Source: a virus. Taken from it: a stretch of 64,000 bases of DNA. Within the stretch, counting starts at the first letter, position 1; the number at the start of each line of letters is the position of its first letter. Below the pieces are notes generated by a model. That model saw only the letters and a list, made by a program, of their open reading frames with translations. It was not told the DNA's origin and did no database searches. A program made the translations under genes and the position numbers. Below, one piece after another: positions 1 through 64,000 of this stretch. The stretch covers positions 1-64,000 of IMG/VR virus record IMGVR_UViG_3300042569_001270. One strand, 5' to 3'.

Positions 1-1
1 C

Positions 2-43
2 GCGTCTACCGCTGCCCAGTGCATGCTTGGGTACGCGGGCTAA
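2..43 (+). CDS. 3' end of an upstream gene (partial)
   Basis: The first bases read as 13 in-frame codons (ending ...MLGYAG) followed by TAA, which sits one base before the GTG start at 45. Tight packing of this kind is the rule in the window, so this is probably the tail of a gene that starts outside it. Too little is visible to identify it. Confidence 0.3.
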   Translation, partial: ASTAAQCMLGYAG

Positions 44-44
44 C

Positions 45-782
45 GTGGCACGCAAGAAACAGGACGGCGACGAAGACGACGGCATGACAATGGCGGAGTT
101 CAACCGTCGTCTTCAACGCTACCTTGATGAAAAAGAAGGCAAGGACACAAGGCAGGGCCAGCGTTTTAACGTAACCAAGAAAGTTGTTAAAAACCAAAAA
201 GCCTACCGTGAGTGGCTAAATCACACCAACGCTTTTGGTCCTCCAAGGAGACCAACGTATGTCCCTTCCGACGTCTCTTTCCCGTCACGTCCTGCTTCCA
301 ATCGAGCACATTCACCCGAACACTTGGAACCACAACAAAGTGTCGGCAGAGACGCTCGACAAGATTCGGCACGGACTGAAGGAGTACAAAAAGGAGACGG
401 GATCGTACCTTCCAATACTTGTGCGACCGCACCCCAGCCCGAAGCTGAAGGGCCAGTACGAGATTGTAGATGGGGAACACCGGTACCTCTTGTACCGGGA
501 CGAACTCCGCGAAAGCCAAGTTCCCGCCATCGTCCAGCCGATGAGCGACTCGTTGGCTCGCAAGATGACGGTGCGGACGAACTACCTGCACGGCGACCCC
601 GACCCACTCCGGTACGCAGACCTGCTGTCAGACCTGATTCGAGCGGGGGAGTCGATAAGCGACCTGTCAAACGGTCTCCCCGAAAGCTCGGAGGAACTTC
701 AGAAAATCCTGAACCAAAAGGAACTGGAGGACGATCTGGCGGAGGCTCTCGCGGAGGCCGAGGAAGAGTCCGCAAATCATAA
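45..782 (+). CDS. Hypothetical protein; first ~75 codons look coding, remainder overlaps the ParB-like gene
   Basis: GTG at 45 follows the preceding TAA by one base; ATG at 84 or 90 is an alternative start. Residues up to about 75 look like a real charged, basic protein (MAEFNRRLQRYLDEKEG, then a KKVVKNQKAY segment). From about base 259 the frame runs through the ParB-like gene in another phase and becomes a low-complexity run rich in Pro, Arg, Ser and Gly, typical of a shadow translation. No stop occurs before 782, so the formal product is 245 aa with 524 bases of out-of-frame overlap. Either the gene truly ends this way, or a frameshift or sequence error near 220-260 has removed its stop. 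Function not recognised. Confidence 0.4.
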   Translation: MARKKQDGDEDDGMTMAEFNRRLQRYLDEKEGKDTRQGQRFNVTKKVVKNQKAYREWLNHTNAFGPPRRPTYVPSDVSFPSRPASNRAHSPEHLEPQQSVGRDARQDSARTEGVQKGDGIVPSNTCATAPQPEAEGPVRDCRWGTPVPLVPGRTPRKPSSRHRPADERLVGSQDDGADELPARRPRPTPVRRPAVRPDSSGGVDKRPVKRSPRKLGGTSENPEPKGTGGRSGGGSRGGRGRVRKS

Positions 783-1020
783 ATCTACAAAGGGCAGCCA
801 GAGCGCTTTTGTTGATCTTAAATTCACAGTGTCAGTAGAAGCCGCTGAGATTATTGAACGAGAGGTCACGCGGCTCGCTGACCACATTGGCGGCAAAAAC
901 TCTCGCGGGCGGGCACTGGAGTACATGGCCGTCTCGTCGTCGCAGTCCCCTCTTCCGGGGGCTAAGACGAGCACTCGTACTCTCAAGACAACAACCTCGG
1001 GGCTTGAGAGGCGGAAGTGA
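259..1020 (+). CDS. ParB/Srx-like domain protein
   Basis: The start at ATG 259 is set by AAGGAG at about 245. The protein is 253 aa. The N-terminal ~110 residues show the ParB/sulfiredoxin fold signature: a PNTWN segment, then LPILVRP, then DGEHR at residues 71-75 (the GEHR nucleotide-binding motif), then a NYLHGDPDPLRYADLL segment. A Glu/Ala-rich linker follows, then a C-terminal part (VSVEAAEIIEREVTRL). Phage ParB-like proteins act as DNA-binding CTPases, nucleases or partners of nucleic-acid-modifying enzymes; which applies here cannot be read from sequence. It overlaps the next gene by 4 bases (GTGA), suggesting translational coupling with the cysteine-rich protein. Confidence 0.75.
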   Translation: MSLPTSLSRHVLLPIEHIHPNTWNHNKVSAETLDKIRHGLKEYKKETGSYLPILVRPHPSPKLKGQYEIVDGEHRYLLYRDELRESQVPAIVQPMSDSLARKMTVRTNYLHGDPDPLRYADLLSDLIRAGESISDLSNGLPESSEELQKILNQKELEDDLAEALAEAEEESANHKSTKGSQSAFVDLKFTVSVEAAEIIEREVTRLADHIGGKNSRGRALEYMAVSSSQSPLPGAKTSTRTLKTTTSGLERRK

Positions 1021-2120
1021 AAGTCTCTCTGAAACTTTTTAACAATAAACAAGAAAAACTTGAAGGGTGTGGCACTGCTGAGTGGTGTGCCAAGTGCCGA
1101 CTGTTTAACAAAGTCTGCGCAGGTAACAACGGCGGCTGCACTACCAAGCAAGACGTTGCTCAACGTGAGTGCTACTCGGCCTGCAACACCTGTGGGGGCG
1201 GGCCAGCCAAGCCACACTCTGCTCCAGCGGTGTGCTGCAAATCACCGCTCAAGACCATCCTCCTTGAGCAGGCTCTCGGGGCAAAGAACGAAGAAGGAAA
1301 AGAGTTCTTCCTCGTCACGCCTCGCCCAAAAATTGTTGTTAAACACACAGGCATCGTCGTTACGCAGGGCAGCCCCGGTGCGGCGTTTGGATCGTCAGAC
1401 TCCCCTTTTCCTCCAGAGGTTGAAGCAGTCGCGGTGAACATTCGCCACGTCTGGTCAAAGTCTGCTGGCTGGTGGAGCGACGACCTTCGGGACTATCTTC
1501 GAGTTCCTGCAAACGTAAAGTTAATACTTTTGACTTCTGTATTTGATAATCGTCTTGAGGATGCTTGGGACGCAGGCCTTCACGAGGAAGACTTCTCTCA
1601 GCTTGGCTTTGACTACTGGCAGAACCTCAGCTTCTCTATTTACGCTGAAGACTCTCCAATGCAGTCGTACTGGTCCACCCTTCGCAGCCTTAGGTCGGTT
1701 CAGGGCAACAAGTCGTGGTTCGCCGAAGATGTGCGTGCTCCCCGCTTGATGCCGGAGTGGACCAAAGCGCGACTACTAGAACAGGTGAGTAAGCTTCCTC
1801 AGCTTGTCTTGAACTTCCAGTTTATCCGTGGGGACAAGGCAGAGCTGCTGGCTCACGGCGCAGACTTGAAGGCGTACCATGCACTACTGCCAGCGAACGT
1901 GGCCATCTGGATTCTTGGACCGGTTCAGCCTGCTGCTATTCGCTTTTTTAAGAAACTTGCACCCAATCGCAGTCTTTATTTTCTTTCTGCTTTGCCGTGG
2001 ATCGGCGCACACCGTGGCGCTCTTCTTAGTAGCAACGGCAAGTTGGTGCGCAGCAAGATCAACAAAAAAGACCTTGTCTGGGCAAACCAGAGAGCGTATT
2101 TAAAGATCACATCGGGGTAG
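1017..2120 (+). CDS. Cysteine-rich protein with N-terminal Fe-S/zinc-type cluster and possible TIM-barrel-like body
   Basis: GTG 1017 overlaps the upstream TGA. The protein is 367 aa. Ten cysteines fall in the first 74 residues (18, 24, 27, 34, 41, 52, 56, 59, 73, 74). C52-x3-C56-x2-C59 has the spacing of the radical-SAM CxxxCxxC motif, although a zinc or plain Fe-S site fits equally well. The rest alternates hydrophobic strands (VKLILLT, LSFSIYA, QLVLNFQF, VAIWILGP, SLYFLSA) with helices, as expected for an alpha/beta barrel. I do not recognise the family. Its coupling to a ParB-like gene and its position before a rubredoxin-like protein and a flavoprotein suggest a redox enzyme; this is inference. 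Confidence 0.65.
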   Translation: MKVSLKLFNNKQEKLEGCGTAEWCAKCRLFNKVCAGNNGGCTTKQDVAQRECYSACNTCGGGPAKPHSAPAVCCKSPLKTILLEQALGAKNEEGKEFFLVTPRPKIVVKHTGIVVTQGSPGAAFGSSDSPFPPEVEAVAVNIRHVWSKSAGWWSDDLRDYLRVPANVKLILLTSVFDNRLEDAWDAGLHEEDFSQLGFDYWQNLSFSIYAEDSPMQSYWSTLRSLRSVQGNKSWFAEDVRAPRLMPEWTKARLLEQVSKLPQLVLNFQFIRGDKAELLAHGADLKAYHALLPANVAIWILGPVQPAAIRFFKKLAPNRSLYFLSALPWIGAHRGALLSSNGKLVRSKINKKDLVWANQRAYLKITSG

Positions 2121-2123
2121 CAC

Positions 2124-2249
2124 ATGGCCATCAAAAACCGGACGTCTAAGAAGCGGGTGCCCAAGGGGGCTACTGGACGAACTTCTACAAAAGGCGTAGC
2201 TTCACGCGCAGCTACTGCTGGGAAGAAAGTTAAGCCCCCCAAGGAGTAG
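2124..2249 (+). CDS. Small basic protein, 41 aa
   Basis: ATG 2124 lies three bases after the preceding stop and the frame ends TAG at 2249. The product is Lys/Arg/Thr-rich with almost no acidic residues and reads like a small nucleic-acid-binding or unstructured peptide. Its 3' end (AAGGAGTAG) supplies the ribosome binding site of the next gene, which argues that it is translated within the operon. No family recognised. Confidence 0.55.
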   Translation: MAIKNRTSKKRVPKGATGRTSTKGVASRAATAGKKVKPPKE

Positions 2250-2252
2250 ATC

Positions 2253-2522
2253 GTGTTTGCCGATCTTATTTTTCAGTCCGTCATGCAGGCAGACTTGGAC
2301 CGTGAGAAGAAGCGGCTTGAGTCTCACGCTGCTGCGGAGAAGGCTCTTCAGGAAGCTCGCAAGCAGCAGGGCCTGTTGAACATGTCCGACTACCTGACAT
2401 GGGTTGACGGGTCCGCCGAGCGTGAAACTGAGAAGCAGCGCCCCGCTGCTAAGGAGAGTTCCGATGTCGATGTTCCCAAGCCGAGTGGCTCGCGATTCCC
2501 TCCGCCGCCCCGCAGGTCGTGA
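2253..2522 (+). CDS. Small helical protein, 89 aa
   Basis: GTG 2253 is preceded by AAGGAG at 2241. The first ~45 residues form a charged amphipathic helix (DLDREKKRLESHAAAEKALQ), probably a coiled coil. The C-terminus is Pro/Ser-rich and overlaps the next gene by 59 bases in a different frame. Function unknown. Confidence 0.55.
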   Translation: MFADLIFQSVMQADLDREKKRLESHAAAEKALQEARKQQGLLNMSDYLTWVDGSAERETEKQRPAAKESSDVDVPKPSGSRFPPPPRRS

Positions 2523-2667
2523 CGCTCTGTGCGAGAGTTGCGGCTACAAGGGCATCGCCCAGCCGCCTGCCCGTTGTCCCAAGTGCGAGGAGCACCTGAG
2601 CTTCAGCAAGGGCAGCGACGAGATTGTTACTAAGACGCTGGACGGTGACAATGACCTCTTCAAGTGA
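2464..2667 (+). CDS. Rubredoxin-like / zinc-ribbon protein
   Basis: ATG 2464 follows AAGGAG at 2451. The 67-aa protein carries C23-x2-C26 (CESCGYKG) and C38-x2-C41 (CPKC) separated by 11 residues with an APP-like turn, closely resembling the rubredoxin-like domain at the end of rubrerythrins (CxxCGY...PPxxCPxC). It could hold one iron (electron carrier) or zinc (nucleic-acid or protein binding). It overlaps the flavoprotein gene by 17 bases, so the two are likely co-translated; this fits a redox role but does not prove it. Confidence 0.65.
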   Translation: MSMFPSRVARDSLRRPAGRDALCESCGYKGIAQPPARCPKCEEHLSFSKGSDEIVTKTLDGDNDLFK

Positions 2668-3310
2668 CACGTTTGGTCGCCCGAAGGTGGCAGCCATCAC
2701 CAGTGCAGCGGACGAAACGCCCACTGCAAAGCTGATGCACGCACTGCTGCTGGAGTTCAAGCGGGCGAACGCCGAAGTGCGGGAGCATAACTTGACCAAG
2801 GTCAAGTTGAACGCCTGCGACGGCTGCTACGCCTCCGGCGGGCGAACGTGCTTGATGCCTTGCGACTACAACGACATTGAGGAGGAGATTTACGATCCTT
2901 CAGACAAGGGCGTTGTTATTCACGAGTCAATCACCTCCGCCGACATCCTGCTTCTTGTCGCAGAGGCCAGATGCTCTGGTCTGGACTCCCTGTCGCAGCG
3001 GCTTCTTGAGCGGATGATCCCCTACGAGAACATCGCTCGTGTGCAGGGACGGCGTGTGCTTGAAGGCAAGGTTGCGATCATCGCTGTTGTTGGCGATGGT
3101 GCCGAAGCTGCGCTTGGACAGGCAGCGTCCCGACTCTCGTCTCTTGGCTTTGCGCTTCCTTCGTTTGGGTCTATCTCTGTGGAGGTTCCCGCGCAGGGCC
3201 ACAGGGACCAAGGGTTGCGGCTGATCCAGAGTGACCGTGACGTCCAGCAGCGGCTGCAGTCGTGCGTTGCTTCTGCTATCAAGCAGGCCGCAGCGCTTCG
3301 TGGTCGTTGA
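2651..3310 (+). CDS. NADPH-dependent FMN reductase / iron-sulfur flavoprotein-like protein
   Basis: ATG 2651 lies inside the end of the zinc-ribbon gene. The 219-aa protein looks like a flavodoxin-like fold: an early strand, then a helix, then a cysteine cluster C56-x2-C59-x7-C67-x3-C71 (NACDGC...CLMPCDYND), then DIEEEI, then a ADILLLVAEARCSG stretch matching the segment after the FMN-binding loop in FMN reductases, then VAIIAVVGDGAEAALGQA. Iron-sulfur flavoproteins of this family pass electrons between NAD(P)H or ferredoxin and other redox partners. The neighbours (rubredoxin-like protein, cysteine-rich protein) make an electron-transfer chain plausible. The usual P-loop near the N-terminus is not clearly conserved. 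Confidence 0.6.
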   Translation: MTSSSDTFGRPKVAAITSAADETPTAKLMHALLLEFKRANAEVREHNLTKVKLNACDGCYASGGRTCLMPCDYNDIEEEIYDPSDKGVVIHESITSADILLLVAEARCSGLDSLSQRLLERMIPYENIARVQGRRVLEGKVAIIAVVGDGAEAALGQAASRLSSLGFALPSFGSISVEVPAQGHRDQGLRLIQSDRDVQQRLQSCVASAIKQAAALRGR

Positions 3311-3355
3311 TCTTTCGTCCTCGGGCTGGTTTACTGGCTCTGCTCAGGAGGTCTC

Positions 3356-3673
3356 ATGTCTTCGTTCAAGATGCTTCGGTCACCCACTCCGCTCCACCTT
3401 GCTGGAAGCGTGGGGACCGATCCCTACAACTTTGAGGTTCGCGGCAAGCTTGCTGACGGGAGCATCGTCTCCGGTCTGGCTGAGACGCTGTCGCTGAAGA
3501 ACACTCACGGCTCGCAGACCTTCTCGGTGTCGTTCAACGGCTCTGACTGGGTCGAGCTTGCGGCAGGTGCCTCGAAGGACTTCGAGTACGCTTGTCGTAA
3601 TTTCTGGATCAAAGGCTCTGGCGCTGGCACGACTTTCACCGGCATCGCCGGGATTCGCGCTCGTTACCTGTAG
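3356..3673 (+). CDS. Small beta-rich virion protein (possible decoration protein)
   Basis: ATG 3356 follows AGGAGG. The 105-aa product is almost entirely beta-strand-like, with alternating polar and hydrophobic residues, Gly/Ser turns and a typical virion beta-sandwich segment (SFNGSDWVELAAGASKDF). It has no cysteine cluster or enzyme motif. It sits just before the head operon and is probably structural. Exact role unknown. Confidence 0.55.
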   Translation: MSSFKMLRSPTPLHLAGSVGTDPYNFEVRGKLADGSIVSGLAETLSLKNTHGSQTFSVSFNGSDWVELAAGASKDFEYACRNFWIKGSGAGTTFTGIAGIRARYL

Positions 3674-3682
3674 GAGATCAAA

Positions 3683-5113
3683 ATGCCTAGCTTCTCTCCT
3701 CCTGCCTCGGTGCGAGCCGCCGCTCGTCGTGGTCTGGAGATGCGCCGTGCGAACAACGGCAAGGGTGGCCTAGACGCCTCCGAAGCCGCAGCACAGGGCA
3801 TCGGATCGGGCGTGGTTCGAGCGCAGACGCTGGCTTCCGGCAAGAGCATCCCTCTTGAGACCGTGAAGCGCATGCGCTCGTTCTTTGCTCGCCACGAGAA
3901 GAACAAGCACGGCCCCAACGGTAAGGTCGCATGGGCCTTGTGGGGCGGAGACGCAGGCAAACGCTGGGCTGACAGCATCGTCGCCCAGCACACGGAGAAG
4001 TCGATGGAAAAGGCCATGAACGCTCACCAGAAGCAGGTCGCTCGTGAGGTTCACGGCGACGAAGTCTCGTCCTCCGTCCCCGGACACTCCGAGGAAGAGA
4101 CGTCCAGCCCCGCGATCCCTGACCGGATGGTGCAGGCCAACCCGCGCGTGCTTGAGCAAGGGCACGACACGCCCATGCACGATCCCATCACCAAGCAGCA
4201 GGTAATGTCGCTAGGTGAGGAATCTGACGGTCTCGCCATCAGCCACCGTGGGGGCACGCACGGAGCCTCAACGATGGCCGATCAACAGTTTGCCGCCGGA
4301 TCGCCCGGCCCCGGTCGTCTTGAAGGTGAGTACGATCCCACGCAGCACATCGCTCTTGTTATTGCCCGCATTGGCTCTGGAGTGGACACCATGCTTCACA
4401 TGCACAAGTCTCAGTACGACATGTCCGAAGACCTCCTCAAGTCCGCGAAGGACGGCGACCTTGAGAAGGGCAAGTTTGGTCGCATGGCTGCTGGCGTGGC
4501 CGCTGCCGGTCTGATGGCCGGTGCCGGTGCTCGTCACTCTGCTGATGCCGAAAAGGTTGCTCCTCATGCACGCGCTGCGGAGGTGACCGGCAAGCAGAAG
4601 CGCAATCTGCTGAACCTCAAGCGTGAGCGCGGTCAGGCGGGCGTCAACATGCACGCCGCCGTGAACAGGGAAGCGCACCCTGCCTCCAAGGTTGGTACGG
4701 GCGAGTTGGTTGCTCCGAAGCCGCCGAAGGAGGCCAAGAAGGCCGAGGTCGTAGCCGAGGGCTTCGGTAAGTCCAAGAAGAGCCTTGCGAAGAGCCTTGC
4801 TGAGTTCCTTATTAACGACGCTATTGGCTCACGCCGTGGCAACATTCGCCGGAGCTACACCGAGAAGTTCCCGAACGCCGTCGCGGTTCTGGAGTACCAG
4901 CTCTCCAAGGCGATGAGCGGCGAGGTCAAGCTCCACGAGATCAACGTTACGCAGGCTGATCTTCTTGACGCGACCAAGGCGATCACCGGCAAGGACCTGA
5001 CCAAGTCTGTTGATCATGTTCTTCGTCGTCGCGCTGAGGACACGCTCGCGGCCCGTATGGACGCGCCGGAAGACCTGCTGTACGTTAGGCGCGTGATGAA
5101 GCACGGGATTTAA
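3683..5113 (+). CDS. Head-module protein with conserved phage N-terminal domain (AWxLWGGDxGxxWA)
   Basis: ATG 3683 follows TAGGAGAT. The protein is 476 aa. Residues 1-105 carry a segment that recurs in many phage head-region proteins: PPASVRAAARRGLEMR, then GSGVVRAQTLASG, then a MRSFFARHEKNK helix and VAWALWGGDAGKRWA. The central region is a polar, low-complexity linker; the C-terminal ~110 residues look helical and folded (AEFLINDAIGSRRGNIRRSY). It lies directly upstream of the portal gene, so a role in head assembly or the portal vertex is likely. Catalytic function is not evident. Confidence 0.6.
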   Translation: MPSFSPPASVRAAARRGLEMRRANNGKGGLDASEAAAQGIGSGVVRAQTLASGKSIPLETVKRMRSFFARHEKNKHGPNGKVAWALWGGDAGKRWADSIVAQHTEKSMEKAMNAHQKQVAREVHGDEVSSSVPGHSEEETSSPAIPDRMVQANPRVLEQGHDTPMHDPITKQQVMSLGEESDGLAISHRGGTHGASTMADQQFAAGSPGPGRLEGEYDPTQHIALVIARIGSGVDTMLHMHKSQYDMSEDLLKSAKDGDLEKGKFGRMAAGVAAAGLMAGAGARHSADAEKVAPHARAAEVTGKQKRNLLNLKRERGQAGVNMHAAVNREAHPASKVGTGELVAPKPPKEAKKAEVVAEGFGKSKKSLAKSLAEFLINDAIGSRRGNIRRSYTEKFPNAVAVLEYQLSKAMSGEVKLHEINVTQADLLDATKAITGKDLTKSVDHVLRRRAEDTLAARMDAPEDLLYVRRVMKHGI

Positions 5114-5150
5114 CAACTACCGGGGTTGATTCCCGAACCAGAGGTTATCA

Positions 5151-6770
5151 ATGGACGGCCCCGTGAGCGCGCTGGCTGAACTCTCGAAGAGCATGGGCGG
5201 GGGAGGCGAACCCTCCCCCAAGACGTGGTTCGTCAACCCGAACGAGATGCTCGACTCGATGGGGATGGGGTACCAGAAGACCCCGTCCACTGTGACGTAC
5301 GAGACGCTGCGCGTGATGTCGATGCGCAACAGCGTCATCGCGTCGATCATCCAGACCCGCGTCAATCAGGTTGCCTCGTTCTGTCAGACGCCTCGCAACC
5401 AGTACGAGGTGGGCTTCGAGATTCGTCACCGTGATCCGCACCACAAGATGACGACGTCCGACAAGGACTTCGCCAAGCGGCTCACTCGGTACATCCTGAA
5501 CTGCGGCGAAGACTACAACATTGATCGTGACGACTTTGAGTCGTTTACCCGTAAGGTCATCCGTGATCGCCTTACGTTTGATCAATTGAACTTTGAGAAG
5601 ATTCCAAGGTTTGATCGGTTGCCCAGCAGCTTCCATGCTGTGGACGCGAGCACCATCCGGCTGAAGCGTCGGCCCACCAGCCACGGTGAGCCTATTGCTC
5701 CTCACGACCATGAGGACGAGGTTCGCTACGTCCAGCTGATTGAAGGCGTCGAGATGGCGTCTTTCACGCCGCTGGAGCTTGCCTTCGGCGTCGCCAACCC
5801 CCGCACCGACATTCGGGTCAACGGTTACGGACTCAGCGAGCTTGAACTGCTGATGACGACCGTGACTTACCACCTCTTTGCGGAGCAGTGGAACCAGAAG
5901 GTCTTTTCGCAGGGCAGCACGGTGAAGGGCATCCTGAACATCACCGGCAACATTCCGCAGAACCAGCTGGAGAACTTCAAGCGGCAGTGGATAGCTCAGG
6001 TCTCGGGTGTCTCGAACGCGTGGCGCACGCCCATCTTGAACACTGAGAATCTGCAGTGGGTTCCGTTGCAGCCGAGCAACAACGACATGGGTTACCAGCA
6101 GTGGCTGGAGTACCTTATTAAGGTTGCGTGCGCCATCTACCTGATTGACCCCGCCGAGATTAACTTTGATCTTCGTGGTAGTCAGGGGATGCAGCCCGCC
6201 TTCATGTCGTCGAACGAGGCGCAGCAGAAGGTCTCAAAGGATCGCGGCCTCCAGCCGCTGATGCGGTTCTACTTCAACCAGCTGAACAAGCACCTCATCT
6301 GGCCGTTCAGCGACCAGTGGGAGATCAGCCCTGTCGGTCTTGACGCCAAGACCGAGCAGCAGGCGATCCAGCTTCGTCAGACCTCGCTGCAGTCGCACCG
6401 CACCCTCAACGAGATTCGCGCTGAGGAGGGTCGCCCGCCTGTCGAGAACGGTGACGTGGTGCTCAACCCTGTCTACATCGGCTACCTGCAGCAACAGCAG
6501 GCAGCCCAGCAGGCGCAGCAGCAGGCACAGGCAGCCCAGCAGGCCCCCCAAGGCCCGCAGGGCGCTCCTGAGGCCGGTCCTGCCCAGTCTCCGGGCATGC
6601 AGGAAGCTGCACAGCAGCAGCAGGCAACTGACCAGTTTGCAGGTGCACCTAGCGCGGATATGGAGAGCGAGACTGCCGCTGGCGGCAACGCTCTTGAGCG
6701 ATACGCTGGAACGCCTGAGCAGCAGGAACTTCTTCAGCGGTACTACGGCAGCTTCCTGACACCTCGGTAA
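5151..6770 (+). CDS. Portal protein
   Basis: ATG 5151 follows an AGAGG box. The 539-aa protein matches the portal family in length and layout: an N-terminal segment with RNSVIASIIQTRVNQVASF (the early helix of the wing/clip region), a mixed core, a conserved WIAQVSG segment, a long stem helix near LMRFYFNQLNKHLIWPF, and an EIRAEEGRPPVENGD segment that is standard near portal C-termini. The last ~110 residues are a Gln/Ala-rich low-complexity tail. It would form the ring at the capsid vertex through which DNA is packaged and where the neck docks. The terminase normally lies upstream and is probably outside the window. Confidence 0.9.
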   Translation: MDGPVSALAELSKSMGGGGEPSPKTWFVNPNEMLDSMGMGYQKTPSTVTYETLRVMSMRNSVIASIIQTRVNQVASFCQTPRNQYEVGFEIRHRDPHHKMTTSDKDFAKRLTRYILNCGEDYNIDRDDFESFTRKVIRDRLTFDQLNFEKIPRFDRLPSSFHAVDASTIRLKRRPTSHGEPIAPHDHEDEVRYVQLIEGVEMASFTPLELAFGVANPRTDIRVNGYGLSELELLMTTVTYHLFAEQWNQKVFSQGSTVKGILNITGNIPQNQLENFKRQWIAQVSGVSNAWRTPILNTENLQWVPLQPSNNDMGYQQWLEYLIKVACAIYLIDPAEINFDLRGSQGMQPAFMSSNEAQQKVSKDRGLQPLMRFYFNQLNKHLIWPFSDQWEISPVGLDAKTEQQAIQLRQTSLQSHRTLNEIRAEEGRPPVENGDVVLNPVYIGYLQQQQAAQQAQQQAQAAQQAPQGPQGAPEAGPAQSPGMQEAAQQQQATDQFAGAPSADMESETAAGGNALERYAGTPEQQELLQRYYGSFLTPR

Positions 6771-6780
6771 GGACACCCAC

Positions 6781-11526
<4,746 letters not shown>

Positions 11527-11593
11527 GGGGGTGTCGACCCCCTAAGTAGATCGTGCTACTGAACAGCGAAAAGCATCACCCACGGAGGCTCCT

Positions 11594-14500
11594 GTGGCTA
11601 AGAAGACTGCACCTGCTCCTACTCCTACTCCTACGCTCACCGCCGACACTGCGGTTCTTGATAAAAAGGCTGCGGAAGACGCCGCACGCAAGAAGTACCT
11701 TGAGGTCACTCTTCCTCAGAAGAAGGCGGCACACGCCAACTCTGCTCTTGAGCGTCACAAGGTCTGGGCCGGTAAGGACTTTATGAGTAGGCCCGAGCCG
11801 CACGGCTCTGCCCGCTCGTTTCTTACCTACAACACCGTCCCCTTTCACTACCCTGTTTCTCACGGCCACACCGAGCACGAGGACCCTGAACAGGTGCGGT
11901 ACAGCACTGTGATGGGTAGCCCACAGACGGGCGGCTACCGTATCACTCACGCGGGAAAGCACTCTTTGGTTGAGTCCTTCCCTATGGCGATGAACGCCGA
12001 GCGTGATGAGAACGGGGAGTTTGTTGATCCCAAAGCAGCTGAACGCGAGTCCTTTGGACCCGGAGGCCCCAAGCCGATCCCAAACGGGCTTCTGACAAAT
12101 CCCGGCATGGGCGACATCTACCGCGCACTTCAGCAGCATGTGGCGGGTCACCGCGCCAAGCTGTTCTCGCCCGAGGGCAAGGCCTTCCTTGAATCAGGTA
12201 AGGGCAAGGATGCTTACGATCATGTGACAAGTGACAAAGGCTTTACAGGCGGAGATCGAGACTTCCAGCGCTATGTTCTTGAGGCCATCTCTCCCAAGTC
12301 TGAGCGGGTGCTTGGTTCCAAGGGAAAGCCCGTTGATCATCCTCACGCCGCTCCGGGTGCTCATGGTCTTCGCGTGAACGACAACGGAGAGATCGCAGAG
12401 TCTCCCGACGCGTTCAACGGTTCGGCAGAGGAAGCCGCTCTCGCCTACCCTCACAGCGCCGACGAGTTCAGTGCCGTCGATAAGGCCGCTACGGCCAAGG
12501 AAAAGGCCGCTGCCAAGGAGGCCAAGGCCAAGGAGGCGGCTGCGGCAAAGGAAGCCAAGGCTGCTGGCAAAGGTGGCAAGGGTAAGAAGGGCGAGGCCCC
12601 TACTGCTGCTCCTCCTGCCGCTCCTGCCGCTCCTCCTGACGCCCCCGCGACGAAGGGGACCTTTGCCCGCAAGAAGCTTGATCCTGCTCTTGAGGAGGGC
12701 ATTGCTGCAGCACAGGCCGAGCAGTCGAAGACCACCTCGAAGACCTCAAAGACCTCAAAGACCGCCCCCGCTGCGGGTACGCAGAAGAAGGGTCGCGGGG
12801 GTCGCAAGGCCGCAGTTGCTGCTCCGTCTGCTCCGTCTGCTCCGGCTGCTACGGAGACTGCGGGTGCAATGCGGGACGCCGGTTTCCAGTCCAGCACTTC
12901 TGGGCGGCCCACCACGAGGACCGGTCAGCCGCTGAATCTGACGGCCAATATTGAGGAACTTCGTCGTCGTGTTTCGAGCGCCGTTGGCGACGAAGCGGCG
13001 GAAAAGATCACTCAGCCCGCTCCTCCTGTCACTACGACTCAGCCCCCTGCTGCTCCAACGGCTCAGCCTGCTGCCTCAACTTTTGATCCTCACAAGTTGT
13101 CCCTCGACGACTACACAAAGCTCCATGACAACCCCGCAGCACTGCACGGTGTCCTCAGTCATCTGAAGGACAACTTTCCTAATGTGTACGACGCCAGCCC
13201 TGATGTGCAGGCCGCGAAGAACATGGTTGAGCAGTTCCGCGACGCTGCAAAGAAGTCGGGCATCCGCTTCAACGGCACCAAGGTGGATGGGCGTGCGCAG
13301 ACCCCCGAGCAAGAGAACACGCTTGAGCAGCTTGATCAGGCTGTGAAGATGCTCCGTAGTGAGCGTATTAAGGCGGGGCACCGGGCGTACATTGACGCTG
13401 CTCTTGATCAAGGCAAAGACGACGAGATTCACAAAGACAACTTTGCTGCCCACAACATGCAGTTGCCCCAGTTCAAGCACCGTAGCTTTGACACTGAGGA
13501 CGAATTTGATCGGATGTTTACGTCGAAGCCGCAGCAGATGGAGCTTCCGCTTGCGGCTCCGAAGCCCAAGCCTGAAGCAGCAGCGCCTGAGGCGGCTCCT
13601 GCCGCTGCCGCTGCTACGGGCGGCCCCACTCCGGTGAAGGGCGACCTGCTCACCTCGCTCTCCGGCGGTGACACGGCTCCTCGTGGAATGGCCGGTAGCA
13701 TCGTCCCGACGCCTGTCCCGACGCTGCCCGAGGGCACGTCTCCTCAGGCCCGCTCGTACCACTTGATCGGCGCTGACGGGAGCATGAAGCACACGCTCAA
13801 CGCCAAGGTTATCGGCCAGCATGAGGGTACACACGGCGTCTACTCGACGCACGTTCAGGACGTAAATAATCCTGACGGTACGCACAGCCACCAGAACATG
13901 CTGCTCGTGCACCACGAGAAGGAGCCGAATAACCCCACGCCGACACCCAAGGTGCTCGACTCGCACAAGATCGTCGGTTCGGAAAACAAGGCAACCCTGA
14001 CGCCTCTTGCGCAGCAGACGAATCAGGCAGCCTCTGTTGACCACCTTCTTAACAACGTTGCCAAGCCGCATGCTGTTCAGGCAGCTTCAGCAAAAGCTGC
14101 TGCAGCCCCGACGCCCACTCCTGCACCCACTCCTGCGCCTCCTCCGTCCACCGGTATCAACCCTTCCGCTGATGCGCCTGCTCCCAAGCCCGCTAAGACC
14201 GGGGGGATGATGGCTCGACTGAAGGGCATGTTTGGTTTTGGTAAGGGTGGACTTGTTGTTGATCTTCGTAAGGCCAACAACATTTACAATCTGACCAAGG
14301 GTGTCGCGGCGGACCAGCCAAAGAAGTACACGAACAAGCAGGTAACCAAGACAGGCGGTATCAAGCACGTCTACAAGCTGCCTGCTGGTTCGTTCCAGAG
14401 TCCTGCTGGTGGCGGTGCGCCTAAGGTTGATAACGAGGTCAACCCGCAGGCCTTGTCCACCAAGCTGCGCACCACGAGTGGCACGCTGCTCCAGATTGCC

Positions 14501-14734
14501 AAGCGGTCTGGCGGGCCTCAGCAGTTTGCTCAGATCGTTCGTGAGCAGGCCCCCGCGTTTGTTCGCAAGCACGGAGTCACCGACGAGTACCTGATGTCCA
14601 TCTACCGCGCCCTTCACAATCGGGCGGCGGTACAGAAGGCGGAAAAAGATGATCCTTGTTGGGACGGCTACGAGATGGTTGGCATGAAGCGCAAGAACGG
14701 TCGGCGCGTCCCCAAGTGTGTTCCCGAGACCTAA
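11594..14734 (+). CDS. Second giant low-complexity head-module protein, 1046 aa
   Basis: GTG 11594 follows CGGAGG. The protein has an N-terminal Pro/Thr run, a folded-looking region (residues ~30-260 with KVWAGKDFM and DIYRALQQHVAGHRAK), Lys/Ala-rich linkers with a triplicated 9-bp repeat (ACCTCAAAG type, about 12733-12759), and an EEGIAAAQAEQSK peptide (from about residue 366) shared with the 1581-aa neighbour. The extreme C-terminus ends in DPCWDGYEMVGMKRKNG and VPKCVP, a short peptide also seen at the ends of unrelated phage head proteins. A GMMARLKGMFGFGKGG segment could be amphipathic. Probably an internal head protein; no catalytic motif seen. Confidence 0.65.
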   Translation: MAKKTAPAPTPTPTLTADTAVLDKKAAEDAARKKYLEVTLPQKKAAHANSALERHKVWAGKDFMSRPEPHGSARSFLTYNTVPFHYPVSHGHTEHEDPEQVRYSTVMGSPQTGGYRITHAGKHSLVESFPMAMNAERDENGEFVDPKAAERESFGPGGPKPIPNGLLTNPGMGDIYRALQQHVAGHRAKLFSPEGKAFLESGKGKDAYDHVTSDKGFTGGDRDFQRYVLEAISPKSERVLGSKGKPVDHPHAAPGAHGLRVNDNGEIAESPDAFNGSAEEAALAYPHSADEFSAVDKAATAKEKAAAKEAKAKEAAAAKEAKAAGKGGKGKKGEAPTAAPPAAPAAPPDAPATKGTFARKKLDPALEEGIAAAQAEQSKTTSKTSKTSKTAPAAGTQKKGRGGRKAAVAAPSAPSAPAATETAGAMRDAGFQSSTSGRPTTRTGQPLNLTANIEELRRRVSSAVGDEAAEKITQPAPPVTTTQPPAAPTAQPAASTFDPHKLSLDDYTKLHDNPAALHGVLSHLKDNFPNVYDASPDVQAAKNMVEQFRDAAKKSGIRFNGTKVDGRAQTPEQENTLEQLDQAVKMLRSERIKAGHRAYIDAALDQGKDDEIHKDNFAAHNMQLPQFKHRSFDTEDEFDRMFTSKPQQMELPLAAPKPKPEAAAPEAAPAAAAATGGPTPVKGDLLTSLSGGDTAPRGMAGSIVPTPVPTLPEGTSPQARSYHLIGADGSMKHTLNAKVIGQHEGTHGVYSTHVQDVNNPDGTHSHQNMLLVHHEKEPNNPTPTPKVLDSHKIVGSENKATLTPLAQQTNQAASVDHLLNNVAKPHAVQAASAKAAAAPTPTPAPTPAPPPSTGINPSADAPAPKPAKTGGMMARLKGMFGFGKGGLVVDLRKANNIYNLTKGVAADQPKKYTNKQVTKTGGIKHVYKLPAGSFQSPAGGGAPKVDNEVNPQALSTKLRTTSGTLLQIAKRSGGPQQFAQIVREQAPAFVRKHGVTDEYLMSIYRALHNRAAVQKAEKDDPCWDGYEMVGMKRKNGRRVPKCVPET

Positions 14735-14744
14735 GGAGATTTCC

Positions 14745-15413
14745 ATGACGATGTGCAAGGGCTGTGGGCAGATGTACAAGGGTGCGACGTGCAAGGGTTG
14801 CCACGCTATGGAGCGGCCCACTTTGATGAAGAAGGGGGAGCACACCTCTTCGGAGTCCGCCTCCGAGACGACCTCCGAGCACGGTGAGCAGGAAGTGCGT
14901 ATGAGTCTCCAGCAGCTGCACTCGGTCTGTGAGGCAGCCACCAAGCTCAAGGGTCACGTCAAGAAGGAGACGCTGGTCCCTGCGTGGGTTCAGAGCCTCC
15001 TGACGGTCGCCCACGAGAACCTTGAGCACATCGAGGGCTACTTTGAGGGCAAGCACATGAAGAAGGGCGGCGACTTTGTTATGCCGACGTCCGAGTCCCA
15101 CAAGCCACGGATGCCCGTCCCCACCCGTGGAATGAAGAAGCCTCCGGCACCGTCCAAGGGCGGCACCGCTGCACGCAACATCGCGCTGTCGGAAACGGCG
15201 CAGGAGACCGACGTGGAGAAGGTTAATAAGAGTGACGCCCCTGTTCTGCCGCAGTTTCCCCGCGTGACGGGCGACTCGCGCGTTCTGCTGCAGCACGTCG
15301 CTCCAGACCAGACGGTGATTCAGCAGATCACTGGTCGGGATACCCACCAGCCGCACAGCTACAATCTGGCCCCCTCGAACTGGGAAGACGGCTTCGGTCT
15401 TCGTCGTCGATAA
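14745..15413 (+). CDS. Zinc-ribbon head-module protein, 222 aa
   Basis: ATG 14745 follows AAGGAG. C4-x2-C7 and C16-x2-C19 at the very N-terminus make a minimal zinc ribbon. A Ser/Glu-rich linker follows, then a helical segment (residues ~55-115) and a C-terminal VLLQHVAPDQTVIQQITGRD region. It is co-oriented with, and 10 bases after, the 1046-aa protein. Role unknown; likely virion or assembly factor. Confidence 0.6.
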   Translation: MTMCKGCGQMYKGATCKGCHAMERPTLMKKGEHTSSESASETTSEHGEQEVRMSLQQLHSVCEAATKLKGHVKKETLVPAWVQSLLTVAHENLEHIEGYFEGKHMKKGGDFVMPTSESHKPRMPVPTRGMKKPPAPSKGGTAARNIALSETAQETDVEKVNKSDAPVLPQFPRVTGDSRVLLQHVAPDQTVIQQITGRDTHQPHSYNLAPSNWEDGFGLRRR

Positions 15414-15434
15414 CAATCTCCAGCAGTAGCACTG

Positions 15435-15465
15435 GACGCCCGTCGGCTGTATGCTGGCGGGCGTC
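15435..15465 (+). terminator. GC-rich hairpin before the helicase gene (weak terminator or processing site)
   Basis: GACGCCCG (15435-15442) pairs perfectly with CGGGCGTC (15458-15465). The following bases (TTGCTGTT) are only partly T-rich, so termination may be partial. It sits in the only gap of note between the zinc-ribbon gene and the helicase gene. Confidence 0.45.
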
Positions 15466-15482
15466 TTGCTGTTGAGGGATCA

Positions 15483-18400
15483 ATGACCAAACTTCTCAAA
15501 AAGTCTGACGGTAACCCTGCAGAACCCTCAAAGATGGGCCGCCCTCCTGAGGGCAAGCCGAAGGATGCACAGGGTCACGCCGTAACCGGCGACGGTCACC
15601 GCATCGTAGAGAACCCCGGTATCTATGGAGGCAAGTGGTACCGCGACAAGCGTGGCTTCGTTCAGTACGGCGTCCTACAGCCCCGTGGTGCGCCTCTGCA
15701 GGGGCCACGCTTCGCCCCGCTCGGAGGTGCCAAGCCTCTGGCTACTCGTGCAGGAGGCAAGGCCGCACGAGGGGCCACTGCCTCGGCTGTCGAAACGCTC
15801 ACCGGCATCAGGAACATCTATGCGACTGCCAATGCCACAGGGTTTGGTCTGTCGAGTGTCAGCCCGCTCACGGCTCTTCTATCCGGCGAGATTCGTAACG
15901 AACTGAACCTTGGAAACGTAGACGTCAAAGACGTCAAAAAGATGATTAACACCGGTACCCTTCCAAGTGGTGCCGGTGTGCTGAGTGGGCTGATCGCCTC
16001 AAAACTTGGGCTTCCGCTGGACAGCCTCGAAGAGTTTGCTGGGCTGGTGCGAGCCGCAGAGCGGGGAGGCTTTGACGTTGAAGATGCGCTCGGGCGAATG
16101 ATTGACGAGCGGATGCGCCTGCCTGACGGCAGCATGCCCGATAACTACGAGGAGACCCGCGAACTCCTCATCGCGTCGGTTTTTGAAGCCTTTGACAGTC
16201 TTCAAGACGACCACGACGTGCAGACCGCCGTCTCGCAGGCGGTCAGTGCTGCACAGGCAAACGATTTTATTATTGAACAGGCTATTAACACGGTCAACAC
16301 TCACAGAGACAAGCTCGGCTCTATTTTTGATCACTCTGTTCCTGTAGAGACTCGTTTCGTCCGTTTCTTGGCCGTTTCGCGGGAGCTTGGGTTGCTGAGT
16401 TTCGTGCGCGACCTTGAGATGGTTCGCCAGCACTTCAGGCCAGACGGATCACCGGTACCTATTGGTGAGCAGCTGAAGCAGCTTGGCGCAGTTCGCATCA
16501 ACACAGCGGGCGTCAGCTGGATGATCCGCCGTCTTAACAACCTTGCTGGGACGGATCAGGCACACACAACGCTCGCGCAGATTTTGCCCGTCCTTCTTCG
16601 TTACGACGCGTGGCAGCGGGCAAAGGCTCTTGGCTCAGACGCCGATCAACAAGTTGCGTCGTTTACCACTCCTGATGGTGAAGCTCGTGGGGACTTTGTT
16701 CACAAGTTTGCACCGGGTACTGACCAGTTTGAGCGCTTCAACGCTGACCCATCGGCGTTCTTTGAAGACCCGCAGTGGCAGAGGGAAGGCAACCTCCCAA
16801 CGCAGGACGATGGCCTTGAGGTTGCGCTCGTCAACCAGCTAATCGCCGAGAGTCCTCCCGAGTTGCTTACTCGCAATAATGTACTTAACTTTATTAAACA
16901 TACAAACGCTGAAGGGGAGCGCTTTGCCTCGATGCTGGAAGACTACGCCTCAGGAAACATGGGGGCGTACGGCTACCACCTCACCAAAGCGTTCGCCGCA
17001 AACGCTGTGACCCTCAAGGACGCGTTTGACGACCGAGCAGTTGAGGGCATCCTCACCAAGCTCGCTGGGCGTGCTGACCGGATCGTGAAGGCTATGCAGG
17101 CTCGTGTAGCCCACCCAGAGGCAATCAAGGCCACGTTGCCCCCTGACACGCTCAAGCACCTTGAGACCGCTGGCTTCGGCGGGGTACCCATCACTGTTCT
17201 GCCCACCCAGCTTCGTGCTGTGGCGCACGCACTGGCAGCGGAGCGCTCCATCTGCGGGCTGGACGTCGGCCTCGGGAAGACACTGGTCGCCGCGCTCTTT
17301 GCGGCCTCCCTGCTTCACCAAAAAAAGTCGCAGATCGTCTTTCACGTTTTGCCAAAGATGACGATTGATCAGTACCCTGAGCAGCTCAGGACTTTCCTTG
17401 GTCCCAGCTTCCAGTACCGCAGCATCGCCACGCAGGACATCTCCACCCGAGGCGTGGACTACCCAGAGGCTCTTGCCACGCTAGAAGCCATCTTGGCGGG
17501 CAAGAAGCAGTTTGCTCCCAACGTGATCATCTCAAACTCTTGGCTGGACGGTGGCCGGGAGTTGGAGGACTTGAAGCGTGCTGAGGGGTTGAACGTCTAC
17601 GACAGCAAGACAAACCAGTTCATCCCAAACCCCGCACTTTCTGAGCAGGAGTACGAGGACCGTCTGGACAAGCTGATTCCCCAGCTTCGCTTCGTGCAGC
17701 TTATTAAAGCTATTCAAGAGAAGTACGGCGCGGCGTTTATTATTGACGAAGCTCACTCACCGGGCGCGGGTCTTCGTAACGAGAAGAACATCGCCTACAA
17801 AGTTTTCCGTCACATGACGGAAGGTGCTGACCACGTTCTGGGTATGACGGCAAACGCTGCGTCGAACGGTGTCAAAGACATCGTGACGATGATGGGAGCG
17901 ATCAACCCAGAGGCTGTCACCGAAGACGTGCGCAGACTGCAGGAGCAGTATGCCTCCGTTTCGATAGTCCCTAAGCTGGATGCTGACGGAAACCCGACTG
18001 GACAGCGGGTTCGTCAGTACAGCAACCTCGACAGCTTCATGCGCGGCTCAAAAGACTTGATGCCGTTCTTTTATCAAAAAGTAAAAAGCGATCCTGACGT
18101 GCGGGCGGAGCTTGAGTCTGCAGGCTTTACAGTCCCGCAGATGCGCATCCGTCGGCGCAACCACCCAGTGAGTCCCCTTCTGTCACAGTACCTCTCGATG
18201 GCCGAGAACGGGCACGACGACTACGTTCGGCTTGAGAAGGCTCGCATCCGTAACGAACGCAATATCAATCGTTATCGCAATTTTCTTGCAGGCCACAATC
18301 CTTATTACGCAGACAAGAACCTCTACCCAGACGAGGCTCTTTGGTCTCTTCGTACTGTGACTCGTGCGCAGAAGGACGACGATGGTAATTTTTATCGTGA

Positions 18401-20693
18401 TCCCGTCACGGGTGAGTACGCACTCTACGAACAGCCTGTCGCACAGGACTACAAGTTCAAGCCTCCGCGTAAAGACGTTCCCCTTCGCTGGGACGATGTG
18501 AAGGACGACAACACCAAAGCTGCCTTGTACAAGTACAATCTTGCTAAAAAGATTCGTCTTGACCCCGCTATGGTCTGGGGCAACGCCATGCCCGAGGCCC
18601 ATCGTGGGGCCGCGTTTGGCAAGGTTGAAGCTGCTGTCGAGGCAGTGCTTGAGCACATGAACAGCCCCGTCACGAACGACGGCTGCATCATCTTGGCCGT
18701 CGAAAGCGTGCAGGCGATGAAGGTGATTCGCGACCGGCTTCGCGAGGAGGGCGTTGACAGCCCGCTGATCGCTGAGTTCCGTGGTGACGGAGACAGCACC
18801 GTCGTTGACAAGCGCTTGGCTTCAGACCGTGACGCTGCTGCTAAGCTTATTAACAAGAAGCAGATAAAAGTCGCGCTGATGTCCATCCGACTGGCCGTCG
18901 GTCTGAACCTTCAGCACGCCTCCAAGATGGTGATGATTGAAGAGCCGAGCACCGTGCACCACATGGATCAAACTTTGGGGCGCATCAGCCGCATCGGCGG
19001 TAACTCACTGGCAGAGATTGAAATCCTGAACCTGAACACAGACGTGGACTTTAAGGCTCTCCGCAACCGTTATGAGAAAGCCTTGCAGGTCCTTCCGCTG
19101 TTCCAGCACGACGAGTTGCTGGCCACTTCCGACGCGCTACCCGCCCTCATCAACCACATCGAGGCGGGGCTTGAGCGGCTGGGCCTGCCGACGGGTCCTG
19201 ACTACCACGACGAGATGAAGCCGGTGGCCGACCGCGTAGCCCTTGCAGAGCAGCAGGACCGTCTCGGGCTGGGGGGTATCCCTCACGATCTTTCGCGCTT
19301 CAAACAGGTTATTAACGGTCCTGCCTCAAAGTTCTTGCGTATTCCTGCTTCAGCCACCGAGCAGGTCATCCGCTACGCTAAGAACGGCCTCAGCATGATT
19401 AACCAAAAAGCTGAAGCAAACGAAATTCTTTATCAAGAAAAAAAGCGCAGCAAGGACGACTACGAAAAGGTTAAAGAGGCTGTTGATCGCGACCGTGACT
19501 TGTTTATGATGACAACGTCTTTGTTTGGGCAGCAGAACATCGTTGTACCGGGCAAGTACAGTGCCGTCGTTCCTCAGTACGCGAGCTTCGAGTCCACGAG
19601 CGACATCAACCCGTTTGCGGTTCTGGTTTCACAGGCCCAGACACCGGATGCTCGACTCAAGCGCAAGGTCGTCACGAGCTTGATTGATACGCCTAATTCT
19701 GTGATCTCAGACTCAGACGTTCCGGGCGGCAACGACATTTACATTCACTACTACGCGTGGGAGCTTATTCATAAGTACGGTCTGAAGTCTGTTGCGGAGC
19801 TTGTTGAAGGACACGAGCGACAGATCGCAGAAGCTATGGGGCTTTGGAACGACACCTATCGACTGACTCGGTATGTGAAGTACACCAACATGCTGCGAGA
19901 CTGGGCGAAGCAGGGCTACATTCGCTGGACGGGTACTGAGCCTGCACAGCTGCCGTTGAAGACCCCAGAGCTTGGCGAGGTTCGTGGGATTCGGCCCGCA
20001 AGGCCTCCGCCTTACCTGACTGCGGAAGAGGCCCTCCTCCGCTTCATGCTGGCCACGTCCAAGGACCCAAACATGCTTGAGGCCATGCGGCAGTCGCCGG
20101 GCATCCAGCAGGAACTGAAGCACCTTGGACTTGAGCACAAGGACCCCGAGAAGACAGTGCTGACGCCGGGGGCCGCTGCTCACACCCCTACATTTGATCC
20201 TGTTTCTGTGTGGGACGGACGGCAGCACCTCACGGTGACGCCTGCGGAGTTGGGTCAGTTCTGGAGCAACGTGAAGGCGTACCTCGATGGCGGAGGCTCA
20301 ATCAGTAGCGTGGACGAGGCGCATCGTGCGTTGACGGGCAGCACTGGTCCTGTAGGGGAAAGTGCTCAAGCAACGCGCATTATTATGTACGAGTTCGAGA
20401 AGCGTGGACTGACTCGCTCGACGTACACGCCAAGCGTTCCTCAGATTCGCGTCTCTCGTATCGGCAAGCACAACCTTCCCAACTTTGAAGACCTTCCTGC
20501 AGAGGGCAAAGTTATTAAAGGCGACGACCTTGAACACTACTGGGAGACGCTCTACAACTACTTGGACGCAGGCAACAGTCTGACGAGCCACGAAGGCCTC
20601 GCATCCGTTCTCGGGCTGAAACCAGAAGACCAATCACTGACACGCCACATCATGGACGAGTTCATCCGCCAGCGACTCGTCGTGAGGAGCTAA
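15483..20693 (+). CDS. SNF2-like superfamily 2 helicase/translocase in the head module, 1736 aa
   Basis: ATG 15483 follows GAGGG. The motor core lies in residues ~570-1200: Walker A DVGLGKT (594-600), motif Ia VLPKMTIDQ, motif II DEAH (755-758), motif III-like MTANAASNG (usually LTATP), then motif V IRLAVGLNLQHAS and motif VI QTLGRISRIGG (from 1163). The ~570-aa N-terminal and ~500-aa C-terminal extensions have no motif I recognise. SNF2-like proteins move along duplex DNA. Placement between portal and protease, not with replication genes, suggests a virion-associated enzyme, comparable in position and size to the P1 DarB-type antirestriction proteins, though no methylase motif is visible. 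The helicase call is secure; the role is inference. Confidence 0.85.
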   Translation: MTKLLKKSDGNPAEPSKMGRPPEGKPKDAQGHAVTGDGHRIVENPGIYGGKWYRDKRGFVQYGVLQPRGAPLQGPRFAPLGGAKPLATRAGGKAARGATASAVETLTGIRNIYATANATGFGLSSVSPLTALLSGEIRNELNLGNVDVKDVKKMINTGTLPSGAGVLSGLIASKLGLPLDSLEEFAGLVRAAERGGFDVEDALGRMIDERMRLPDGSMPDNYEETRELLIASVFEAFDSLQDDHDVQTAVSQAVSAAQANDFIIEQAINTVNTHRDKLGSIFDHSVPVETRFVRFLAVSRELGLLSFVRDLEMVRQHFRPDGSPVPIGEQLKQLGAVRINTAGVSWMIRRLNNLAGTDQAHTTLAQILPVLLRYDAWQRAKALGSDADQQVASFTTPDGEARGDFVHKFAPGTDQFERFNADPSAFFEDPQWQREGNLPTQDDGLEVALVNQLIAESPPELLTRNNVLNFIKHTNAEGERFASMLEDYASGNMGAYGYHLTKAFAANAVTLKDAFDDRAVEGILTKLAGRADRIVKAMQARVAHPEAIKATLPPDTLKHLETAGFGGVPITVLPTQLRAVAHALAAERSICGLDVGLGKTLVAALFAASLLHQKKSQIVFHVLPKMTIDQYPEQLRTFLGPSFQYRSIATQDISTRGVDYPEALATLEAILAGKKQFAPNVIISNSWLDGGRELEDLKRAEGLNVYDSKTNQFIPNPALSEQEYEDRLDKLIPQLRFVQLIKAIQEKYGAAFIIDEAHSPGAGLRNEKNIAYKVFRHMTEGADHVLGMTANAASNGVKDIVTMMGAINPEAVTEDVRRLQEQYASVSIVPKLDADGNPTGQRVRQYSNLDSFMRGSKDLMPFFYQKVKSDPDVRAELESAGFTVPQMRIRRRNHPVSPLLSQYLSMAENGHDDYVRLEKARIRNERNINRYRNFLAGHNPYYADKNLYPDEALWSLRTVTRAQKDDDGNFYRDPVTGEYALYEQPVAQDYKFKPPRKDVPLRWDDVKDDNTKAALYKYNLAKKIRLDPAMVWGNAMPEAHRGAAFGKVEAAVEAVLEHMNSPVTNDGCIILAVESVQAMKVIRDRLREEGVDSPLIAEFRGDGDSTVVDKRLASDRDAAAKLINKKQIKVALMSIRLAVGLNLQHASKMVMIEEPSTVHHMDQTLGRISRIGGNSLAEIEILNLNTDVDFKALRNRYEKALQVLPLFQHDELLATSDALPALINHIEAGLERLGLPTGPDYHDEMKPVADRVALAEQQDRLGLGGIPHDLSRFKQVINGPASKFLRIPASATEQVIRYAKNGLSMINQKAEANEILYQEKKRSKDDYEKVKEAVDRDRDLFMMTTSLFGQQNIVVPGKYSAVVPQYASFESTSDINPFAVLVSQAQTPDARLKRKVVTSLIDTPNSVISDSDVPGGNDIYIHYYAWELIHKYGLKSVAELVEGHERQIAEAMGLWNDTYRLTRYVKYTNMLRDWAKQGYIRWTGTEPAQLPLKTPELGEVRGIRPARPPPYLTAEEALLRFMLATSKDPNMLEAMRQSPGIQQELKHLGLEHKDPEKTVLTPGAAAHTPTFDPVSVWDGRQHLTVTPAELGQFWSNVKAYLDGGGSISSVDEAHRALTGSTGPVGESAQATRIIMYEFEKRGLTRSTYTPSVPQIRVSRIGKHNLPNFEDLPAEGKVIKGDDLEHYWETLYNYLDAGNSLTSHEGLASVLGLKPEDQSLTRHIMDEFIRQRLVVRS

Positions 20694-20694
20694 C

Positions 20695-21105
20695 ATGGGC
20701 AAGGCCAAAGACCCGTCGATACTCAACGAGCCTGCCTACGCTGTTGAGATCATACTTAAAGGAGAGAAACCATCTGTGCGGCTCCTCAGCGTAGAGAAGG
20801 TTCTTGGCGGACGTGTGCACGACAAGGAAAGCCTGCTGTACGAACTGGTCAAGCGTCAGCACAACTCGCTGAACTTCCACCACTCGGACATCACGTCTCG
20901 ACGGTGGCACCTTGAGTACGAACGACCTGCCCTCCGTTTTTATTGTAAACACTACGGGGTGCCGGTTCCGGGGTGGCTTGAAGGCTGCGGAGGCTACGAA
21001 GACTGCAGTGAGGAGACTTTCACGCGTCTGTTTGGTACTCGTCCCCTACACCCCGTCGAGTTCAAGACGTGGGGCGGTCTGTTTCCCGAGTTGAAGCCTC
21101 AATGA
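20695..21105 (+). CDS. Hypothetical protein, 136 aa
   Basis: ATG 20695 begins one base after the helicase stop, so the two are probably translated together. The protein is a mixed alpha/beta sequence (YAVEIILKGEKPSVRLL, YELVKRQHNSLNFHHSD) with several aromatic and Cys residues near the end (GCGGYEDCSEETF). No recognised family. Its place between helicase and kinase suggests the same virion or takeover module. Confidence 0.55.
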   Translation: MGKAKDPSILNEPAYAVEIILKGEKPSVRLLSVEKVLGGRVHDKESLLYELVKRQHNSLNFHHSDITSRRWHLEYERPALRFYCKHYGVPVPGWLEGCGGYEDCSEETFTRLFGTRPLHPVEFKTWGGLFPELKPQ

Positions 21106-21136
21106 TCTTCCAGTACTTTCACGTTTGGAGCCACCC

Positions 21137-22006
21137 GTGACCCAGTTTGCTGAGGGCGTAAAGTCTGGCGAGGTTCAGCTGGAGCACCCGACTGAACACG
21201 GGCGCAACGGCGCGAAGATCGTCACGTTCGTGAACGGCGCAAAGGCCGTGGTGAAGGAGCGCTTCTTCGGGGACAAGGTCTTTCGCGGTGTACCGAAGCG
21301 TTTTGATCACCTAAATGAGGTGGCGGCTTACCAGCTTGACCAGCGGTTGTTCCGCTTCAACCTCGTGCCTGAGACGCTGCTCACCAAGCACAACGGCACC
21401 ACTGCCAGCGCACAGGAGTTTCACAAGGGTGCCACCGCCCCGGACATCTCCCCCGGCGTGTTCAACTCCGACGACCCGAACTGGAAGTCCAAGATTGCCA
21501 AGTTTTTCTGTCAGGTTGATCCTGACCGTCTTGCTCAGGTGGTGGTGTTTGACCTCGTGCTCAACAACACCGACCGGCACGGACGCAACCTGCTCTTCAC
21601 GAAGGGCAAGGATGGGCTGGTCAGCGGTGGCAGGGTCTGGGCCATCGACAACGGCGGTATCTTCGGTCAGGACTTGAAGTACTACCGGAACGTGTACCAC
21701 AAGTATTTGTTTCGTAATAACTTTCCGTTTCACTCTTCTTTGTTTGATCTGCTTCACAGTTTCAAGCTGGAAGACTTTGAGGCCATCCTGAAGCCTCTGT
21801 ACGGCGACAGCCGGTTCGCAGAGGACTGCATGGCTCGTACTCGGTGGATTATTCGGCACCGACGTCACTTGGCCTTCAAGATCGTCTCAGAGGGTCACTT
21901 TGACAAAAACGACTTTCCTTCGCACAAGGAAGAACTGGACGCGCTTCGCCACACTCGCGGCCTCGTAGCAGACGAAGGCGTCTTTGGAGCGTCAGATGCA
22001 GCTTGA
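21137..22006 (+). CDS. PI3/4-kinase-like or HipA-like protein kinase
   Basis: GTG 21137 is preceded by TTGGAG. The 289-aa protein has an N-lobe with AKIVTFVNGAKAVVKERF (the nucleotide-binding Lys is likely in AVVKE), then the catalytic loop LNNTDRHGRNLL with D146, R147, H148 and N151, then the metal-binding AIDNG (D171). The pairing DRHxxN with a downstream D-x-G is diagnostic for the PI3/4-kinase and HipA branch of the kinase fold. The substrate, lipid, protein or small molecule, cannot be read. It overlaps the prohead protease by 11 bases. Kinases of this kind occur in some phage head regions; whether this one is packaged is unknown. Confidence 0.75.
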   Translation: MTQFAEGVKSGEVQLEHPTEHGRNGAKIVTFVNGAKAVVKERFFGDKVFRGVPKRFDHLNEVAAYQLDQRLFRFNLVPETLLTKHNGTTASAQEFHKGATAPDISPGVFNSDDPNWKSKIAKFFCQVDPDRLAQVVVFDLVLNNTDRHGRNLLFTKGKDGLVSGGRVWAIDNGGIFGQDLKYYRNVYHKYLFRNNFPFHSSLFDLLHSFKLEDFEAILKPLYGDSRFAEDCMARTRWIIRHRRHLAFKIVSEGHFDKNDFPSHKEELDALRHTRGLVADEGVFGASDAA

Positions 22007-22823
22007 TGACATCGTCAAAGCAGATGGGTCCTTCACAGCTTGGCAGCCCGTGGATGGCACGCTGTTGAAGGCAGAGCCGAAAGGCTCTCCGTACCTCGCC
22101 AAGATTCAGGGCTACTGCTCCACGGAGAAGAAGGATCGTCAAGACGAGGTCCTGCTTCAGCGCGGCCTCGACTTCGACGACTTCGTCAGGTACGGCTTCT
22201 TCAACGATAACCACGCACAGGAGACCGGTGCGCAGGTGGGTGTTCCGCTGATGGCCGAGTACCACCCCGGACGAGGCTGGTACACGGAGGGCTACCTCCT
22301 GAAGTCTCCGAGATCAGAACGCATTTATGATCTTGCAAAAGCCTTGGTCGGTACCAACCGGAAGCTGGGCTTTTCGGTCGAGGGCAAGGTCGAGGGCCGC
22401 GAAGGCAAGACCATCGTTAAGGCAAAGATTCGTCACGTCGCAATCACCCACTGCCCTGTAAACCCTGAGTGCACATGGGAGATCGTGGCAAAGGCACTCA
22501 GCGCCGGAGGCACTGCCGGAGGTAGCGCCAACGGTGCTACGATCTACAGCAACGGTGATACTGATCTCGAACGCGACAGCCCTCTTCCCGGCGAGGATGG
22601 CAAGCACCGTTGTCATCACAAAGGCTGTCGCACTGTTAAGAAGTCTCAGAAGGCCCTTGATCTTCACCTCAAGGAAGTGCATGGTCAGGCCCACGGCTTG
22701 AAAGTGAAACGTGACAGTGACATTGTGAAGGGCTACAGTCGGGAAGAGGCGCTAGAGTTTATCCGTCGAGTGCGACCAAACTGGCCCGAAGGATTGATTA
22801 TTAACGCGTTGTCGAGGCGCTAA
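21996..22823 (+). CDS. Prohead protease with C-terminal C2H2 zinc finger
   Basis: ATG 21996 overlaps the end of the kinase gene and follows TTTGGAG. The 275-aa protein has the phage prohead protease pattern: YGFFNDNH with H73 as probable catalytic base, GWYTEGYLLK, then KLGFSVEG with S127 as probable nucleophile, then KAKIRHVAITHCPVNPECT, the conserved strand after the active site. It would cleave scaffold and capsid precursors during head maturation. Residues 206-229 form a classical finger, C206-x4-C211-x12-H224-x4-H229, which prohead proteases normally lack. The protease call is firm; the finger is read from spacing alone. Confidence 0.88.
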   Translation: MQLDDIVKADGSFTAWQPVDGTLLKAEPKGSPYLAKIQGYCSTEKKDRQDEVLLQRGLDFDDFVRYGFFNDNHAQETGAQVGVPLMAEYHPGRGWYTEGYLLKSPRSERIYDLAKALVGTNRKLGFSVEGKVEGREGKTIVKAKIRHVAITHCPVNPECTWEIVAKALSAGGTAGGSANGATIYSNGDTDLERDSPLPGEDGKHRCHHKGCRTVKKSQKALDLHLKEVHGQAHGLKVKRDSDIVKGYSREEALEFIRRVRPNWPEGLIINALSRR

Positions 22824-22841
22824 CTCGACGAGGAGAAGCAG

Positions 22842-23132
22842 ATGGCTGATTTCGCTCGCTCTAAGCATGATCCGGTTCTTGCGTCTGGCACGGTTGTGAC
22901 CAGCGCCTCGACCGGTTCGGTCCAGTTCGCCAGCCCCTTTCCGGGGCAGGACATCAGCGTGGGTCTGACCCAGAAGGGTGCTTCGGCCCCCGCTGACGCG
23001 CTCTCCTACGAACTCGACGCGTCCAAGTCGTTGATCACGGTCTACGCGTGGAAGTCCACTGCGGCGGACAACACTGCGCTGATCGCTGCCTCGACTGCCG
23101 TCACGGTGGACGTGCAGGTCATTCGGCAGTAA
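22842..23132 (+). CDS. Small beta-rich capsid-associated protein (possible decoration)
   Basis: ATG 22842 follows GAGGAGAAG. The 96-aa protein is Ser/Thr/Ala-rich with beta-type alternation (SASTGSVQFASPF, ISVGLTQKG, SLITVYAWKS, TAVTVDVQV) and no charge clusters, typical of small capsid-stabilising proteins. It lies between protease and scaffold. No sequence family recognised. Confidence 0.6.
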   Translation: MADFARSKHDPVLASGTVVTSASTGSVQFASPFPGQDISVGLTQKGASAPADALSYELDASKSLITVYAWKSTAADNTALIAASTAVTVDVQVIRQ

Positions 23133-23170
23133 CAACACCCACGGGCCACGCCCAAGAAAGGATGTCTCAC

Positions 23171-24169
23171 ATGTCTGACGTGATTGATGATTTCTTCTCC
23201 GACGAGGAGCTTCTGAAGTCGATCTCAGAGCTTGACAACGAACTGGTCAAGGGCGTGAAGGGCTACGGCGGCGACGACGACTCCGGTACGCCGGAAGGCG
23301 ACAGCGAGTCTGATGACTCGTCGGACGAGTCGGACGAGTCGGACTCGTCGATGACTGCCGACGGCGACAGCGAGACTGCCTCGCCTCCCCCCTTCGCCAA
23401 GAAGTCGGTCAAGAAGGGCCTGCTCGGCGGCAAGGTCGTGAATCAGTCGAAGGACGGTCACGGTCCCGTTGACGAGGACGCCCCGAAGAACGAGATCACC
23501 CACGGTGGCCACAAGGGCAACAACATGGGCAAGGCGAGCCTGCCTGCCCAGAACGCTGCTCCGGGGATGGTCGCTCCGGGTTCCAAGAAGAAGGAACTCT
23601 TCCGCTCGCAGGACGAGGCTACCTCGGACGACGAGTCCTCGACCGGTCACGGCAAGGGCGGCCTCGCCAAGTCGTTCAGCGACGTGGCTTCGCCGGAAGC
23701 CGAGCGCACGCTCGACGTCACCCCGTTCCTCGCCGCGCAGGCTGAGACCCTCGACAGCATCGCGGAGGGGATCAATGCCCTCGCGAAGTCGCTCGACGGC
23801 TTCGGTCAGCAGGACGCCCTCGCGAAGTCGGTCGTTGACCTTGGTCGCGGGATGATCGACACTCGCAACCAGATCAAGGAGCTGTTTGAGTCGATCAACG
23901 ACATCCGCAAGGGTCTTCGCCTGCCGGTTCGTCAGGCCCCGAAGGCTTCGCTCTCGAAGAGCGTGAGCGCGGAGCAGGTCGAGCGGTTTGAGCAGAGCGC
24001 TCCGTCGCTCAGCAAGTCGCAGACGGCGGCCATCATCAGCGACCTCGTCATCAAGGGTGATGTTGATCCGATGGCGGTTTCGGCTTACGAGGCCACCGGC
24101 TGGATGGATCGGGCCACGGAGCAGGCGGTTCAGGCGGCAATTTCGGCGCGGTTTGCGCGCAGGGCGTAA
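23171..24169 (+). CDS. Putative head scaffolding protein
   Basis: ATG 23171 is chosen because AAAGGA lies nine bases upstream; ATG 23162 would leave no spacer. The 332-aa protein is acidic, with a Ser/Asp-rich stretch encoded by near-tandem 9-bp repeats (around 23310-23345), followed by Lys-rich linkers and a C-terminal helical region (FLAAQAETLDSIAEGINALA, MIDTRNQIKELFESINDI) that looks coiled-coil. Acidic, repeat-rich, helical proteins encoded between protease and capsid genes are usually scaffolds or capsid-assembly cores. No direct homology seen. Confidence 0.6.
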   Translation: MSDVIDDFFSDEELLKSISELDNELVKGVKGYGGDDDSGTPEGDSESDDSSDESDESDSSMTADGDSETASPPPFAKKSVKKGLLGGKVVNQSKDGHGPVDEDAPKNEITHGGHKGNNMGKASLPAQNAAPGMVAPGSKKKELFRSQDEATSDDESSTGHGKGGLAKSFSDVASPEAERTLDVTPFLAAQAETLDSIAEGINALAKSLDGFGQQDALAKSVVDLGRGMIDTRNQIKELFESINDIRKGLRLPVRQAPKASLSKSVSAEQVERFEQSAPSLSKSQTAAIISDLVIKGDVDPMAVSAYEATGWMDRATEQAVQAAISARFARRA

Positions 24170-24170
24170 G

Positions 24171-24209
24171 GGTCAGAGGCAACTTTCACAAAGGTGGTCT
24201 CTGACCACC
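24171..24209 (+). promoter_or_regulatory. Two mutually exclusive hairpins upstream of the capsid gene
   Basis: Hairpin A pairs GGTCAGAG (24171-24178) with CTCTGACC (24199-24206). Hairpin B pairs GGTGGT (24193-24198) with ACCACC (24204-24209). The arms overlap, so only one can form. No T-run follows. The site sits 20 bases before the capsid start and could act as an RNA processing or stabilising element. Confidence 0.5.
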
Positions 24210-24228
24210 AGACAGACAGGAGAGATCG

Positions 24229-25725
24229 ATGGACAACATGGTTTCGATGAATGACTACGCCGATCTGCTCGGCGGAGCCGTCGCTGGTGGCGCTGCCTCC
24301 CCGGAGCAGGTCGATCAGCTGAACAAGGCCCTCTCGGCTGGTACCGCCCGTGGCGGTAACGAAGGAAGCGCGAACGCTGGCGACGGCTCGTCGCTCCGCA
24401 TGGAGTCCCTTGAGGAGACCCTCAAGGTGATCACCTACCGCGAGGAGATGATCAAGCTCTGGCGGCGAGTGAAGAAGAAGGCCGCGTACAACACGGTCGA
24501 GGAGTACAACCTTCTCAAGGAGTACGGCGGCGACGCTGGCGTGTTCACCCTTGAGGGTGAGCTTCCTGAGACGGTGGACTCCACGCTGGAGCGCAAGACC
24601 GCTCTGGTGAAGTTCCTCGGCGTCGTGGGCGAGGTCACCCACCCGATGATGCTCGTGCGTTCGGCGCACGGCAACGTCGTGGCGCTTGAGATTCAGAACA
24701 AGACGCGCCACCTCCTCCGCCAGATCGAGGTCTCGCTCTTCAACGGGCGTCAGGACAACGTCTCGGTCGAGTGGGACGGCTACTTCAAGCAGATTTTCGA
24801 CGGCATTGGGATCACTGATCTCAACACCGGTCTGTACTCGGCCACCGACGTCATCGGTGGTGACTCGACCTACGGCAAGACGGTCGTGATCGACTGCCGT
24901 GGTGGCAAGATTGACGAGGAGAAGATCGAAGCCGCGTCGAACTTCGGTCTCCAGAACTACGGTCAGCTGAACACCCTGTGGCTCGCGCCGCAGGCCAAGT
25001 CGGACCTCGTGAAGGAGTTCTACCCCCGTCAGCGCGTTCAGCTGCCCCCGCCGGTCAACGGCAAGGTCGGCATGAGCGTCAGCGAGGTCGAGACCTCGGC
25101 TGGCCTGATCTCGCTTGAGGCCGACATCTTCCTCCGCTCGGGAGCGAAGCACGGCGTCAAGACGGCCCCGGTGGCGGCGACGTCGTCCAAGGCCCCGAAC
25201 GCCCCGTCGAACGCGATCTGGGCGGCTGCCGCGACGAACACGAAGTCGATGTTCAAGGCGGCGGACGCTGGCCTCTACAACTACTCGGTCACGGCTGTGA
25301 ACCGCTACGGCGAGTCGCTTCCGTTCTCGGTGGTGTCCTCGGTTGCGCACGAGGCCGGTAAGGCCGCTGTGCTCACGATCACGGACGGTGGCTACGGCTC
25401 GGGCGCTGCTGCCGCGACCTGCTACAAGATTTACCGGTCGGCAGTCGGCGGCGCGGGTGATCGCCAGCTGCTCACCACGGTGAAGCGCGATGCGGCCACG
25501 ACGGCGTTCACGGACTACAACTGGTTCCTCCCCGGCACGTCGATGGCGTGGATGAGCGAGGAGGATGACGCGGAGCACCACAGCTTCCGTCAGCTCGCCC
25601 CGCTGATGCGCATCCCGCTCGCGACGGTTGCGGCCAGCATGCGCTGGATGCAGCTGCTCTACGGCACGCCGCTGCTCTACAAGCCGCGCCAGAACGTGGT
25701 GTTCGTAAACGTGAAGGACAGCTAA
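24229..25725 (+). CDS. Major capsid protein with Ig/FN3-like insertion
   Basis: ATG 24229 follows AGGAGAG. The 498-aa protein shows the head-protein pattern: an N-terminal arm, MESLEETLKVITYREEMIKLW, FLGVVGEVTHPMMLVR, IEVSLFNGRQDNVSVEWDGY and QNYGQLNTLWLAPQAK. From about residue 320 a beta module resembles a fibronectin type III domain (AGLYNYSVTAVNRYGESLPF, CYKIYRSAVGG), and capsid sequence then resumes (FLPGTSMAWMSEEDDAEHHS and the final VNVKDS). Capsid proteins with surface Ig-like insertions are known in phages. The hairpins on both sides suggest a separately processed, highly expressed message. Confidence 0.85.
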   Translation: MDNMVSMNDYADLLGGAVAGGAASPEQVDQLNKALSAGTARGGNEGSANAGDGSSLRMESLEETLKVITYREEMIKLWRRVKKKAAYNTVEEYNLLKEYGGDAGVFTLEGELPETVDSTLERKTALVKFLGVVGEVTHPMMLVRSAHGNVVALEIQNKTRHLLRQIEVSLFNGRQDNVSVEWDGYFKQIFDGIGITDLNTGLYSATDVIGGDSTYGKTVVIDCRGGKIDEEKIEAASNFGLQNYGQLNTLWLAPQAKSDLVKEFYPRQRVQLPPPVNGKVGMSVSEVETSAGLISLEADIFLRSGAKHGVKTAPVAATSSKAPNAPSNAIWAAAATNTKSMFKAADAGLYNYSVTAVNRYGESLPFSVVSSVAHEAGKAAVLTITDGGYGSGAAAATCYKIYRSAVGGAGDRQLLTTVKRDAATTAFTDYNWFLPGTSMAWMSEEDDAEHHSFRQLAPLMRIPLATVAASMRWMQLLYGTPLLYKPRQNVVFVNVKDS

Positions 25726-25747
25726 GCCTCGGCTGCTGATCCCTAAT

Positions 25748-25791
25748 GCGAGCGGGCCGGTAGCTGGGAGACTGGCTACCGGCCTTCTCGC
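25748..25791 (+). terminator. Strong hairpin after the capsid gene
   Basis: GGCCGGTAGC (25755-25764) pairs with GCTACCGGCC (25775-25784); GCGAG (25748-25752) and CTCGC (25787-25791) extend the stem. The tail is TTGATAA rather than a U-tract, so partial termination or 3'-end stabilisation of capsid mRNA is more likely than full termination. Confidence 0.6.
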
Positions 25792-25808
25792 TTGATAAGG
25801 AGTCTGAG

Positions 25809-26036
25809 ATGGGTGTGAAGATCAAGTTTGTGCCTCACGCGTTCTCTGGCAGTGTCGTCACCTCTGCCGGTGAAGTCGTCGTCGTGGACAACGAGGCCGA
25901 GGTGTCGTCGGAGCAGGCAGCTGCTCTCGTTGGCACGGGTCTCTGGGTGAAGGCGAACTCGACCGCTGGCCTCCCGAAGGTCAACGACCAGATCACCGAC
26001 GCCGTGACGGCTGCACCGTCGAAGAAGAAGCAGTAA
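25809..26036 (+). CDS. Small head protein after the capsid gene, 75 aa
   Basis: ATG 25809 follows AAGGAG. It is a short beta-rich sequence (VKIKFVPHAFSGSVVTSAG, EVVVVDNEAEVSSEQAAALV) with a Lys-rich end. Small proteins in this position are common between capsid and connector genes in phages. No specific role can be assigned. Confidence 0.55.
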   Translation: MGVKIKFVPHAFSGSVVTSAGEVVVVDNEAEVSSEQAAALVGTGLWVKANSTAGLPKVNDQITDAVTAAPSKKKQ

Positions 26037-26057
26037 GCTCGTCGCGAGGAGAGGCCA

Positions 26058-26870
26058 ATGGCGATCCATTCTCTGTTCGGTAAGCTCAGCGATCTCACGC
26101 CCGCCTACGTCAAGGGGCGGTACCTTATTGATCTCGCTGATAGGCTTGTCCTGCAGGATGGGTCGCCTTGGCCCGACCTTGCTTACGATCACGCCATCGA
26201 GACGGCCATCGTGCGGTTTCAGGAGGCGACACAGGTCAACATCCTGTCGACTCCCATTGAGCGTGATCCCTACGATTTTGATCTTCGCGACTACAACAAC
26301 TTCGCGTACTTCAGCCTCAATCAGCGACCCGTAAAGCATCTCACCAAGTTCGAGGTGAAATGGCCCTCGTCCGACATCTACACGGAATGGCCTCTGGCGT
26401 GGGTGAAGCTGCAGCCCATGAGCGGGCAGCTTCGCCTCGTGCCCACGGGCGGTACCATCGCGCAGGTGCTGCTTGGGCAGGGATCGCAGTATCTCCCGCT
26501 TCTGGCGGGCAACTACTCGCTGGTCCCTCAGCTGTTCTACATCAGCTACGTTCCCGGCTTCCCCAACGACGACATTCCGAAGACGATCCTCGACTGCATC
26601 TGCAAGATGGCGGTCATCGAGCTTCTGACGGTCGCCAGCGACACGATCTACAAGCCCGGCGTGACGAGCTACAGCATCGGTAAGGACGGCGTCACTGAGA
26701 GCATCGGTATTATGAATAACGGTCGCCTGCCCGCAGTCTTCGGCAGCCGGATCGGGTTCTACATGCGCCAGTTGTATGGGAACGTCGATTCGTCGATGTG
26801 GGACGGCAACGGCGGCGACCTCGGGCACATCAGGAAGACGTACCGCACGATGTCGATGTCCGTGGCGTAG
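26058..26870 (+). CDS. Head-tail connector / neck protein
   Basis: ATG 26058 follows GAGGAGAG. The 270-aa protein has an N-terminal helical part (DHAIETAIVRFQEATQVNIL), beta strands with PYDFDLRDYNNFAYFSLNQR, and a helical C-terminal domain (PKTILDCICKMAVIELLTV). This layout and its position right after the capsid genes match the adaptor proteins that attach to the portal and begin the neck in myoviruses. Confidence 0.65.
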   Translation: MAIHSLFGKLSDLTPAYVKGRYLIDLADRLVLQDGSPWPDLAYDHAIETAIVRFQEATQVNILSTPIERDPYDFDLRDYNNFAYFSLNQRPVKHLTKFEVKWPSSDIYTEWPLAWVKLQPMSGQLRLVPTGGTIAQVLLGQGSQYLPLLAGNYSLVPQLFYISYVPGFPNDDIPKTILDCICKMAVIELLTVASDTIYKPGVTSYSIGKDGVTESIGIMNNGRLPAVFGSRIGFYMRQLYGNVDSSMWDGNGGDLGHIRKTYRTMSMSVA

Positions 26871-26878
26871 GAGGCAGC

Positions 26879-27631
26879 ATGGCTCTTCTCTCCAAGAACC
26901 CCTTCAGCCCGTTCGGCGGCCCTCGTCTGTCTCAAAAGGACTTCGAGTCGCTTGGGCGTGAGCAGGGCTATCGGGTTAAGTGGGAGAAGGCGATGTACTG
27001 CCCTCGCCGCATCAACAACGACTTTGATAAGCACGACATGAACTGCCCTGTGTGCGAGTCGCGCTTTGGTATTATTTATTTTGACCCTAAAGTGACTGAC
27101 CCTTACGGACAGGACCTTCGGGCCATCGTGACCGGTATTCCGCAGGAACAGCAGTACCGAGCAGAGGGCTACACCGACGCAGGTTCTGCCTATGTCAGCC
27201 TGCCGCCCAAGATGACGCCCAACTACGGCGACCGCATCTGGCTCCTTGAGTCCCGTATGCGCGTGTCACAGGTCCTGAAGCGCGGTCCTACGGACATCGA
27301 CAAGCTCAAGTACAAGGCCATCCCTGCGAGCCAGAACGGCGGCATCCTGTACGTTGTGGACGGCAACGGCGTGAACCACACGGGCAACGTGGTCCTGACA
27401 CCGGGGAGCGGACAACAGGACGGCTGTGATCTGCAGTGGGTGCAGAACGCTCCGCCCGAGGGTGCCACCTTCTCTGTGATGTACTACCGTACGCCCGCAT
27501 ACATTATTGTTGATCTTCCTCACATCATCCGCGACAACCTGCGCGAGGGAGACGACGTTAACGAGGACCTCGGTACGCAGGCGCTTTGCAAGCTCGACTT
27601 CCTCATCAGGGACGAGTCTCTCGGAGGCTGA
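26879..27631 (+). CDS. Head closure/neck protein with possible zinc site
   Basis: ATG 26879 follows AGGAGG. The 250-aa protein has C41, C56 and C59 plus H52 (KAMYCPRR then NCPVCESRFG) near the N-terminus, a CxxC-type zinc site found in several head-closure proteins. The rest is beta-rich (AYVSLPPKMTPNYGDRIWLL) and ends in LDFLIRDESLGG. It lies within the connector set, four genes upstream of the sheath. Confidence 0.6.
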   Translation: MALLSKNPFSPFGGPRLSQKDFESLGREQGYRVKWEKAMYCPRRINNDFDKHDMNCPVCESRFGIIYFDPKVTDPYGQDLRAIVTGIPQEQQYRAEGYTDAGSAYVSLPPKMTPNYGDRIWLLESRMRVSQVLKRGPTDIDKLKYKAIPASQNGGILYVVDGNGVNHTGNVVLTPGSGQQDGCDLQWVQNAPPEGATFSVMYYRTPAYIIVDLPHIIRDNLREGDDVNEDLGTQALCKLDFLIRDESLGG

Positions 27632-27632
27632 C

Positions 27633-28439
27633 ATGGCTTCGCGCGACGTTGACGACATTGTTAAGATGGTCGAAGACTTCGCTACCGAGCGGGCGCTAGA
27701 GGCTGTTCGTAACTTTATCAACGAACAGCTTGCTGCTTCTCATGTTGGGGAATGGCGTCGCAAGAAGTACCTCGACGGTCTGCAGCTTCGGTACGACACG
27801 CAGAGCAGGGCACTCGACTTTCACTTTACAGACTCGAAGGCTGAAGAGGTCGAGAAGGGCGTTCCCCCTATTGATCTTAAAAAGCACTTTGCTAAGTCCC
27901 CCAAGCTCAAGAAGACGATTTCGACCGAGGCCGGTGAAACGAAGAACGGCTGGTACGTCGATGTGCCTTTCTACTTCGCCTCCTCGTCAGAGATGGCCGC
28001 TTTCAAGTCAGGCTCTCTGGACGTTGGTAGGAATCTTTTTTATCAAGCACGCGAAGACACTGAAGCAGCCATGCTGAAGCTCCCTGATGCACTGAAGGAG
28101 CGACTGCGGGCTGACAAGGCAACCAAGAAGGGTCCCGCAACCGAGGGCACTGAGGTGAAGCTTCGACCAGAGCACCGCGTCGGGCTGCTCGCGGACGTGA
28201 TGCTTCAGCCCAAGGCAGCGACTGTTATGGGTGGTCTGTCCATCGACAACCACAAGGGCAACCGCTCGGTTGGTCGTGATCTTGGCCCGATGCACTTCAA
28301 CACGATCCGCCGCATCGGTAGCGAGTCTCCCGCAGAGTCTTGGTGGGTCCCGGCTCAACCCGGCCTGAACTTGGAAGACGCAGCACAACGATTATTCTAC
28401 GACGTCGCCAGCGGGATCATCGACGGCGTAATGACCTGA
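27633..28439 (+). CDS. Neck / tail-completion protein
   Basis: ATG 27633 follows CGGAGG and lies two bases after the preceding stop. The 268-aa protein is helical at both ends (DIVKMVEDFATERALEAVRN; DAAQRLFYDVASGIIDGV) with a central Lys-rich part. It has the size and place of gp10-like tail-completion proteins, but I see no diagnostic motif. Confidence 0.5.
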   Translation: MASRDVDDIVKMVEDFATERALEAVRNFINEQLAASHVGEWRRKKYLDGLQLRYDTQSRALDFHFTDSKAEEVEKGVPPIDLKKHFAKSPKLKKTISTEAGETKNGWYVDVPFYFASSSEMAAFKSGSLDVGRNLFYQAREDTEAAMLKLPDALKERLRADKATKKGPATEGTEVKLRPEHRVGLLADVMLQPKAATVMGGLSIDNHKGNRSVGRDLGPMHFNTIRRIGSESPAESWWVPAQPGLNLEDAAQRLFYDVASGIIDGVMT

Positions 28440-28447
28440 GGTTAATA

Positions 28448-29092
28448 ATGGCTGCTGTCGCACCAGAAATACTGCTGAGCAACCTGCTCAACGGCGGGTT
28501 CGCTGCTCTGAAGGCCGACTACGACCTCGTGTCCGACGTCTTCTCAACCCTCTCGTCGGGCGAACGCGCAGAGTTGCGGGAGTTCTTTAGTAAAGAGATC
28601 ATCACCGTCCGCATCGGAAAGCCTCCGCGCGGCCCTGACTACCGAGTTCCGCTGGTCGTGATTGAGGCCATCAGCGACGAGGAAGTTGCTGAGCAGGACT
28701 TGCTTGGCGATCAACTGTACGACTTTGAAGACAGCATGGAGTACGGGGCCGCCGAAGGGGTCCGTCTCAGGAGTACCTACAACCTCGTCATGGTCGGTAA
28801 GGACAACCGGCAGGCCCGTATCCTCTACAGGACGACAGTTGCACTGTTGATCCTTTACAGGTACGACCTAGAGAACGCTGGCTTCCAAAACCGGCGAATG
28901 AGTGGTAACAGGGACGTTGTCGTTGATCTAGGTGCTGACCCGCTTGAAGGCAAAGTGATGAGCATCACGGGCGAGCACTGGTTTTCAGTCAGAAGGTCAG
29001 AGAGGCTTTCCCCGTTGGTTATTAACGTTGCAATCACCAGCGAGGTCCCCGACATCGGCGGGGTCAGTTCGGACGTCAACCCGACTGTGTAG
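28448..29092 (+). CDS. Tail terminator-like protein
   Basis: ATG 28448 follows GAGG. The 214-aa protein is mixed alpha/beta (LREFFSKEIITVRIG, YRVPLVVIEAISDEEVAEQ, STYNLVMVGKDNRQAR, TTVALLILYRYDLENA). The strand-helix-strand pattern with a regular TVALLILYRYDLENA helix resembles tail terminator proteins that cap sheath and tube. It directly precedes the sheath gene. Confidence 0.5.
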   Translation: MAAVAPEILLSNLLNGGFAALKADYDLVSDVFSTLSSGERAELREFFSKEIITVRIGKPPRGPDYRVPLVVIEAISDEEVAEQDLLGDQLYDFEDSMEYGAAEGVRLRSTYNLVMVGKDNRQARILYRTTVALLILYRYDLENAGFQNRRMSGNRDVVVDLGADPLEGKVMSITGEHWFSVRRSERLSPLVINVAITSEVPDIGGVSSDVNPTV

Positions 29093-29136
29093 ACAGTCAC
29101 GCTTGGTAGCGGTAGCCTTTAACAGAGGAGAGTCCC

Positions 29137-30975
29137 ATGTCGCAGATCGTCTATTTCAACGGCACTAGGTTGGTTCGCCCCGGCGGTGCCTCGAAGCTCG
29201 ACGCTTCATCCTTCGAGGGCGTGACTGTCGAGGGCATCGGCAGCATCGGGATCATCGGTGAGGCCGACAACGGTGAAGATGGTGTCGCCATCGCCTTCAC
29301 CAACGCCTCCGCGATGGAGCAGTACTTCGGCAGCGGCGCTCTCGCCAACGCCGCGCGTGTGGCCTTCAGGCCGCTGAGCGACGCTCGCGTGGGCGACGCC
29401 AAGGCCCAGACGGTCTACGCCTACAAGACCAACGCGGGTACGGCGGCTTCGCTGAACCTCGCTGACGGTACCTCCGTGGTGAAGCTGACGGCTGCCAAGA
29501 AGGGCACCATCGGCAACACCTACACGGCGCTGGTCTCGTACGACGGCACCACCAAGCGGCGGACGTACACGATCACCCCCAACAGCAGCTCCGGCCTCAG
29601 GCAGGAGAGGATCGTTGTTAACGAGGGTGCCAAGCTCAAGATTTGGTACAAGGGCGCGGGTACGGTTCCCAAGGTCTTTACGACTGCCGACTCGACGAAC
29701 ATCGGCTGGCTGCAGAAGATCACCCTGAACGCGACGACCACGCCTGCGGATCAGGACAAGCTGGAGATCGCGTTTGACGACGGGACGATCTCGTCCATTC
29801 AGGACCTTGCCACCCGCATCAACGGGTCGCTGAACACCGCTGGCACCCCTGTGAACGTCTGGGGTGCCACGGTCGTCAGCACGTCGGACGCCCTTCGCTT
29901 CCACCCGCGCACGCTCGACACCATCGCTTCCCCCGGCCCCACCGTGGGTACGGCGGAGGTCAGCGCGACGGACATCTCGGGTCTGCTGCAGGACTCGCTG
30001 GATGCGATCAACAACAGCCTGACGCTGGTGACGGCGGCCCTGCCTGCTTCGTTCACGAAGCGCTCTGTGCCGGTGGCGTTCACCGAGCCGCTGCAGCTGA
30101 CCGGCGGCGCACTCGGTACGACTGCTGTGGGTGCTCTCCAGACCGCTCTGGACAGATTCAAGGCCATCGACGTTCCGGGCCTTGTGATCACCAGCACGGA
30201 CGCTGCGAGCATCAAGCTCCTTGCGAATCACTGCACGGAGATGTCGAGCACCGGATCAAGCAAGAAGGAGCGCACGGGCTACGCGGGCGTCACTGGCTCC
30301 AAGGCGGAGATTCTTGCGTGCGCTGGGCAGAACGCTGGGTGCGCCGACCTCGTTCTGACCTGTCAGAAGTGGCACACGGTTGATCGCTTTGCGAACAACG
30401 TGGTCTACCCTGAGTGGGCTTCCGCTCTTGCTCTTTGCTCCGCTCGCGCGGGCCTTGAGCCGGGCGAGCCGCTGACGTGGAAGTTCTTCTCGGCCACCGA
30501 CATCTCGTCGGCCAACACCGCTTGGACTCCGCAGGGCGACGCTGAGGACCTCATCCTCGGTGGTGTGTGCGTGTTCGAGCGCAACCGCTCGGGCGTCAAG
30601 CTGCTGAAGGGCATCACGACCTACACGCAGTTTGATAACGACGTGTTTGTCGAGGAGTCCATCATCACGAACGTGAAGGCCATGTCGAAGGAGTTCCGTG
30701 AGCTTCTGGAGCTTCGCTACACGGGCCGCAAGGCCACTCCGGCGATCCTCGGAGATATGCGGGCCACTGCCGTGGAGTTCTGGGGTCAGAAGCGTGCGCA
30801 GGGCCGGATCGTGGACTCCGTCGTCAACGGGCAGACGACGAAGTTTGCCTACCGGAACCTCTTGATCTCAGCCAACCGTGATCAGGTGTTCGTGGACGTC
30901 GAGATCAGCCCGGTCTCCGGCATCAACTTCCAGCTTGAGACGATCCGTCTCGTCCCGGCGACGCTGAGCGTCTAA
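29137..30975 (+). CDS. Contractile tail sheath protein
   Basis: ATG 29137 follows GAGGAGAG. The 612-aa protein has the sheath C-terminal core: YTQFDNDVFVEESIITNVKA, then EFRELLELRYTGRKATP, then VFVDVEISPVSGINF near the end, preceded by CADLVLTCQKWHTVDRFANN. It polymerises around the tail tube and contracts on infection. Large central beta-rich domains (residues ~90-330) are probably surface insertions. This gene proves a myovirus morphology. Confidence 0.9.
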   Translation: MSQIVYFNGTRLVRPGGASKLDASSFEGVTVEGIGSIGIIGEADNGEDGVAIAFTNASAMEQYFGSGALANAARVAFRPLSDARVGDAKAQTVYAYKTNAGTAASLNLADGTSVVKLTAAKKGTIGNTYTALVSYDGTTKRRTYTITPNSSSGLRQERIVVNEGAKLKIWYKGAGTVPKVFTTADSTNIGWLQKITLNATTTPADQDKLEIAFDDGTISSIQDLATRINGSLNTAGTPVNVWGATVVSTSDALRFHPRTLDTIASPGPTVGTAEVSATDISGLLQDSLDAINNSLTLVTAALPASFTKRSVPVAFTEPLQLTGGALGTTAVGALQTALDRFKAIDVPGLVITSTDAASIKLLANHCTEMSSTGSSKKERTGYAGVTGSKAEILACAGQNAGCADLVLTCQKWHTVDRFANNVVYPEWASALALCSARAGLEPGEPLTWKFFSATDISSANTAWTPQGDAEDLILGGVCVFERNRSGVKLLKGITTYTQFDNDVFVEESIITNVKAMSKEFRELLELRYTGRKATPAILGDMRATAVEFWGQKRAQGRIVDSVVNGQTTKFAYRNLLISANRDQVFVDVEISPVSGINFQLETIRLVPATLSV

Positions 30976-31002
30976 GCCCTTCACACGAGAGAGAGGTGAC
31001 AC

Positions 31003-31512
31003 ATGGCTGTCCTTACTGGTTCACGAGCGTTGTTCAAGATGAACGTTGCTGGAGGTGCTGAGGCCAAGGTTGGCTACGCCTTCGGCGTAGACATCGACGA
31101 AGAGATCATGCACGAGGAGGTCCAGACGCTGGACTCCCTCTCGGTCACGGAGCACGTTCCCGTTGCCTACCGCGTGAACATGTCCGCCGAGTTGTTCCGC
31201 ACCATCCCCACGGGCGGTAAGACCGTCGTCGGTGAGGACGGCGTGTCGAAGGACTCGACAGCGCTCGCGCAGGGCATGAAGGAAGCGGGCCTGATGGCGA
31301 GGATCGGTAACGGTGACTCTGCCGCCCTCACGCAGGCGCTTCTCGTGGCCAAGCTGTACGATGCGGGCGCGAACAACGCTGCCATCGGAGAGGTCTCTGG
31401 CGTGCGCGTGGTCAGCAATCGCTTCTCGGTGCGTGCCCGCCAGATCGTTGCTGACAACGTCCGCTTCGTCGCTCGGCGCTTCAAGGACTACTCGGAGTTG
31501 TTCCCGACGTAG
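31003..31512 (+). CDS. Tail tube protein
   Basis: ATG 31003 follows GAGAGAGG. The 169-aa protein lies directly after the sheath, and its pattern (NVAGGAEAKVGYAFGVDID, EEVQTLDSLSVTEHVPVAYR, NRFSVRARQIVADNVRFVAR) fits the tube-type beta barrel with two long hairpins. A strong terminator follows, as often seen after abundantly made tube proteins. Confidence 0.8.
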   Translation: MAVLTGSRALFKMNVAGGAEAKVGYAFGVDIDEEIMHEEVQTLDSLSVTEHVPVAYRVNMSAELFRTIPTGGKTVVGEDGVSKDSTALAQGMKEAGLMARIGNGDSAALTQALLVAKLYDAGANNAAIGEVSGVRVVSNRFSVRARQIVADNVRFVARRFKDYSELFPT

Positions 31513-31542
31513 TGGCGTTATCAAGACGGTTCTGGTAGAAGG

Positions 31543-31575
31543 AGCCTGCGGAGAAATCCGCAGGCTTTTTTCTTA
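31543..31575 (+). terminator. Rho-independent terminator after the tube gene
   Basis: AGCCTGCGGA (31543-31552), GAAA loop, TCCGCAGGCT (31557-31566), then TTTTTTCTT. A ten-pair perfect stem with a T-tract is a classic intrinsic terminator; it likely limits read-through from sheath/tube into chaperone and tape-measure genes. Confidence 0.9.
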
Positions 31576-31589
31576 ACAAGGGAGCAACC

Positions 31590-32030
31590 ATGACGACCGA
31601 GAACGACATCGAGCTGAAGGAAGAGATCGCAGAATACGCCGAGATCGGTGAGGACCTGAAGCCGGGGCAGACTCGTGTGCAGGCCATCGAGGCCGACGCG
31701 AAGGTCAAGCGCTTCAAGAACAGTCACACGTTCCTGTTCGAGCACAACTCCGCTCTTGATAAGCGCGTGTTCTCTGGGACGATCACAATCAAGCGCCTCA
31801 ACATCGGTGAGCTGGCTCGGGCCGAGACGGAGATCGCTCGCCGCAACACTGGCCTCAACCCTAGCGATCCGATTTCGTTCTTCAACGAGCGGCTCATCAC
31901 TGTGACCTCGCGCGTCGTCGATGGACCGGACTGGGCGAAGAACGTCGAGAACAGCGACGAGCTTCACGATCCTCTTGTCGTCCAGCGCTTGTGGGAAGAG
32001 GTGCAGAAGTACGAAAACTCGTTTCGTTGA
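31590..32030 (+). CDS. Tail assembly chaperone, upstream frame (G-like)
   Basis: ATG 31590 follows AAGGGAG. The 146-aa protein has beta strands (FLFEHNSALDKRVFSGTITI) and a helical C-terminus, as in the first protein of tail assembly chaperone pairs, and it sits in the expected place between tube and tape measure. It ends UCG-UUU-CGU-UGA, which is a candidate +1 frameshift site joining it to the downstream frame. Confidence 0.75.
   Translation: MTTENDIELKEEIAEYAEIGEDLKPGQTRVQAIEADAKVKRFKNSHTFLFEHNSALDKRVFSGTITIKRLNIGELARAETEIARRNTGLNPSDPISFFNERLITVTSRVVDGPDWAKNVENSDELHDPLVVQRLWEEVQKYENSFR
32019..32030 (+). promoter_or_regulatory. Candidate programmed +1 frameshift site (UUU-CGU-UGA)
   Basis: At 32022-32024 a UUU codon is followed by CGU and then UGA. 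Slipping one base forward moves tRNA-Phe from UUU to UUC, a perfect match, and leads to GUU GAG UUU in the downstream frame. The core UUU-CGU is the same as the shift site of influenza PA-X, and the adjacent stop adds a pause as in RF2. The downstream frame has no usable start of its own. Confidence 0.6.
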
Positions 32031-32412
32031 GTTTTATCAACAACGACTCAAGGGTCTTCGTAAGATCGCTGAAGAGAATCTGAAGAGCGAGTTCCTCCGT
32101 CGGTACATCTGCAAGAAGTACATGATGCCACCGACGGACCCTCGCTACCTCGCCTACACGCCAGAAGCCCTCTGGATCGAGTGGTTCGAGGACATGCTGG
32201 AGAAGGACCCTGACAAGCTCAAGGAAGCCTTCGTCACCAAGGAAGAGGCGAACGGAGCGGTCTTCACTGGGAACAAGGCCTTCGACGAGGCTGAGGCTCT
32301 GGCCGTGAGCGGCGACTACGCTGCTCTGGACAGGCTTACGTCGTCTTGGGACACTGGATCGTCACCCGTCGAAGAGCCTCCAGAAGAAGGGTTTGTCGAC
32401 GTCTACAAGTAG
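32026..32412 (+). CDS. Tail assembly chaperone, downstream frame (T-like extension)
   Basis: This frame is open through the end of the upstream ORF. The first plausible protein sequence begins exactly after the candidate shift site: VEFYQQRLKGLRKIAEENL, then a helix-rich region (RRYICKKYMMPPTDPRYLAY, then FEDMLEKDPDKLKEAFV). The fusion with the upstream 144 or so residues would be about 270 aa. No ribosome binding site with a start lies near this junction. Such G/GT fusions interact with the tape measure during tail assembly. Confidence 0.65.
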   Translation, partial: VEFYQQRLKGLRKIAEENLKSEFLRRYICKKYMMPPTDPRYLAYTPEALWIEWFEDMLEKDPDKLKEAFVTKEEANGAVFTGNKAFDEAEALAVSGDYAALDRLTSSWDTGSSPVEEPPEEGFVDVYK

Positions 32413-32421
32413 GGAGCTTCG

Positions 32422-34779
32422 ATGGCAGCGCCTTCTCGTCCTCTTAATAAAAGGCATGACACCCTTATTCAAGAGGCTCTCAAGCAGCAGAACACCATCT
32501 ACACTGAAGAGCAGCAGGCTCATGTAGATTACAAAGCTGCGCTGAAGAACCGCGACAAGGACATCGGGACGTTCCGCGATGCACGGCATAAGCTCAAGCG
32601 TGCGGAGGCCGCGTCTAACAAGTACAGCTCTGCCCTGATCGACTCTATTAAGACAAACGCCGCTGCGTTTGAGGGCATCTACGATACTTGGGAAGACCTT
32701 ATTAAAGCCAACCGCCGCTTTGAAGCAAACATGAAGCAGGCGGGAGGCGACCTCCGCAGGTCACAGCGGAAGAACTCCCAGCAAGGCTTCCAGCGGCAGA
32801 TGATGCTCCAAGCCGGAGCGCAGGGCGTCAACGCTATCGCGGAACTGAGCACCGTCAATAGGCTCCCTGTCATCGGTGGTGCCATTCAGAGCGGTGTCGG
32901 TACTGCCGTCAACGCGGGCCTCATGGGAGCGGGGGCGACAACAGCAGCGGCGATGGGCGGTTTGGCGTTCTTAGGTGCTGGGATCGCTGGAGGCGTTGCT
33001 AACGCCTACAACCAGTTCGAGAGCGAGGAGGCTCTTGAGCGTCAGCTTGGGCAGCGTATGGGCGTCGGCGCAGGCCGAGGCTTCATTCGCGACATGCGCA
33101 AGCAGGGTCTCACCCGCGAGCAGATCGGTGGGCTTGGTAGCGGGCTGTCCCAGACTGTTGGATCAACCAGCGAGGCTGTAGGCGTCTATCAGATGCAGAC
33201 GGCTTTTGGGATCAATCCAATGGGGGCGATGGGGGCGATGGCCTCCACTGGTCAGGGTAGCCAGCTCCGCATGGTTCAAAACGCGATCAGCGTAGGCATG
33301 GCGCAAGGCCTTGCTCGTGGTCGCTTTGGCGAGATGGTGGACGGACTGCAGCACCTCGTTCGTCAGCAGGGGATTGGCGTCGGTGTTGGCGGTGAGGAGC
33401 TTGGCGGGACACTCGGCTACATGGGTGCGCTGGGCAGCCGCATGGGTATCAAGGGTTCACAGTTTATGGGCGTGATGGGGCAGCTGGACGCCTCTGCTCG
33501 CGGCAAGACTGGTGGCCTGTCTGAGAGCATTAGCTTCCTCTCGGCCTACAACTACTTGCAGGCTGGGGGTCGAGGTGCGCTGGAGGGTCTCGGCTCTTCC
33601 GGTTCTGGTGGTCGGGTTACACCCTTTGACGTTCAGGAGATGATGGAGCGGGGATCAACCGGCAAGGGGGGTATGGGTCGTATTCAAATTACTAACATGC
33701 TGGAACAGTACCGGCGCATCGCTGGTACGTCCGCTGCTGATATGGAGATGTCAGCACGCAGGGCGAAAACTCCTGAGGAGCAGGCGCAGATTGACGCTGC
33801 CAAGGGGCGCTACCAGATGATGCAGCAGGGTCTGGTGACCGGTGGCGCTGCTGCCAACCTGACAGTTGCTCGCCAGTTGACCGACGCTTTCCTCACAACC
33901 GGAAACATTAGTGATAAAGACATCAAGACTGCGCAGGACGCTGGTAAGTCTCAACAAGAAAAGTCGTTCGACGAGATTCACGAGCAGACCGGTCTACAGC
34001 AGCGCATTGCCTACGGTATCGAGGCCCTTGGGCGCAGCATGCCGGGCACAGGCGGCACGTTTAATCGCACGTTTGAGGGCCTTTTGGCAGGGCTTAACGG
34101 TGAAGCCGCTACTAGGTTTATCACTCCGGGCGAGCGGGCAGCAGGGTACTTTAACAATGACGACTCATCATACGGTGAGGCTCGCTTTTCTGAAGGGCGT
34201 GTAAAGCTTTATCAAGAAGCTCAAGCTCGCCGTCGTGCAGAGTTTAAGAAGCAAGGGTGGGATTACTGGGAAGACCCAAGTGACTTTAACCTTGTTTACG
34301 AGCCTTCTAAAGAAGGTCGCGCACTACAAGATTTTAACAAAAACGGTGTAACCGAGGATTTTAAGTCTCTGCTCTCGACGTTTACTGAGACCATTACTAA
34401 CGACCCTGCCGTAAGTGAGGAAATGAAGGCCGCCGCTCAGGCGGCACAAGGTATGCTGCTTCGTGAGATTGCTGACCCCGCAACGGAGCTTCGTAACTTT
34501 AAGGGTATGGGCGGCGGCGTAGTCCCCCTCAAGGACTCTGCAGGCGGACAGTTTACGCCCGAGCAACTGGCAAATATCGCTAACGTTGGCGGCGGACTTG
34601 CCGACGTCTTTGTTGGTGGTGTGGGTAGTAGGAGTATTGAGGACTTGCGGGCTTTGACCTCTCAGTTGGCGAGGGGTGAACTTTCCCTCCCCAGTATTCA
34701 GCGGTCAGAAGATGTGATCCAATTTTACGTTAAAAGGCTCCAAGAGCTTCAGCCCCTCCCCGGTCAAGCCACGAGGTAG
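32422..34779 (+). CDS. Tape measure protein
   Basis: ATG 32422 follows GGGAGC. The 785-aa protein starts with a long charged coiled coil (residues 1-110), then hydrophobic Gly/Ala-rich stretches (VIGGAIQSGVGTAVNAGLMG, AAAMGGLAFLGAGIAGGV) that look membrane-active, then long helical segments to the C-terminus. Position after the chaperones and this layout are standard for tape measure proteins, which set tail length and may help DNA enter. It is modest in size, implying a short-to-medium tail if length scales normally. Confidence 0.7.
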   Translation: MAAPSRPLNKRHDTLIQEALKQQNTIYTEEQQAHVDYKAALKNRDKDIGTFRDARHKLKRAEAASNKYSSALIDSIKTNAAAFEGIYDTWEDLIKANRRFEANMKQAGGDLRRSQRKNSQQGFQRQMMLQAGAQGVNAIAELSTVNRLPVIGGAIQSGVGTAVNAGLMGAGATTAAAMGGLAFLGAGIAGGVANAYNQFESEEALERQLGQRMGVGAGRGFIRDMRKQGLTREQIGGLGSGLSQTVGSTSEAVGVYQMQTAFGINPMGAMGAMASTGQGSQLRMVQNAISVGMAQGLARGRFGEMVDGLQHLVRQQGIGVGVGGEELGGTLGYMGALGSRMGIKGSQFMGVMGQLDASARGKTGGLSESISFLSAYNYLQAGGRGALEGLGSSGSGGRVTPFDVQEMMERGSTGKGGMGRIQITNMLEQYRRIAGTSAADMEMSARRAKTPEEQAQIDAAKGRYQMMQQGLVTGGAAANLTVARQLTDAFLTTGNISDKDIKTAQDAGKSQQEKSFDEIHEQTGLQQRIAYGIEALGRSMPGTGGTFNRTFEGLLAGLNGEAATRFITPGERAAGYFNNDDSSYGEARFSEGRVKLYQEAQARRRAEFKKQGWDYWEDPSDFNLVYEPSKEGRALQDFNKNGVTEDFKSLLSTFTETITNDPAVSEEMKAAAQAAQGMLLREIADPATELRNFKGMGGGVVPLKDSAGGQFTPEQLANIANVGGGLADVFVGGVGSRSIEDLRALTSQLARGELSLPSIQRSEDVIQFYVKRLQELQPLPGQATR

Positions 34780-34782
34780 CCC

Positions 34783-36534
34783 GTGACCGTCTACGCACAA
34801 TCTTCGTCCGTCATTGTTAACTTTTTTGGCGGCAGGTCCACTGATACCGGCGCTACCAAGAGCAGGCTCGGTGATGTGTCTGCTGACGTCGTAGGGGCGC
34901 AGGTACGGCTTACTCGTGCTCCCGCAGAGACTGGCGGTAACGGCTTCTCTCTGACCCTCGTCCCTCGCAACCACGACTACCTTGAAGAGGTCTCCGTAGG
35001 TGACTGGGTCAGCATCAGCATGTCCAACGGTGAGGTGACCGAGTGCCTTATGCTTGGGGTTGTTGATCTTGTAAATAGCAGCGTTAAGACGGCCTCTACC
35101 GGCGCTGTCGAGAGCGTCGTCACAATCGCAGGCCGGGACTGGTCCAAGGTCCTTGCTGCGACCGAGATGGTCTACGACACCTTCATCGGCTCAGGGATTG
35201 AGAAGCAGTACCTCATGCTCGAAGCCGCAAAGTGGATGAATTCCCAGAAGGGCGTGAAGTTCTCTCCCTCTGAGTTTGTTGAGTTCCTTCTGCCTTTGTA
35301 CTTGGGTGGCTCGCTGCCAAAAGCAGGCGGTACTTCTTTGATCCGACAGTTCTTGGTGCCCACCAATGGCGAGAACGTCATGTCCGCTAAGGGAGAGACC
35401 GCCGCTATGGCGGGTACTCTGCTTAACCTCAAACTTTCGCCCACAAGGGGCAAGGCCCCGCTTATTGTTCAAAACACCTCGCAGAACCTGCTGAGCATGC
35501 TCAGGGAAGTCTCGCACCCTATTCTTAATGAGCTTTGGTACGAGACTGATCCGAAAGGCCTCAGCGCTGCAAAGCCTTTCGTCGCTACTATGCGCGAGTA
35601 CCCTTACGCGCGAGACGCTTTCTCTAAACTTGATAATTTTTCTCTCTCCGACGCTGAGTGTATGTCGGTGTCTCTGGGTGCGCAGAGCGCAGATACTTAC
35701 AACTGGTTTCGTCTCAGGGCGACGGGTGGTATCGGTGACGACTCTGATCTTCTTCAGGGCGCACGACCGGGCGTTTATGTTAAAAACTCTATTCAGAAGT
35801 TTGGCCTTAGGCGCTACGAGGCTGCCACCCCTTTTGCCGTGTTCGCGGACTCGCCTTCAGCCGCTCCAAGCTCAAGCAGCAGCCGAGCTACGGTTGTGCA
35901 AGTGGTCGAGCAGTGGGTTGATCTTATTACTTCTTGGTACGCTCTCGCCTACACTTACCGGTCTGGTCAGTTCATCTGCCGCTTCCGCCCAGACATTCGG
36001 CCGGGACGCAGGCTGGACTACAGCAGCCCGTTCGAGCCGCATCAGGCAGGCAAGTATTACATCGACGCGGTCACACACAACTTCACCTATCCGGGCGCGG
36101 CCACAACTTCAGTGATCGTTTCTCGCGGCGTAGCGTCTGAAGCACAACTTGATCGCAGTAACGTAGACAGCCTCAGGAAGTGGGCTGGCTACGTTAGGAT
36201 CAACACTACTGCGCTGACGACAACCGCTGGTGTGGCGACTGGTGGAGCCGGTGCACCTACTGAAGGTCGTGTTGATCGCACCCCTGACATGGCCGTCACG
36301 TTCACAAACGCCTCTCACGACTGGGTCATTCCGGGTCTTAACGGTGCTGCCGGTGGGAGCTACCCGAGCAACGCGAACATCCCTCTTGCCAGCAGTCAGA
36401 AGGTCAACGTTCAGCGTTGGACCACAGGGCCTTCCGGTACGGTGTACGAGGAGGCGTTCTTCACAACAACTGCTGCAGGCTCTAACCAGACTGTTGACTG
36501 GAATACTCTGACTTGGAAGCCCACCGGAGGGTAG
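34783..36534 (+). CDS. Baseplate hub protein (gpD-like)
   Basis: GTG 34783 is three bases after the tape measure stop. The 583-aa protein begins with beta-rich domains (VGAQVRLTRAPAETGGNGFS, VVTIAGRDWSKVLA), the repeated-domain layout of late-control gpD/gp27-type hubs, followed by a central helical part and a Thr-rich C-terminal beta domain. It connects tube to spike. The family is inferred from layout and neighbours. Confidence 0.65.
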   Translation: MTVYAQSSSVIVNFFGGRSTDTGATKSRLGDVSADVVGAQVRLTRAPAETGGNGFSLTLVPRNHDYLEEVSVGDWVSISMSNGEVTECLMLGVVDLVNSSVKTASTGAVESVVTIAGRDWSKVLAATEMVYDTFIGSGIEKQYLMLEAAKWMNSQKGVKFSPSEFVEFLLPLYLGGSLPKAGGTSLIRQFLVPTNGENVMSAKGETAAMAGTLLNLKLSPTRGKAPLIVQNTSQNLLSMLREVSHPILNELWYETDPKGLSAAKPFVATMREYPYARDAFSKLDNFSLSDAECMSVSLGAQSADTYNWFRLRATGGIGDDSDLLQGARPGVYVKNSIQKFGLRRYEAATPFAVFADSPSAAPSSSSSRATVVQVVEQWVDLITSWYALAYTYRSGQFICRFRPDIRPGRRLDYSSPFEPHQAGKYYIDAVTHNFTYPGAATTSVIVSRGVASEAQLDRSNVDSLRKWAGYVRINTTALTTTAGVATGGAGAPTEGRVDRTPDMAVTFTNASHDWVIPGLNGAAGGSYPSNANIPLASSQKVNVQRWTTGPSGTVYEEAFFTTTAAGSNQTVDWNTLTWKPTGG

Positions 36535-36535
36535 C

Positions 36536-37273
36536 ATGCCCCAGATACCTATCGGACCCTTCGCAGGCTGGCTTGTCGAGGGCGTTGTTGTTAACTTTCG
36601 CCCTGCAGGCCACCCGCAGAACATCTACCGAGGTGAGGACGAGTACGTCGTTCGCGTGCTCTCCCATGCGAACTTCTTGGACCTCAACCACTGCCGTCTG
36701 GCCCAGCGGGTCGGGTACGACAACGGGCAGCAAGAGCACCTGCGCGTCGGCACCATTCGTGTAGACCAAAACTCAAACCAGTACGCCTCCAAGGTCCCTG
36801 AGACCTCGATGGACGGTGATCGAGTTCTGGTTCAGTTCATCGAAGGCGACGTCAACCGTTCGGTGATCACCCACGTTTTGACCCACAGCTTGAATAGGTG
36901 GGGAGACACTCACGACTCCTTCCGGGGGGCCGTGGTGCGCCGCAGGCACGCAGGCACCGAGGTGCTCTACGACGCCAACGGCAACATCGTGGTGACCTTG
37001 GGCGACAGCACCGTCCCCGACGTGAAGGGGGCCTCCAAGACTGCTACAGTCTTCATGGACGGCACGCAGGCGGCCAAGCTGGAGAAGGACAAGCTCTCGA
37101 TCTTCAACGGGGACAAGGCCGTGGCTCGCAAGGATGACGAGGTTACGATCACCGTCAGTGCCGCTGACATCACCGCTCTGGGGTTGGTCAGTCCGAGCGG
37201 GAGTGTCACAGGTTCGGGTGGCACCTTGAAGGGTACAGTCACCGCTGGGTCAGCCAAGTTCTTCACGGAGTAG
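36536..37273 (+). CDS. Baseplate spike protein (gpV-like)
   Basis: ATG 36536 overlaps the end of the hub region by tight spacing. The 245-aa protein has an OB-like domain (YVVRVLSHANFLDLNHCRLA, RVLVQFIEGDVNRSVITHVL) and then a beta-helix-like C-terminus with short repeats (TEVLYDANGNIVVTLGDSTV, VTGSGGTLKGTVTAGSAKFF). This matches membrane-puncturing spikes of contractile tails. No C-terminal metal-binding HxH is obvious. Confidence 0.7.
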   Translation: MPQIPIGPFAGWLVEGVVVNFRPAGHPQNIYRGEDEYVVRVLSHANFLDLNHCRLAQRVGYDNGQQEHLRVGTIRVDQNSNQYASKVPETSMDGDRVLVQFIEGDVNRSVITHVLTHSLNRWGDTHDSFRGAVVRRRHAGTEVLYDANGNIVVTLGDSTVPDVKGASKTATVFMDGTQAAKLEKDKLSIFNGDKAVARKDDEVTITVSAADITALGLVSPSGSVTGSGGTLKGTVTAGSAKFFTE

Positions 37274-37276
37274 ACG

Positions 37277-39565
37277 ATGAGCATTATTGCTAAAGCCACA
37301 GGTCTTGTCGCTCAGACGGCTCCTTCCGCCCAGCAGGCCTTCTCGGGAGGACTGAACTACGGCTTCTCTGTCTACAACGGGTCTACTGATGCAGGCTCCT
37401 TCACACTGCCCGTACCTCCGCAGGAGATCATCGTAGACGAGCCTCTTGCTACGTCTCTCGTCCCTACGATTGGGGCGTCGAAGTTCGTCGAGCGTCGGGG
37501 CAGCATCTTCAAGACTCTGTCAGTCTCCGGCACTTTTGGTAGTCAGCTTGGTCTGTTTCCTGAGAACTTGGACGAGAACAACACTCGCGTCAGCTCTTAT
37601 GATAAAGACGGCAACTTTGTACTTGTTCCTCCTTCTGGTGTAAAGGACGACGTTAGCCTTCGCGCTGATGACGCGGATTCAAACAGGCGCACTATCACCA
37701 CGTTCAACTCTGCCCGCGCTATCGTCGTTGACTACGGTAAGACCGCTTACGCAAAGTTTATGGAACTGCGTAACTTCTTCCGTTCTTACGGCTCTCATTT
37801 TAACAAAGCAGGTTCGCACACTGGGTACTACATGGTGTGGACCAACAACAAAGACGGAGACAGCTTTGTAGTTGAGCCTCTCAGCTTCAAGGTGTCCCGC
37901 GTCAAGGCTCACCTGTACAGGTATCAGGTTGATCTTCGTGTTATTGGTAACTACGACGCTATTAATTATCCAGCTGACACGACAGAGAAGACCGTTATTA
38001 CTAAAGCCAAGGAGGTTCTGACCTCCGTCACTGCGCTACAGGCTCTCGCCGCCCCCAAGAAGCCGGGCGACTACTCCCCACCGACAGCCAGTCCATTTCA
38101 GCAGGCGCTGGCCTTGGCTACAGGTCCTGCGACCAAGATGGCGAACGGTGCGACACAGGTGCAGGCCAACGTCCAGAGCTACGCAGGCAACGCTGTGCTG
38201 GTCGCTGGCGTCGTAAACGCGTACCTCAACTCGGTAGCCCGACTGATGTCAGCTGTGTTTGGTTCTTTTGATAACCTTGCTAACACCGGACAGGCGTTTG
38301 TCGGGTTGCTTAGGACCACGGGTTCACTGGCCCAGTCGGCGGTCAATCAGGCCACGCTTCTCAACAGCAACATTCTGGCGTTCAAGGACACTGGAAAGCA
38401 GATTAAAGACGCTTTCAACATCGACACTTCGGCACTGAAGGGCTTTTGGGGAGACGAGCCTTCCTACAGCAACGCTTCGAGCGAGACGAATAACGAGACG
38501 GTGAGCCAAGGAGCAGCCCTCACCGGCACCTCCACCGTGTCGACGAGCTACGACTCTGCTGGTAACCCCACGAGGCCCGCCACCGCAGGGGGCAACGAGA
38601 TCGTTGAAACAGGTATCGACTCTTCCGCCGTGACGAGCGTCAGTACCGTCAGCGTCCTGCCCGACGAAACGGGGGACCGTTTTGCCGCCCGCACTGTCGG
38701 CAACCCTGCACTGTGGCCGTTCCTTGCCGCGTTTAACAACCTCAAGCCGCCGTACTTTAGCAACGGGCTGGACCGTCTTCCCAACACCGTTCGTCCCGGT
38801 GACACACTTTTGATCCCTGTGTTTGGCGGAGCGCCCTCTCCGACAAACACGATCTCGGCAGGCGACATTCCGAACTTCTCGGAGTTCTCTGTCACCGTGG
38901 GCAGGTACACGGTGCAGGGCGGCAAGGGTTACATCTTCGTGGACGACTATCCGTCGTGGCGGCCTAACCGATGGCTCGGATTCGTTGCAGAGTCCCCCTC
39001 CGGCGAGCGCCGACTCGTGGTTGGCAACACGGAGACGTCTATCATCGTTGCGTCCCCGTTCTCGACGGCTCTTACGCCTCAGGACACCATCGTCATTCGC
39101 TCGTACACGGCTGTCGCGCGGCAGGCACAGGCTTTCCAGAAGTCCTCGGCCATTCGGTCCCTTGGGCGTGATCTGCAGATTCAGTCCGTGGGTGCGGGCG
39201 TCAGCAGTCGCGAAGAGCGCACGTTTGATCTTGTTGTTGGCTCGGGCGATGTCTCCACCGTTCAGGCGGAAGCAAACTTCGTGCAGGCAATAGGGATCAA
39301 ACTTAGGACACAGATGGGCGATCTTCCTGCACACATGGCTGGGGATGCCGTGTTTGGTCTTCCGTCACTCATCGGTTTGCCAGTCGATGCCAACTTGCTG
39401 TTCGCCTACACGACGCGCCTCAGGACCCAGTTCCTGCGTGACCCACGGGTTGTCGCTGTTCGGAACGTCAGCGTGGTGGTAGATCGTGACGTTGCGAAGG
39501 TCGGTTTGGACGTCTTGCCTCGTGGTGGAACTGAGTACCAGAGCTACACGGGCAACATCCTTTAA
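37277..39565 (+). CDS. Baseplate protein with LysM-like and gp25-like domains
   Basis: ATG 37277 follows the spike. The 762-aa protein has an N-terminal tail domain (LPVPPQEIIVDEPLATSL), a middle helical segment, then a LysM-like stretch around residues 470-520 (FAARTVGNPALWPFLAAFNN then RPGDTLLIPVFG), and a C-terminal ~140 residues (GVSSREERTFDLVVGSGD, VQAIGIKLRTQMGDLPAHMA, TTRLRTQFLRDPRVVAVRNV) with the pattern of gp25/gpW-type baseplate wedge proteins. In most contractile tails these are separate genes, so this looks like a fusion of hub-associated LysM protein and wedge. Confidence 0.7.
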   Translation: MSIIAKATGLVAQTAPSAQQAFSGGLNYGFSVYNGSTDAGSFTLPVPPQEIIVDEPLATSLVPTIGASKFVERRGSIFKTLSVSGTFGSQLGLFPENLDENNTRVSSYDKDGNFVLVPPSGVKDDVSLRADDADSNRRTITTFNSARAIVVDYGKTAYAKFMELRNFFRSYGSHFNKAGSHTGYYMVWTNNKDGDSFVVEPLSFKVSRVKAHLYRYQVDLRVIGNYDAINYPADTTEKTVITKAKEVLTSVTALQALAAPKKPGDYSPPTASPFQQALALATGPATKMANGATQVQANVQSYAGNAVLVAGVVNAYLNSVARLMSAVFGSFDNLANTGQAFVGLLRTTGSLAQSAVNQATLLNSNILAFKDTGKQIKDAFNIDTSALKGFWGDEPSYSNASSETNNETVSQGAALTGTSTVSTSYDSAGNPTRPATAGGNEIVETGIDSSAVTSVSTVSVLPDETGDRFAARTVGNPALWPFLAAFNNLKPPYFSNGLDRLPNTVRPGDTLLIPVFGGAPSPTNTISAGDIPNFSEFSVTVGRYTVQGGKGYIFVDDYPSWRPNRWLGFVAESPSGERRLVVGNTETSIIVASPFSTALTPQDTIVIRSYTAVARQAQAFQKSSAIRSLGRDLQIQSVGAGVSSREERTFDLVVGSGDVSTVQAEANFVQAIGIKLRTQMGDLPAHMAGDAVFGLPSLIGLPVDANLLFAYTTRLRTQFLRDPRVVAVRNVSVVVDRDVAKVGLDVLPRGGTEYQSYTGNIL

Positions 39566-39576
39566 CGGAGAAAACG

Positions 39577-41508
39577 ATGCTCACCATCAAGGCTTTTGAT
39601 CAACTTTACGCGGAGATGAAGGACCGGGTGACCTACGCCTCCGGTGGAAAGATCACTGACTTCAACGTGGGCAGTGTGATTCGGTCGCTCCTTGAGGCTG
39701 CAGCCCTCAACGACTTCGAGCTTTACCTCGGCCTCGCACAGCTGAAGCAGTTTAACAACATCAACGCTGTCTTTGGTGACGATCTGGACGAGCGGGCCGT
39801 AGAGTTCAACCTGACTCGACTGCCTCCGACGCCGAGCATCGCTTCTGTCGTGTTCAGCCTGCCCAACACCATCACGGCTGCCTCCACCGTTCTCAGCACG
39901 GCAGTTACGGCTGGAAGCACACCCACGTCACTCGTTGTCGCTTCCACCAGCGGCTTCCCCTCATCGGGCTTCCTCGTGATTGATCGCGGCTATTCCATGC
40001 GTGAGCGCGTTCGCTACACGGGGAAGGCTGCAACCAGCTTCACTCTGGCGACGGATGCCTTCGCTTGGAACGGGAACTCCCCCTCTCCGACGTTCAACCA
40101 CAGCGTAGGTGCAGTCATCAGGAGGAGCACGCTCGACAACGGGGTTGATCTCGTCATCCCCGCTGGTGCCTCTCTCACCGCGCCTCCGACGCTCGCAGAG
40201 CCTGCTGAGGTGCGGTTCTCCACCAACGCCGTTGTCACGATCCTCGACGGTGACACTGCGTCCTCCGCTGTGGCGTGCACTTCGCAAGCTTCGGGTCTGT
40301 CGCAGAACGTGTCTGCAGGCCGCATCAACGTCATCGACTCCACGCCCCTCAACGGCTTGCTTGTTACCAACCCGACTGGGAGCGTCGGTGGTGATGAGGT
40401 TGAGAGCGACATCAAGTTCAAGAGCCGTCTGGCCCTGTTTGCTCAGAGTCGGTACGGCGGCACCGCTTACGCTATTGAGCAAGCGGTTAATAATCTCACC
40501 TACACCGATCCGCTGACCGGCTCTGTCGCCACTTGCAGGCTTGCGCAGCTCGTGGAGTCGTTCAGCCCCGAGTTGTACCCCTCGTATCTGTACGTTCACG
40601 ACGGATCAGACAGCCTCACCTACAAGACCACTGGCTCTGTCACTACCCCTGAAGCGTTGATCTCTAACGCAGCGTCCGGGCAGCGCCGGGGACGGACCAA
40701 GAACCGGCCTTTGCTGTCAGGCTCTCTCGCATCGCCCTCGCTCCGTTTGATGCTTGCTGTGGACCGCACCGAGCCTGCGTCGAAGCGAGGCTTTGGTAGC
40801 GGTGTCGTCAGCGGGCGTGTTCTCACCGACGGGTCGAAAAGCTGGACGACTAGCTTCGTGGGCTACAAGCTTGTTGATCGGAGCAACAACTTCTTCGACA
40901 TCGTGGCAAGCAACAGCAACTCCGTGACGGTGGACAGTTCGACCGTGCTGACGCCTTCCAGCGGGCCGTATGCGCTTATTAATCCGGCTGGTGCTCCTGT
41001 GGCGTTTGGCGACTACGTTGCAAACTACTCAAGCGGTGAGATTGAACTCGTCTCCTCACTGGCGCTGCAGGCTGGTGAGTGGCTTGTGGCAATCGCTGAT
41101 CCCGCTGTGAGCGGAAGCGCGTCCTACACCTACTACACGGGATTGATCGCTGAAGTTCAGGCAGTTCTGAATGGGAAGAGCGACGATCCTGAGAACTACC
41201 CCGGTGTGAAGTCCTTCGGGTGCGCTGTGTACGCCAGAGAGCCAACCCTCTCGTTCGTAAACGTCGTGGTCTCGACGACCACGGGGGAGGGCGTGCTTGA
41301 GACACAGGAGCAGCAGAACCGAGTTGCCGCCGCCGTTCGCCAGTATTTTGGGGAGTTGGCCATCGGTGGAAGTTTGATCTACGCTGAGCTTCTGGCTCGT
41401 TGTCAGCAGGTCTCAGGGGTCTACGACACGCAGGTTGTCAGCCCGTCGGCAAACGTGCAGGCTCTTCCGGGCCAGCTGCTTCGGCTTGGAACCCTCACGA
41501 TCCAGTAA
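39577..41508 (+). CDS. Baseplate wedge protein (gpJ-like)
   Basis: ATG 39577 follows GGAG. The 643-aa protein opens with FDQLYAEMKDRVTYASGGKI then FNVGSVIRSLLEAAALNDFE, the signature start of gpJ/gp6-like wedges, and ends with an oligomerisation helix and YAELLARCQQVSGVYDTQVV. The middle has Ser/Thr-rich beta domains, one of them containing SYTYYTGLIAEVQAVLNG. It forms the baseplate ring together with the gp25-like neighbour. Confidence 0.8.
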   Translation: MLTIKAFDQLYAEMKDRVTYASGGKITDFNVGSVIRSLLEAAALNDFELYLGLAQLKQFNNINAVFGDDLDERAVEFNLTRLPPTPSIASVVFSLPNTITAASTVLSTAVTAGSTPTSLVVASTSGFPSSGFLVIDRGYSMRERVRYTGKAATSFTLATDAFAWNGNSPSPTFNHSVGAVIRRSTLDNGVDLVIPAGASLTAPPTLAEPAEVRFSTNAVVTILDGDTASSAVACTSQASGLSQNVSAGRINVIDSTPLNGLLVTNPTGSVGGDEVESDIKFKSRLALFAQSRYGGTAYAIEQAVNNLTYTDPLTGSVATCRLAQLVESFSPELYPSYLYVHDGSDSLTYKTTGSVTTPEALISNAASGQRRGRTKNRPLLSGSLASPSLRLMLAVDRTEPASKRGFGSGVVSGRVLTDGSKSWTTSFVGYKLVDRSNNFFDIVASNSNSVTVDSSTVLTPSSGPYALINPAGAPVAFGDYVANYSSGEIELVSSLALQAGEWLVAIADPAVSGSASYTYYTGLIAEVQAVLNGKSDDPENYPGVKSFGCAVYAREPTLSFVNVVVSTTTGEGVLETQEQQNRVAAAVRQYFGELAIGGSLIYAELLARCQQVSGVYDTQVVSPSANVQALPGQLLRLGTLTIQ

Positions 41509-41517
41509 GGAGCGTCC

Positions 41518-42183
41518 ATGCGGTCGCGCTACGGGAAAGTCCCCTACGGTCTTGGTCCCTACGGAAGAGAGGTGGTCATCGCCTCCATCTCTTCCGTCGT
41601 GCCCGTGTCGCCTCCGAGCGGCGGGACCGGCGTTCCCCGTCGCCCCCGCTTCGTCGTTGTCGTGCTGCCTCCAGACGGTGCTGCCTTTGACCTGACGCGA
41701 TTCTCCCTGTCTGCCGGAGGCTTGAGCCTCGTGGTCGCGGGTGTGCCCGCTGTGGGTTGGACGATTCGTGTTATTAAGGTCGGTACCGCCTATCGCGTGA
41801 TCGTGGAAGTTTCAGACTACGCGACAGCCGCCTACCTGCCCGCTTCTGCTCTGGTCTCGGCGCAGGCGGCCTACAACGGTGTTACGGCAAACTGGGCGTT
41901 CACAACCGTAGCACCGTTCTTGTTTACTAAGATTGAAGCCATCGCAGACTCGCTGGTCCGGGTCTGGTTCAACCGGCCTCCTGCGGACAACAACGTCACT
42001 CGTAATCCGAGCAGTCACAGCTTCGTGGCTCGCGGTAACGCCTCACCGGTCAGCGCCCGAGCGGTACGCTACAACGCTGGTGATCTTTTTATTCTCCTCC
42101 CTCTGGCACGCTCGATCCAGAAGACCGGCCTCTACACGTTCAAGACAGCACTCACGGACGTCAACGGCGAGAGCGTGGAGTAG
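41518..42183 (+). CDS. Baseplate/tail protein, 221 aa
   Basis: ATG 41518 follows AAGGAG. It starts with RYGKVPYGLGPYG, a Tyr/Gly-rich peptide seen at the start of various phage tail proteins, and the rest is beta-rich with two Ig-like halves. Its place between gpJ-like and gpI-like genes indicates a baseplate component. No enzymatic motif. Confidence 0.5.
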   Translation: MRSRYGKVPYGLGPYGREVVIASISSVVPVSPPSGGTGVPRRPRFVVVVLPPDGAAFDLTRFSLSAGGLSLVVAGVPAVGWTIRVIKVGTAYRVIVEVSDYATAAYLPASALVSAQAAYNGVTANWAFTTVAPFLFTKIEAIADSLVRVWFNRPPADNNVTRNPSSHSFVARGNASPVSARAVRYNAGDLFILLPLARSIQKTGLYTFKTALTDVNGESVE

Positions 42184-42186
42184 CCA

Positions 42187-43170
42187 ATGCCCGATACCCT
42201 TCCACTCGTAGCCCAGTTCGGTACGCACTATCAGACAGAAAAAATTATCAACAACTGTCCCAGCTGGTGGGACACCACCCCCGGCGGCGGAGAGGATTCC
42301 CCCGGATCAAACTTTTACGCTCTTCTCTCTGCGGTAGGTGAGTCTGACTGGGGCGTAGGAGGCTTCGAGCCGAGGGCCATCGTCGACACGGGTCTGGCGA
42401 CCTCTGTGGCAGCCAACACGCTGAACGACACCAGCAAGTCGTGGGACGGCAACAAGTTCGTCGGCATGTGGCTGGAGGACATGTACACGCTGGGTCACAC
42501 GAAGCGCGTGAAGTACCGCATCACTGCCAACACCGCGACGTCCCTGACCATCCAGACAACGACAGCCGCCGACGGCACGGTCATCACGACGCCCCTCAAG
42601 GGCGCATACCGGATCATCACTGACAACTCCGCGATGTCCGACTTGCGGGCCGACATCTTCTTGCGGACGGCTGAGTATCTTGATCTCGACAACAAGGGGT
42701 TCAACGTCGCTGTGACCCGGCCCTCGACGGGTATGAGCGACACGTTGTACCGAAAGTTGATCCCTCTGCTGTCTTGGGGCCAGAAGCTTCTCAGACCCAG
42801 CATCGAGAACGTCCTCGCCGTGCTCTTCGGTACCGCTAAGGGTGATGGGTGGGACTGCTTTGAGATTCGCAACCGTGAGATTGTTATCGACATTTACACG
42901 ACAAGTGTCGGCCTTCCGAACGGTCTCGCGTTCTACATGCGAAGCTCAGTGTCTGTCGCAGGTACCACCAATCCGGTGACCAGCTACCTCGTGTCCGACG
43001 TGTACCAGCGGACGGTTCCAGATGGGCTTACTGCTCGCGGGGCGTTCTTGGCTGGAAAGCTCGTTCTTAATAACGGTGACGTCATTGACGAACGACTGAT
43101 CCAACTGATACTCAGGCGGTACTGCCGCGCAGCCGGAGTGGCCGTTAAGGTCAACTTCTTGGGAGCCTAA
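42187..43170 (+). CDS. Baseplate wedge protein (gpI-like)
   Basis: ATG 42187 lies three bases after the preceding stop. The 327-aa protein ends in a region (YLVSDVYQRTVPDGLTARGA, DVIDERLIQLILRRYCRAAG) and contains a RKLIPLLSWGQKLLRPSIEN helix. By order (J, then I, then fibres) it is a gpI-like candidate that links fibres to the wedge. Assigned by position, not by clear similarity. Confidence 0.45.
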   Translation: MPDTLPLVAQFGTHYQTEKIINNCPSWWDTTPGGGEDSPGSNFYALLSAVGESDWGVGGFEPRAIVDTGLATSVAANTLNDTSKSWDGNKFVGMWLEDMYTLGHTKRVKYRITANTATSLTIQTTTAADGTVITTPLKGAYRIITDNSAMSDLRADIFLRTAEYLDLDNKGFNVAVTRPSTGMSDTLYRKLIPLLSWGQKLLRPSIENVLAVLFGTAKGDGWDCFEIRNREIVIDIYTTSVGLPNGLAFYMRSSVSVAGTTNPVTSYLVSDVYQRTVPDGLTARGAFLAGKLVLNNGDVIDERLIQLILRRYCRAAGVAVKVNFLGA

Positions 43171-44766
43171 ATGTCCACCTCACAGCTCAAGTTCCCCTTC
43201 GTCTCGGTGAATCTCCAGCGCTGGGATGCCGCAGATCAGGCTCTCCTGACCGACTACACCTCCGCACTGGTGCGTGAGTGCTTGAAGGACGTGGTCGTCG
43301 GGGACGCTCTCGGGAGGGTCTTCAAGGGCTTTCAGCCGGTGGTGAACGTTCCGAACAAGACGGTCACGTTCTCGGGCGAAGGCGTGGCCGTGGACAAGGA
43401 CGGCAACCTGCTGGTTGCCATCTCGTCGTTCAACACCGTGCTGTCCCTCACTGGGCTGGCTGCCACGAAGCAGTTTTACGTCTTCGCGTACGCCAAGCCC
43501 GTGATCGACACTGTGAACAAGGCTGACCGAAAGATTTGGAACACGAGCACTACTTCTGAGAGTCAGGCGTCTGTTCCTGTCTTCAAGGACTCTGTTATTA
43601 ACGTTGTTGTAAGCGACGCCTACACAATCGCCCCCAACAACGTCAGTGGTTGCCCTGTCAGCTACGTTGATCCGCTCGACGGCAACACCTACACGACGCT
43701 GCCGCTGGCTTCCTTCAACACGGACGGCTCCGCAGGGATCGTTGACTTTAGGGACATTCGCAAGATGTACGCCGTGGACGGCAACGTCGAGGCGGGCGTC
43801 ACTGGGTTGCTGACTGAGCTTCCCCATGATTTTACTAATACCGACAAGACGCTTGGCATCAGGACGGTGCGGGACTTCTTCAAGGCCATCGTCAGCCGAG
43901 TGAAGGACATCGTCGGCAAGCCGAACTGGTACGACGCCCCTGATCCCATCAGCCTGTCTTCTATCTACGGACAGATTGGACCCTTTGGGTCAGGCGTCAA
44001 CCGAGTCCCTTTTGTCAGCAGCACTGCCAGCCTTCCTGCTACTCCCAACAACCGTGATATTGTCTGGTACACGACCTACAGAAGCCTGTACGTCTATGAC
44101 TCGTCCTCCACTCAGGGGCCTGATACGGGGGGCTGGTCACAGACCCGACGAGTCCTCAAGCGCGATGCCCTCTTGGACACCGATCCGGGTAGGTGGTTCC
44201 TGCTGGGATCGGGGTACGGTCTGCTCAAGGCTGTTAATGGCGTTGCCACGCTTGACGCCAACGCTCTGCTTGAGCAGGACGTTAGGCCCAACTCGATAGG
44301 GTCAAACAAGCTTATTAAAGGTGCGTACTTCGTTACTGGAGTAGTTAGGATCACTCGAACCGGTATTTCTTCCTACACCGCTGAGGTTATTTATAACACT
44401 GACCATCCTAGCAATATGGCTGCTACCGTAACTGTTTCTGGGCAGGGCTTTAGTAAGGTGGCCGTAACTTGGGACGACACCTCTACAGAAGCGAAGTACG
44501 GTCGCATTTTGCGTAATCTTCAAGTATCGGACATGTACTTAGAGACCGACGCTGCAAACCACCTGTTTGAGGGGGCCAGAAGGCTCGTTCCTTACGCTGA
44601 TACTGGTGATGCAGCCTCTAAACTCGGCCAGTTCTCAGACTTTAGTAAGGGTTTTTCCGTTCAGCTTTATGACTACCCTAACGGTGTCCCCACTGCTCTT
44701 GTCACTGGCACCCCTTACGGTCCTCAGGCGTGGTTTACATTCAGCGTTTTCTCGATGTCAGCCTAG
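43171..44766 (+). CDS. Fibre-like or baseplate-attached protein, 531 aa
   Basis: ATG 43171 begins directly after the preceding stop. The N-terminal ~220 residues look like a baseplate-binding module (LKFPFVSVNLQRWDAADQAL, VVVGDALGRVFKGFQPVV), then a helix (RTVRDFFKAIVSRVKDIVG), then Ser/Thr-rich beta segments. First of a run of fibre-like genes. No receptor-binding domain recognised. Confidence 0.5.
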   Translation: MSTSQLKFPFVSVNLQRWDAADQALLTDYTSALVRECLKDVVVGDALGRVFKGFQPVVNVPNKTVTFSGEGVAVDKDGNLLVAISSFNTVLSLTGLAATKQFYVFAYAKPVIDTVNKADRKIWNTSTTSESQASVPVFKDSVINVVVSDAYTIAPNNVSGCPVSYVDPLDGNTYTTLPLASFNTDGSAGIVDFRDIRKMYAVDGNVEAGVTGLLTELPHDFTNTDKTLGIRTVRDFFKAIVSRVKDIVGKPNWYDAPDPISLSSIYGQIGPFGSGVNRVPFVSSTASLPATPNNRDIVWYTTYRSLYVYDSSSTQGPDTGGWSQTRRVLKRDALLDTDPGRWFLLGSGYGLLKAVNGVATLDANALLEQDVRPNSIGSNKLIKGAYFVTGVVRITRTGISSYTAEVIYNTDHPSNMAATVTVSGQGFSKVAVTWDDTSTEAKYGRILRNLQVSDMYLETDAANHLFEGARRLVPYADTGDAASKLGQFSDFSKGFSVQLYDYPNGVPTALVTGTPYGPQAWFTFSVFSMSA

Positions 44767-44784
44767 CAGTCGAAGAGGTGATCA

Positions 44785-45927
44785 ATGTCCGCTAACACCG
44801 TGACCGTGAACCAGAACGACGTCTCGCAGGTGCCCCTCGGTGCCAGTGTGCAGATGGTGCACAACCAGTCTGCCACCACCCGCGAGTGGATGATCCTCTC
44901 TGTTCCCGTGGACGCGCCTCAGCCCACGCTGACGGTCTCCACGACGACGCAGCAGGACGACACGGCGACGTTCGTGGCCGCACGAGAGGGCAGTTACCTG
45001 CTCAAGCTGACCGTGGACTTCGGTCTTTCGACCCAGTTCATCGGTACGCTCGCAGTGAGCGTTCGTGAGGCTGAGACGGGCGACCGGCTGCCTGCTGTCG
45101 GTGAGACGCTTGAGAACGCCGACTGGGCGCACAGCGCCGTTGATCGCGTTCTTCGTCGGGTCACCCGTCACTCGGACAACGGGACTGTCTTTGGTGTTGT
45201 GCCACCCGACCTTGAGCTTGGCTCTGTGGTCTACGCCTACAGCACGACCACGATTGGTGATGACAACCGTGTCGTGCCGTTCTTCCTGCAGGCGTTCCCT
45301 ACCAGCCTCTTCAACATGGCCTACGTCTCTGGCTTCCTCGGGGTCTACGAATCCGCCTCCGGTGTGGGCGCACGCATCCGTCACACGGGGCTTGTTCGTG
45401 GCGTCGTGGACAGCAGCCAGCCTGCACGACAGACGAAGGTTTACCTCGGCAACGATGGCAAGCCCTCGCTGACCGCCGGTACCATCGAGAGGATCATCGG
45501 CTACGTCGTGGGGAGCACCTCGACGACCTTCGACTTCATGCTGGCGACATCCACCGCCCAGAGGCCTGCGTCGAGCGGTAACGCCTACGACGTTATGAGC
45601 TTTCACAACGGCTTCGTGGGTGCTGGTCAGATTATCATGGATTTCAAGGCCGTCAGGGCGTTCACGCTCTCTGACGTTATGAGCGAGCACAAGATGTACG
45701 CGCTCACCAACGCGCAGCAGGAGGCGGTGTTTACGCTGACGCGCAACGGTAACGTCATCTTGATTATGACTTTTGCAGCAAGCTCTGGCATCCCGACTTT
45801 CAGCCGCCCATCAGGCAACCCTTCTCTTACGATCAATGCAAACGACCTCGTGCGACTGACCGGTCCAGCTGTCGCAGACGTCGGTCTGAGCTTCCTGCGC
45901 TGGTCCTTCAAGGGCGCTACCGTATGA
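44785..45927 (+). CDS. Tail fibre protein with C-terminal jelly-roll-like receptor domain (cassette copy 1)
   Basis: ATG 44785 follows GAGGTG. The 380-aa protein has N-terminal beta domains. From about residue 270 it carries a domain also found in many phage fibres: YDVMSFHNGFVGAGQ, RAFTLSD, EAVFTLTRNGNVILIM, then a loop, LTINANDLVRLTGP and VGLSFLRWSFKG at the end. The same domain closes the 1127-aa fibre at 49154. The next gene overlaps it by 4 bases, so the cassette is co-translated. Confidence 0.7.
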   Translation: MSANTVTVNQNDVSQVPLGASVQMVHNQSATTREWMILSVPVDAPQPTLTVSTTTQQDDTATFVAAREGSYLLKLTVDFGLSTQFIGTLAVSVREAETGDRLPAVGETLENADWAHSAVDRVLRRVTRHSDNGTVFGVVPPDLELGSVVYAYSTTTIGDDNRVVPFFLQAFPTSLFNMAYVSGFLGVYESASGVGARIRHTGLVRGVVDSSQPARQTKVYLGNDGKPSLTAGTIERIIGYVVGSTSTTFDFMLATSTAQRPASSGNAYDVMSFHNGFVGAGQIIMDFKAVRAFTLSDVMSEHKMYALTNAQQEAVFTLTRNGNVILIMTFAASSGIPTFSRPSGNPSLTINANDLVRLTGPAVADVGLSFLRWSFKGATV

Positions 45928-46196
45928 GTACGCTCATCTTCATAACCCCAAGCGAAAGCGAGGGGCCTGCGTCTCCCGCGTACTTGATCATGCACGGGAG
46001 TGTAGACTTCCTCGGAAGCTCTCTCGACCTACGCAACAACCCCGAGTTCTTCTTACCGGGTACCTACGCGCTGTTCGACGTTGCTGACTGCACCAGCGTT
46101 ACTAACGAAGCGTCACTGGTTGTCACGCCTCACCCACCGCGTACGGCAGGGGTGCCGTTCCGCGTTGGTAATCTTATTTGTGTGACGCTGACTTGA
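45924..46196 (+). CDS. Small fibre-associated protein, 90 aa (cassette copy 1)
   Basis: ATG 45924 overlaps the preceding stop (ATGA). It is paralogous to the 93-aa protein at 52538: both have G-S/T-VDF, xSSxx-DL, G-x-Y, a Cys-Thr pair followed by Asn, and end near ICV. Both sit between a fibre and a beta-rich protein. Beta-rich; could cap or trimerise the fibre. Function not known. Confidence 0.6.
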   Translation: MSTLIFITPSESEGPASPAYLIMHGSVDFLGSSLDLRNNPEFFLPGTYALFDVADCTSVTNEASLVVTPHPPRTAGVPFRVGNLICVTLT

Positions 46197-46204
46197 GGTG
46201 ATCC

Positions 46205-47311
46205 ATGACTGCCTTCTTGTGGAACGGTCCAAATCCCGACATCTTTTGGCCCGGAACACTCAACTGGAACGAGCCTCGCAACTGGAACCGCCAAGACCCG
46301 TTGAATCCTCCGAGCGGAGGGTTGCGTTTCCCAACCAACGGTGACGACGCAGCGTTCGAGTTTGCACCTCCCGGCACCGTCACCGGCAGCATCGCTTTTC
46401 AGAATCTCAACGCGGGCGTACCGTCGGGCGGCAGTGGCTTTGAGGTAAAGCTGTCGGGGGTTAACTGCATTGACGGCTACATCGGTCCTAGTGTTGGTAC
46501 CGAGATTGATATTGTAGATGGTCGAGGTCAACTCACCGCCTTTATGCAGGGCGGCAGCGTTGGATCATCGGGACTGATTCAGGGTTGTATTCTTACAGTT
46601 AAAAACGCTCCTCCTCTTGATACAGGGCTAGGGGGCAACATCTTTCAAAATTTTGATGACGTAGTTTTTAAGCTTATTAATCCAGGTGGGTTTGTCGAGA
46701 TTTTTGGTAACGTTACTGGGTTCTCCCCCCTGCAAGTTGGCCTACGAACATCAGCCTTCAGCAACGGCAGGAACGCAGAGCTTGACGTGTGGGGCGGCGG
46801 ATCATTTACGGGAGGAGTCACTTCCGAGTTTTATTACGGTCTTGTTGATGATCTGCCGTCACTCAACCTCAAGAGCAACGCTGCAGCGGGTGCTGCCGGT
46901 CAACCAATTAAACTTCGTGGCGGTAAAGTCACCTTCGCTGCCAACGGCGGCTACACCACTGCGTGGGCGGGTCACCCGTTAGTCCTCGACGTTGGGGGGT
47001 ACATTGGTCCCGGCCCCACTGCTGGTCAGTACGGCGTCCCTCTGGCTGCCTACCTGCCCGACATCAGGTTTACTAACGTCCGCAACTCAGGGGCGACGTG
47101 GCACTTGAACTGTTTTGCTGCTGTTGAGCAGCTGTGCGGTACGGGCAACTTGACCAACGGGTTCGTGGGGCGTAACGACCAGATCAGCGTGAAGCCAACG
47201 GGGGCACTGGTTGCCCTCAAGCGAGGGCAGCACTTCCACGGAACGCTGTCGTTCGACGGCACTGGAGGCAAGTTCATCTTCCCCAACCCCGCGCTTCCGT
47301 ACATGCCGTAG
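46205..47311 (+). CDS. Beta-helix-type fibre protein, 368 aa (cassette copy 1)
   Basis: ATG 46205 follows GAGGTG. The N-terminus (AFLWNGPNPDIFWPGTLNWN, EPRNWNR) and a GD-x-A-x-F step are typical of proteins that begin with W..NW repeats before a solenoid; the body is Gly/Asn-rich with repeated short strands (FEVKLSGVNCIDGYIGP, IDIVDGRGQLTAFMQGGS), as in parallel beta-helices. It shares its start pattern and neighbours with the 319-aa protein at 52816. Probably a receptor-binding or host-surface protein. Confidence 0.55.
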   Translation: MTAFLWNGPNPDIFWPGTLNWNEPRNWNRQDPLNPPSGGLRFPTNGDDAAFEFAPPGTVTGSIAFQNLNAGVPSGGSGFEVKLSGVNCIDGYIGPSVGTEIDIVDGRGQLTAFMQGGSVGSSGLIQGCILTVKNAPPLDTGLGGNIFQNFDDVVFKLINPGGFVEIFGNVTGFSPLQVGLRTSAFSNGRNAELDVWGGGSFTGGVTSEFYYGLVDDLPSLNLKSNAAAGAAGQPIKLRGGKVTFAANGGYTTAWAGHPLVLDVGGYIGPGPTAGQYGVPLAAYLPDIRFTNVRNSGATWHLNCFAAVEQLCGTGNLTNGFVGRNDQISVKPTGALVALKRGQHFHGTLSFDGTGGKFIFPNPALPYMP

Positions 47312-47312
47312 T

Positions 47313-47329
47313 GCAGGCGTCCCGCCTGC
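47313..47329 (+). promoter_or_regulatory. Compact hairpin directly upstream of endolysin ribosome binding site
   Basis: GCAGGCG (47313-47319), TCC loop, CGCCTGC (47323-47329), then TTGGAGG at 47330, the ribosome binding site of the endolysin. There is no T-run, so a processing site or 5' mRNA end cap is more likely than a terminator. Confidence 0.5.
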
Positions 47330-47341
47330 TTGGAGGTCCGT

Positions 47342-48013
47342 ATGAGTCTGAGTCTCGCGAAGCCGCTCCCCAAGGGAGCCGAGTACCTTGCCGATGTCGC
47401 CGCCAAGGCTGGCGCTGACAACGGGATCAGTCCGTACCTGCTGCTGGGCATCTGCTACGCCGAGAGCAACTTCGGCGCGGCCCTGAAGCCCCCCGGACCC
47501 ACTGGGACGGGTGACTTCATCCCTCGCGTGGCCGACAAGGACACGAACGAGAAGATGGCCAAGAACCCCCTGCCCGGCGTCGAGAAGAAAGTCCTGCCCG
47601 ACGGGATCAAGGCTCGCAAGGTTGCTGGTCCTGTCGAGGCTTGGGTGCCGACGCACACCGGCTGGGGCTGCGGTCTGCTCCAGTTTGATTACGAAGCGCA
47701 CTACGAGTTCTGCAAGAGCGGCGCGTGGAAGGAGCCTGCCAAGGTGTTTGATCAGGCGTGCAAGCTCCTCAAGGGCAACCGCTCGTTCCTCGCCAAGAAG
47801 CACCCCGAACTGACGGGCATCGCTCTCGACCGTGCGATGATCGCTTCGTACAACGCTGGGGCTGGTCGGGTGAGCAAGTTCCTCACCGACAAGAAGAGCC
47901 TTGACGAGTGCACGTTCCATCCGGGCTACATTGATAAGATTTGCAAGAAGGCCGATGAGTTTGCCGGTGCCTCCGGCGCGTTCGCCACCCCCTCCACCGC
48001 TCCGGTGGCCTAA
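47342..48013 (+). CDS. Endolysin, lytic transglycosylase (SLT-like)
   Basis: ATG 47342 follows TTGGAGG. The 223-aa protein has the transglycosylase pattern: ISPYLLLGICYAESNFG with catalytic E41, then the GWGCGLLQF strand (the usual G-x-x-Q-x), then MIASYNAGAGRV, the classic (A/S)YN-A-G motif. It cleaves the glycan strands of peptidoglycan non-hydrolytically. No signal peptide is obvious, so it likely needs a holin. Adjacent genes encode membrane/coiled-coil proteins. Confidence 0.88.
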   Translation: MSLSLAKPLPKGAEYLADVAAKAGADNGISPYLLLGICYAESNFGAALKPPGPTGTGDFIPRVADKDTNEKMAKNPLPGVEKKVLPDGIKARKVAGPVEAWVPTHTGWGCGLLQFDYEAHYEFCKSGAWKEPAKVFDQACKLLKGNRSFLAKKHPELTGIALDRAMIASYNAGAGRVSKFLTDKKSLDECTFHPGYIDKICKKADEFAGASGAFATPSTAPVA

Positions 48014-48015
48014 CC

Positions 48016-48360
48016 GTGGGCGAGCAGCTTCTGCAACTCCTGATGACGGTCATCGGTGTGCTTGGCAGCACAACGGCTTTCCGTTTTTATGATCGAAGGG
48101 CTGCTCGCAGGGTGAAAGAGGAAGCGGATATGCGGAAAGGCGAGCGCGACGATCATAACGCGGTCAGAGATGACCTGCGTGAGCGCGTCGCGTCCCTTGA
48201 GAGCAAGCTTGAGGCCGAATATCGGGAAAAGTTCGACCTCCTCAAGGCGATAGCCGACTTGAAGGCTGAAGTCGCCTCTCTGCGTACAAAGCTGGAGTTG
48301 CTGTCTATTCCTCAACCTGCGAAGAAAGGAGCAGCGCCGAAGCGCAAGAAAGAGAGGTAG
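48016..48360 (+). CDS. Membrane protein with coiled coil (i-spanin/holin-like)
   Basis: GTG 48016 lies two bases after the endolysin stop. The 114-aa protein has an N-terminal hydrophobic segment (residues ~4-22, LLQLLMTVIGVLGSTTAF), then a basic patch and a long charged coiled coil (residues ~35-95), and a Lys-rich C-terminus. N-terminal anchor plus coiled coil is the architecture of inner-membrane spanins. Holin is also possible. Confidence 0.55.
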   Translation: MGEQLLQLLMTVIGVLGSTTAFRFYDRRAARRVKEEADMRKGERDDHNAVRDDLRERVASLESKLEAEYREKFDLLKAIADLKAEVASLRTKLELLSIPQPAKKGAAPKRKKER

Positions 48361-48363
48361 CGC

Positions 48364-49131
48364 ATGGCTGTCTGCAACTGGAAGCTGGACAAGGAGGGCC
48401 TCGCGCCCGGCAACAGTCTTTCCCCCGGCGAGGTGTGTGATCCTCCTGAGGGCTTCAAAGGCTTCGTTATCGGTTCCGAGATCGTAGACGAGCATGGTCA
48501 CAAGCTCGACGGCGACTGGGACCCGAAAGGGCGAAACGGGTGTCAGCACACGGACACCCCAGAGTGGAAGGCGGCCCACAACCAGCACCTCAAGGTGCGT
48601 CGCAAGGAGAAGGTCATGGCTGACCATGCTGAAGTCCCCGTTCCCGTTTCAGTTCCCGTTCCCACCCCCGCGCCCGAGGCCCCTGCCACGGTAGCGAGCG
48701 TCGGTGCGCCTGATCTCGTCGGTCAGGTCCAGCAGCTGATGCCGAAGGACGGCAACGCCACTGCGGTCACTGCCGTCATGGCGGCTCTCGTGGTCGTCGG
48801 TGGCCTGCTCTACAAGCTGGGTCCCAACCTTCTGAAGGCCCGCAACGAGCGGGAGATGAAGAAGCTGGAGCTTGAAGAGAAGAAGCTGGAGAAGCAGGAC
48901 GATCAGCACCAGCAGTGCAACGCGGCCCGGCTGCAGCTGGACGCGAAGATCACCGAGCTTTCGGGTAAGGTGGAGGCTCTGGCTGCGAAGGCCGAGAAGC
49001 TGTCTTCGTCCTCCTCGACCCTCGCGTTCGGTGAGGACTTCGACGCCGAGGAGTTCGTTGACTGGCGCGAGCAGGTCGATAAGGCTCTGAAGCTGAAGAC
49101 TGCGAAGAAGGGCAAGAAGCTCGAAGACTAA
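48364..49131 (+). CDS. Membrane protein with N-terminal soluble domain, TM and coiled coil
   Basis: ATG 48364 follows AGAGAGG. The 255-aa protein has an N-terminal Cys/Trp-rich domain (residues 1-83), a Pro/Val-rich linker, a transmembrane helix (AVTAVMAALVVVGGLLYKLG, residues ~139-160), then a charged coiled coil and acidic C-terminus. A strong internal ribosome binding site and ATG 48616 could make a shorter 171-aa form lacking the first domain. In the lysis region; candidate holin or spanin partner. No family recognised. Confidence 0.5.
   Translation: MAVCNWKLDKEGLAPGNSLSPGEVCDPPEGFKGFVIGSEIVDEHGHKLDGDWDPKGRNGCQHTDTPEWKAAHNQHLKVRRKEKVMADHAEVPVPVSVPVPTPAPEAPATVASVGAPDLVGQVQQLMPKDGNATAVTAVMAALVVVGGLLYKLGPNLLKARNEREMKKLELEEKKLEKQDDQHQQCNAARLQLDAKITELSGKVEALAAKAEKLSSSSSTLAFGEDFDAEEFVDWREQVDKALKLKTAKKGKKLED
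48604..48618 (+). promoter_or_regulatory. Internal ribosome binding site and start codon
   Basis: AAGGAG at 48604-48609 and ATG at 48616-48618 (six-base spacing) are in frame with the gene starting at 48364. The signal is as strong as those of true gene starts nearby. Chance is possible because Lys-Glu codons produce AAGGAG. Confidence 0.4.
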
Positions 49132-49153
49132 GTTGATCTAAAGGAGACACCGC

Positions 49154-52100
49154 ATGTCCTCAATTGTCACTCTGATCCCTGTTCCCACTGATGGCAGTGG
49201 TCCGGGTACCGGCGGTGTCTCCGTAGTCAACACGGGCGCAGGCCTCGTTGGCGGCCCCATTACCGACGTCGGCACCATCGCGATGCCGAACGTCGGTACT
49301 CCCCGCACGGGCTACGGCTCTCCGTCCAAGACTGTGACTGCCAGCACGGACGCGCAGGGCCGTGTCGTCGCTCTTGACGAGAACCCGATCCAGCTTCCGC
49401 AGTCGCAGGTTGATAATCTTTCAACCGACCTTTCGACGCTGACCTCAGCAGTGGCCACGAAGGCTGCAGACTCTGCTGTTGTTCATAACACTGGCGATGA
49501 GACGATTGCTGGCGTCAAGACGTTCACTGTTGCCCCTGTCGTCCCTGCGTCGTCGTTCCCGATTTCGGCTACCGGTGGTCTGCAGGACGCCCTCGACGCG
49601 ACCGTCCACCTCGCTGGGGCAGAGACGATCACGGGACTCAAGACGTTCTCAGTGGCCCCTGTTGTCCCCGACAACTCGTTCGCTATCGCCAAGACTGCGG
49701 GCCTGCAGACCGCTCTTGACGGCAAGGTGGGCACGAGTGATCCCCGCCTGACCGACTCCCGCACTCCGAGCGGTACGGCTGCTGGCGATCTCTCCGGTAG
49801 CTACCCCAGCCCTACTGTCGCGAAGATTCGTAACATTCCCGTGACAGACGTTATGCCCACCGTCGGTCAGCAGATGACCTACGACGGGGACAGCATCGTT
49901 TGGGGTTCCCCTGCTGCAGGTGGTTCTGGCGGCGGCGGAGCCACGGTGTACTTCAATGGCGGCACCGCTGGTGCTGCCCCGATTACTAACCTTCCCACGA
50001 ACGCCAACACCAAGACCCTGAGCACTGCCCCTGAGGCGACTCAGTCTACGATCACCTCTGGCACGCTTCCGCAGGGAGGGACCTACGCCGACGTTGCAGG
50101 CTTCGTGTCCGCCGTGGGCTATCCGGGGGTCACTTCCCTCCCTGCTGGCCTCTGGGACATCAACTTCTGGGCGCTGTCCGCCACGTCCACGGTGCCCAAC
50201 CAGATTCTGGTCCGTGCGCGTCTGTACAAGTACGACGGTGTGAACGCACCGACACCGATCACCGAGTTCTCCGACTCGAGTGCGCTCACCTCGCCGACCG
50301 TTTCCACGCTGTCAACGGTTGATCTCCTTGTGCCTGCGGGCGTGACCCTTCTGCCTACTGATCGTCTTTTCGTTCTGTTCAGTGCGACGGCCACGGCGAA
50401 CAACAAGACCGTCAGCCTGCAGTTCGGTGACGGGACGCCCTCGCACGCCCACACGACTCTCCCGCTGGTGCGCGGTACCGGCTTCCAGCGTGTGGTCGGC
50501 GGGGTGCTTCAGGACAACGCGGCTGCTGTTGATCTCGCTGGTGGCAGCACCAACGTCACGGGCGTTCTGCCTGTTGCCAACGGTGGCACGGGGCGGACCA
50601 CCGACACGGCTGGTGGTGATCTCACGGGGACCTACCCCAACCCGACCATCGCCGCTGGCGCGGTGACGGACACGAAGGTCGCTACTGCGAACAAGGACGG
50701 CCTCCCAGCCACGCCCTCGATGCGTACTCTGGGCACAGGGGCGCAGCAGGCCGCTGCAGGCAACGACAGCCGCCTCTCCAACGCTCGTACGCCCACTGCT
50801 CACGCCTCGACGCACCTCCCCGGTGGCACGGATGCACTGACGACTGCCGCCGCCGTTGAGCTTACCGACAGCACCAACTCGGAAGGCGCAGCCGCCAGCT
50901 ACGCTCGCTCGAACCACACGCACGCCCACGGCAACCGTGGCGGTGGATCACTGCACGCTGCGGCAACCCAGTCTGTGGCGGGCTTCCTGTCCGCTGCTGA
51001 CAAGGTCAAGGTCGATACGGCTCTCCAGCCGAGCACGACGCCCACTGGAGTTCTCGCCTACCCCGGCAGCACCTACTCTGATCTGAAGGGGCTTGCTCCA
51101 GTCAGCAACAGAGTTCCGATCAAATCTTCGGGTGCGGGCACCACGACCACGGTCGCGCCGGATGACGAAGCCTCTGGCACTGGTGTCGCGATGGACTATC
51201 GCGGCGGCAAAGGAGCCATCGGCGGCAACATCACCGTCAAGGGCGGTCAGGGCACTGCGGGCAAGGGCGGTGACGCTGTAGTTGATGCAGGTACTGGATC
51301 AACTACAAACGGTGTTGTTTCTATTGGCGAAAACGACGCCACGGCTGTCAACGTCGGGCGTACCGGCACGCAGACCAACCTGCGTGCACGAGTTGCCTTC
51401 CGCCCGAGTGACACCATACAGGACATCACCGGCAGCAACACCGTCACCCCCGCGTCGTCTACCGTCAAGCTCAGGTCGGCCAGTGATGTAATCTTTAATG
51501 GGGTGCTCTCCTCCACCAACTTTAATGAAGGAGCGCTGGTTCACCTTGTTAACATTGGCGCGTTCAACATCACGCTTCTGAGCCACGCAACAGGCCAGAC
51601 CACCAACATCGTTCTTGCTGAGGGCCGTCCGCTGGTCCTCGGCCCCAACGAGATGGTGACGTTGATGGTTATTAGGAACAACGCCAACGTCACAAGGTGG
51701 TGGCAGGTCGATGCGCCTCACGCTGATCTGCCGGGCGGTAACCTGCACGAGGTCGCCACTCAGTCCGTCGCAGGCTTCCTCTCGGCTGCGGACAAGACCA
51801 AGCTCGACAGCGTTGATCCTCTTCTGGCGTACGACTTTCAGGGCAGTGCTCCTGCCCCGCTTGCTAACGAGGTGCTGTCGCGTTGGCAGGCGACGCGGGA
51901 CTTCTACCTCGACAACCCCTCTACATGGCGAGCGTACGCCTCGACGGCTCCCAGCTTCACGACGCAGGTTGCCGTCCTCGTGGACGGTGTGGGTGTCGGT
52001 CTCTTCACTTGGGCGGCGGGCGCTACCACGCCGACGATCACTCCGTACTTCGGTCAGACGTTCCCGAAGCTTGTGACCGAGGGCCAGCGCGTCACGGTGC

Positions 52101-52537
52101 AGGTCTCCGGCGGTAGCAACGGAATTGGATCAATATCGTGGTCGGTCAAGGGGTACATGACGGGCTACACGTCCGTCGCTAAGCCTTATGATCTCTACGG
52201 CTACGCTCCGGGCCTCGTTGGCATCGGGCAGGTCCTGCACAGGGACATCTTGGTTCGAGCCGCTTCTTTGGTCTCTCCGGCGGCCTTTGGTAAGGCCTAC
52301 GCTATGGGCGGACCCAGCGGCGGCGACGTGCGGTTCGACCTCAAGCTCAACGACTCTACGATCCTCGCCTACTTTACGATCACCAACACCTCAGGCTCTC
52401 CGAGCGGTGGTGTCTGGACGAACGTCGCGACGTTCCCCTACGCCTTGGCCGCAGGAGACCGGTTGTCTGTGGTGCAGGACGGCGGCTCTGTGTACGGTAT
52501 CTCCGAGGTCTTTTTCGGTACGCGAGGGGAGGCCTAA
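49154..52537 (+). CDS. Large tail fibre protein, 1127 aa (cassette copy 2)
   Basis: ATG 49154 follows AAGGAG. It contains two ~40-aa repeats (ETIAGVKTFTVAPVVP and ETITGLKTFSVAPVVP, each followed by a GLQxALD step), two GDLSGSYPSPT / GDLTGTYPNPT-type motifs, HLPGGTDA and SNHTHAHG segments, and two SVAGFLSAADK repeats. The C-terminus has two beta domains; the last (YDLYGYAPGLVGIGQ, FDLKLNDSTILAYFTI, LAAGDRLSVVQ) matches the receptor-like domain of the fibre at 44785. These are features of trimeric host-recognition fibres. Confidence 0.8.
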   Translation: MSSIVTLIPVPTDGSGPGTGGVSVVNTGAGLVGGPITDVGTIAMPNVGTPRTGYGSPSKTVTASTDAQGRVVALDENPIQLPQSQVDNLSTDLSTLTSAVATKAADSAVVHNTGDETIAGVKTFTVAPVVPASSFPISATGGLQDALDATVHLAGAETITGLKTFSVAPVVPDNSFAIAKTAGLQTALDGKVGTSDPRLTDSRTPSGTAAGDLSGSYPSPTVAKIRNIPVTDVMPTVGQQMTYDGDSIVWGSPAAGGSGGGGATVYFNGGTAGAAPITNLPTNANTKTLSTAPEATQSTITSGTLPQGGTYADVAGFVSAVGYPGVTSLPAGLWDINFWALSATSTVPNQILVRARLYKYDGVNAPTPITEFSDSSALTSPTVSTLSTVDLLVPAGVTLLPTDRLFVLFSATATANNKTVSLQFGDGTPSHAHTTLPLVRGTGFQRVVGGVLQDNAAAVDLAGGSTNVTGVLPVANGGTGRTTDTAGGDLTGTYPNPTIAAGAVTDTKVATANKDGLPATPSMRTLGTGAQQAAAGNDSRLSNARTPTAHASTHLPGGTDALTTAAAVELTDSTNSEGAAASYARSNHTHAHGNRGGGSLHAAATQSVAGFLSAADKVKVDTALQPSTTPTGVLAYPGSTYSDLKGLAPVSNRVPIKSSGAGTTTTVAPDDEASGTGVAMDYRGGKGAIGGNITVKGGQGTAGKGGDAVVDAGTGSTTNGVVSIGENDATAVNVGRTGTQTNLRARVAFRPSDTIQDITGSNTVTPASSTVKLRSASDVIFNGVLSSTNFNEGALVHLVNIGAFNITLLSHATGQTTNIVLAEGRPLVLGPNEMVTLMVIRNNANVTRWWQVDAPHADLPGGNLHEVATQSVAGFLSAADKTKLDSVDPLLAYDFQGSAPAPLANEVLSRWQATRDFYLDNPSTWRAYASTAPSFTTQVAVLVDGVGVGLFTWAAGATTPTITPYFGQTFPKLVTEGQRVTVQVSGGSNGIGSISWSVKGYMTGYTSVAKPYDLYGYAPGLVGIGQVLHRDILVRAASLVSPAAFGKAYAMGGPSGGDVRFDLKLNDSTILAYFTITNTSGSPSGGVWTNVATFPYALAAGDRLSVVQDGGSVYGISEVFFGTRGEA

Positions 52538-52819
52538 ATGCCGGTTTCTACAGTTCAGAGATCGCTGTCCAATGCTGAGCGTGACATCGGCAGCATGCTG
52601 ACCCTCACGGGCACAGTGGACTTCACCAGCTCGTTTGTCGATCTCACGTCTGTCGCGGGTCTTAGTGAGGGCGTCTACCGGATTATCAACGTGTCGCTCT
52701 GCACCTACAGCAACGAGTCGTTGATCTCAATCTTTCTGCCCGTAGGCTTCCTTGCAACCGGTCCTGCCTTTGCGAGCGGTGGCTTCATCTGCGTGGCGAT
52801 TCGCCGGAGGCTGACATGA
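52538..52819 (+). CDS. Small fibre-associated protein, 93 aa (cassette copy 2)
   Basis: ATG 52538 directly follows the fibre stop, with GGGAGG upstream. Paralog of the 90-aa protein at 45924, sharing GTVDF, SSFVDL, a G-V-Y step, CT...N and ICV. It overlaps the next gene by four bases. Function unknown. Confidence 0.6.
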   Translation: MPVSTVQRSLSNAERDIGSMLTLTGTVDFTSSFVDLTSVAGLSEGVYRIINVSLCTYSNESLISIFLPVGFLATGPAFASGGFICVAIRRRLT

Positions 52820-53775
52820 GCATCTACAAGTGGGCCAACCCTTACGGCGGGGAGTGGGAGAACACTTACAACTGGCGCGACGCAGACGGTAACACTGTCT
52901 ACCAGTACCCCGGCCAGTACAGTGGGCAGGGGGACATTGTTTACTTTGACTATGGTTCTAACTTTTTTGTCTACAGTAACAACCCGTTTTCTGATCTGCA
53001 TCTTCAGGCTGTGTACTTTAGTAACTCCGTCACCAACGTGGACTTCCGACAGATTCGGTTTGCTGTTGATACTGCCGCAGGTCTTTCGTCGCTGATTTTT
53101 GGTAAAGACCCGTCAGTAGGCGACACCTCTGTTTGCTCCGCCACGTTCGGTGACGGCACCAACACCGGCTACAACTGCAAGCTGATTGGTCCTGCGCATG
53201 TGTTTCAGGGGGAGGGCTTCTCCGCGACGATCAGCTCCAACTACGGCGAGGTGGATCAAGACGTAGGAGCGATTCGCGCCGTGAACATGGCGACACTCGT
53301 TATCCAGTGTGCGCTTAGCGGTACATCGTCACTGACTGTCGAGGCGCAGGACAACGGTACGAACCTGACGGTGGCAGGCACGGTGACTCGCCCGAGCATG
53401 ACGTACAGAACTGCCGTCAGTGCTGTGCTTCACTTCGCCACCGTGTTCCTTGGTACCGGCGGGGTAATGCAGCATGCTGGCGGCACCTTTGACTTTATGG
53501 GTCAGTCAGGCATCCCGTGGACGGCGTTCACTCAGATGATCATGGGAGGCATCAGCCTGCAGGGTATCGCCAGCGGCGAGGAGCCTGTGGGCAAAGGCGT
53601 CAGCTGGCAGCTGTTGTTTGATCTTGCCCCTTACGTTCTGTCTCCCTACATGATCGCAGGTGACTCTTTGCTCGTGCGGCAGGGTGGCCGATTGAACATG
53701 GTGCAGGATGACACGCTGGCCTGTAACTTGGCGTTTACAGCCGGTGAGCAGGGCATCATCAAGTACTTCAGCTAA
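52816..53775 (+). CDS. Beta-helix-type fibre protein, 319 aa (cassette copy 2)
   Basis: ATG 52816 overlaps the previous stop (ATGA). It starts SIYKWANPYGGEWENTYNWR, the same W...NW opening as the 368-aa protein at 46205, and has a similar beta-rich body (FDYGSNFFVYSNNPFSDLHL, QAVYFSNSVTNVDFRQIRF). Likely a second receptor-binding variant. Sequence identity to copy 1 beyond the start is low by eye. Confidence 0.55.
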   Translation: MSIYKWANPYGGEWENTYNWRDADGNTVYQYPGQYSGQGDIVYFDYGSNFFVYSNNPFSDLHLQAVYFSNSVTNVDFRQIRFAVDTAAGLSSLIFGKDPSVGDTSVCSATFGDGTNTGYNCKLIGPAHVFQGEGFSATISSNYGEVDQDVGAIRAVNMATLVIQCALSGTSSLTVEAQDNGTNLTVAGTVTRPSMTYRTAVSAVLHFATVFLGTGGVMQHAGGTFDFMGQSGIPWTAFTQMIMGGISLQGIASGEEPVGKGVSWQLLFDLAPYVLSPYMIAGDSLLVRQGGRLNMVQDDTLACNLAFTAGEQGIIKYFS

Positions 53776-53788
53776 CTGGGAGGTTGTC

Positions 53789-54091
53789 ATGGATAAGCTG
53801 GGTTCGCTTCTCGCAGTTGTTCTGAACGCCCTGAAGGGGCTTGGCAATCTGGTGGGCAGTCTGCTCGGGAGCTTCCTGCGAAAGACCGACGCGCAGGCGG
53901 CCTCTGAGAAGATCAACGAAGCAGTGAAGAACGCCGAGGCTGCTGCCAACCTCCGTGCGAAGATCGCGGAAGTGAAGCACGCCAAGGTCGAGGCCAAGCT
54001 GGCCGAGGAGAAGAGCCGTGATGCAGTCGAAGGTGCGAATGATCTGCTTGGTCGTCTCCGTGCTGGTGCTGGCGAGGACAGCAAGGGCTGA
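53789..54091 (+). CDS. Amphipathic/coiled-coil lysis candidate, 100 aa
   Basis: ATG 53789 follows GGGAGG. It has an N-terminal hydrophobic/amphipathic segment (LLAVVLNALKGLGNLVGSLL) and then an Ala/Lys/Glu coiled coil. It overlaps the next gene by 71 bases in another frame, as Rz/Rz1-type spanin genes do. Could be an inner-membrane spanin or holin. Confidence 0.5.
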   Translation: MDKLGSLLAVVLNALKGLGNLVGSLLGSFLRKTDAQAASEKINEAVKNAEAAANLRAKIAEVKHAKVEAKLAEEKSRDAVEGANDLLGRLRAGAGEDSKG

Positions 54092-54446
54092 TTGCCGGGA
54101 GCCGACGCCGGGGCAGGTCGTGTGCGACAAGGAGTCGTTCACTCTGCTCTACAAGGCGGCCCTCGACGGTGAGGCGGCCCCCAAGAAGGCCAAGATCGAG
54201 GCCGAGAAGACCTCTGCGGACCTCGCAGACGCGCGCAAGGTCACTGAGCAGTGTCAGAAGGCTCTGGCTGCTGTTCCGGTGCCTCCCAGCCCGAGGCGAC
54301 TCGCTCTGGGTTACGGGCTTGGCGTCCTGAGCGCGGTCACCCTGACGGTCTCTCCCCTTCCCGATTCTACGGACCTGCGCGTTGGACTTGCAGCGGCAGG
54401 ATTGGCTGGACTGATTAGCGGGTATCTGCTTACTACGCATTATTAA
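54021..54446 (+). CDS. Secreted/membrane protein overlapping the previous gene
   Basis: ATG 54021 is used; GTG 54018 has slightly better spacing from GAGGAG at 54005. The 141-aa protein has a probable signal peptide (MICLVVSVLVLARTARA), then two cysteines, an acidic/basic coiled-coil stretch (~residues 50-85), and two C-terminal hydrophobic segments (YGLGVLSAVTLTVS and GLAAAGLAGLISGYLL). Signal sequence plus overlap suggests a spanin-like pair with the previous gene. No lipobox seen. Confidence 0.5.
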   Translation: MQSKVRMICLVVSVLVLARTARADCREPTPGQVVCDKESFTLLYKAALDGEAAPKKAKIEAEKTSADLADARKVTEQCQKALAAVPVPPSPRRLALGYGLGVLSAVTLTVSPLPDSTDLRVGLAAAGLAGLISGYLLTTHY

Positions 54447-54459
54447 GCACCCGTTCTTA

Positions 54460-54506
54460 TTGCTTTCCACCTTGTGCCCGTGCTACCGTTGGTGGCATGG
54501 GCACAA
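54460..54506 (+). promoter_or_regulatory. Possible promoter and inverted repeat around the helicase start
   Basis: TTGCTT (54460-54465) and TACCGT (54484-54489) have an 18-base spacer and resemble weak sigma-70 elements; if used, transcription would begin at about the start codon. TTGTGCCC (54472-54479) pairs with GGGCACAA (54499-54506), enclosing the ribosome binding region and ATG of the gene at 54497. An inner CTACC/GGTGG stem would further hide the start. This could control translation, or serve as a protein operator. Confidence 0.4.
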
Positions 54507-55981
54507 CCGTTACTATCGTTAACAACACTCGCGCACTCCTTGAAACTGATCACGAACTCGTCCGAGACGTAGTGGACGACGCTTTGTCGATCACAATACC
54601 CAACGCTTGGAGGTCACCTCAGTACAGGTCTGGACTCTGGGACGGGAAGAAGCACCTGCTGACCCCGAGCGGCAGCTTCCCTCTGGGTCTGCTGCCTACG
54701 GTCGAAGAGGCTCTGACAGCCCAGAAGACCGCCTACGACGTGAAGGACGACCGAGACGAGATGCTGCGGTTCCGTGTTCACACGGTGCCGGATCAACTGC
54801 TTCAGGCCTCGCCTGCAGACGCCAAGCGCGGTGCGTGGCAGGACGCCTCTGGGACTTGGTGGCTCAAGCTCGAACTCCACCAGAAGCAGGCCATCGCTGC
54901 GGCTCTGAACGAGGGCAGCGGGATCATCTTCTCTGCGACGGGTACAGGGAAGACCGAGGTCGCCTGCGGCATCGCTGCGCTGTCTAAGCGGCTGACGAAG
55001 GACAGGGTGTCGATCCTGTTCTTCACCCATCGCAGGAAACTGGCTCGTGACACCCGGAAGCGCTTCGCCACCCGTCTGGGCATGCCTCTGGAGGACATCG
55101 GCCTCATCGCCCACGGCAAGTGGGAAGAGGGCCGGTCGGGCGTCTACGTTGCGCTGCTCGACACCCTCAAGCAGCCCAAGTACGCCAAGCAGCGGAAGCA
55201 GCTATTCAAGGACGTGGACATTCTGATCATCGACGAGTGCCACCACGCCTCTGCGACCACTTGGTATCAGCTGATCCAAAAGTGCGATGCGCCTCTGCGT
55301 CTTGGGTTGTCTGGCACCCCGCTGCATCGGAGCGACCAGAAGGACGCCATGCTGATTGGGGCCACTGGGAGAGTCATCTTCCAGATGGACATGAAGCAAG
55401 CGCAGGCGGCTGGAGTCATTACCCCTGTTGAGATCACCACCGTTCCCGTGCGTGACACCACCGTCCCCATGAGTTTCAAGGACGAATGGCGAGACATCTA
55501 CGTTAAGGGTGTCGTTGATAACTTTGCGTTCCACGAAACCGTGGCAGAGAACGTTGAGAAAGACGTTGCGTCAAAGAGGACTACTCTTGTTCTCGTGCAA
55601 GAGATCAAACACGCCGAGAACCTGCTCACCGTCTTCGACGACTGGGGCATCCGGGCGGAGCTTGTCCACGGGCAGCTTCACGAGACAGAGCAGGACGACG
55701 TGGTCTCGAAGTTCGGCAAGGGAGTCTTTCCTGTGTTGATCGCAACCACGTTCCTTGGGGAAGGCGTCGACATCCCAGCCGTCGACTCGGTCCACCTGTG
55801 CAACTCCGAAAAGGCTGTTATTCCGGTTATTCAGAAGATAGGCCGAGGCGTTCGCAAGGGTGTGACCGGCAAGGTCTGCCGTGTGACGGACTACCTGCAC
55901 ATGACCCACAAGACGCTGGCGAAGCACTCGCTTGAGCGCTTGAAGATTTACAAAGAATGGGGCCTGCTGGGCGAGGAGTAG
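54497..55981 (+). CDS. UvsW-like superfamily 2 DNA helicase
   Basis: ATG 54497. The 494-aa protein has an N-terminal domain with WRSPQYRSGLWDGKKHLLTP, as in UvsW-type proteins, then LELHQKQAIAAAL (Q-motif-like), Walker A TGTGKT (148-153), DECH (246-249), SGTP (272-275) and motif VI QKIGRGVRKG (from 446). UvsW-like helicases remodel branched DNA and D-loops during recombination-dependent replication. First gene of the replication block. Confidence 0.87.
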   Translation: MGTTVTIVNNTRALLETDHELVRDVVDDALSITIPNAWRSPQYRSGLWDGKKHLLTPSGSFPLGLLPTVEEALTAQKTAYDVKDDRDEMLRFRVHTVPDQLLQASPADAKRGAWQDASGTWWLKLELHQKQAIAAALNEGSGIIFSATGTGKTEVACGIAALSKRLTKDRVSILFFTHRRKLARDTRKRFATRLGMPLEDIGLIAHGKWEEGRSGVYVALLDTLKQPKYAKQRKQLFKDVDILIIDECHHASATTWYQLIQKCDAPLRLGLSGTPLHRSDQKDAMLIGATGRVIFQMDMKQAQAAGVITPVEITTVPVRDTTVPMSFKDEWRDIYVKGVVDNFAFHETVAENVEKDVASKRTTLVLVQEIKHAENLLTVFDDWGIRAELVHGQLHETEQDDVVSKFGKGVFPVLIATTFLGEGVDIPAVDSVHLCNSEKAVIPVIQKIGRGVRKGVTGKVCRVTDYLHMTHKTLAKHSLERLKIYKEWGLLGEE

Positions 55982-56024
55982 AAACCCTTTGCCTTCAGGG
56001 CTTTGCGACTCGTGCGTTCTTCGC

Positions 56025-56053
56025 TTGCGGAATGAGGCCGACCTCTGTACTGT
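56025..56053 (+). promoter_or_regulatory. Candidate sigma-70-type promoter
   Basis: TTGCGG (56025-56030), 17-base spacer, TACTGT (56048-56053), lying in the 111-base gap between the helicase gene and the next gene. Spacing is ideal and the gap is one of the longest in the window. No start-site data. Confidence 0.45.
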
Positions 56054-56092
56054 GGCGTTGCGTCAACCCACCTACCGAGAGGCATACCCCGC

Positions 56093-56668
56093 ATGCGACC
56101 GTCATGGGCCAAGAACTACAAGCGCAAGACAGCAGTGACCGTGACGCCCGAGATTGAGAGGACCGCAAACAGCGTAGCGGCTGCGTACCGCACCTTCCTC
56201 AAAACCAATCAGCCTTTCGCACAGCCGTGGCACCCCTCGACGCCCCCCAAGGACACTCAGTTCTGGGGGGCTTTCGTTAAGGCCGCTGAGATCATCATCG
56301 AGCTGGGTGCCACTCCTCACGACTACGTTCAGGCTCAGTGGGAGGGGATCAAAAAGATTGCCAAGCACCGCTCAGACCGGATGCTGTTCCCTCAGATGCT
56401 CATCACCGACAACGCTCGCCTCCGCTACCTCAGCTTCGCGGACACGCAGACGAACAAGGCGAAGCGTACCGTCACCAAGAAGCAGCTGGTCAACGCGGAC
56501 CCGTTCATGCGGGACAACCGCCGCCTCAAGAAGCTGATGAAGGACTACGACGGTGTTGAGGAGTGCGAGGTGATCAAGCTCCACTGCCTCGACTTCTCGC
56601 GTGGCTTCCTCAAGAGCAAGGGCGTCTGGTCAGACGTTGCCTCCGAATACGAATCCTCCCTGTCCTAA
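56093..56668 (+). CDS. Hypothetical protein, 191 aa
   Basis: ATG 56093 follows GAGAGG with slightly long spacing. A Lys/Arg-rich, mostly helical protein (AANSVAAAYRTFLKTN-type region, HDYVQAQWEGIKKIAKHRSD, RRLKKLMKDYDGV). Leads the DnaB-methylase-primase string, so a DNA-binding or replication accessory role is likely. Not recognised. Confidence 0.6.
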   Translation: MRPSWAKNYKRKTAVTVTPEIERTANSVAAAYRTFLKTNQPFAQPWHPSTPPKDTQFWGAFVKAAEIIIELGATPHDYVQAQWEGIKKIAKHRSDRMLFPQMLITDNARLRYLSFADTQTNKAKRTVTKKQLVNADPFMRDNRRLKKLMKDYDGVEECEVIKLHCLDFSRGFLKSKGVWSDVASEYESSLS

Positions 56669-56680
56669 GGTTCACAACTA

Positions 56681-58126
56681 ATGTTCACAACTGCCACGCT
56701 TCAGAAGCGTAGGAAGGGTCTTCCCTTCGACGCTGACTTCCAAAGGCGTCTTGTCCGCACCCTCTATCAGGACGCTGCCTTCGCAGCCTCGCTTGTCGGT
56801 CTCCTCGACGCAGAGGCTTTCGAGTCGCGTGTTCTTCGATGGGTGATTGATAAGATTTTCTGGTACCACGATCAGTACAAGACTCACCCCACCAAGATGG
56901 TGCTGGAGCGGGAGGCCAAGAAGGCCGTCCGCTTCGGTGCCGTTCAAGGTGCCGACATTACGGCTCTCGCCCGTACGCTGGACACGCTCGACAACCCGAC
57001 CCCTGACCGCTCGTACCTTGAGGACGAGGTCTACAAGTTTATCAAACGGTCTGAGACTGCGAAGGCTCTGCACGCTATCGAGAAGGCGATACGCACCAAC
57101 GACTTTGACGCCGTTGATGCGGAGATGACGAAGGCCTCCTCGTTCAAGCCTGCGAGGACCAATGAGTTCGGTAAGACCGCTGCGCACAACGTGAAGGAGC
57201 GCGTGAAGCGCCGCCTCCGGCAGCAGGAGTTCGGCATCACGAGCGGTACGCCCATTGATCGCGTAATGAAGTCTGAGGGCATCCAGCGCAAGCAGGTCGG
57301 CATCGTCATCGGTCCCACGGGTCGCGGTAAGACCGCCACGCTGGTTCACAACGCCTGCGCCGCTGCGGAGGACGGGAGCAAGGTTCTCTACATTTCGCTG
57401 GAGCTTGACGAGGACGACATTCTTGATCGTATCGACGCTCGCCTCTGCAGCATCGACATGAACAATCTCAAGAAGAAGCCCAAGACGATTCAGGAAATGT
57501 ACATGAACAAGCTTGCCACCGTGGGCGAGCGCATCCACACGAAGTACTACCCACCGGGATCACTGTCTGTGGGTGGCCTCCGCGCCTACATCAAGAAGCT
57601 GGAGACCATCGGCTTCTACCCTGACCTGATCGTCTGCGACTACGTTGACCTTATGAAACCGACGCTGCGCTTCGAGGCCGGTGACGACTACGCCGCCCAA
57701 GGCTCCGTCGTCCGTGAGATGCGCGGTCTCATGGGTGAGCTGAACATGGCTTGCTGGACCGCCTCACAGGCCAACCGTGGCGCTCTGGACGTTGAGGTTG
57801 TTGATAAACAGCACGTCGCTGACTCGTTCCAGAAGATGTTTATCGCAGACGTGGTCGTGACCCTCTGTCAGACCTTGGAAGAGAAGAACCGTGGGATCAC
57901 CCGACTCTTCCTCGCCAAGAACCGAAACGGCTACGACGGCATGGAGTTCTACGTTAAGCTCAACACCGCGCAGTGCCGCATCATCGAGATGCCCACGCCG
58001 GTCAAGCAGCAGGTCAAGCCGAACCAGCCCAAGGCCGCCCAGAAGATTGGTCAGGCTCTGCGGTCAGGCCCTGTCATCACCCCGACGATTCGACGCAAGA
58101 AGACAACCCCTTCCTTGGTGGCGTAA
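56681..58126 (+). CDS. DnaB-like replicative helicase
   Basis: ATG 56681. The 481-aa protein has a helical N-terminal domain, a linker, and a RecA-like ATPase core: GPTGRGKT (Walker A, 211-218), LYISLELDED, then LIVCDYVDL with D320 (Walker B), then TASQANRGAL and FLAKNRNG (the typical arginine-finger region of DnaB/gp4 helicases). It unwinds DNA at the phage fork, working with the DnaG-like primase two genes on. Its stop overlaps the methyltransferase start by one base. Confidence 0.88.
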   Translation: MFTTATLQKRRKGLPFDADFQRRLVRTLYQDAAFAASLVGLLDAEAFESRVLRWVIDKIFWYHDQYKTHPTKMVLEREAKKAVRFGAVQGADITALARTLDTLDNPTPDRSYLEDEVYKFIKRSETAKALHAIEKAIRTNDFDAVDAEMTKASSFKPARTNEFGKTAAHNVKERVKRRLRQQEFGITSGTPIDRVMKSEGIQRKQVGIVIGPTGRGKTATLVHNACAAAEDGSKVLYISLELDEDDILDRIDARLCSIDMNNLKKKPKTIQEMYMNKLATVGERIHTKYYPPGSLSVGGLRAYIKKLETIGFYPDLIVCDYVDLMKPTLRFEAGDDYAAQGSVVREMRGLMGELNMACWTASQANRGALDVEVVDKQHVADSFQKMFIADVVVTLCQTLEEKNRGITRLFLAKNRNGYDGMEFYVKLNTAQCRIIEMPTPVKQQVKPNQPKAAQKIGQALRSGPVITPTIRRKKTTPSLVA

Positions 58127-58995
58127 TGTTCACAACTTCCTCGCTCACTCGTAAGCTGACCAGCACGCTGAAGCGCAAGTCTTCAGTCGTCCTCGAAGGA
58201 GACGCCTTCGAGTTGATGTCTAAGATCAAAGACAACTCTGCCGCTGCTTGGATTTTCGACCCTCCGTTCCCGAAGGTTGAAGAGCACAGGGCCACGGGCA
58301 CGACCACGCGCCTCAAGATCAGCAAGTCCAGCCACAACCCGTGGTTCGACGCTGCCAAGTTCGCCTACGAGAAGCTGCCTGCCCTCCTGCGACACGCCGA
58401 CCGAACGCTGGTTGCCGGTGGGCACTTCCTGATGAAGTGTGACTTTGATCTTCTGCAGGAGGTACTGAAGCTCTACCCTGCCGCCGGAGGTGCTCTGCCG
58501 TCGGTGGGTAGCGAGACCAGCCTCGTCCCTCAGAAGCTGTTGCTCTGGGACAAGCAGGCTCTGGGCACCGGCTACGTCTTTCGATCCCGTCACGAGTACT
58601 GGCTTTGGATGGTGAAGGGTTCCAAGCGTCGTCGTGTGCCGAACGAGAACATGTCCCTCTCGGACGTGTTCCGTTACAAGCGGCTCAAGGGGAAGAAGTA
58701 CAGCCCTGCTCAGATGCCTCTGGCGATGGCCTACGACTTGGTCAGTCAGGTCACTCAGGTAGGGGACCTCGTTGTTGATCCGTTCTGCGGTGGCGGCGGG
58801 ACGGTGCCGGTGGTCACCTCCGTCCTCGGTCGTCGCATCTGGGCCTGTGAGTTGGACCCCAGCTTCGCCAAGCTTGCCAACGAGAGGGTCGCTCGCGCCC
58901 TGTCGAAGAAGGACGACCTCCGGTCAGAGCTTCGTGGCCTGTCACTTGCTCACCAGCAAGGAGCAGTCCCCGAACACTCAACGATCATGGAGTAA
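58126..58995 (+). CDS. DNA methyltransferase (beta class, N6A/N4C)
   Basis: ATG 58126 overlaps the DnaB stop. The 289-aa protein has motif IV DPPF (45-48) before motif I DPFCGGGG (218-225), so the order is that of beta-class amino-methyltransferases. The final part contains ELDPSFAKLANERV (motif II region). Target site cannot be read. Position between helicase and primase suggests methylation of newly made phage DNA, either for protection or regulation. No partner restriction gene is visible. Confidence 0.85.
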   Translation: MFTTSSLTRKLTSTLKRKSSVVLEGDAFELMSKIKDNSAAAWIFDPPFPKVEEHRATGTTTRLKISKSSHNPWFDAAKFAYEKLPALLRHADRTLVAGGHFLMKCDFDLLQEVLKLYPAAGGALPSVGSETSLVPQKLLLWDKQALGTGYVFRSRHEYWLWMVKGSKRRRVPNENMSLSDVFRYKRLKGKKYSPAQMPLAMAYDLVSQVTQVGDLVVDPFCGGGGTVPVVTSVLGRRIWACELDPSFAKLANERVARALSKKDDLRSELRGLSLAHQQGAVPEHSTIME

Positions 58996-58997
58996 CA

Positions 58998-60032
58998 GTG
59001 CGAGCACCGATCACCAGTCAGCTGCGGGACGCCATCAAGGCCTTCGACATCGAGAAGTTCCTCAGTGAGCATGCCTCTCTCAAGCCTGCGGGTGACGAGA
59101 GGATCATGGACTGTCCTGTCTGTGGAGAGGACGGGCACAGCGACAAGCTTTGGTTCAATGTTAAGAAGAAAACGGGGTGGTGTTATGTGTGCGAGGAGTC
59201 GTGGTCGCTCGTCAAGGTCGTCGGACACTTTCTCAACCTCGACCTGCGAAAGCCCTCGCAGTACATCAAGATTTGCCAGTTCCTTTATGACGCGACGGGT
59301 GTCACGAACACGTCCACATTACGAAGGACGCTCGAAGCTTCCCAAGCCGCCCTCGCTCCTGAAGAGGTTGAGGTTGAGACTCCGCGTTATGTCGCGCCGC
59401 CTGCTCTTGATCTACCTGCGGAATTTGTGACTCTGCCGAAGAAGCTCCCCGCGTACTTCGCCACACGCAACATCACGAAGGAGCAGGTCAAGCGTCACGG
59501 AATCGGCTGGTGTGAGCGCGGGTACTTTAAGAACCGTATGATTATTCCAGTCGTTATGAACAAGAAGGTCGTCAGCTACATCGCTCGCTACATGGGCAAG
59601 CCGCCCGAAGGCGTGAAGAAGTACCTGTACCCAAAAGGGAACCCGACCGGTAAGACGTTCTTCAACTTTGATAACGCCAAGAAGTTCAAGACCGTCGTGC
59701 TGACGGAGGGCTACCTCGACGCTGTTGCAGTCGGTCTCGACGCGATGGGGCTGGGCGGCAAGAGCCTTTCAGACCAGCAAGCCCTGCTGCTGGCGAGTCT
59801 CGACTTGGACGAGGTCATCGTCATGCTGGACGGCGATTCTGCGGGGCGGGAGGGGGCCACGAAGGTGGCTCGCAAGCTGTCGTCGTTCGTGCCATCTGTG
59901 CGCATCGCCTCGCTGCCGGATGGCAAGGACCCCGACGAGTTGACCGAGGAGGAACTGGCCGCTATCCGAGAGGACGCTTTGCCTCTGAACAGCACGGTTC
60001 CTAAGATCAAAATTGACCTAGAAGATTTTTGA
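58998..60032 (+). CDS. DnaG-type primase
   Basis: GTG 58998 lies two bases after the methylase stop. The 344-aa protein has an N-terminal zinc site C39-x2-C42 ... C62-x2-C65, then a central domain, then a TOPRIM fold with TEGYLDA (E237) and DGDSAG (278-283, catalytic aspartates). It makes RNA primers for lagging-strand synthesis with the DnaB-like helicase. Confidence 0.88.
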   Translation: MRAPITSQLRDAIKAFDIEKFLSEHASLKPAGDERIMDCPVCGEDGHSDKLWFNVKKKTGWCYVCEESWSLVKVVGHFLNLDLRKPSQYIKICQFLYDATGVTNTSTLRRTLEASQAALAPEEVEVETPRYVAPPALDLPAEFVTLPKKLPAYFATRNITKEQVKRHGIGWCERGYFKNRMIIPVVMNKKVVSYIARYMGKPPEGVKKYLYPKGNPTGKTFFNFDNAKKFKTVVLTEGYLDAVAVGLDAMGLGGKSLSDQQALLLASLDLDEVIVMLDGDSAGREGATKVARKLSSFVPSVRIASLPDGKDPDELTEEELAAIREDALPLNSTVPKIKIDLEDF

Positions 60033-60046
60033 CCTCTACAGGTTGT

Positions 60047-60093
60047 GGTGCTGAGGAGCACCTACACAAGGGGCAGCGGACCCTTATTTCCGC
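60047..60093 (+). promoter_or_regulatory. Leader hairpins before the ribonucleotide reductase gene
   Basis: GGTGCT (60047-60052), GAGG loop, AGCACC (60057-60062); then GCGGA (60076-60080) and TCCGC (60089-60093). They fill the 75-base gap before the RNR start. A cobalamin riboswitch is far longer, so this is not one. May modulate translation. Confidence 0.35.
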
Positions 60094-60107
60094 GCAGGAG
60101 TGATCCC

Positions 60108-62069
60108 ATGCAGCCTTCTCAGCAGTTCGTCTACGTCCGCACCTACGCCCGCTGGCTCCCCGATCTGGAGCGTCGGGAACTCTCGTGGGAGGAAACGGTT
60201 GATCGCTACCTCAGCTTCATGCGTGGCACCTACGGCGACAAGGTCCCTGCGAAGGTTTGGGACAAGATCGCCAAGCACATGAAGGAGCTTGGGTCTGTCG
60301 GCTCGATGCGGGCGACGTGGACTGCTGGGTCGGCCCTGAGCGAGAACCACATCTCGGCGTACAACTGTGCCTACCTGCCCTACATTGATCTCAAAGCAGT
60401 GGCCGAGCACCTCTACATTCTCATGCATGGGACAGGCGTCGGCTTCAGCACCGAGAAGGAATACATCGATCAGATGCCTGAGGTCCCGATGCAGTCTTCT
60501 GCGGGGGCTGGTGTTCATGTCGTGGCCGACTCCAAGGAGGGCTGGGCTGAGGCCCTGCATTTCGGTCTCTCGGCTTGGTTTCTTGGGCTGGACGCCGAGT
60601 TCGACTACTCACAGGTCCGCCCCCGTGGTGCACGGCTCAAGAAGTTTGGGGGCCGCGCCTCTGGACCGGACCCGCTGAAGAAGCTGCTGGAGTTCGTGCG
60701 CGCCACGATCATGGGTGCACAGGGTCGTAAGCTCACTTCGCTGGAGTGGCTCGACATCGGCAACATGATCGGTGAGGTCGTCGTCGTTGGCGGCGTTCGT
60801 CGCTCTGCGGAGATCAACTTCAGCGATCTCAACGACCAGCTCATTCGGGACGCCAAGAAGCACCCGTTCCCAGTGCACCGCTACATGAGCAACAACAGCG
60901 TGGCCTACAAGGTCAAGCCCTCCGTCGTGGAGTTTATGAAGGAGTGGACGGCTCTGGCCGAGAGCGGCTCCGGTGAGCGCGGCATCTTCAACCTGCACGC
61001 CATCGAGAACCATCTCGCCAAGCATGCCAAGCGGCGTAAGTTTGATGCCGACTTCCGCTCGAACCCGTGCGGAGAGATCATTCTTCGCCCGTTCCAGTTC
61101 TGTAACCTCTCGGAGATTATCGTTCGCTCTGACGACGACTTCGACAACTTGATCGAGAAGGTCGAGGTGGCGACGTGGCTGGGCACCATGCAGGCCGGTC
61201 TGACGGACTTCAAGTGGTTGCGTCCTGAGTGGAAGAAGAACTGCGAGGAGGAAGCCCTCCTCGGCGTCAGTCTCACCGGTCAGATGGACAACATGGAGCT
61301 GATGACCCCAGAGAAGCTCGCCATTCTCAAGGCCTATGCAGTCAAAGTGAACGCCAAGGCCGCTGCGGCTATCGGGATCAACGCTTCTGCGGCCATTACC
61401 ACCGGCAAGCCCTCGGGCACGGTCTCCCAGCTGGCTCTCTGCGGCTCGGGGGCGCACCCGTGGTACGACCAGTACTTCATCCGTCGGTACCGGATCAGCG
61501 CTACTGATCCCGTCTTCCGCATGCTGCGCGATCAGGGCTTCAAGTTCGTCCCTGAGAACGGGCAGGGGCCGCTGGACGTTGAACGCCGACGGCACGCCCT
61601 CATGGGAGAAGGCTGGTCTCCGTCGCAGATTGAAGCCCTTGCCCCAGCGTGGACCGAAGAGCAGGTCAATACTTGGGTGGTCGAGTTCCCCACGGAGGCC
61701 CCTCAGGGCGCAGTCACCCGTCACGAGGTCTCCTGCATCGACCAGCTGGAATGGTACCTGCGGATTATGAAGCACTGGTGCGAGCACAACCAGTCGATCA
61801 CCGTTTATGTGAAGGACGACGAGTGGTTGAAGGTCGGTGCTTGGGTTTACGATCACTTTGAGGAGCTAGTCGGTGTGAGCTTCCTCCCGTACGACGGCGG
61901 CAACTACACGCTGGCTCCATACGAGACGATCACGAAGGCGGAGTACTTCCTTCTGAAGGGCCGTCAGCCCGAGATCGACTGGTCGCAGCTTCCCGTCTAC
62001 GAGAAGATGGACATGACCGAGGGGGCCAAGACGCTCGCCTGTACTGGAAACACTTGCGAGATGACTTGA
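60108..62069 (+). CDS. Class II (B12-dependent) ribonucleoside-triphosphate reductase
   Basis: ATG 60108 follows AGGAGTG. The 653-aa protein has the redox cysteines of the monomeric RTPR type: C87 (YNCAYLPY), C321 and E323 (NPCGEI), C332 (FCNLSE, eleven residues after C321, as in the Lactobacillus enzyme), a GKPSGTVSQLALCGSGA region, and a C-terminal C-x4-C (ACTGNTCEMT). Reduces NTPs to dNTPs using adenosylcobalamin, without oxygen. Paired with ThyX it makes the phage self-reliant for DNA precursors. Confidence 0.9.
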   Translation: MQPSQQFVYVRTYARWLPDLERRELSWEETVDRYLSFMRGTYGDKVPAKVWDKIAKHMKELGSVGSMRATWTAGSALSENHISAYNCAYLPYIDLKAVAEHLYILMHGTGVGFSTEKEYIDQMPEVPMQSSAGAGVHVVADSKEGWAEALHFGLSAWFLGLDAEFDYSQVRPRGARLKKFGGRASGPDPLKKLLEFVRATIMGAQGRKLTSLEWLDIGNMIGEVVVVGGVRRSAEINFSDLNDQLIRDAKKHPFPVHRYMSNNSVAYKVKPSVVEFMKEWTALAESGSGERGIFNLHAIENHLAKHAKRRKFDADFRSNPCGEIILRPFQFCNLSEIIVRSDDDFDNLIEKVEVATWLGTMQAGLTDFKWLRPEWKKNCEEEALLGVSLTGQMDNMELMTPEKLAILKAYAVKVNAKAAAAIGINASAAITTGKPSGTVSQLALCGSGAHPWYDQYFIRRYRISATDPVFRMLRDQGFKFVPENGQGPLDVERRRHALMGEGWSPSQIEALAPAWTEEQVNTWVVEFPTEAPQGAVTRHEVSCIDQLEWYLRIMKHWCEHNQSITVYVKDDEWLKVGAWVYDHFEELVGVSFLPYDGGNYTLAPYETITKAEYFLLKGRQPEIDWSQLPVYEKMDMTEGAKTLACTGNTCEMT

Positions 62070-62127
62070 TAACTGGCATGGTTATCGACGCGGGCATTGA
62101 GGCCTACGTCGCCTAACCGCACTTTCT

Positions 62128-62160
62128 GGGCCGCCTCCGGTTGTGGGGCGGCCCTTTTTC
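62128..62160 (+). terminator. Rho-independent terminator after the ribonucleotide reductase gene
   Basis: GGGCCGCC (62128-62135) pairs with GGCGGCCC (62147-62154), followed by TTTTTC. It separates RNR from ThyX. Confidence 0.85.
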
Positions 62161-62179
62161 AATCACAGAGGATCACATA

Positions 62180-63043
62180 ATGAGTTTCATGCACGCCAAG
62201 ATTGTTAAGGATTCTATCAGCGAGGCTGGCCGGAGGATCACAACCTTCGAGTTGAAGTACCCTCGGATCATTCATGCTGAGCTGAAGACCCACCGCATCC
62301 TCAGCACCAACTCGGCTTCGTCGAGGGCCATCCCCGTGAAGAGGATGATCCAAGGTGTCATCGAGGAGACGTTCATCCCTTGGCACTGGGGTGCCAACCA
62401 GCCGGGGATGCAGGCGCGGCAGGAGATCGGTGAGTCCGCTAAGTCCCTCGCCAAGTCCATCTGGGTCGCTTCTGCGAACGACGCCATCCACACGGCACGG
62501 AAGCTGGCTGACCTTGGGCTTCACAAGCAGATCGTGAACCGTGTGCTGGAGCCGTACCAGTACATCACGACCCTCGTCACCGGCACTGAGTTCAACCACT
62601 TCCTCGCTCTGCGGAACGACGAGGAGGCAGAGGACCATTTCCATGATCTCGCGTTCATGGTGAAGGGCGAACTGGACCGGAGCACTCCGACCCTCTTGCC
62701 GGTGGGCGGTTGGCACCTTCCGTACATTGACGAGGACGACCGCGACTTCGTCTGGATGCACAAGGGCGACGTGAACGGTGACCTCACGGAGATGCAGGCC
62801 CTGCTGGTGAAGCTGTGCGTGGCCCGCTGCGCCCGTGTCAGCTACCTGACCCACGACAAGAAGCGGCCCTCTCTGGAGGAGGATTTGGCCCTCTACGAGC
62901 GATTGACGAGCCACTGGCCCATCCACGCCTCCCCGCTTGAGCACGCTGCCTACGCCCTGCCGGATGCGAACGAGCAGAGCGGTAACTTCAAGGGCTGGTT
63001 CCAGCACCGGAAGCAGCTTCAGAAGGAGTTCGTACCGGGCTGA
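62180..63043 (+). CDS. thyX: Flavin-dependent thymidylate synthase
   Basis: ATG 62180 follows AGAGGATC. The 287-aa protein has the ThyX signature in a divergent form: H38-R39-x2-S42-x-N44-S45-A46-S47-S48-R49 (ELKTHRILSTNSASSR), with Thr instead of the first Arg and Ser in place of the usual Glu, a variant seen in phage enzymes. The C-terminus has HASPLEHAAYAL and KGWFQHRKQL, matching the dUMP/FAD site. It turns dUMP into dTMP. It is about 30% longer than the shortest bacterial ThyX enzymes. Confidence 0.85.
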   Translation: MSFMHAKIVKDSISEAGRRITTFELKYPRIIHAELKTHRILSTNSASSRAIPVKRMIQGVIEETFIPWHWGANQPGMQARQEIGESAKSLAKSIWVASANDAIHTARKLADLGLHKQIVNRVLEPYQYITTLVTGTEFNHFLALRNDEEAEDHFHDLAFMVKGELDRSTPTLLPVGGWHLPYIDEDDRDFVWMHKGDVNGDLTEMQALLVKLCVARCARVSYLTHDKKRPSLEEDLALYERLTSHWPIHASPLEHAAYALPDANEQSGNFKGWFQHRKQLQKEFVPG

Positions 63044-63058
63044 GAAGCGGAGAAATAG

Positions 63059-63105
63059 AAAAAAGCCCCCCGCCTACGATGTTCCGTAGGCGGGGGGCTT
63101 TTTAT
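63059..63105. terminator. Strong bidirectional terminator between convergent operons
   Basis: GCCCCCCGCCTACG (63065-63078) pairs perfectly with CGTAGGCGGGGGGC (63085-63098) with A and T runs on either side. It ends both the thyX transcript and the minus-strand genes. Confidence 0.95.
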
Positions 63106-63491
63106 TACTTGATGTTGACGATACGACCGACCGGATGCTTCGAGTCACCGCAGGACTTCACGGTGGACTTGGTGTCACTTGCGATCAAGCAACCGCACTT
63201 CAGCTTGAGCTTCTTCGCCGGAGGAGCGGATACCGTGAGTCCCTGAGCAGCGGCACGGGCTGCGTAGTCCTTGCCAAGTACCTCTTCAGCGGTCTTCCAG
63301 CCCCGCATCTTGTACTTGTTCTCGTACCACTCCTTGGCTTGGTTGTAGGCCTTGATCGAGTGAAGGTTCTCTTGGAGCCCCTTCTCCGTGTCGATGCGAG
63401 AGATCGTCAAGCTGCAGGAGTTGAACAGCTCTTTGATCGCATGAGAGTCTTGGCTGGTCTCAATCGCCAGTCGCATCTTCTCAACGTCCAT
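63105..63491 (-). CDS. Hypothetical protein with C-terminal zinc-like Cys motif, 128 aa
   Basis: Start ATG at 63491-63489 overlaps the stop of the upstream gene by one base, so the two are translationally coupled. The N-terminal half is helical (EKMRLAIETSQDSHAIKEL), the middle has KAYNQAKEWYENKYK, and the C-terminus has KCGCLIASDTKSTVKSCGDS, a Cys/His cluster that could bind zinc. No recognised family. The stop is at the base of the bidirectional terminator. Confidence 0.6.
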   Translation of the reverse strand: MDVEKMRLAIETSQDSHAIKELFNSCSLTISRIDTEKGLQENLHSIKAYNQAKEWYENKYKMRGWKTAEEVLGKDYAARAAAQGLTVSAPPAKKLKLKCGCLIASDTKSTVKSCGDSKHPVGRIVNIK

Positions 63492-64000
63492 CAGTCGGCC
63501 TCTTCCCAGTCCGTAGAGAGCATGTCGGTCTGCGAGGCGAGCCAAGGAACGTAGTCACCCTGCGCCGTGTGCATGAAGATGTACGGGAGGGTCATCTTGC
63601 TGAGATCAGTCGGGCGCTGCAGTCCGATGAACATACCCTTGCCGTTCCAGCCCTTACGACGGAACACCCACCTGTTGTCGTTGAGGTTGTTGAGGCACCG
63701 CAGCACCCAGCCAAAGGAGCCGTGGTCCCGCTCCTTGAGGTAGTTGATCTCATCCCTCTGTCGCCGGATGGTCTCGGTGAGGTTGGTAGCCTGCAGGGCC
63801 ATCGCCTCCTCACCCATCTTGAGGTTCGCACGGAGCATCTCGATGGTACTCGTGTGGCTGATGATCTCGGCGCGGAGCTTGGCGGACGCTGCTCCGAACT
63901 CCGCCTTCGCGGCGTACCAGTCTTTCTTGTAGGTCTCTGCCTTGGCTTCTGCTGCAAGGCACTGTTCCTCGGCTGAGGCCCGCTCTCGCTCTGCGTCGAG
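63491..64000 (-). CDS. DUF2829 (Tad2-like, Thoeris anti-defence) protein with coiled-coil N-terminus (5' truncated by window)
   Basis: The frame is open to the window edge, so the start is missing. The visible 169 residues begin with a ~85-residue charged coiled coil, then carry a domain matching DUF2829 (now named Thoeris anti-defence 2-like): [43 protein letters not shown] and [11 protein letters not shown]. Tad2 proteins bind and sequester the cyclic ADP-ribose signal of Thoeris. The usual proteins are about 90 aa with no coiled coil, so this is a fusion or a different oligomer. The domain call rests on signature residues only. Confidence 0.72.

Follow-up and report, generated by a model that had tools for sequence, protein, structure and literature searches.

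A predicted +1 ribosomal frameshift at UUU-CGU in a viral tail assembly chaperone gene, with the same site in phages and archaeal viruses

How is a reading frame translated when it lacks a start codon and its recognizable protein sequence sets in exactly where the upstream gene comes to an end? This question is raised by a locus in the first 64,000 bases (positions 1-64000, from here on the window) of the 81,339-base virus record IMGVR_UViG_3300042569_001270, in which a pair of overlapping frames sits between the genes in the tail tube and the tape measure positions. The answer, in our view, is very probably a programmed +1 ribosomal frameshift at UUU-CGU, within a tail assembly chaperone (TAC) gene. 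The site, the +1 frame, the missing start, the homology of the fused product and the conservation of UUU_CGN can all be read from the sequence, and it is from these that the case is built.

The upstream ORF (TAC-N, 31590-32030, on the plus strand, as are all the tail features described here) encodes 146 amino acids, and it ends with GAA AAC TCG TTT CGT TGA. The original prediction, which placed TCG-TTT-CGT-TGA at 32019-32030, proves exact in its coordinates, with UCG in the E site, UUU (32022-32024) in the P site, CGU (32025-32027) in the A site, and UGA at 32028-32030. An in-frame UUU_C followed by a CGN codon is thus present inside the overlap of the 0 and the +1 frames, and TAC-N would be the product of normal termination at this UGA. 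The +1 frame is free of stops from 31906 to 32412, and its extension beyond the site, TAC-C (32026-32412), has GTT as its first codon and TAG (32410-32412) as its stop. The absence of a start from this frame, also part of the prediction, is borne out, as the first ATG, GTG, or TTG after the slip is found at 32122, 32 codons downstream. The start chosen by the ORF finder, ATG 31921, falls within the upstream gene, and the stretch encoded from there is rich in serine and arginine; sensible protein in the +1 frame is found from the slip point (FVEFYQQRLKGLRKIAEENLKSEF...; the frame as read from the slip onward, VEFYQQRLKGLRKIAEENLKSEFLRRYICKKYMMPPTDPRYL...). TAC-C is predicted to be translated only after a shift, as part of a fusion of 273 amino acids, TAC-NC (31590-32412), in which one base is skipped.

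It is the fusion that is recognizable as a chaperone. Two PHROG families of tail assembly chaperones match it, phrog_25000 (E=1e-4, residues 45-217) and phrog_4988 (residues 21-191), both matches spanning residue 145, where the frames meet, while neither half alone has a convincing PHROG family match. Over residues 63-213, hhalign aligns the fusion with a profile of Gram-negative TACs (PHB04, Dolphis, Touem01, ST4, and others) at 96%, E=4.5e-9; a profile comparison with the SPO1 group gives E=1.2e-6. When each half is compared alone with the Gram-negative group, the alignment of the N half, a weak one (E=0.004), runs to its last residue, F145, and that of the C half starts at its residue 3, with a probability of 91%, in agreement with the claim that good protein sequence begins in the +1 frame right after the slip point. 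The two parts join at the Phe of the slip codon, which is one of the six invariant columns in our first alignment, of six lineages. The profile built from these first six fusions was too diverse for scanning, and AlphaFold2, run on the single fusion sequence, gave an unusable model (pLDDT 42).

The neighboring genes define the setting. The tail sheath gene (29137-30975; phrog_279 tail sheath, E=1e-44), with tblastn matches in SPO1-like, Thermus, Exiguobacterium, and Bordetella phages, assigns the module to the SPO1-like group with contractile tails. The gene that follows (31003-31512) is taken for the tail tube from its position after the sheath and from a weak PHROG virion protein match, and between it and the TAC genes lies a strong hairpin followed by a T-run, resembling an intrinsic terminator (31538-31571; fold -24.9 kcal/mol, z -7.1). 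This hairpin is absent from the list of a simple terminator scan; a Listeria phage of the SPO1-like group is likewise reported to have a terminator after its tube gene (PMC12282133). Downstream of the pair, an ORF of 785 amino acids (32422-34779), with no convincing match in PHROG or Pfam, is the probable tape measure protein by position. The major capsid protein (MCP) is 36% identical to that of the SPO1 group (phrog_752, E=7e-83), and homologues of a Herelleviridae-type capsid and contractile tail module (MCP, sheath) are present in a GC-rich phage whose record, maybe partial, measures 81 kb, versus about 125-170 kb for Herelleviridae genomes. The region 31000-34000 has no DNA similarity to reference phages, and when the genes of the window were themselves used as DNA and protein queries against IMG/VR, a phage collection, and GTDB genomes, no close relative emerged, so the distant relatives were reached via the sheath. 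Elsewhere in the window, three very large ORFs are found between the portal and the head protease (6781-11526, 11594-14734, and 15483-20693, of 1581, 1046, and 1736 amino acids, respectively), the first with no PHROG match, the first and the second with no Pfam match, and the third with a weak helicase-like match, and the same window contains a ParB-like gene (235-1020) and a ribonucleotide reductase (60045-62069).

An alignment of related phages had been named as a check on the prediction, and its result is consistent: the 28 reference phages that carry the homologous pair of genes all have their second ORF in the +1 frame, with an in-frame TTT-C inside the overlap, this being TTT-CGN in 27, with Bacillus phage Yucatan (TTT-CAA) as the sole exception. 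The overlap is only 17 nt in the Staphylococcus, Listeria, Enterococcus, and some of the Bacillus phages, so the position of the site in these is forced. A profile search of IMG/VR uncovered 41 further loci, 37 of them non-identical, and in these the second ORF is in +1 in every case (37/37), with TTT-C in 36 and TTT-CGN in 29, the departures from the latter being CTG, CAA, and one TTT-TGC. Sites were found by seeking an in-frame TTT-C in the overlap, and as loci without one were also reported (one, L076), the TTT-C count is not forced. Loci from a Geminicoccus and a Microvirga genome agree, with TTT-CGC and TTT-CGA, respectively, the Microvirga locus having an additional TTT-CGC 21 nt upstream. 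When duplicates are removed and these two genome loci are kept outside the count, 57 distinct loci remain, forming 19 clusters at 45% identity, of which 57 have UUU, 51 have CGN, 21 have UCC in the E site, and 19 have UCC_UUU_CGN, the exact PA-X core, even though, the lineages being related, these are not counts of independent trials. The other A-site codons are CAA (3), CUG (2), and UGC (1), and the role of CGN is therefore not absolute. The variant sites include TTT-CTG in one clade (L065-L067, L071-L074) and TCC-TTT-TGC in another (L076), natural changes that could show what part the A-site codon plays. The +1 position of the second half holds at every TAC locus examined, in SPO1-like myophages of Firmicutes, Gram-negative, and Thermus hosts and in haloarchaeal Hafunaviridae. 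An avoidance of CGG, which is read by a different tRNA, was considered for the A site from its count of 0 in 29 loci at first, and was dropped when the larger set turned out to contain three. Nothing consistent was seen in 29 loci by way of a 3' RNA structure or an upstream Shine-Dalgarno-like stimulator; in the window, the region downstream of the site folds no better than shuffles, and Rfam gave no match.

The site is kept beyond what the protein needs. Outside it, TTT accounts for 56% of the Phe codons in these fused genes and CGN for 56% of the Arg codons; at the site, the Phe codon is UUU in 57 of 57, and where Arg follows, its codon is CGN in 51 of 51. The contrast is greatest in GC-rich phages, where TTT makes up 5-15% of Phe codons (7 of 131 in the Dolphis module, 12 of 154 in PHB04, 27 of 192 in HSTV-2), yet the slip codon is UUU. 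Because the slip codon is decoded once, its third base is free of constraint from the +1 frame, and the conservation of this base speaks for a tRNA that leaves UUU and pairs again with UUC. Elsewhere in the window, the long ORFs contain only 5 in-frame TTT-CGN, versus about 14 expected, a scarcity that makes chance a poor explanation for the site and that possibly reflects avoidance of a slip site.

From these data we infer not only the occurrence of the shift but also its efficiency, its tRNA mechanics, and its role in assembly. The majority of ribosomes would decode UCG-UUU-CGU-UGA and terminate, producing TAC-N. In the shift, with the CGN A site unfilled, the tRNA-Phe (GAA anticodon) would slip one base forward, from UUU to UUC, its wobble pair improving from G-U to G-C, and such a slip of a single tRNA would explain every constant feature of the site. 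The two forms of the chaperone may then act in fixed proportion to each other, with the tape measure protein and the tail tube as their targets, by analogy with gpG and gpGT of lambda. In lambda and in other TACs of the -1 type, a short and a long chaperone are likewise made in ratio by frameshifting, as proposed here, but through a -1 tandem slip on a heptamer, as opposed to a +1 slip of one tRNA. One element of the original prediction has to be corrected, a pause at CGU plus the stop. The adjacent UGA does not belong to the signal and was discarded as a driver of the slip, since the distance from the CGN codon to the 0-frame stop ranges among relatives from 3 to 123 nt; and with CGU not rare in the phage (315 of its 1248 Arg codons), scarcity of the codon offers little ground for expecting a pause.

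As to other explanations, one would treat the downstream ORF as an independent gene, with translation beginning at a start codon that belongs to it (ATG 32122, for example) or resuming beyond the UGA by coupled re-initiation. The annotators of the relatives did assign the second ORF its own start, and T4-like phages are reported to make TACs without frameshifting, to go by the title of a paper cited in PMC12846349. We nevertheless consider this very improbable, as no ATG, GTG, or TTG is found in frame for 32 codons past the slip in the window, and in relatives for as many as 44, protein homology starts immediately after the slip point, and the conservation of UUU_CGN would have no reason without a slip. 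A backward slip by two bases, as employed by the tail chaperone of phage Mu (PMC3498833), would land in the same frame, adding one extra residue; its chances appear slimmer still, since the tRNA-Phe would have to re-pair with CGU, CCU, ACU, GAU, or CAU, depending on the phage, all non-cognate, while a conserved UUU followed by C fits +1 only, and PA-X, with the same core, was demonstrated to shift by +1 by mass spectrometry (PMC3498833). A sequencing indel or a decayed gene, conceivable for a single virus record, has next to no likelihood when the same +1 layout and site recur in dozens of independently sequenced phages, isolates included. Equally negligible is transcriptional slippage, which would likewise mix frames, as polymerase slippage needs a much longer run than the three T before a C at this site, and the conserved unit is the codon-phased UUU_CGN.

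The +1 frameshift, then, can be compared with systems already described. SPO1 gp10.2/gp11.1 and the other Herelleviridae TACs share with the window the location between the tail tube and the tape measure, the +1 frame, the homologous fusion, and the TTT-CGN site. In SPO1, whose GenBank record annotates gp10.2-gp11.1 as a +1 slippage, the site is TCC_TTT_CGT (L006:8641-8649); the fusion of the window is only about 22% identical to that of SPO1, and its 0-frame stop follows directly after CGU. The authors of the Moonbeam genome called their own +1 chaperone shift unusual (PMC4299906), and the original prediction likewise held +1 shifts to be rare in tail chaperones. This assessment has to be revised, as hundreds of SPO1-like phage genomes (589 records listed) possess the homologous gene pair, and the +1 shift had already been noted for SPO1, Moonbeam, and HSTV-2. 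In many Herelleviridae records the +1 half of the chaperone carries the label “RNA polymerase beta subunit” or “RNA polymerase” (second ORFs of L009, L010, L019, L020, L021, L025, L026, and L027); rather than a polymerase, the ORF so labelled is the fusion's C half.

The second comparison is with influenza A virus, in which the UCC_UUU_CGU site was defined and mass spectrometry proved the shift that yields PA-X, and with the UUU_CGN class of sites proposed for amalgaviruses, fijiviruses, and chronic bee paralysis virus (PMC3498833, PMC5052127). As at these sites, the window has UUU in the P site, CGN in the A site, and a +1 shift in prospect, and the trans-frame residues SFV are identical to those of PA-X. 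The differences are that the E-site codon is UCG rather than UCC, which is stimulatory in PA-X and not strict for the class, and that CGU is not rare. In PA-X, changing UCC lowered shifting without abolishing it, and changing CGU to CGG halved it, the role of the A-site codon being called uncertain (PMC3498833). A PA-X-like +1 slip on UUU_C joining two chaperone halves, as originally predicted, is supported by the fusion homology and the conservation of the site; what does not stand is the view that such a core is an oddity in a phage, as the site is an instance of a PA-X-like frameshift signal that extends across the lineage, in phages as in archaeal viruses. The phages and archaeal viruses differ from the PA-X class in relying on bacterial and archaeal ribosomes and in encoding unrelated proteins, which suggests that the same slip is used convergently.

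Haloarchaeal Hafunaviridae extend the comparison to a third domain. The chaperone of the myovirus HSTV-2 has been described as very likely +1 (PMC5009743) and is annotated as a joined +1 gene. HSTV-2 has AAG TCC TTT CGC AGA within an overlap of 59 nt, a relative of it from IMG/VR has TCC TTT CGC, and HF2 has AAG TTT CGC AGA; the HSTV-2 and HF2 TACs thus resemble that of the window in the +1 second ORF, with UCC_UUU_CGC or AAG_UUU_CGC in the overlap. Profile comparison detected no sequence homology between these TACs and those of the SPO1 type or of the window, and both deep common descent and convergence are possible.

That chaperones of the SPO1 type and of HSTV-2 shift by +1 is already known, as annotation. 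The signal itself is apparently so far unnamed in phages and archaeal viruses: we found no literature naming the UUU_CGN motif in them, a full-text search of openly available papers for the motif and frameshifting in phages returning only the PA-X paper (PMC3498833), where the class had been proposed for eukaryotic viruses only. For forward shifts, no general slip motif is known, according to a 2024 paper on frameshift prediction (PMC10885494). On balance, we lean toward the view that UUU_CGN, often as UCC_UUU_CGN, is a general +1 signal on the ribosomes of all three domains, which would have become fixed early on in tail chaperones across a large branch of bacterial viruses with contractile tails, arisen or been kept independently in archaeal tailed viruses, and been hit upon anew by influenza and by RNA viruses of plants. 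If phages and haloviruses do use UUU_CGN, annotators would have a motif to use on the hundreds of genomes in which the second half of the chaperone now carries a false start or the “RNA polymerase beta subunit” label, and SPO1 in Bacillus subtilis, along with the haloviruses, would offer laboratory systems for understanding why UUU before CGN slips across domains.
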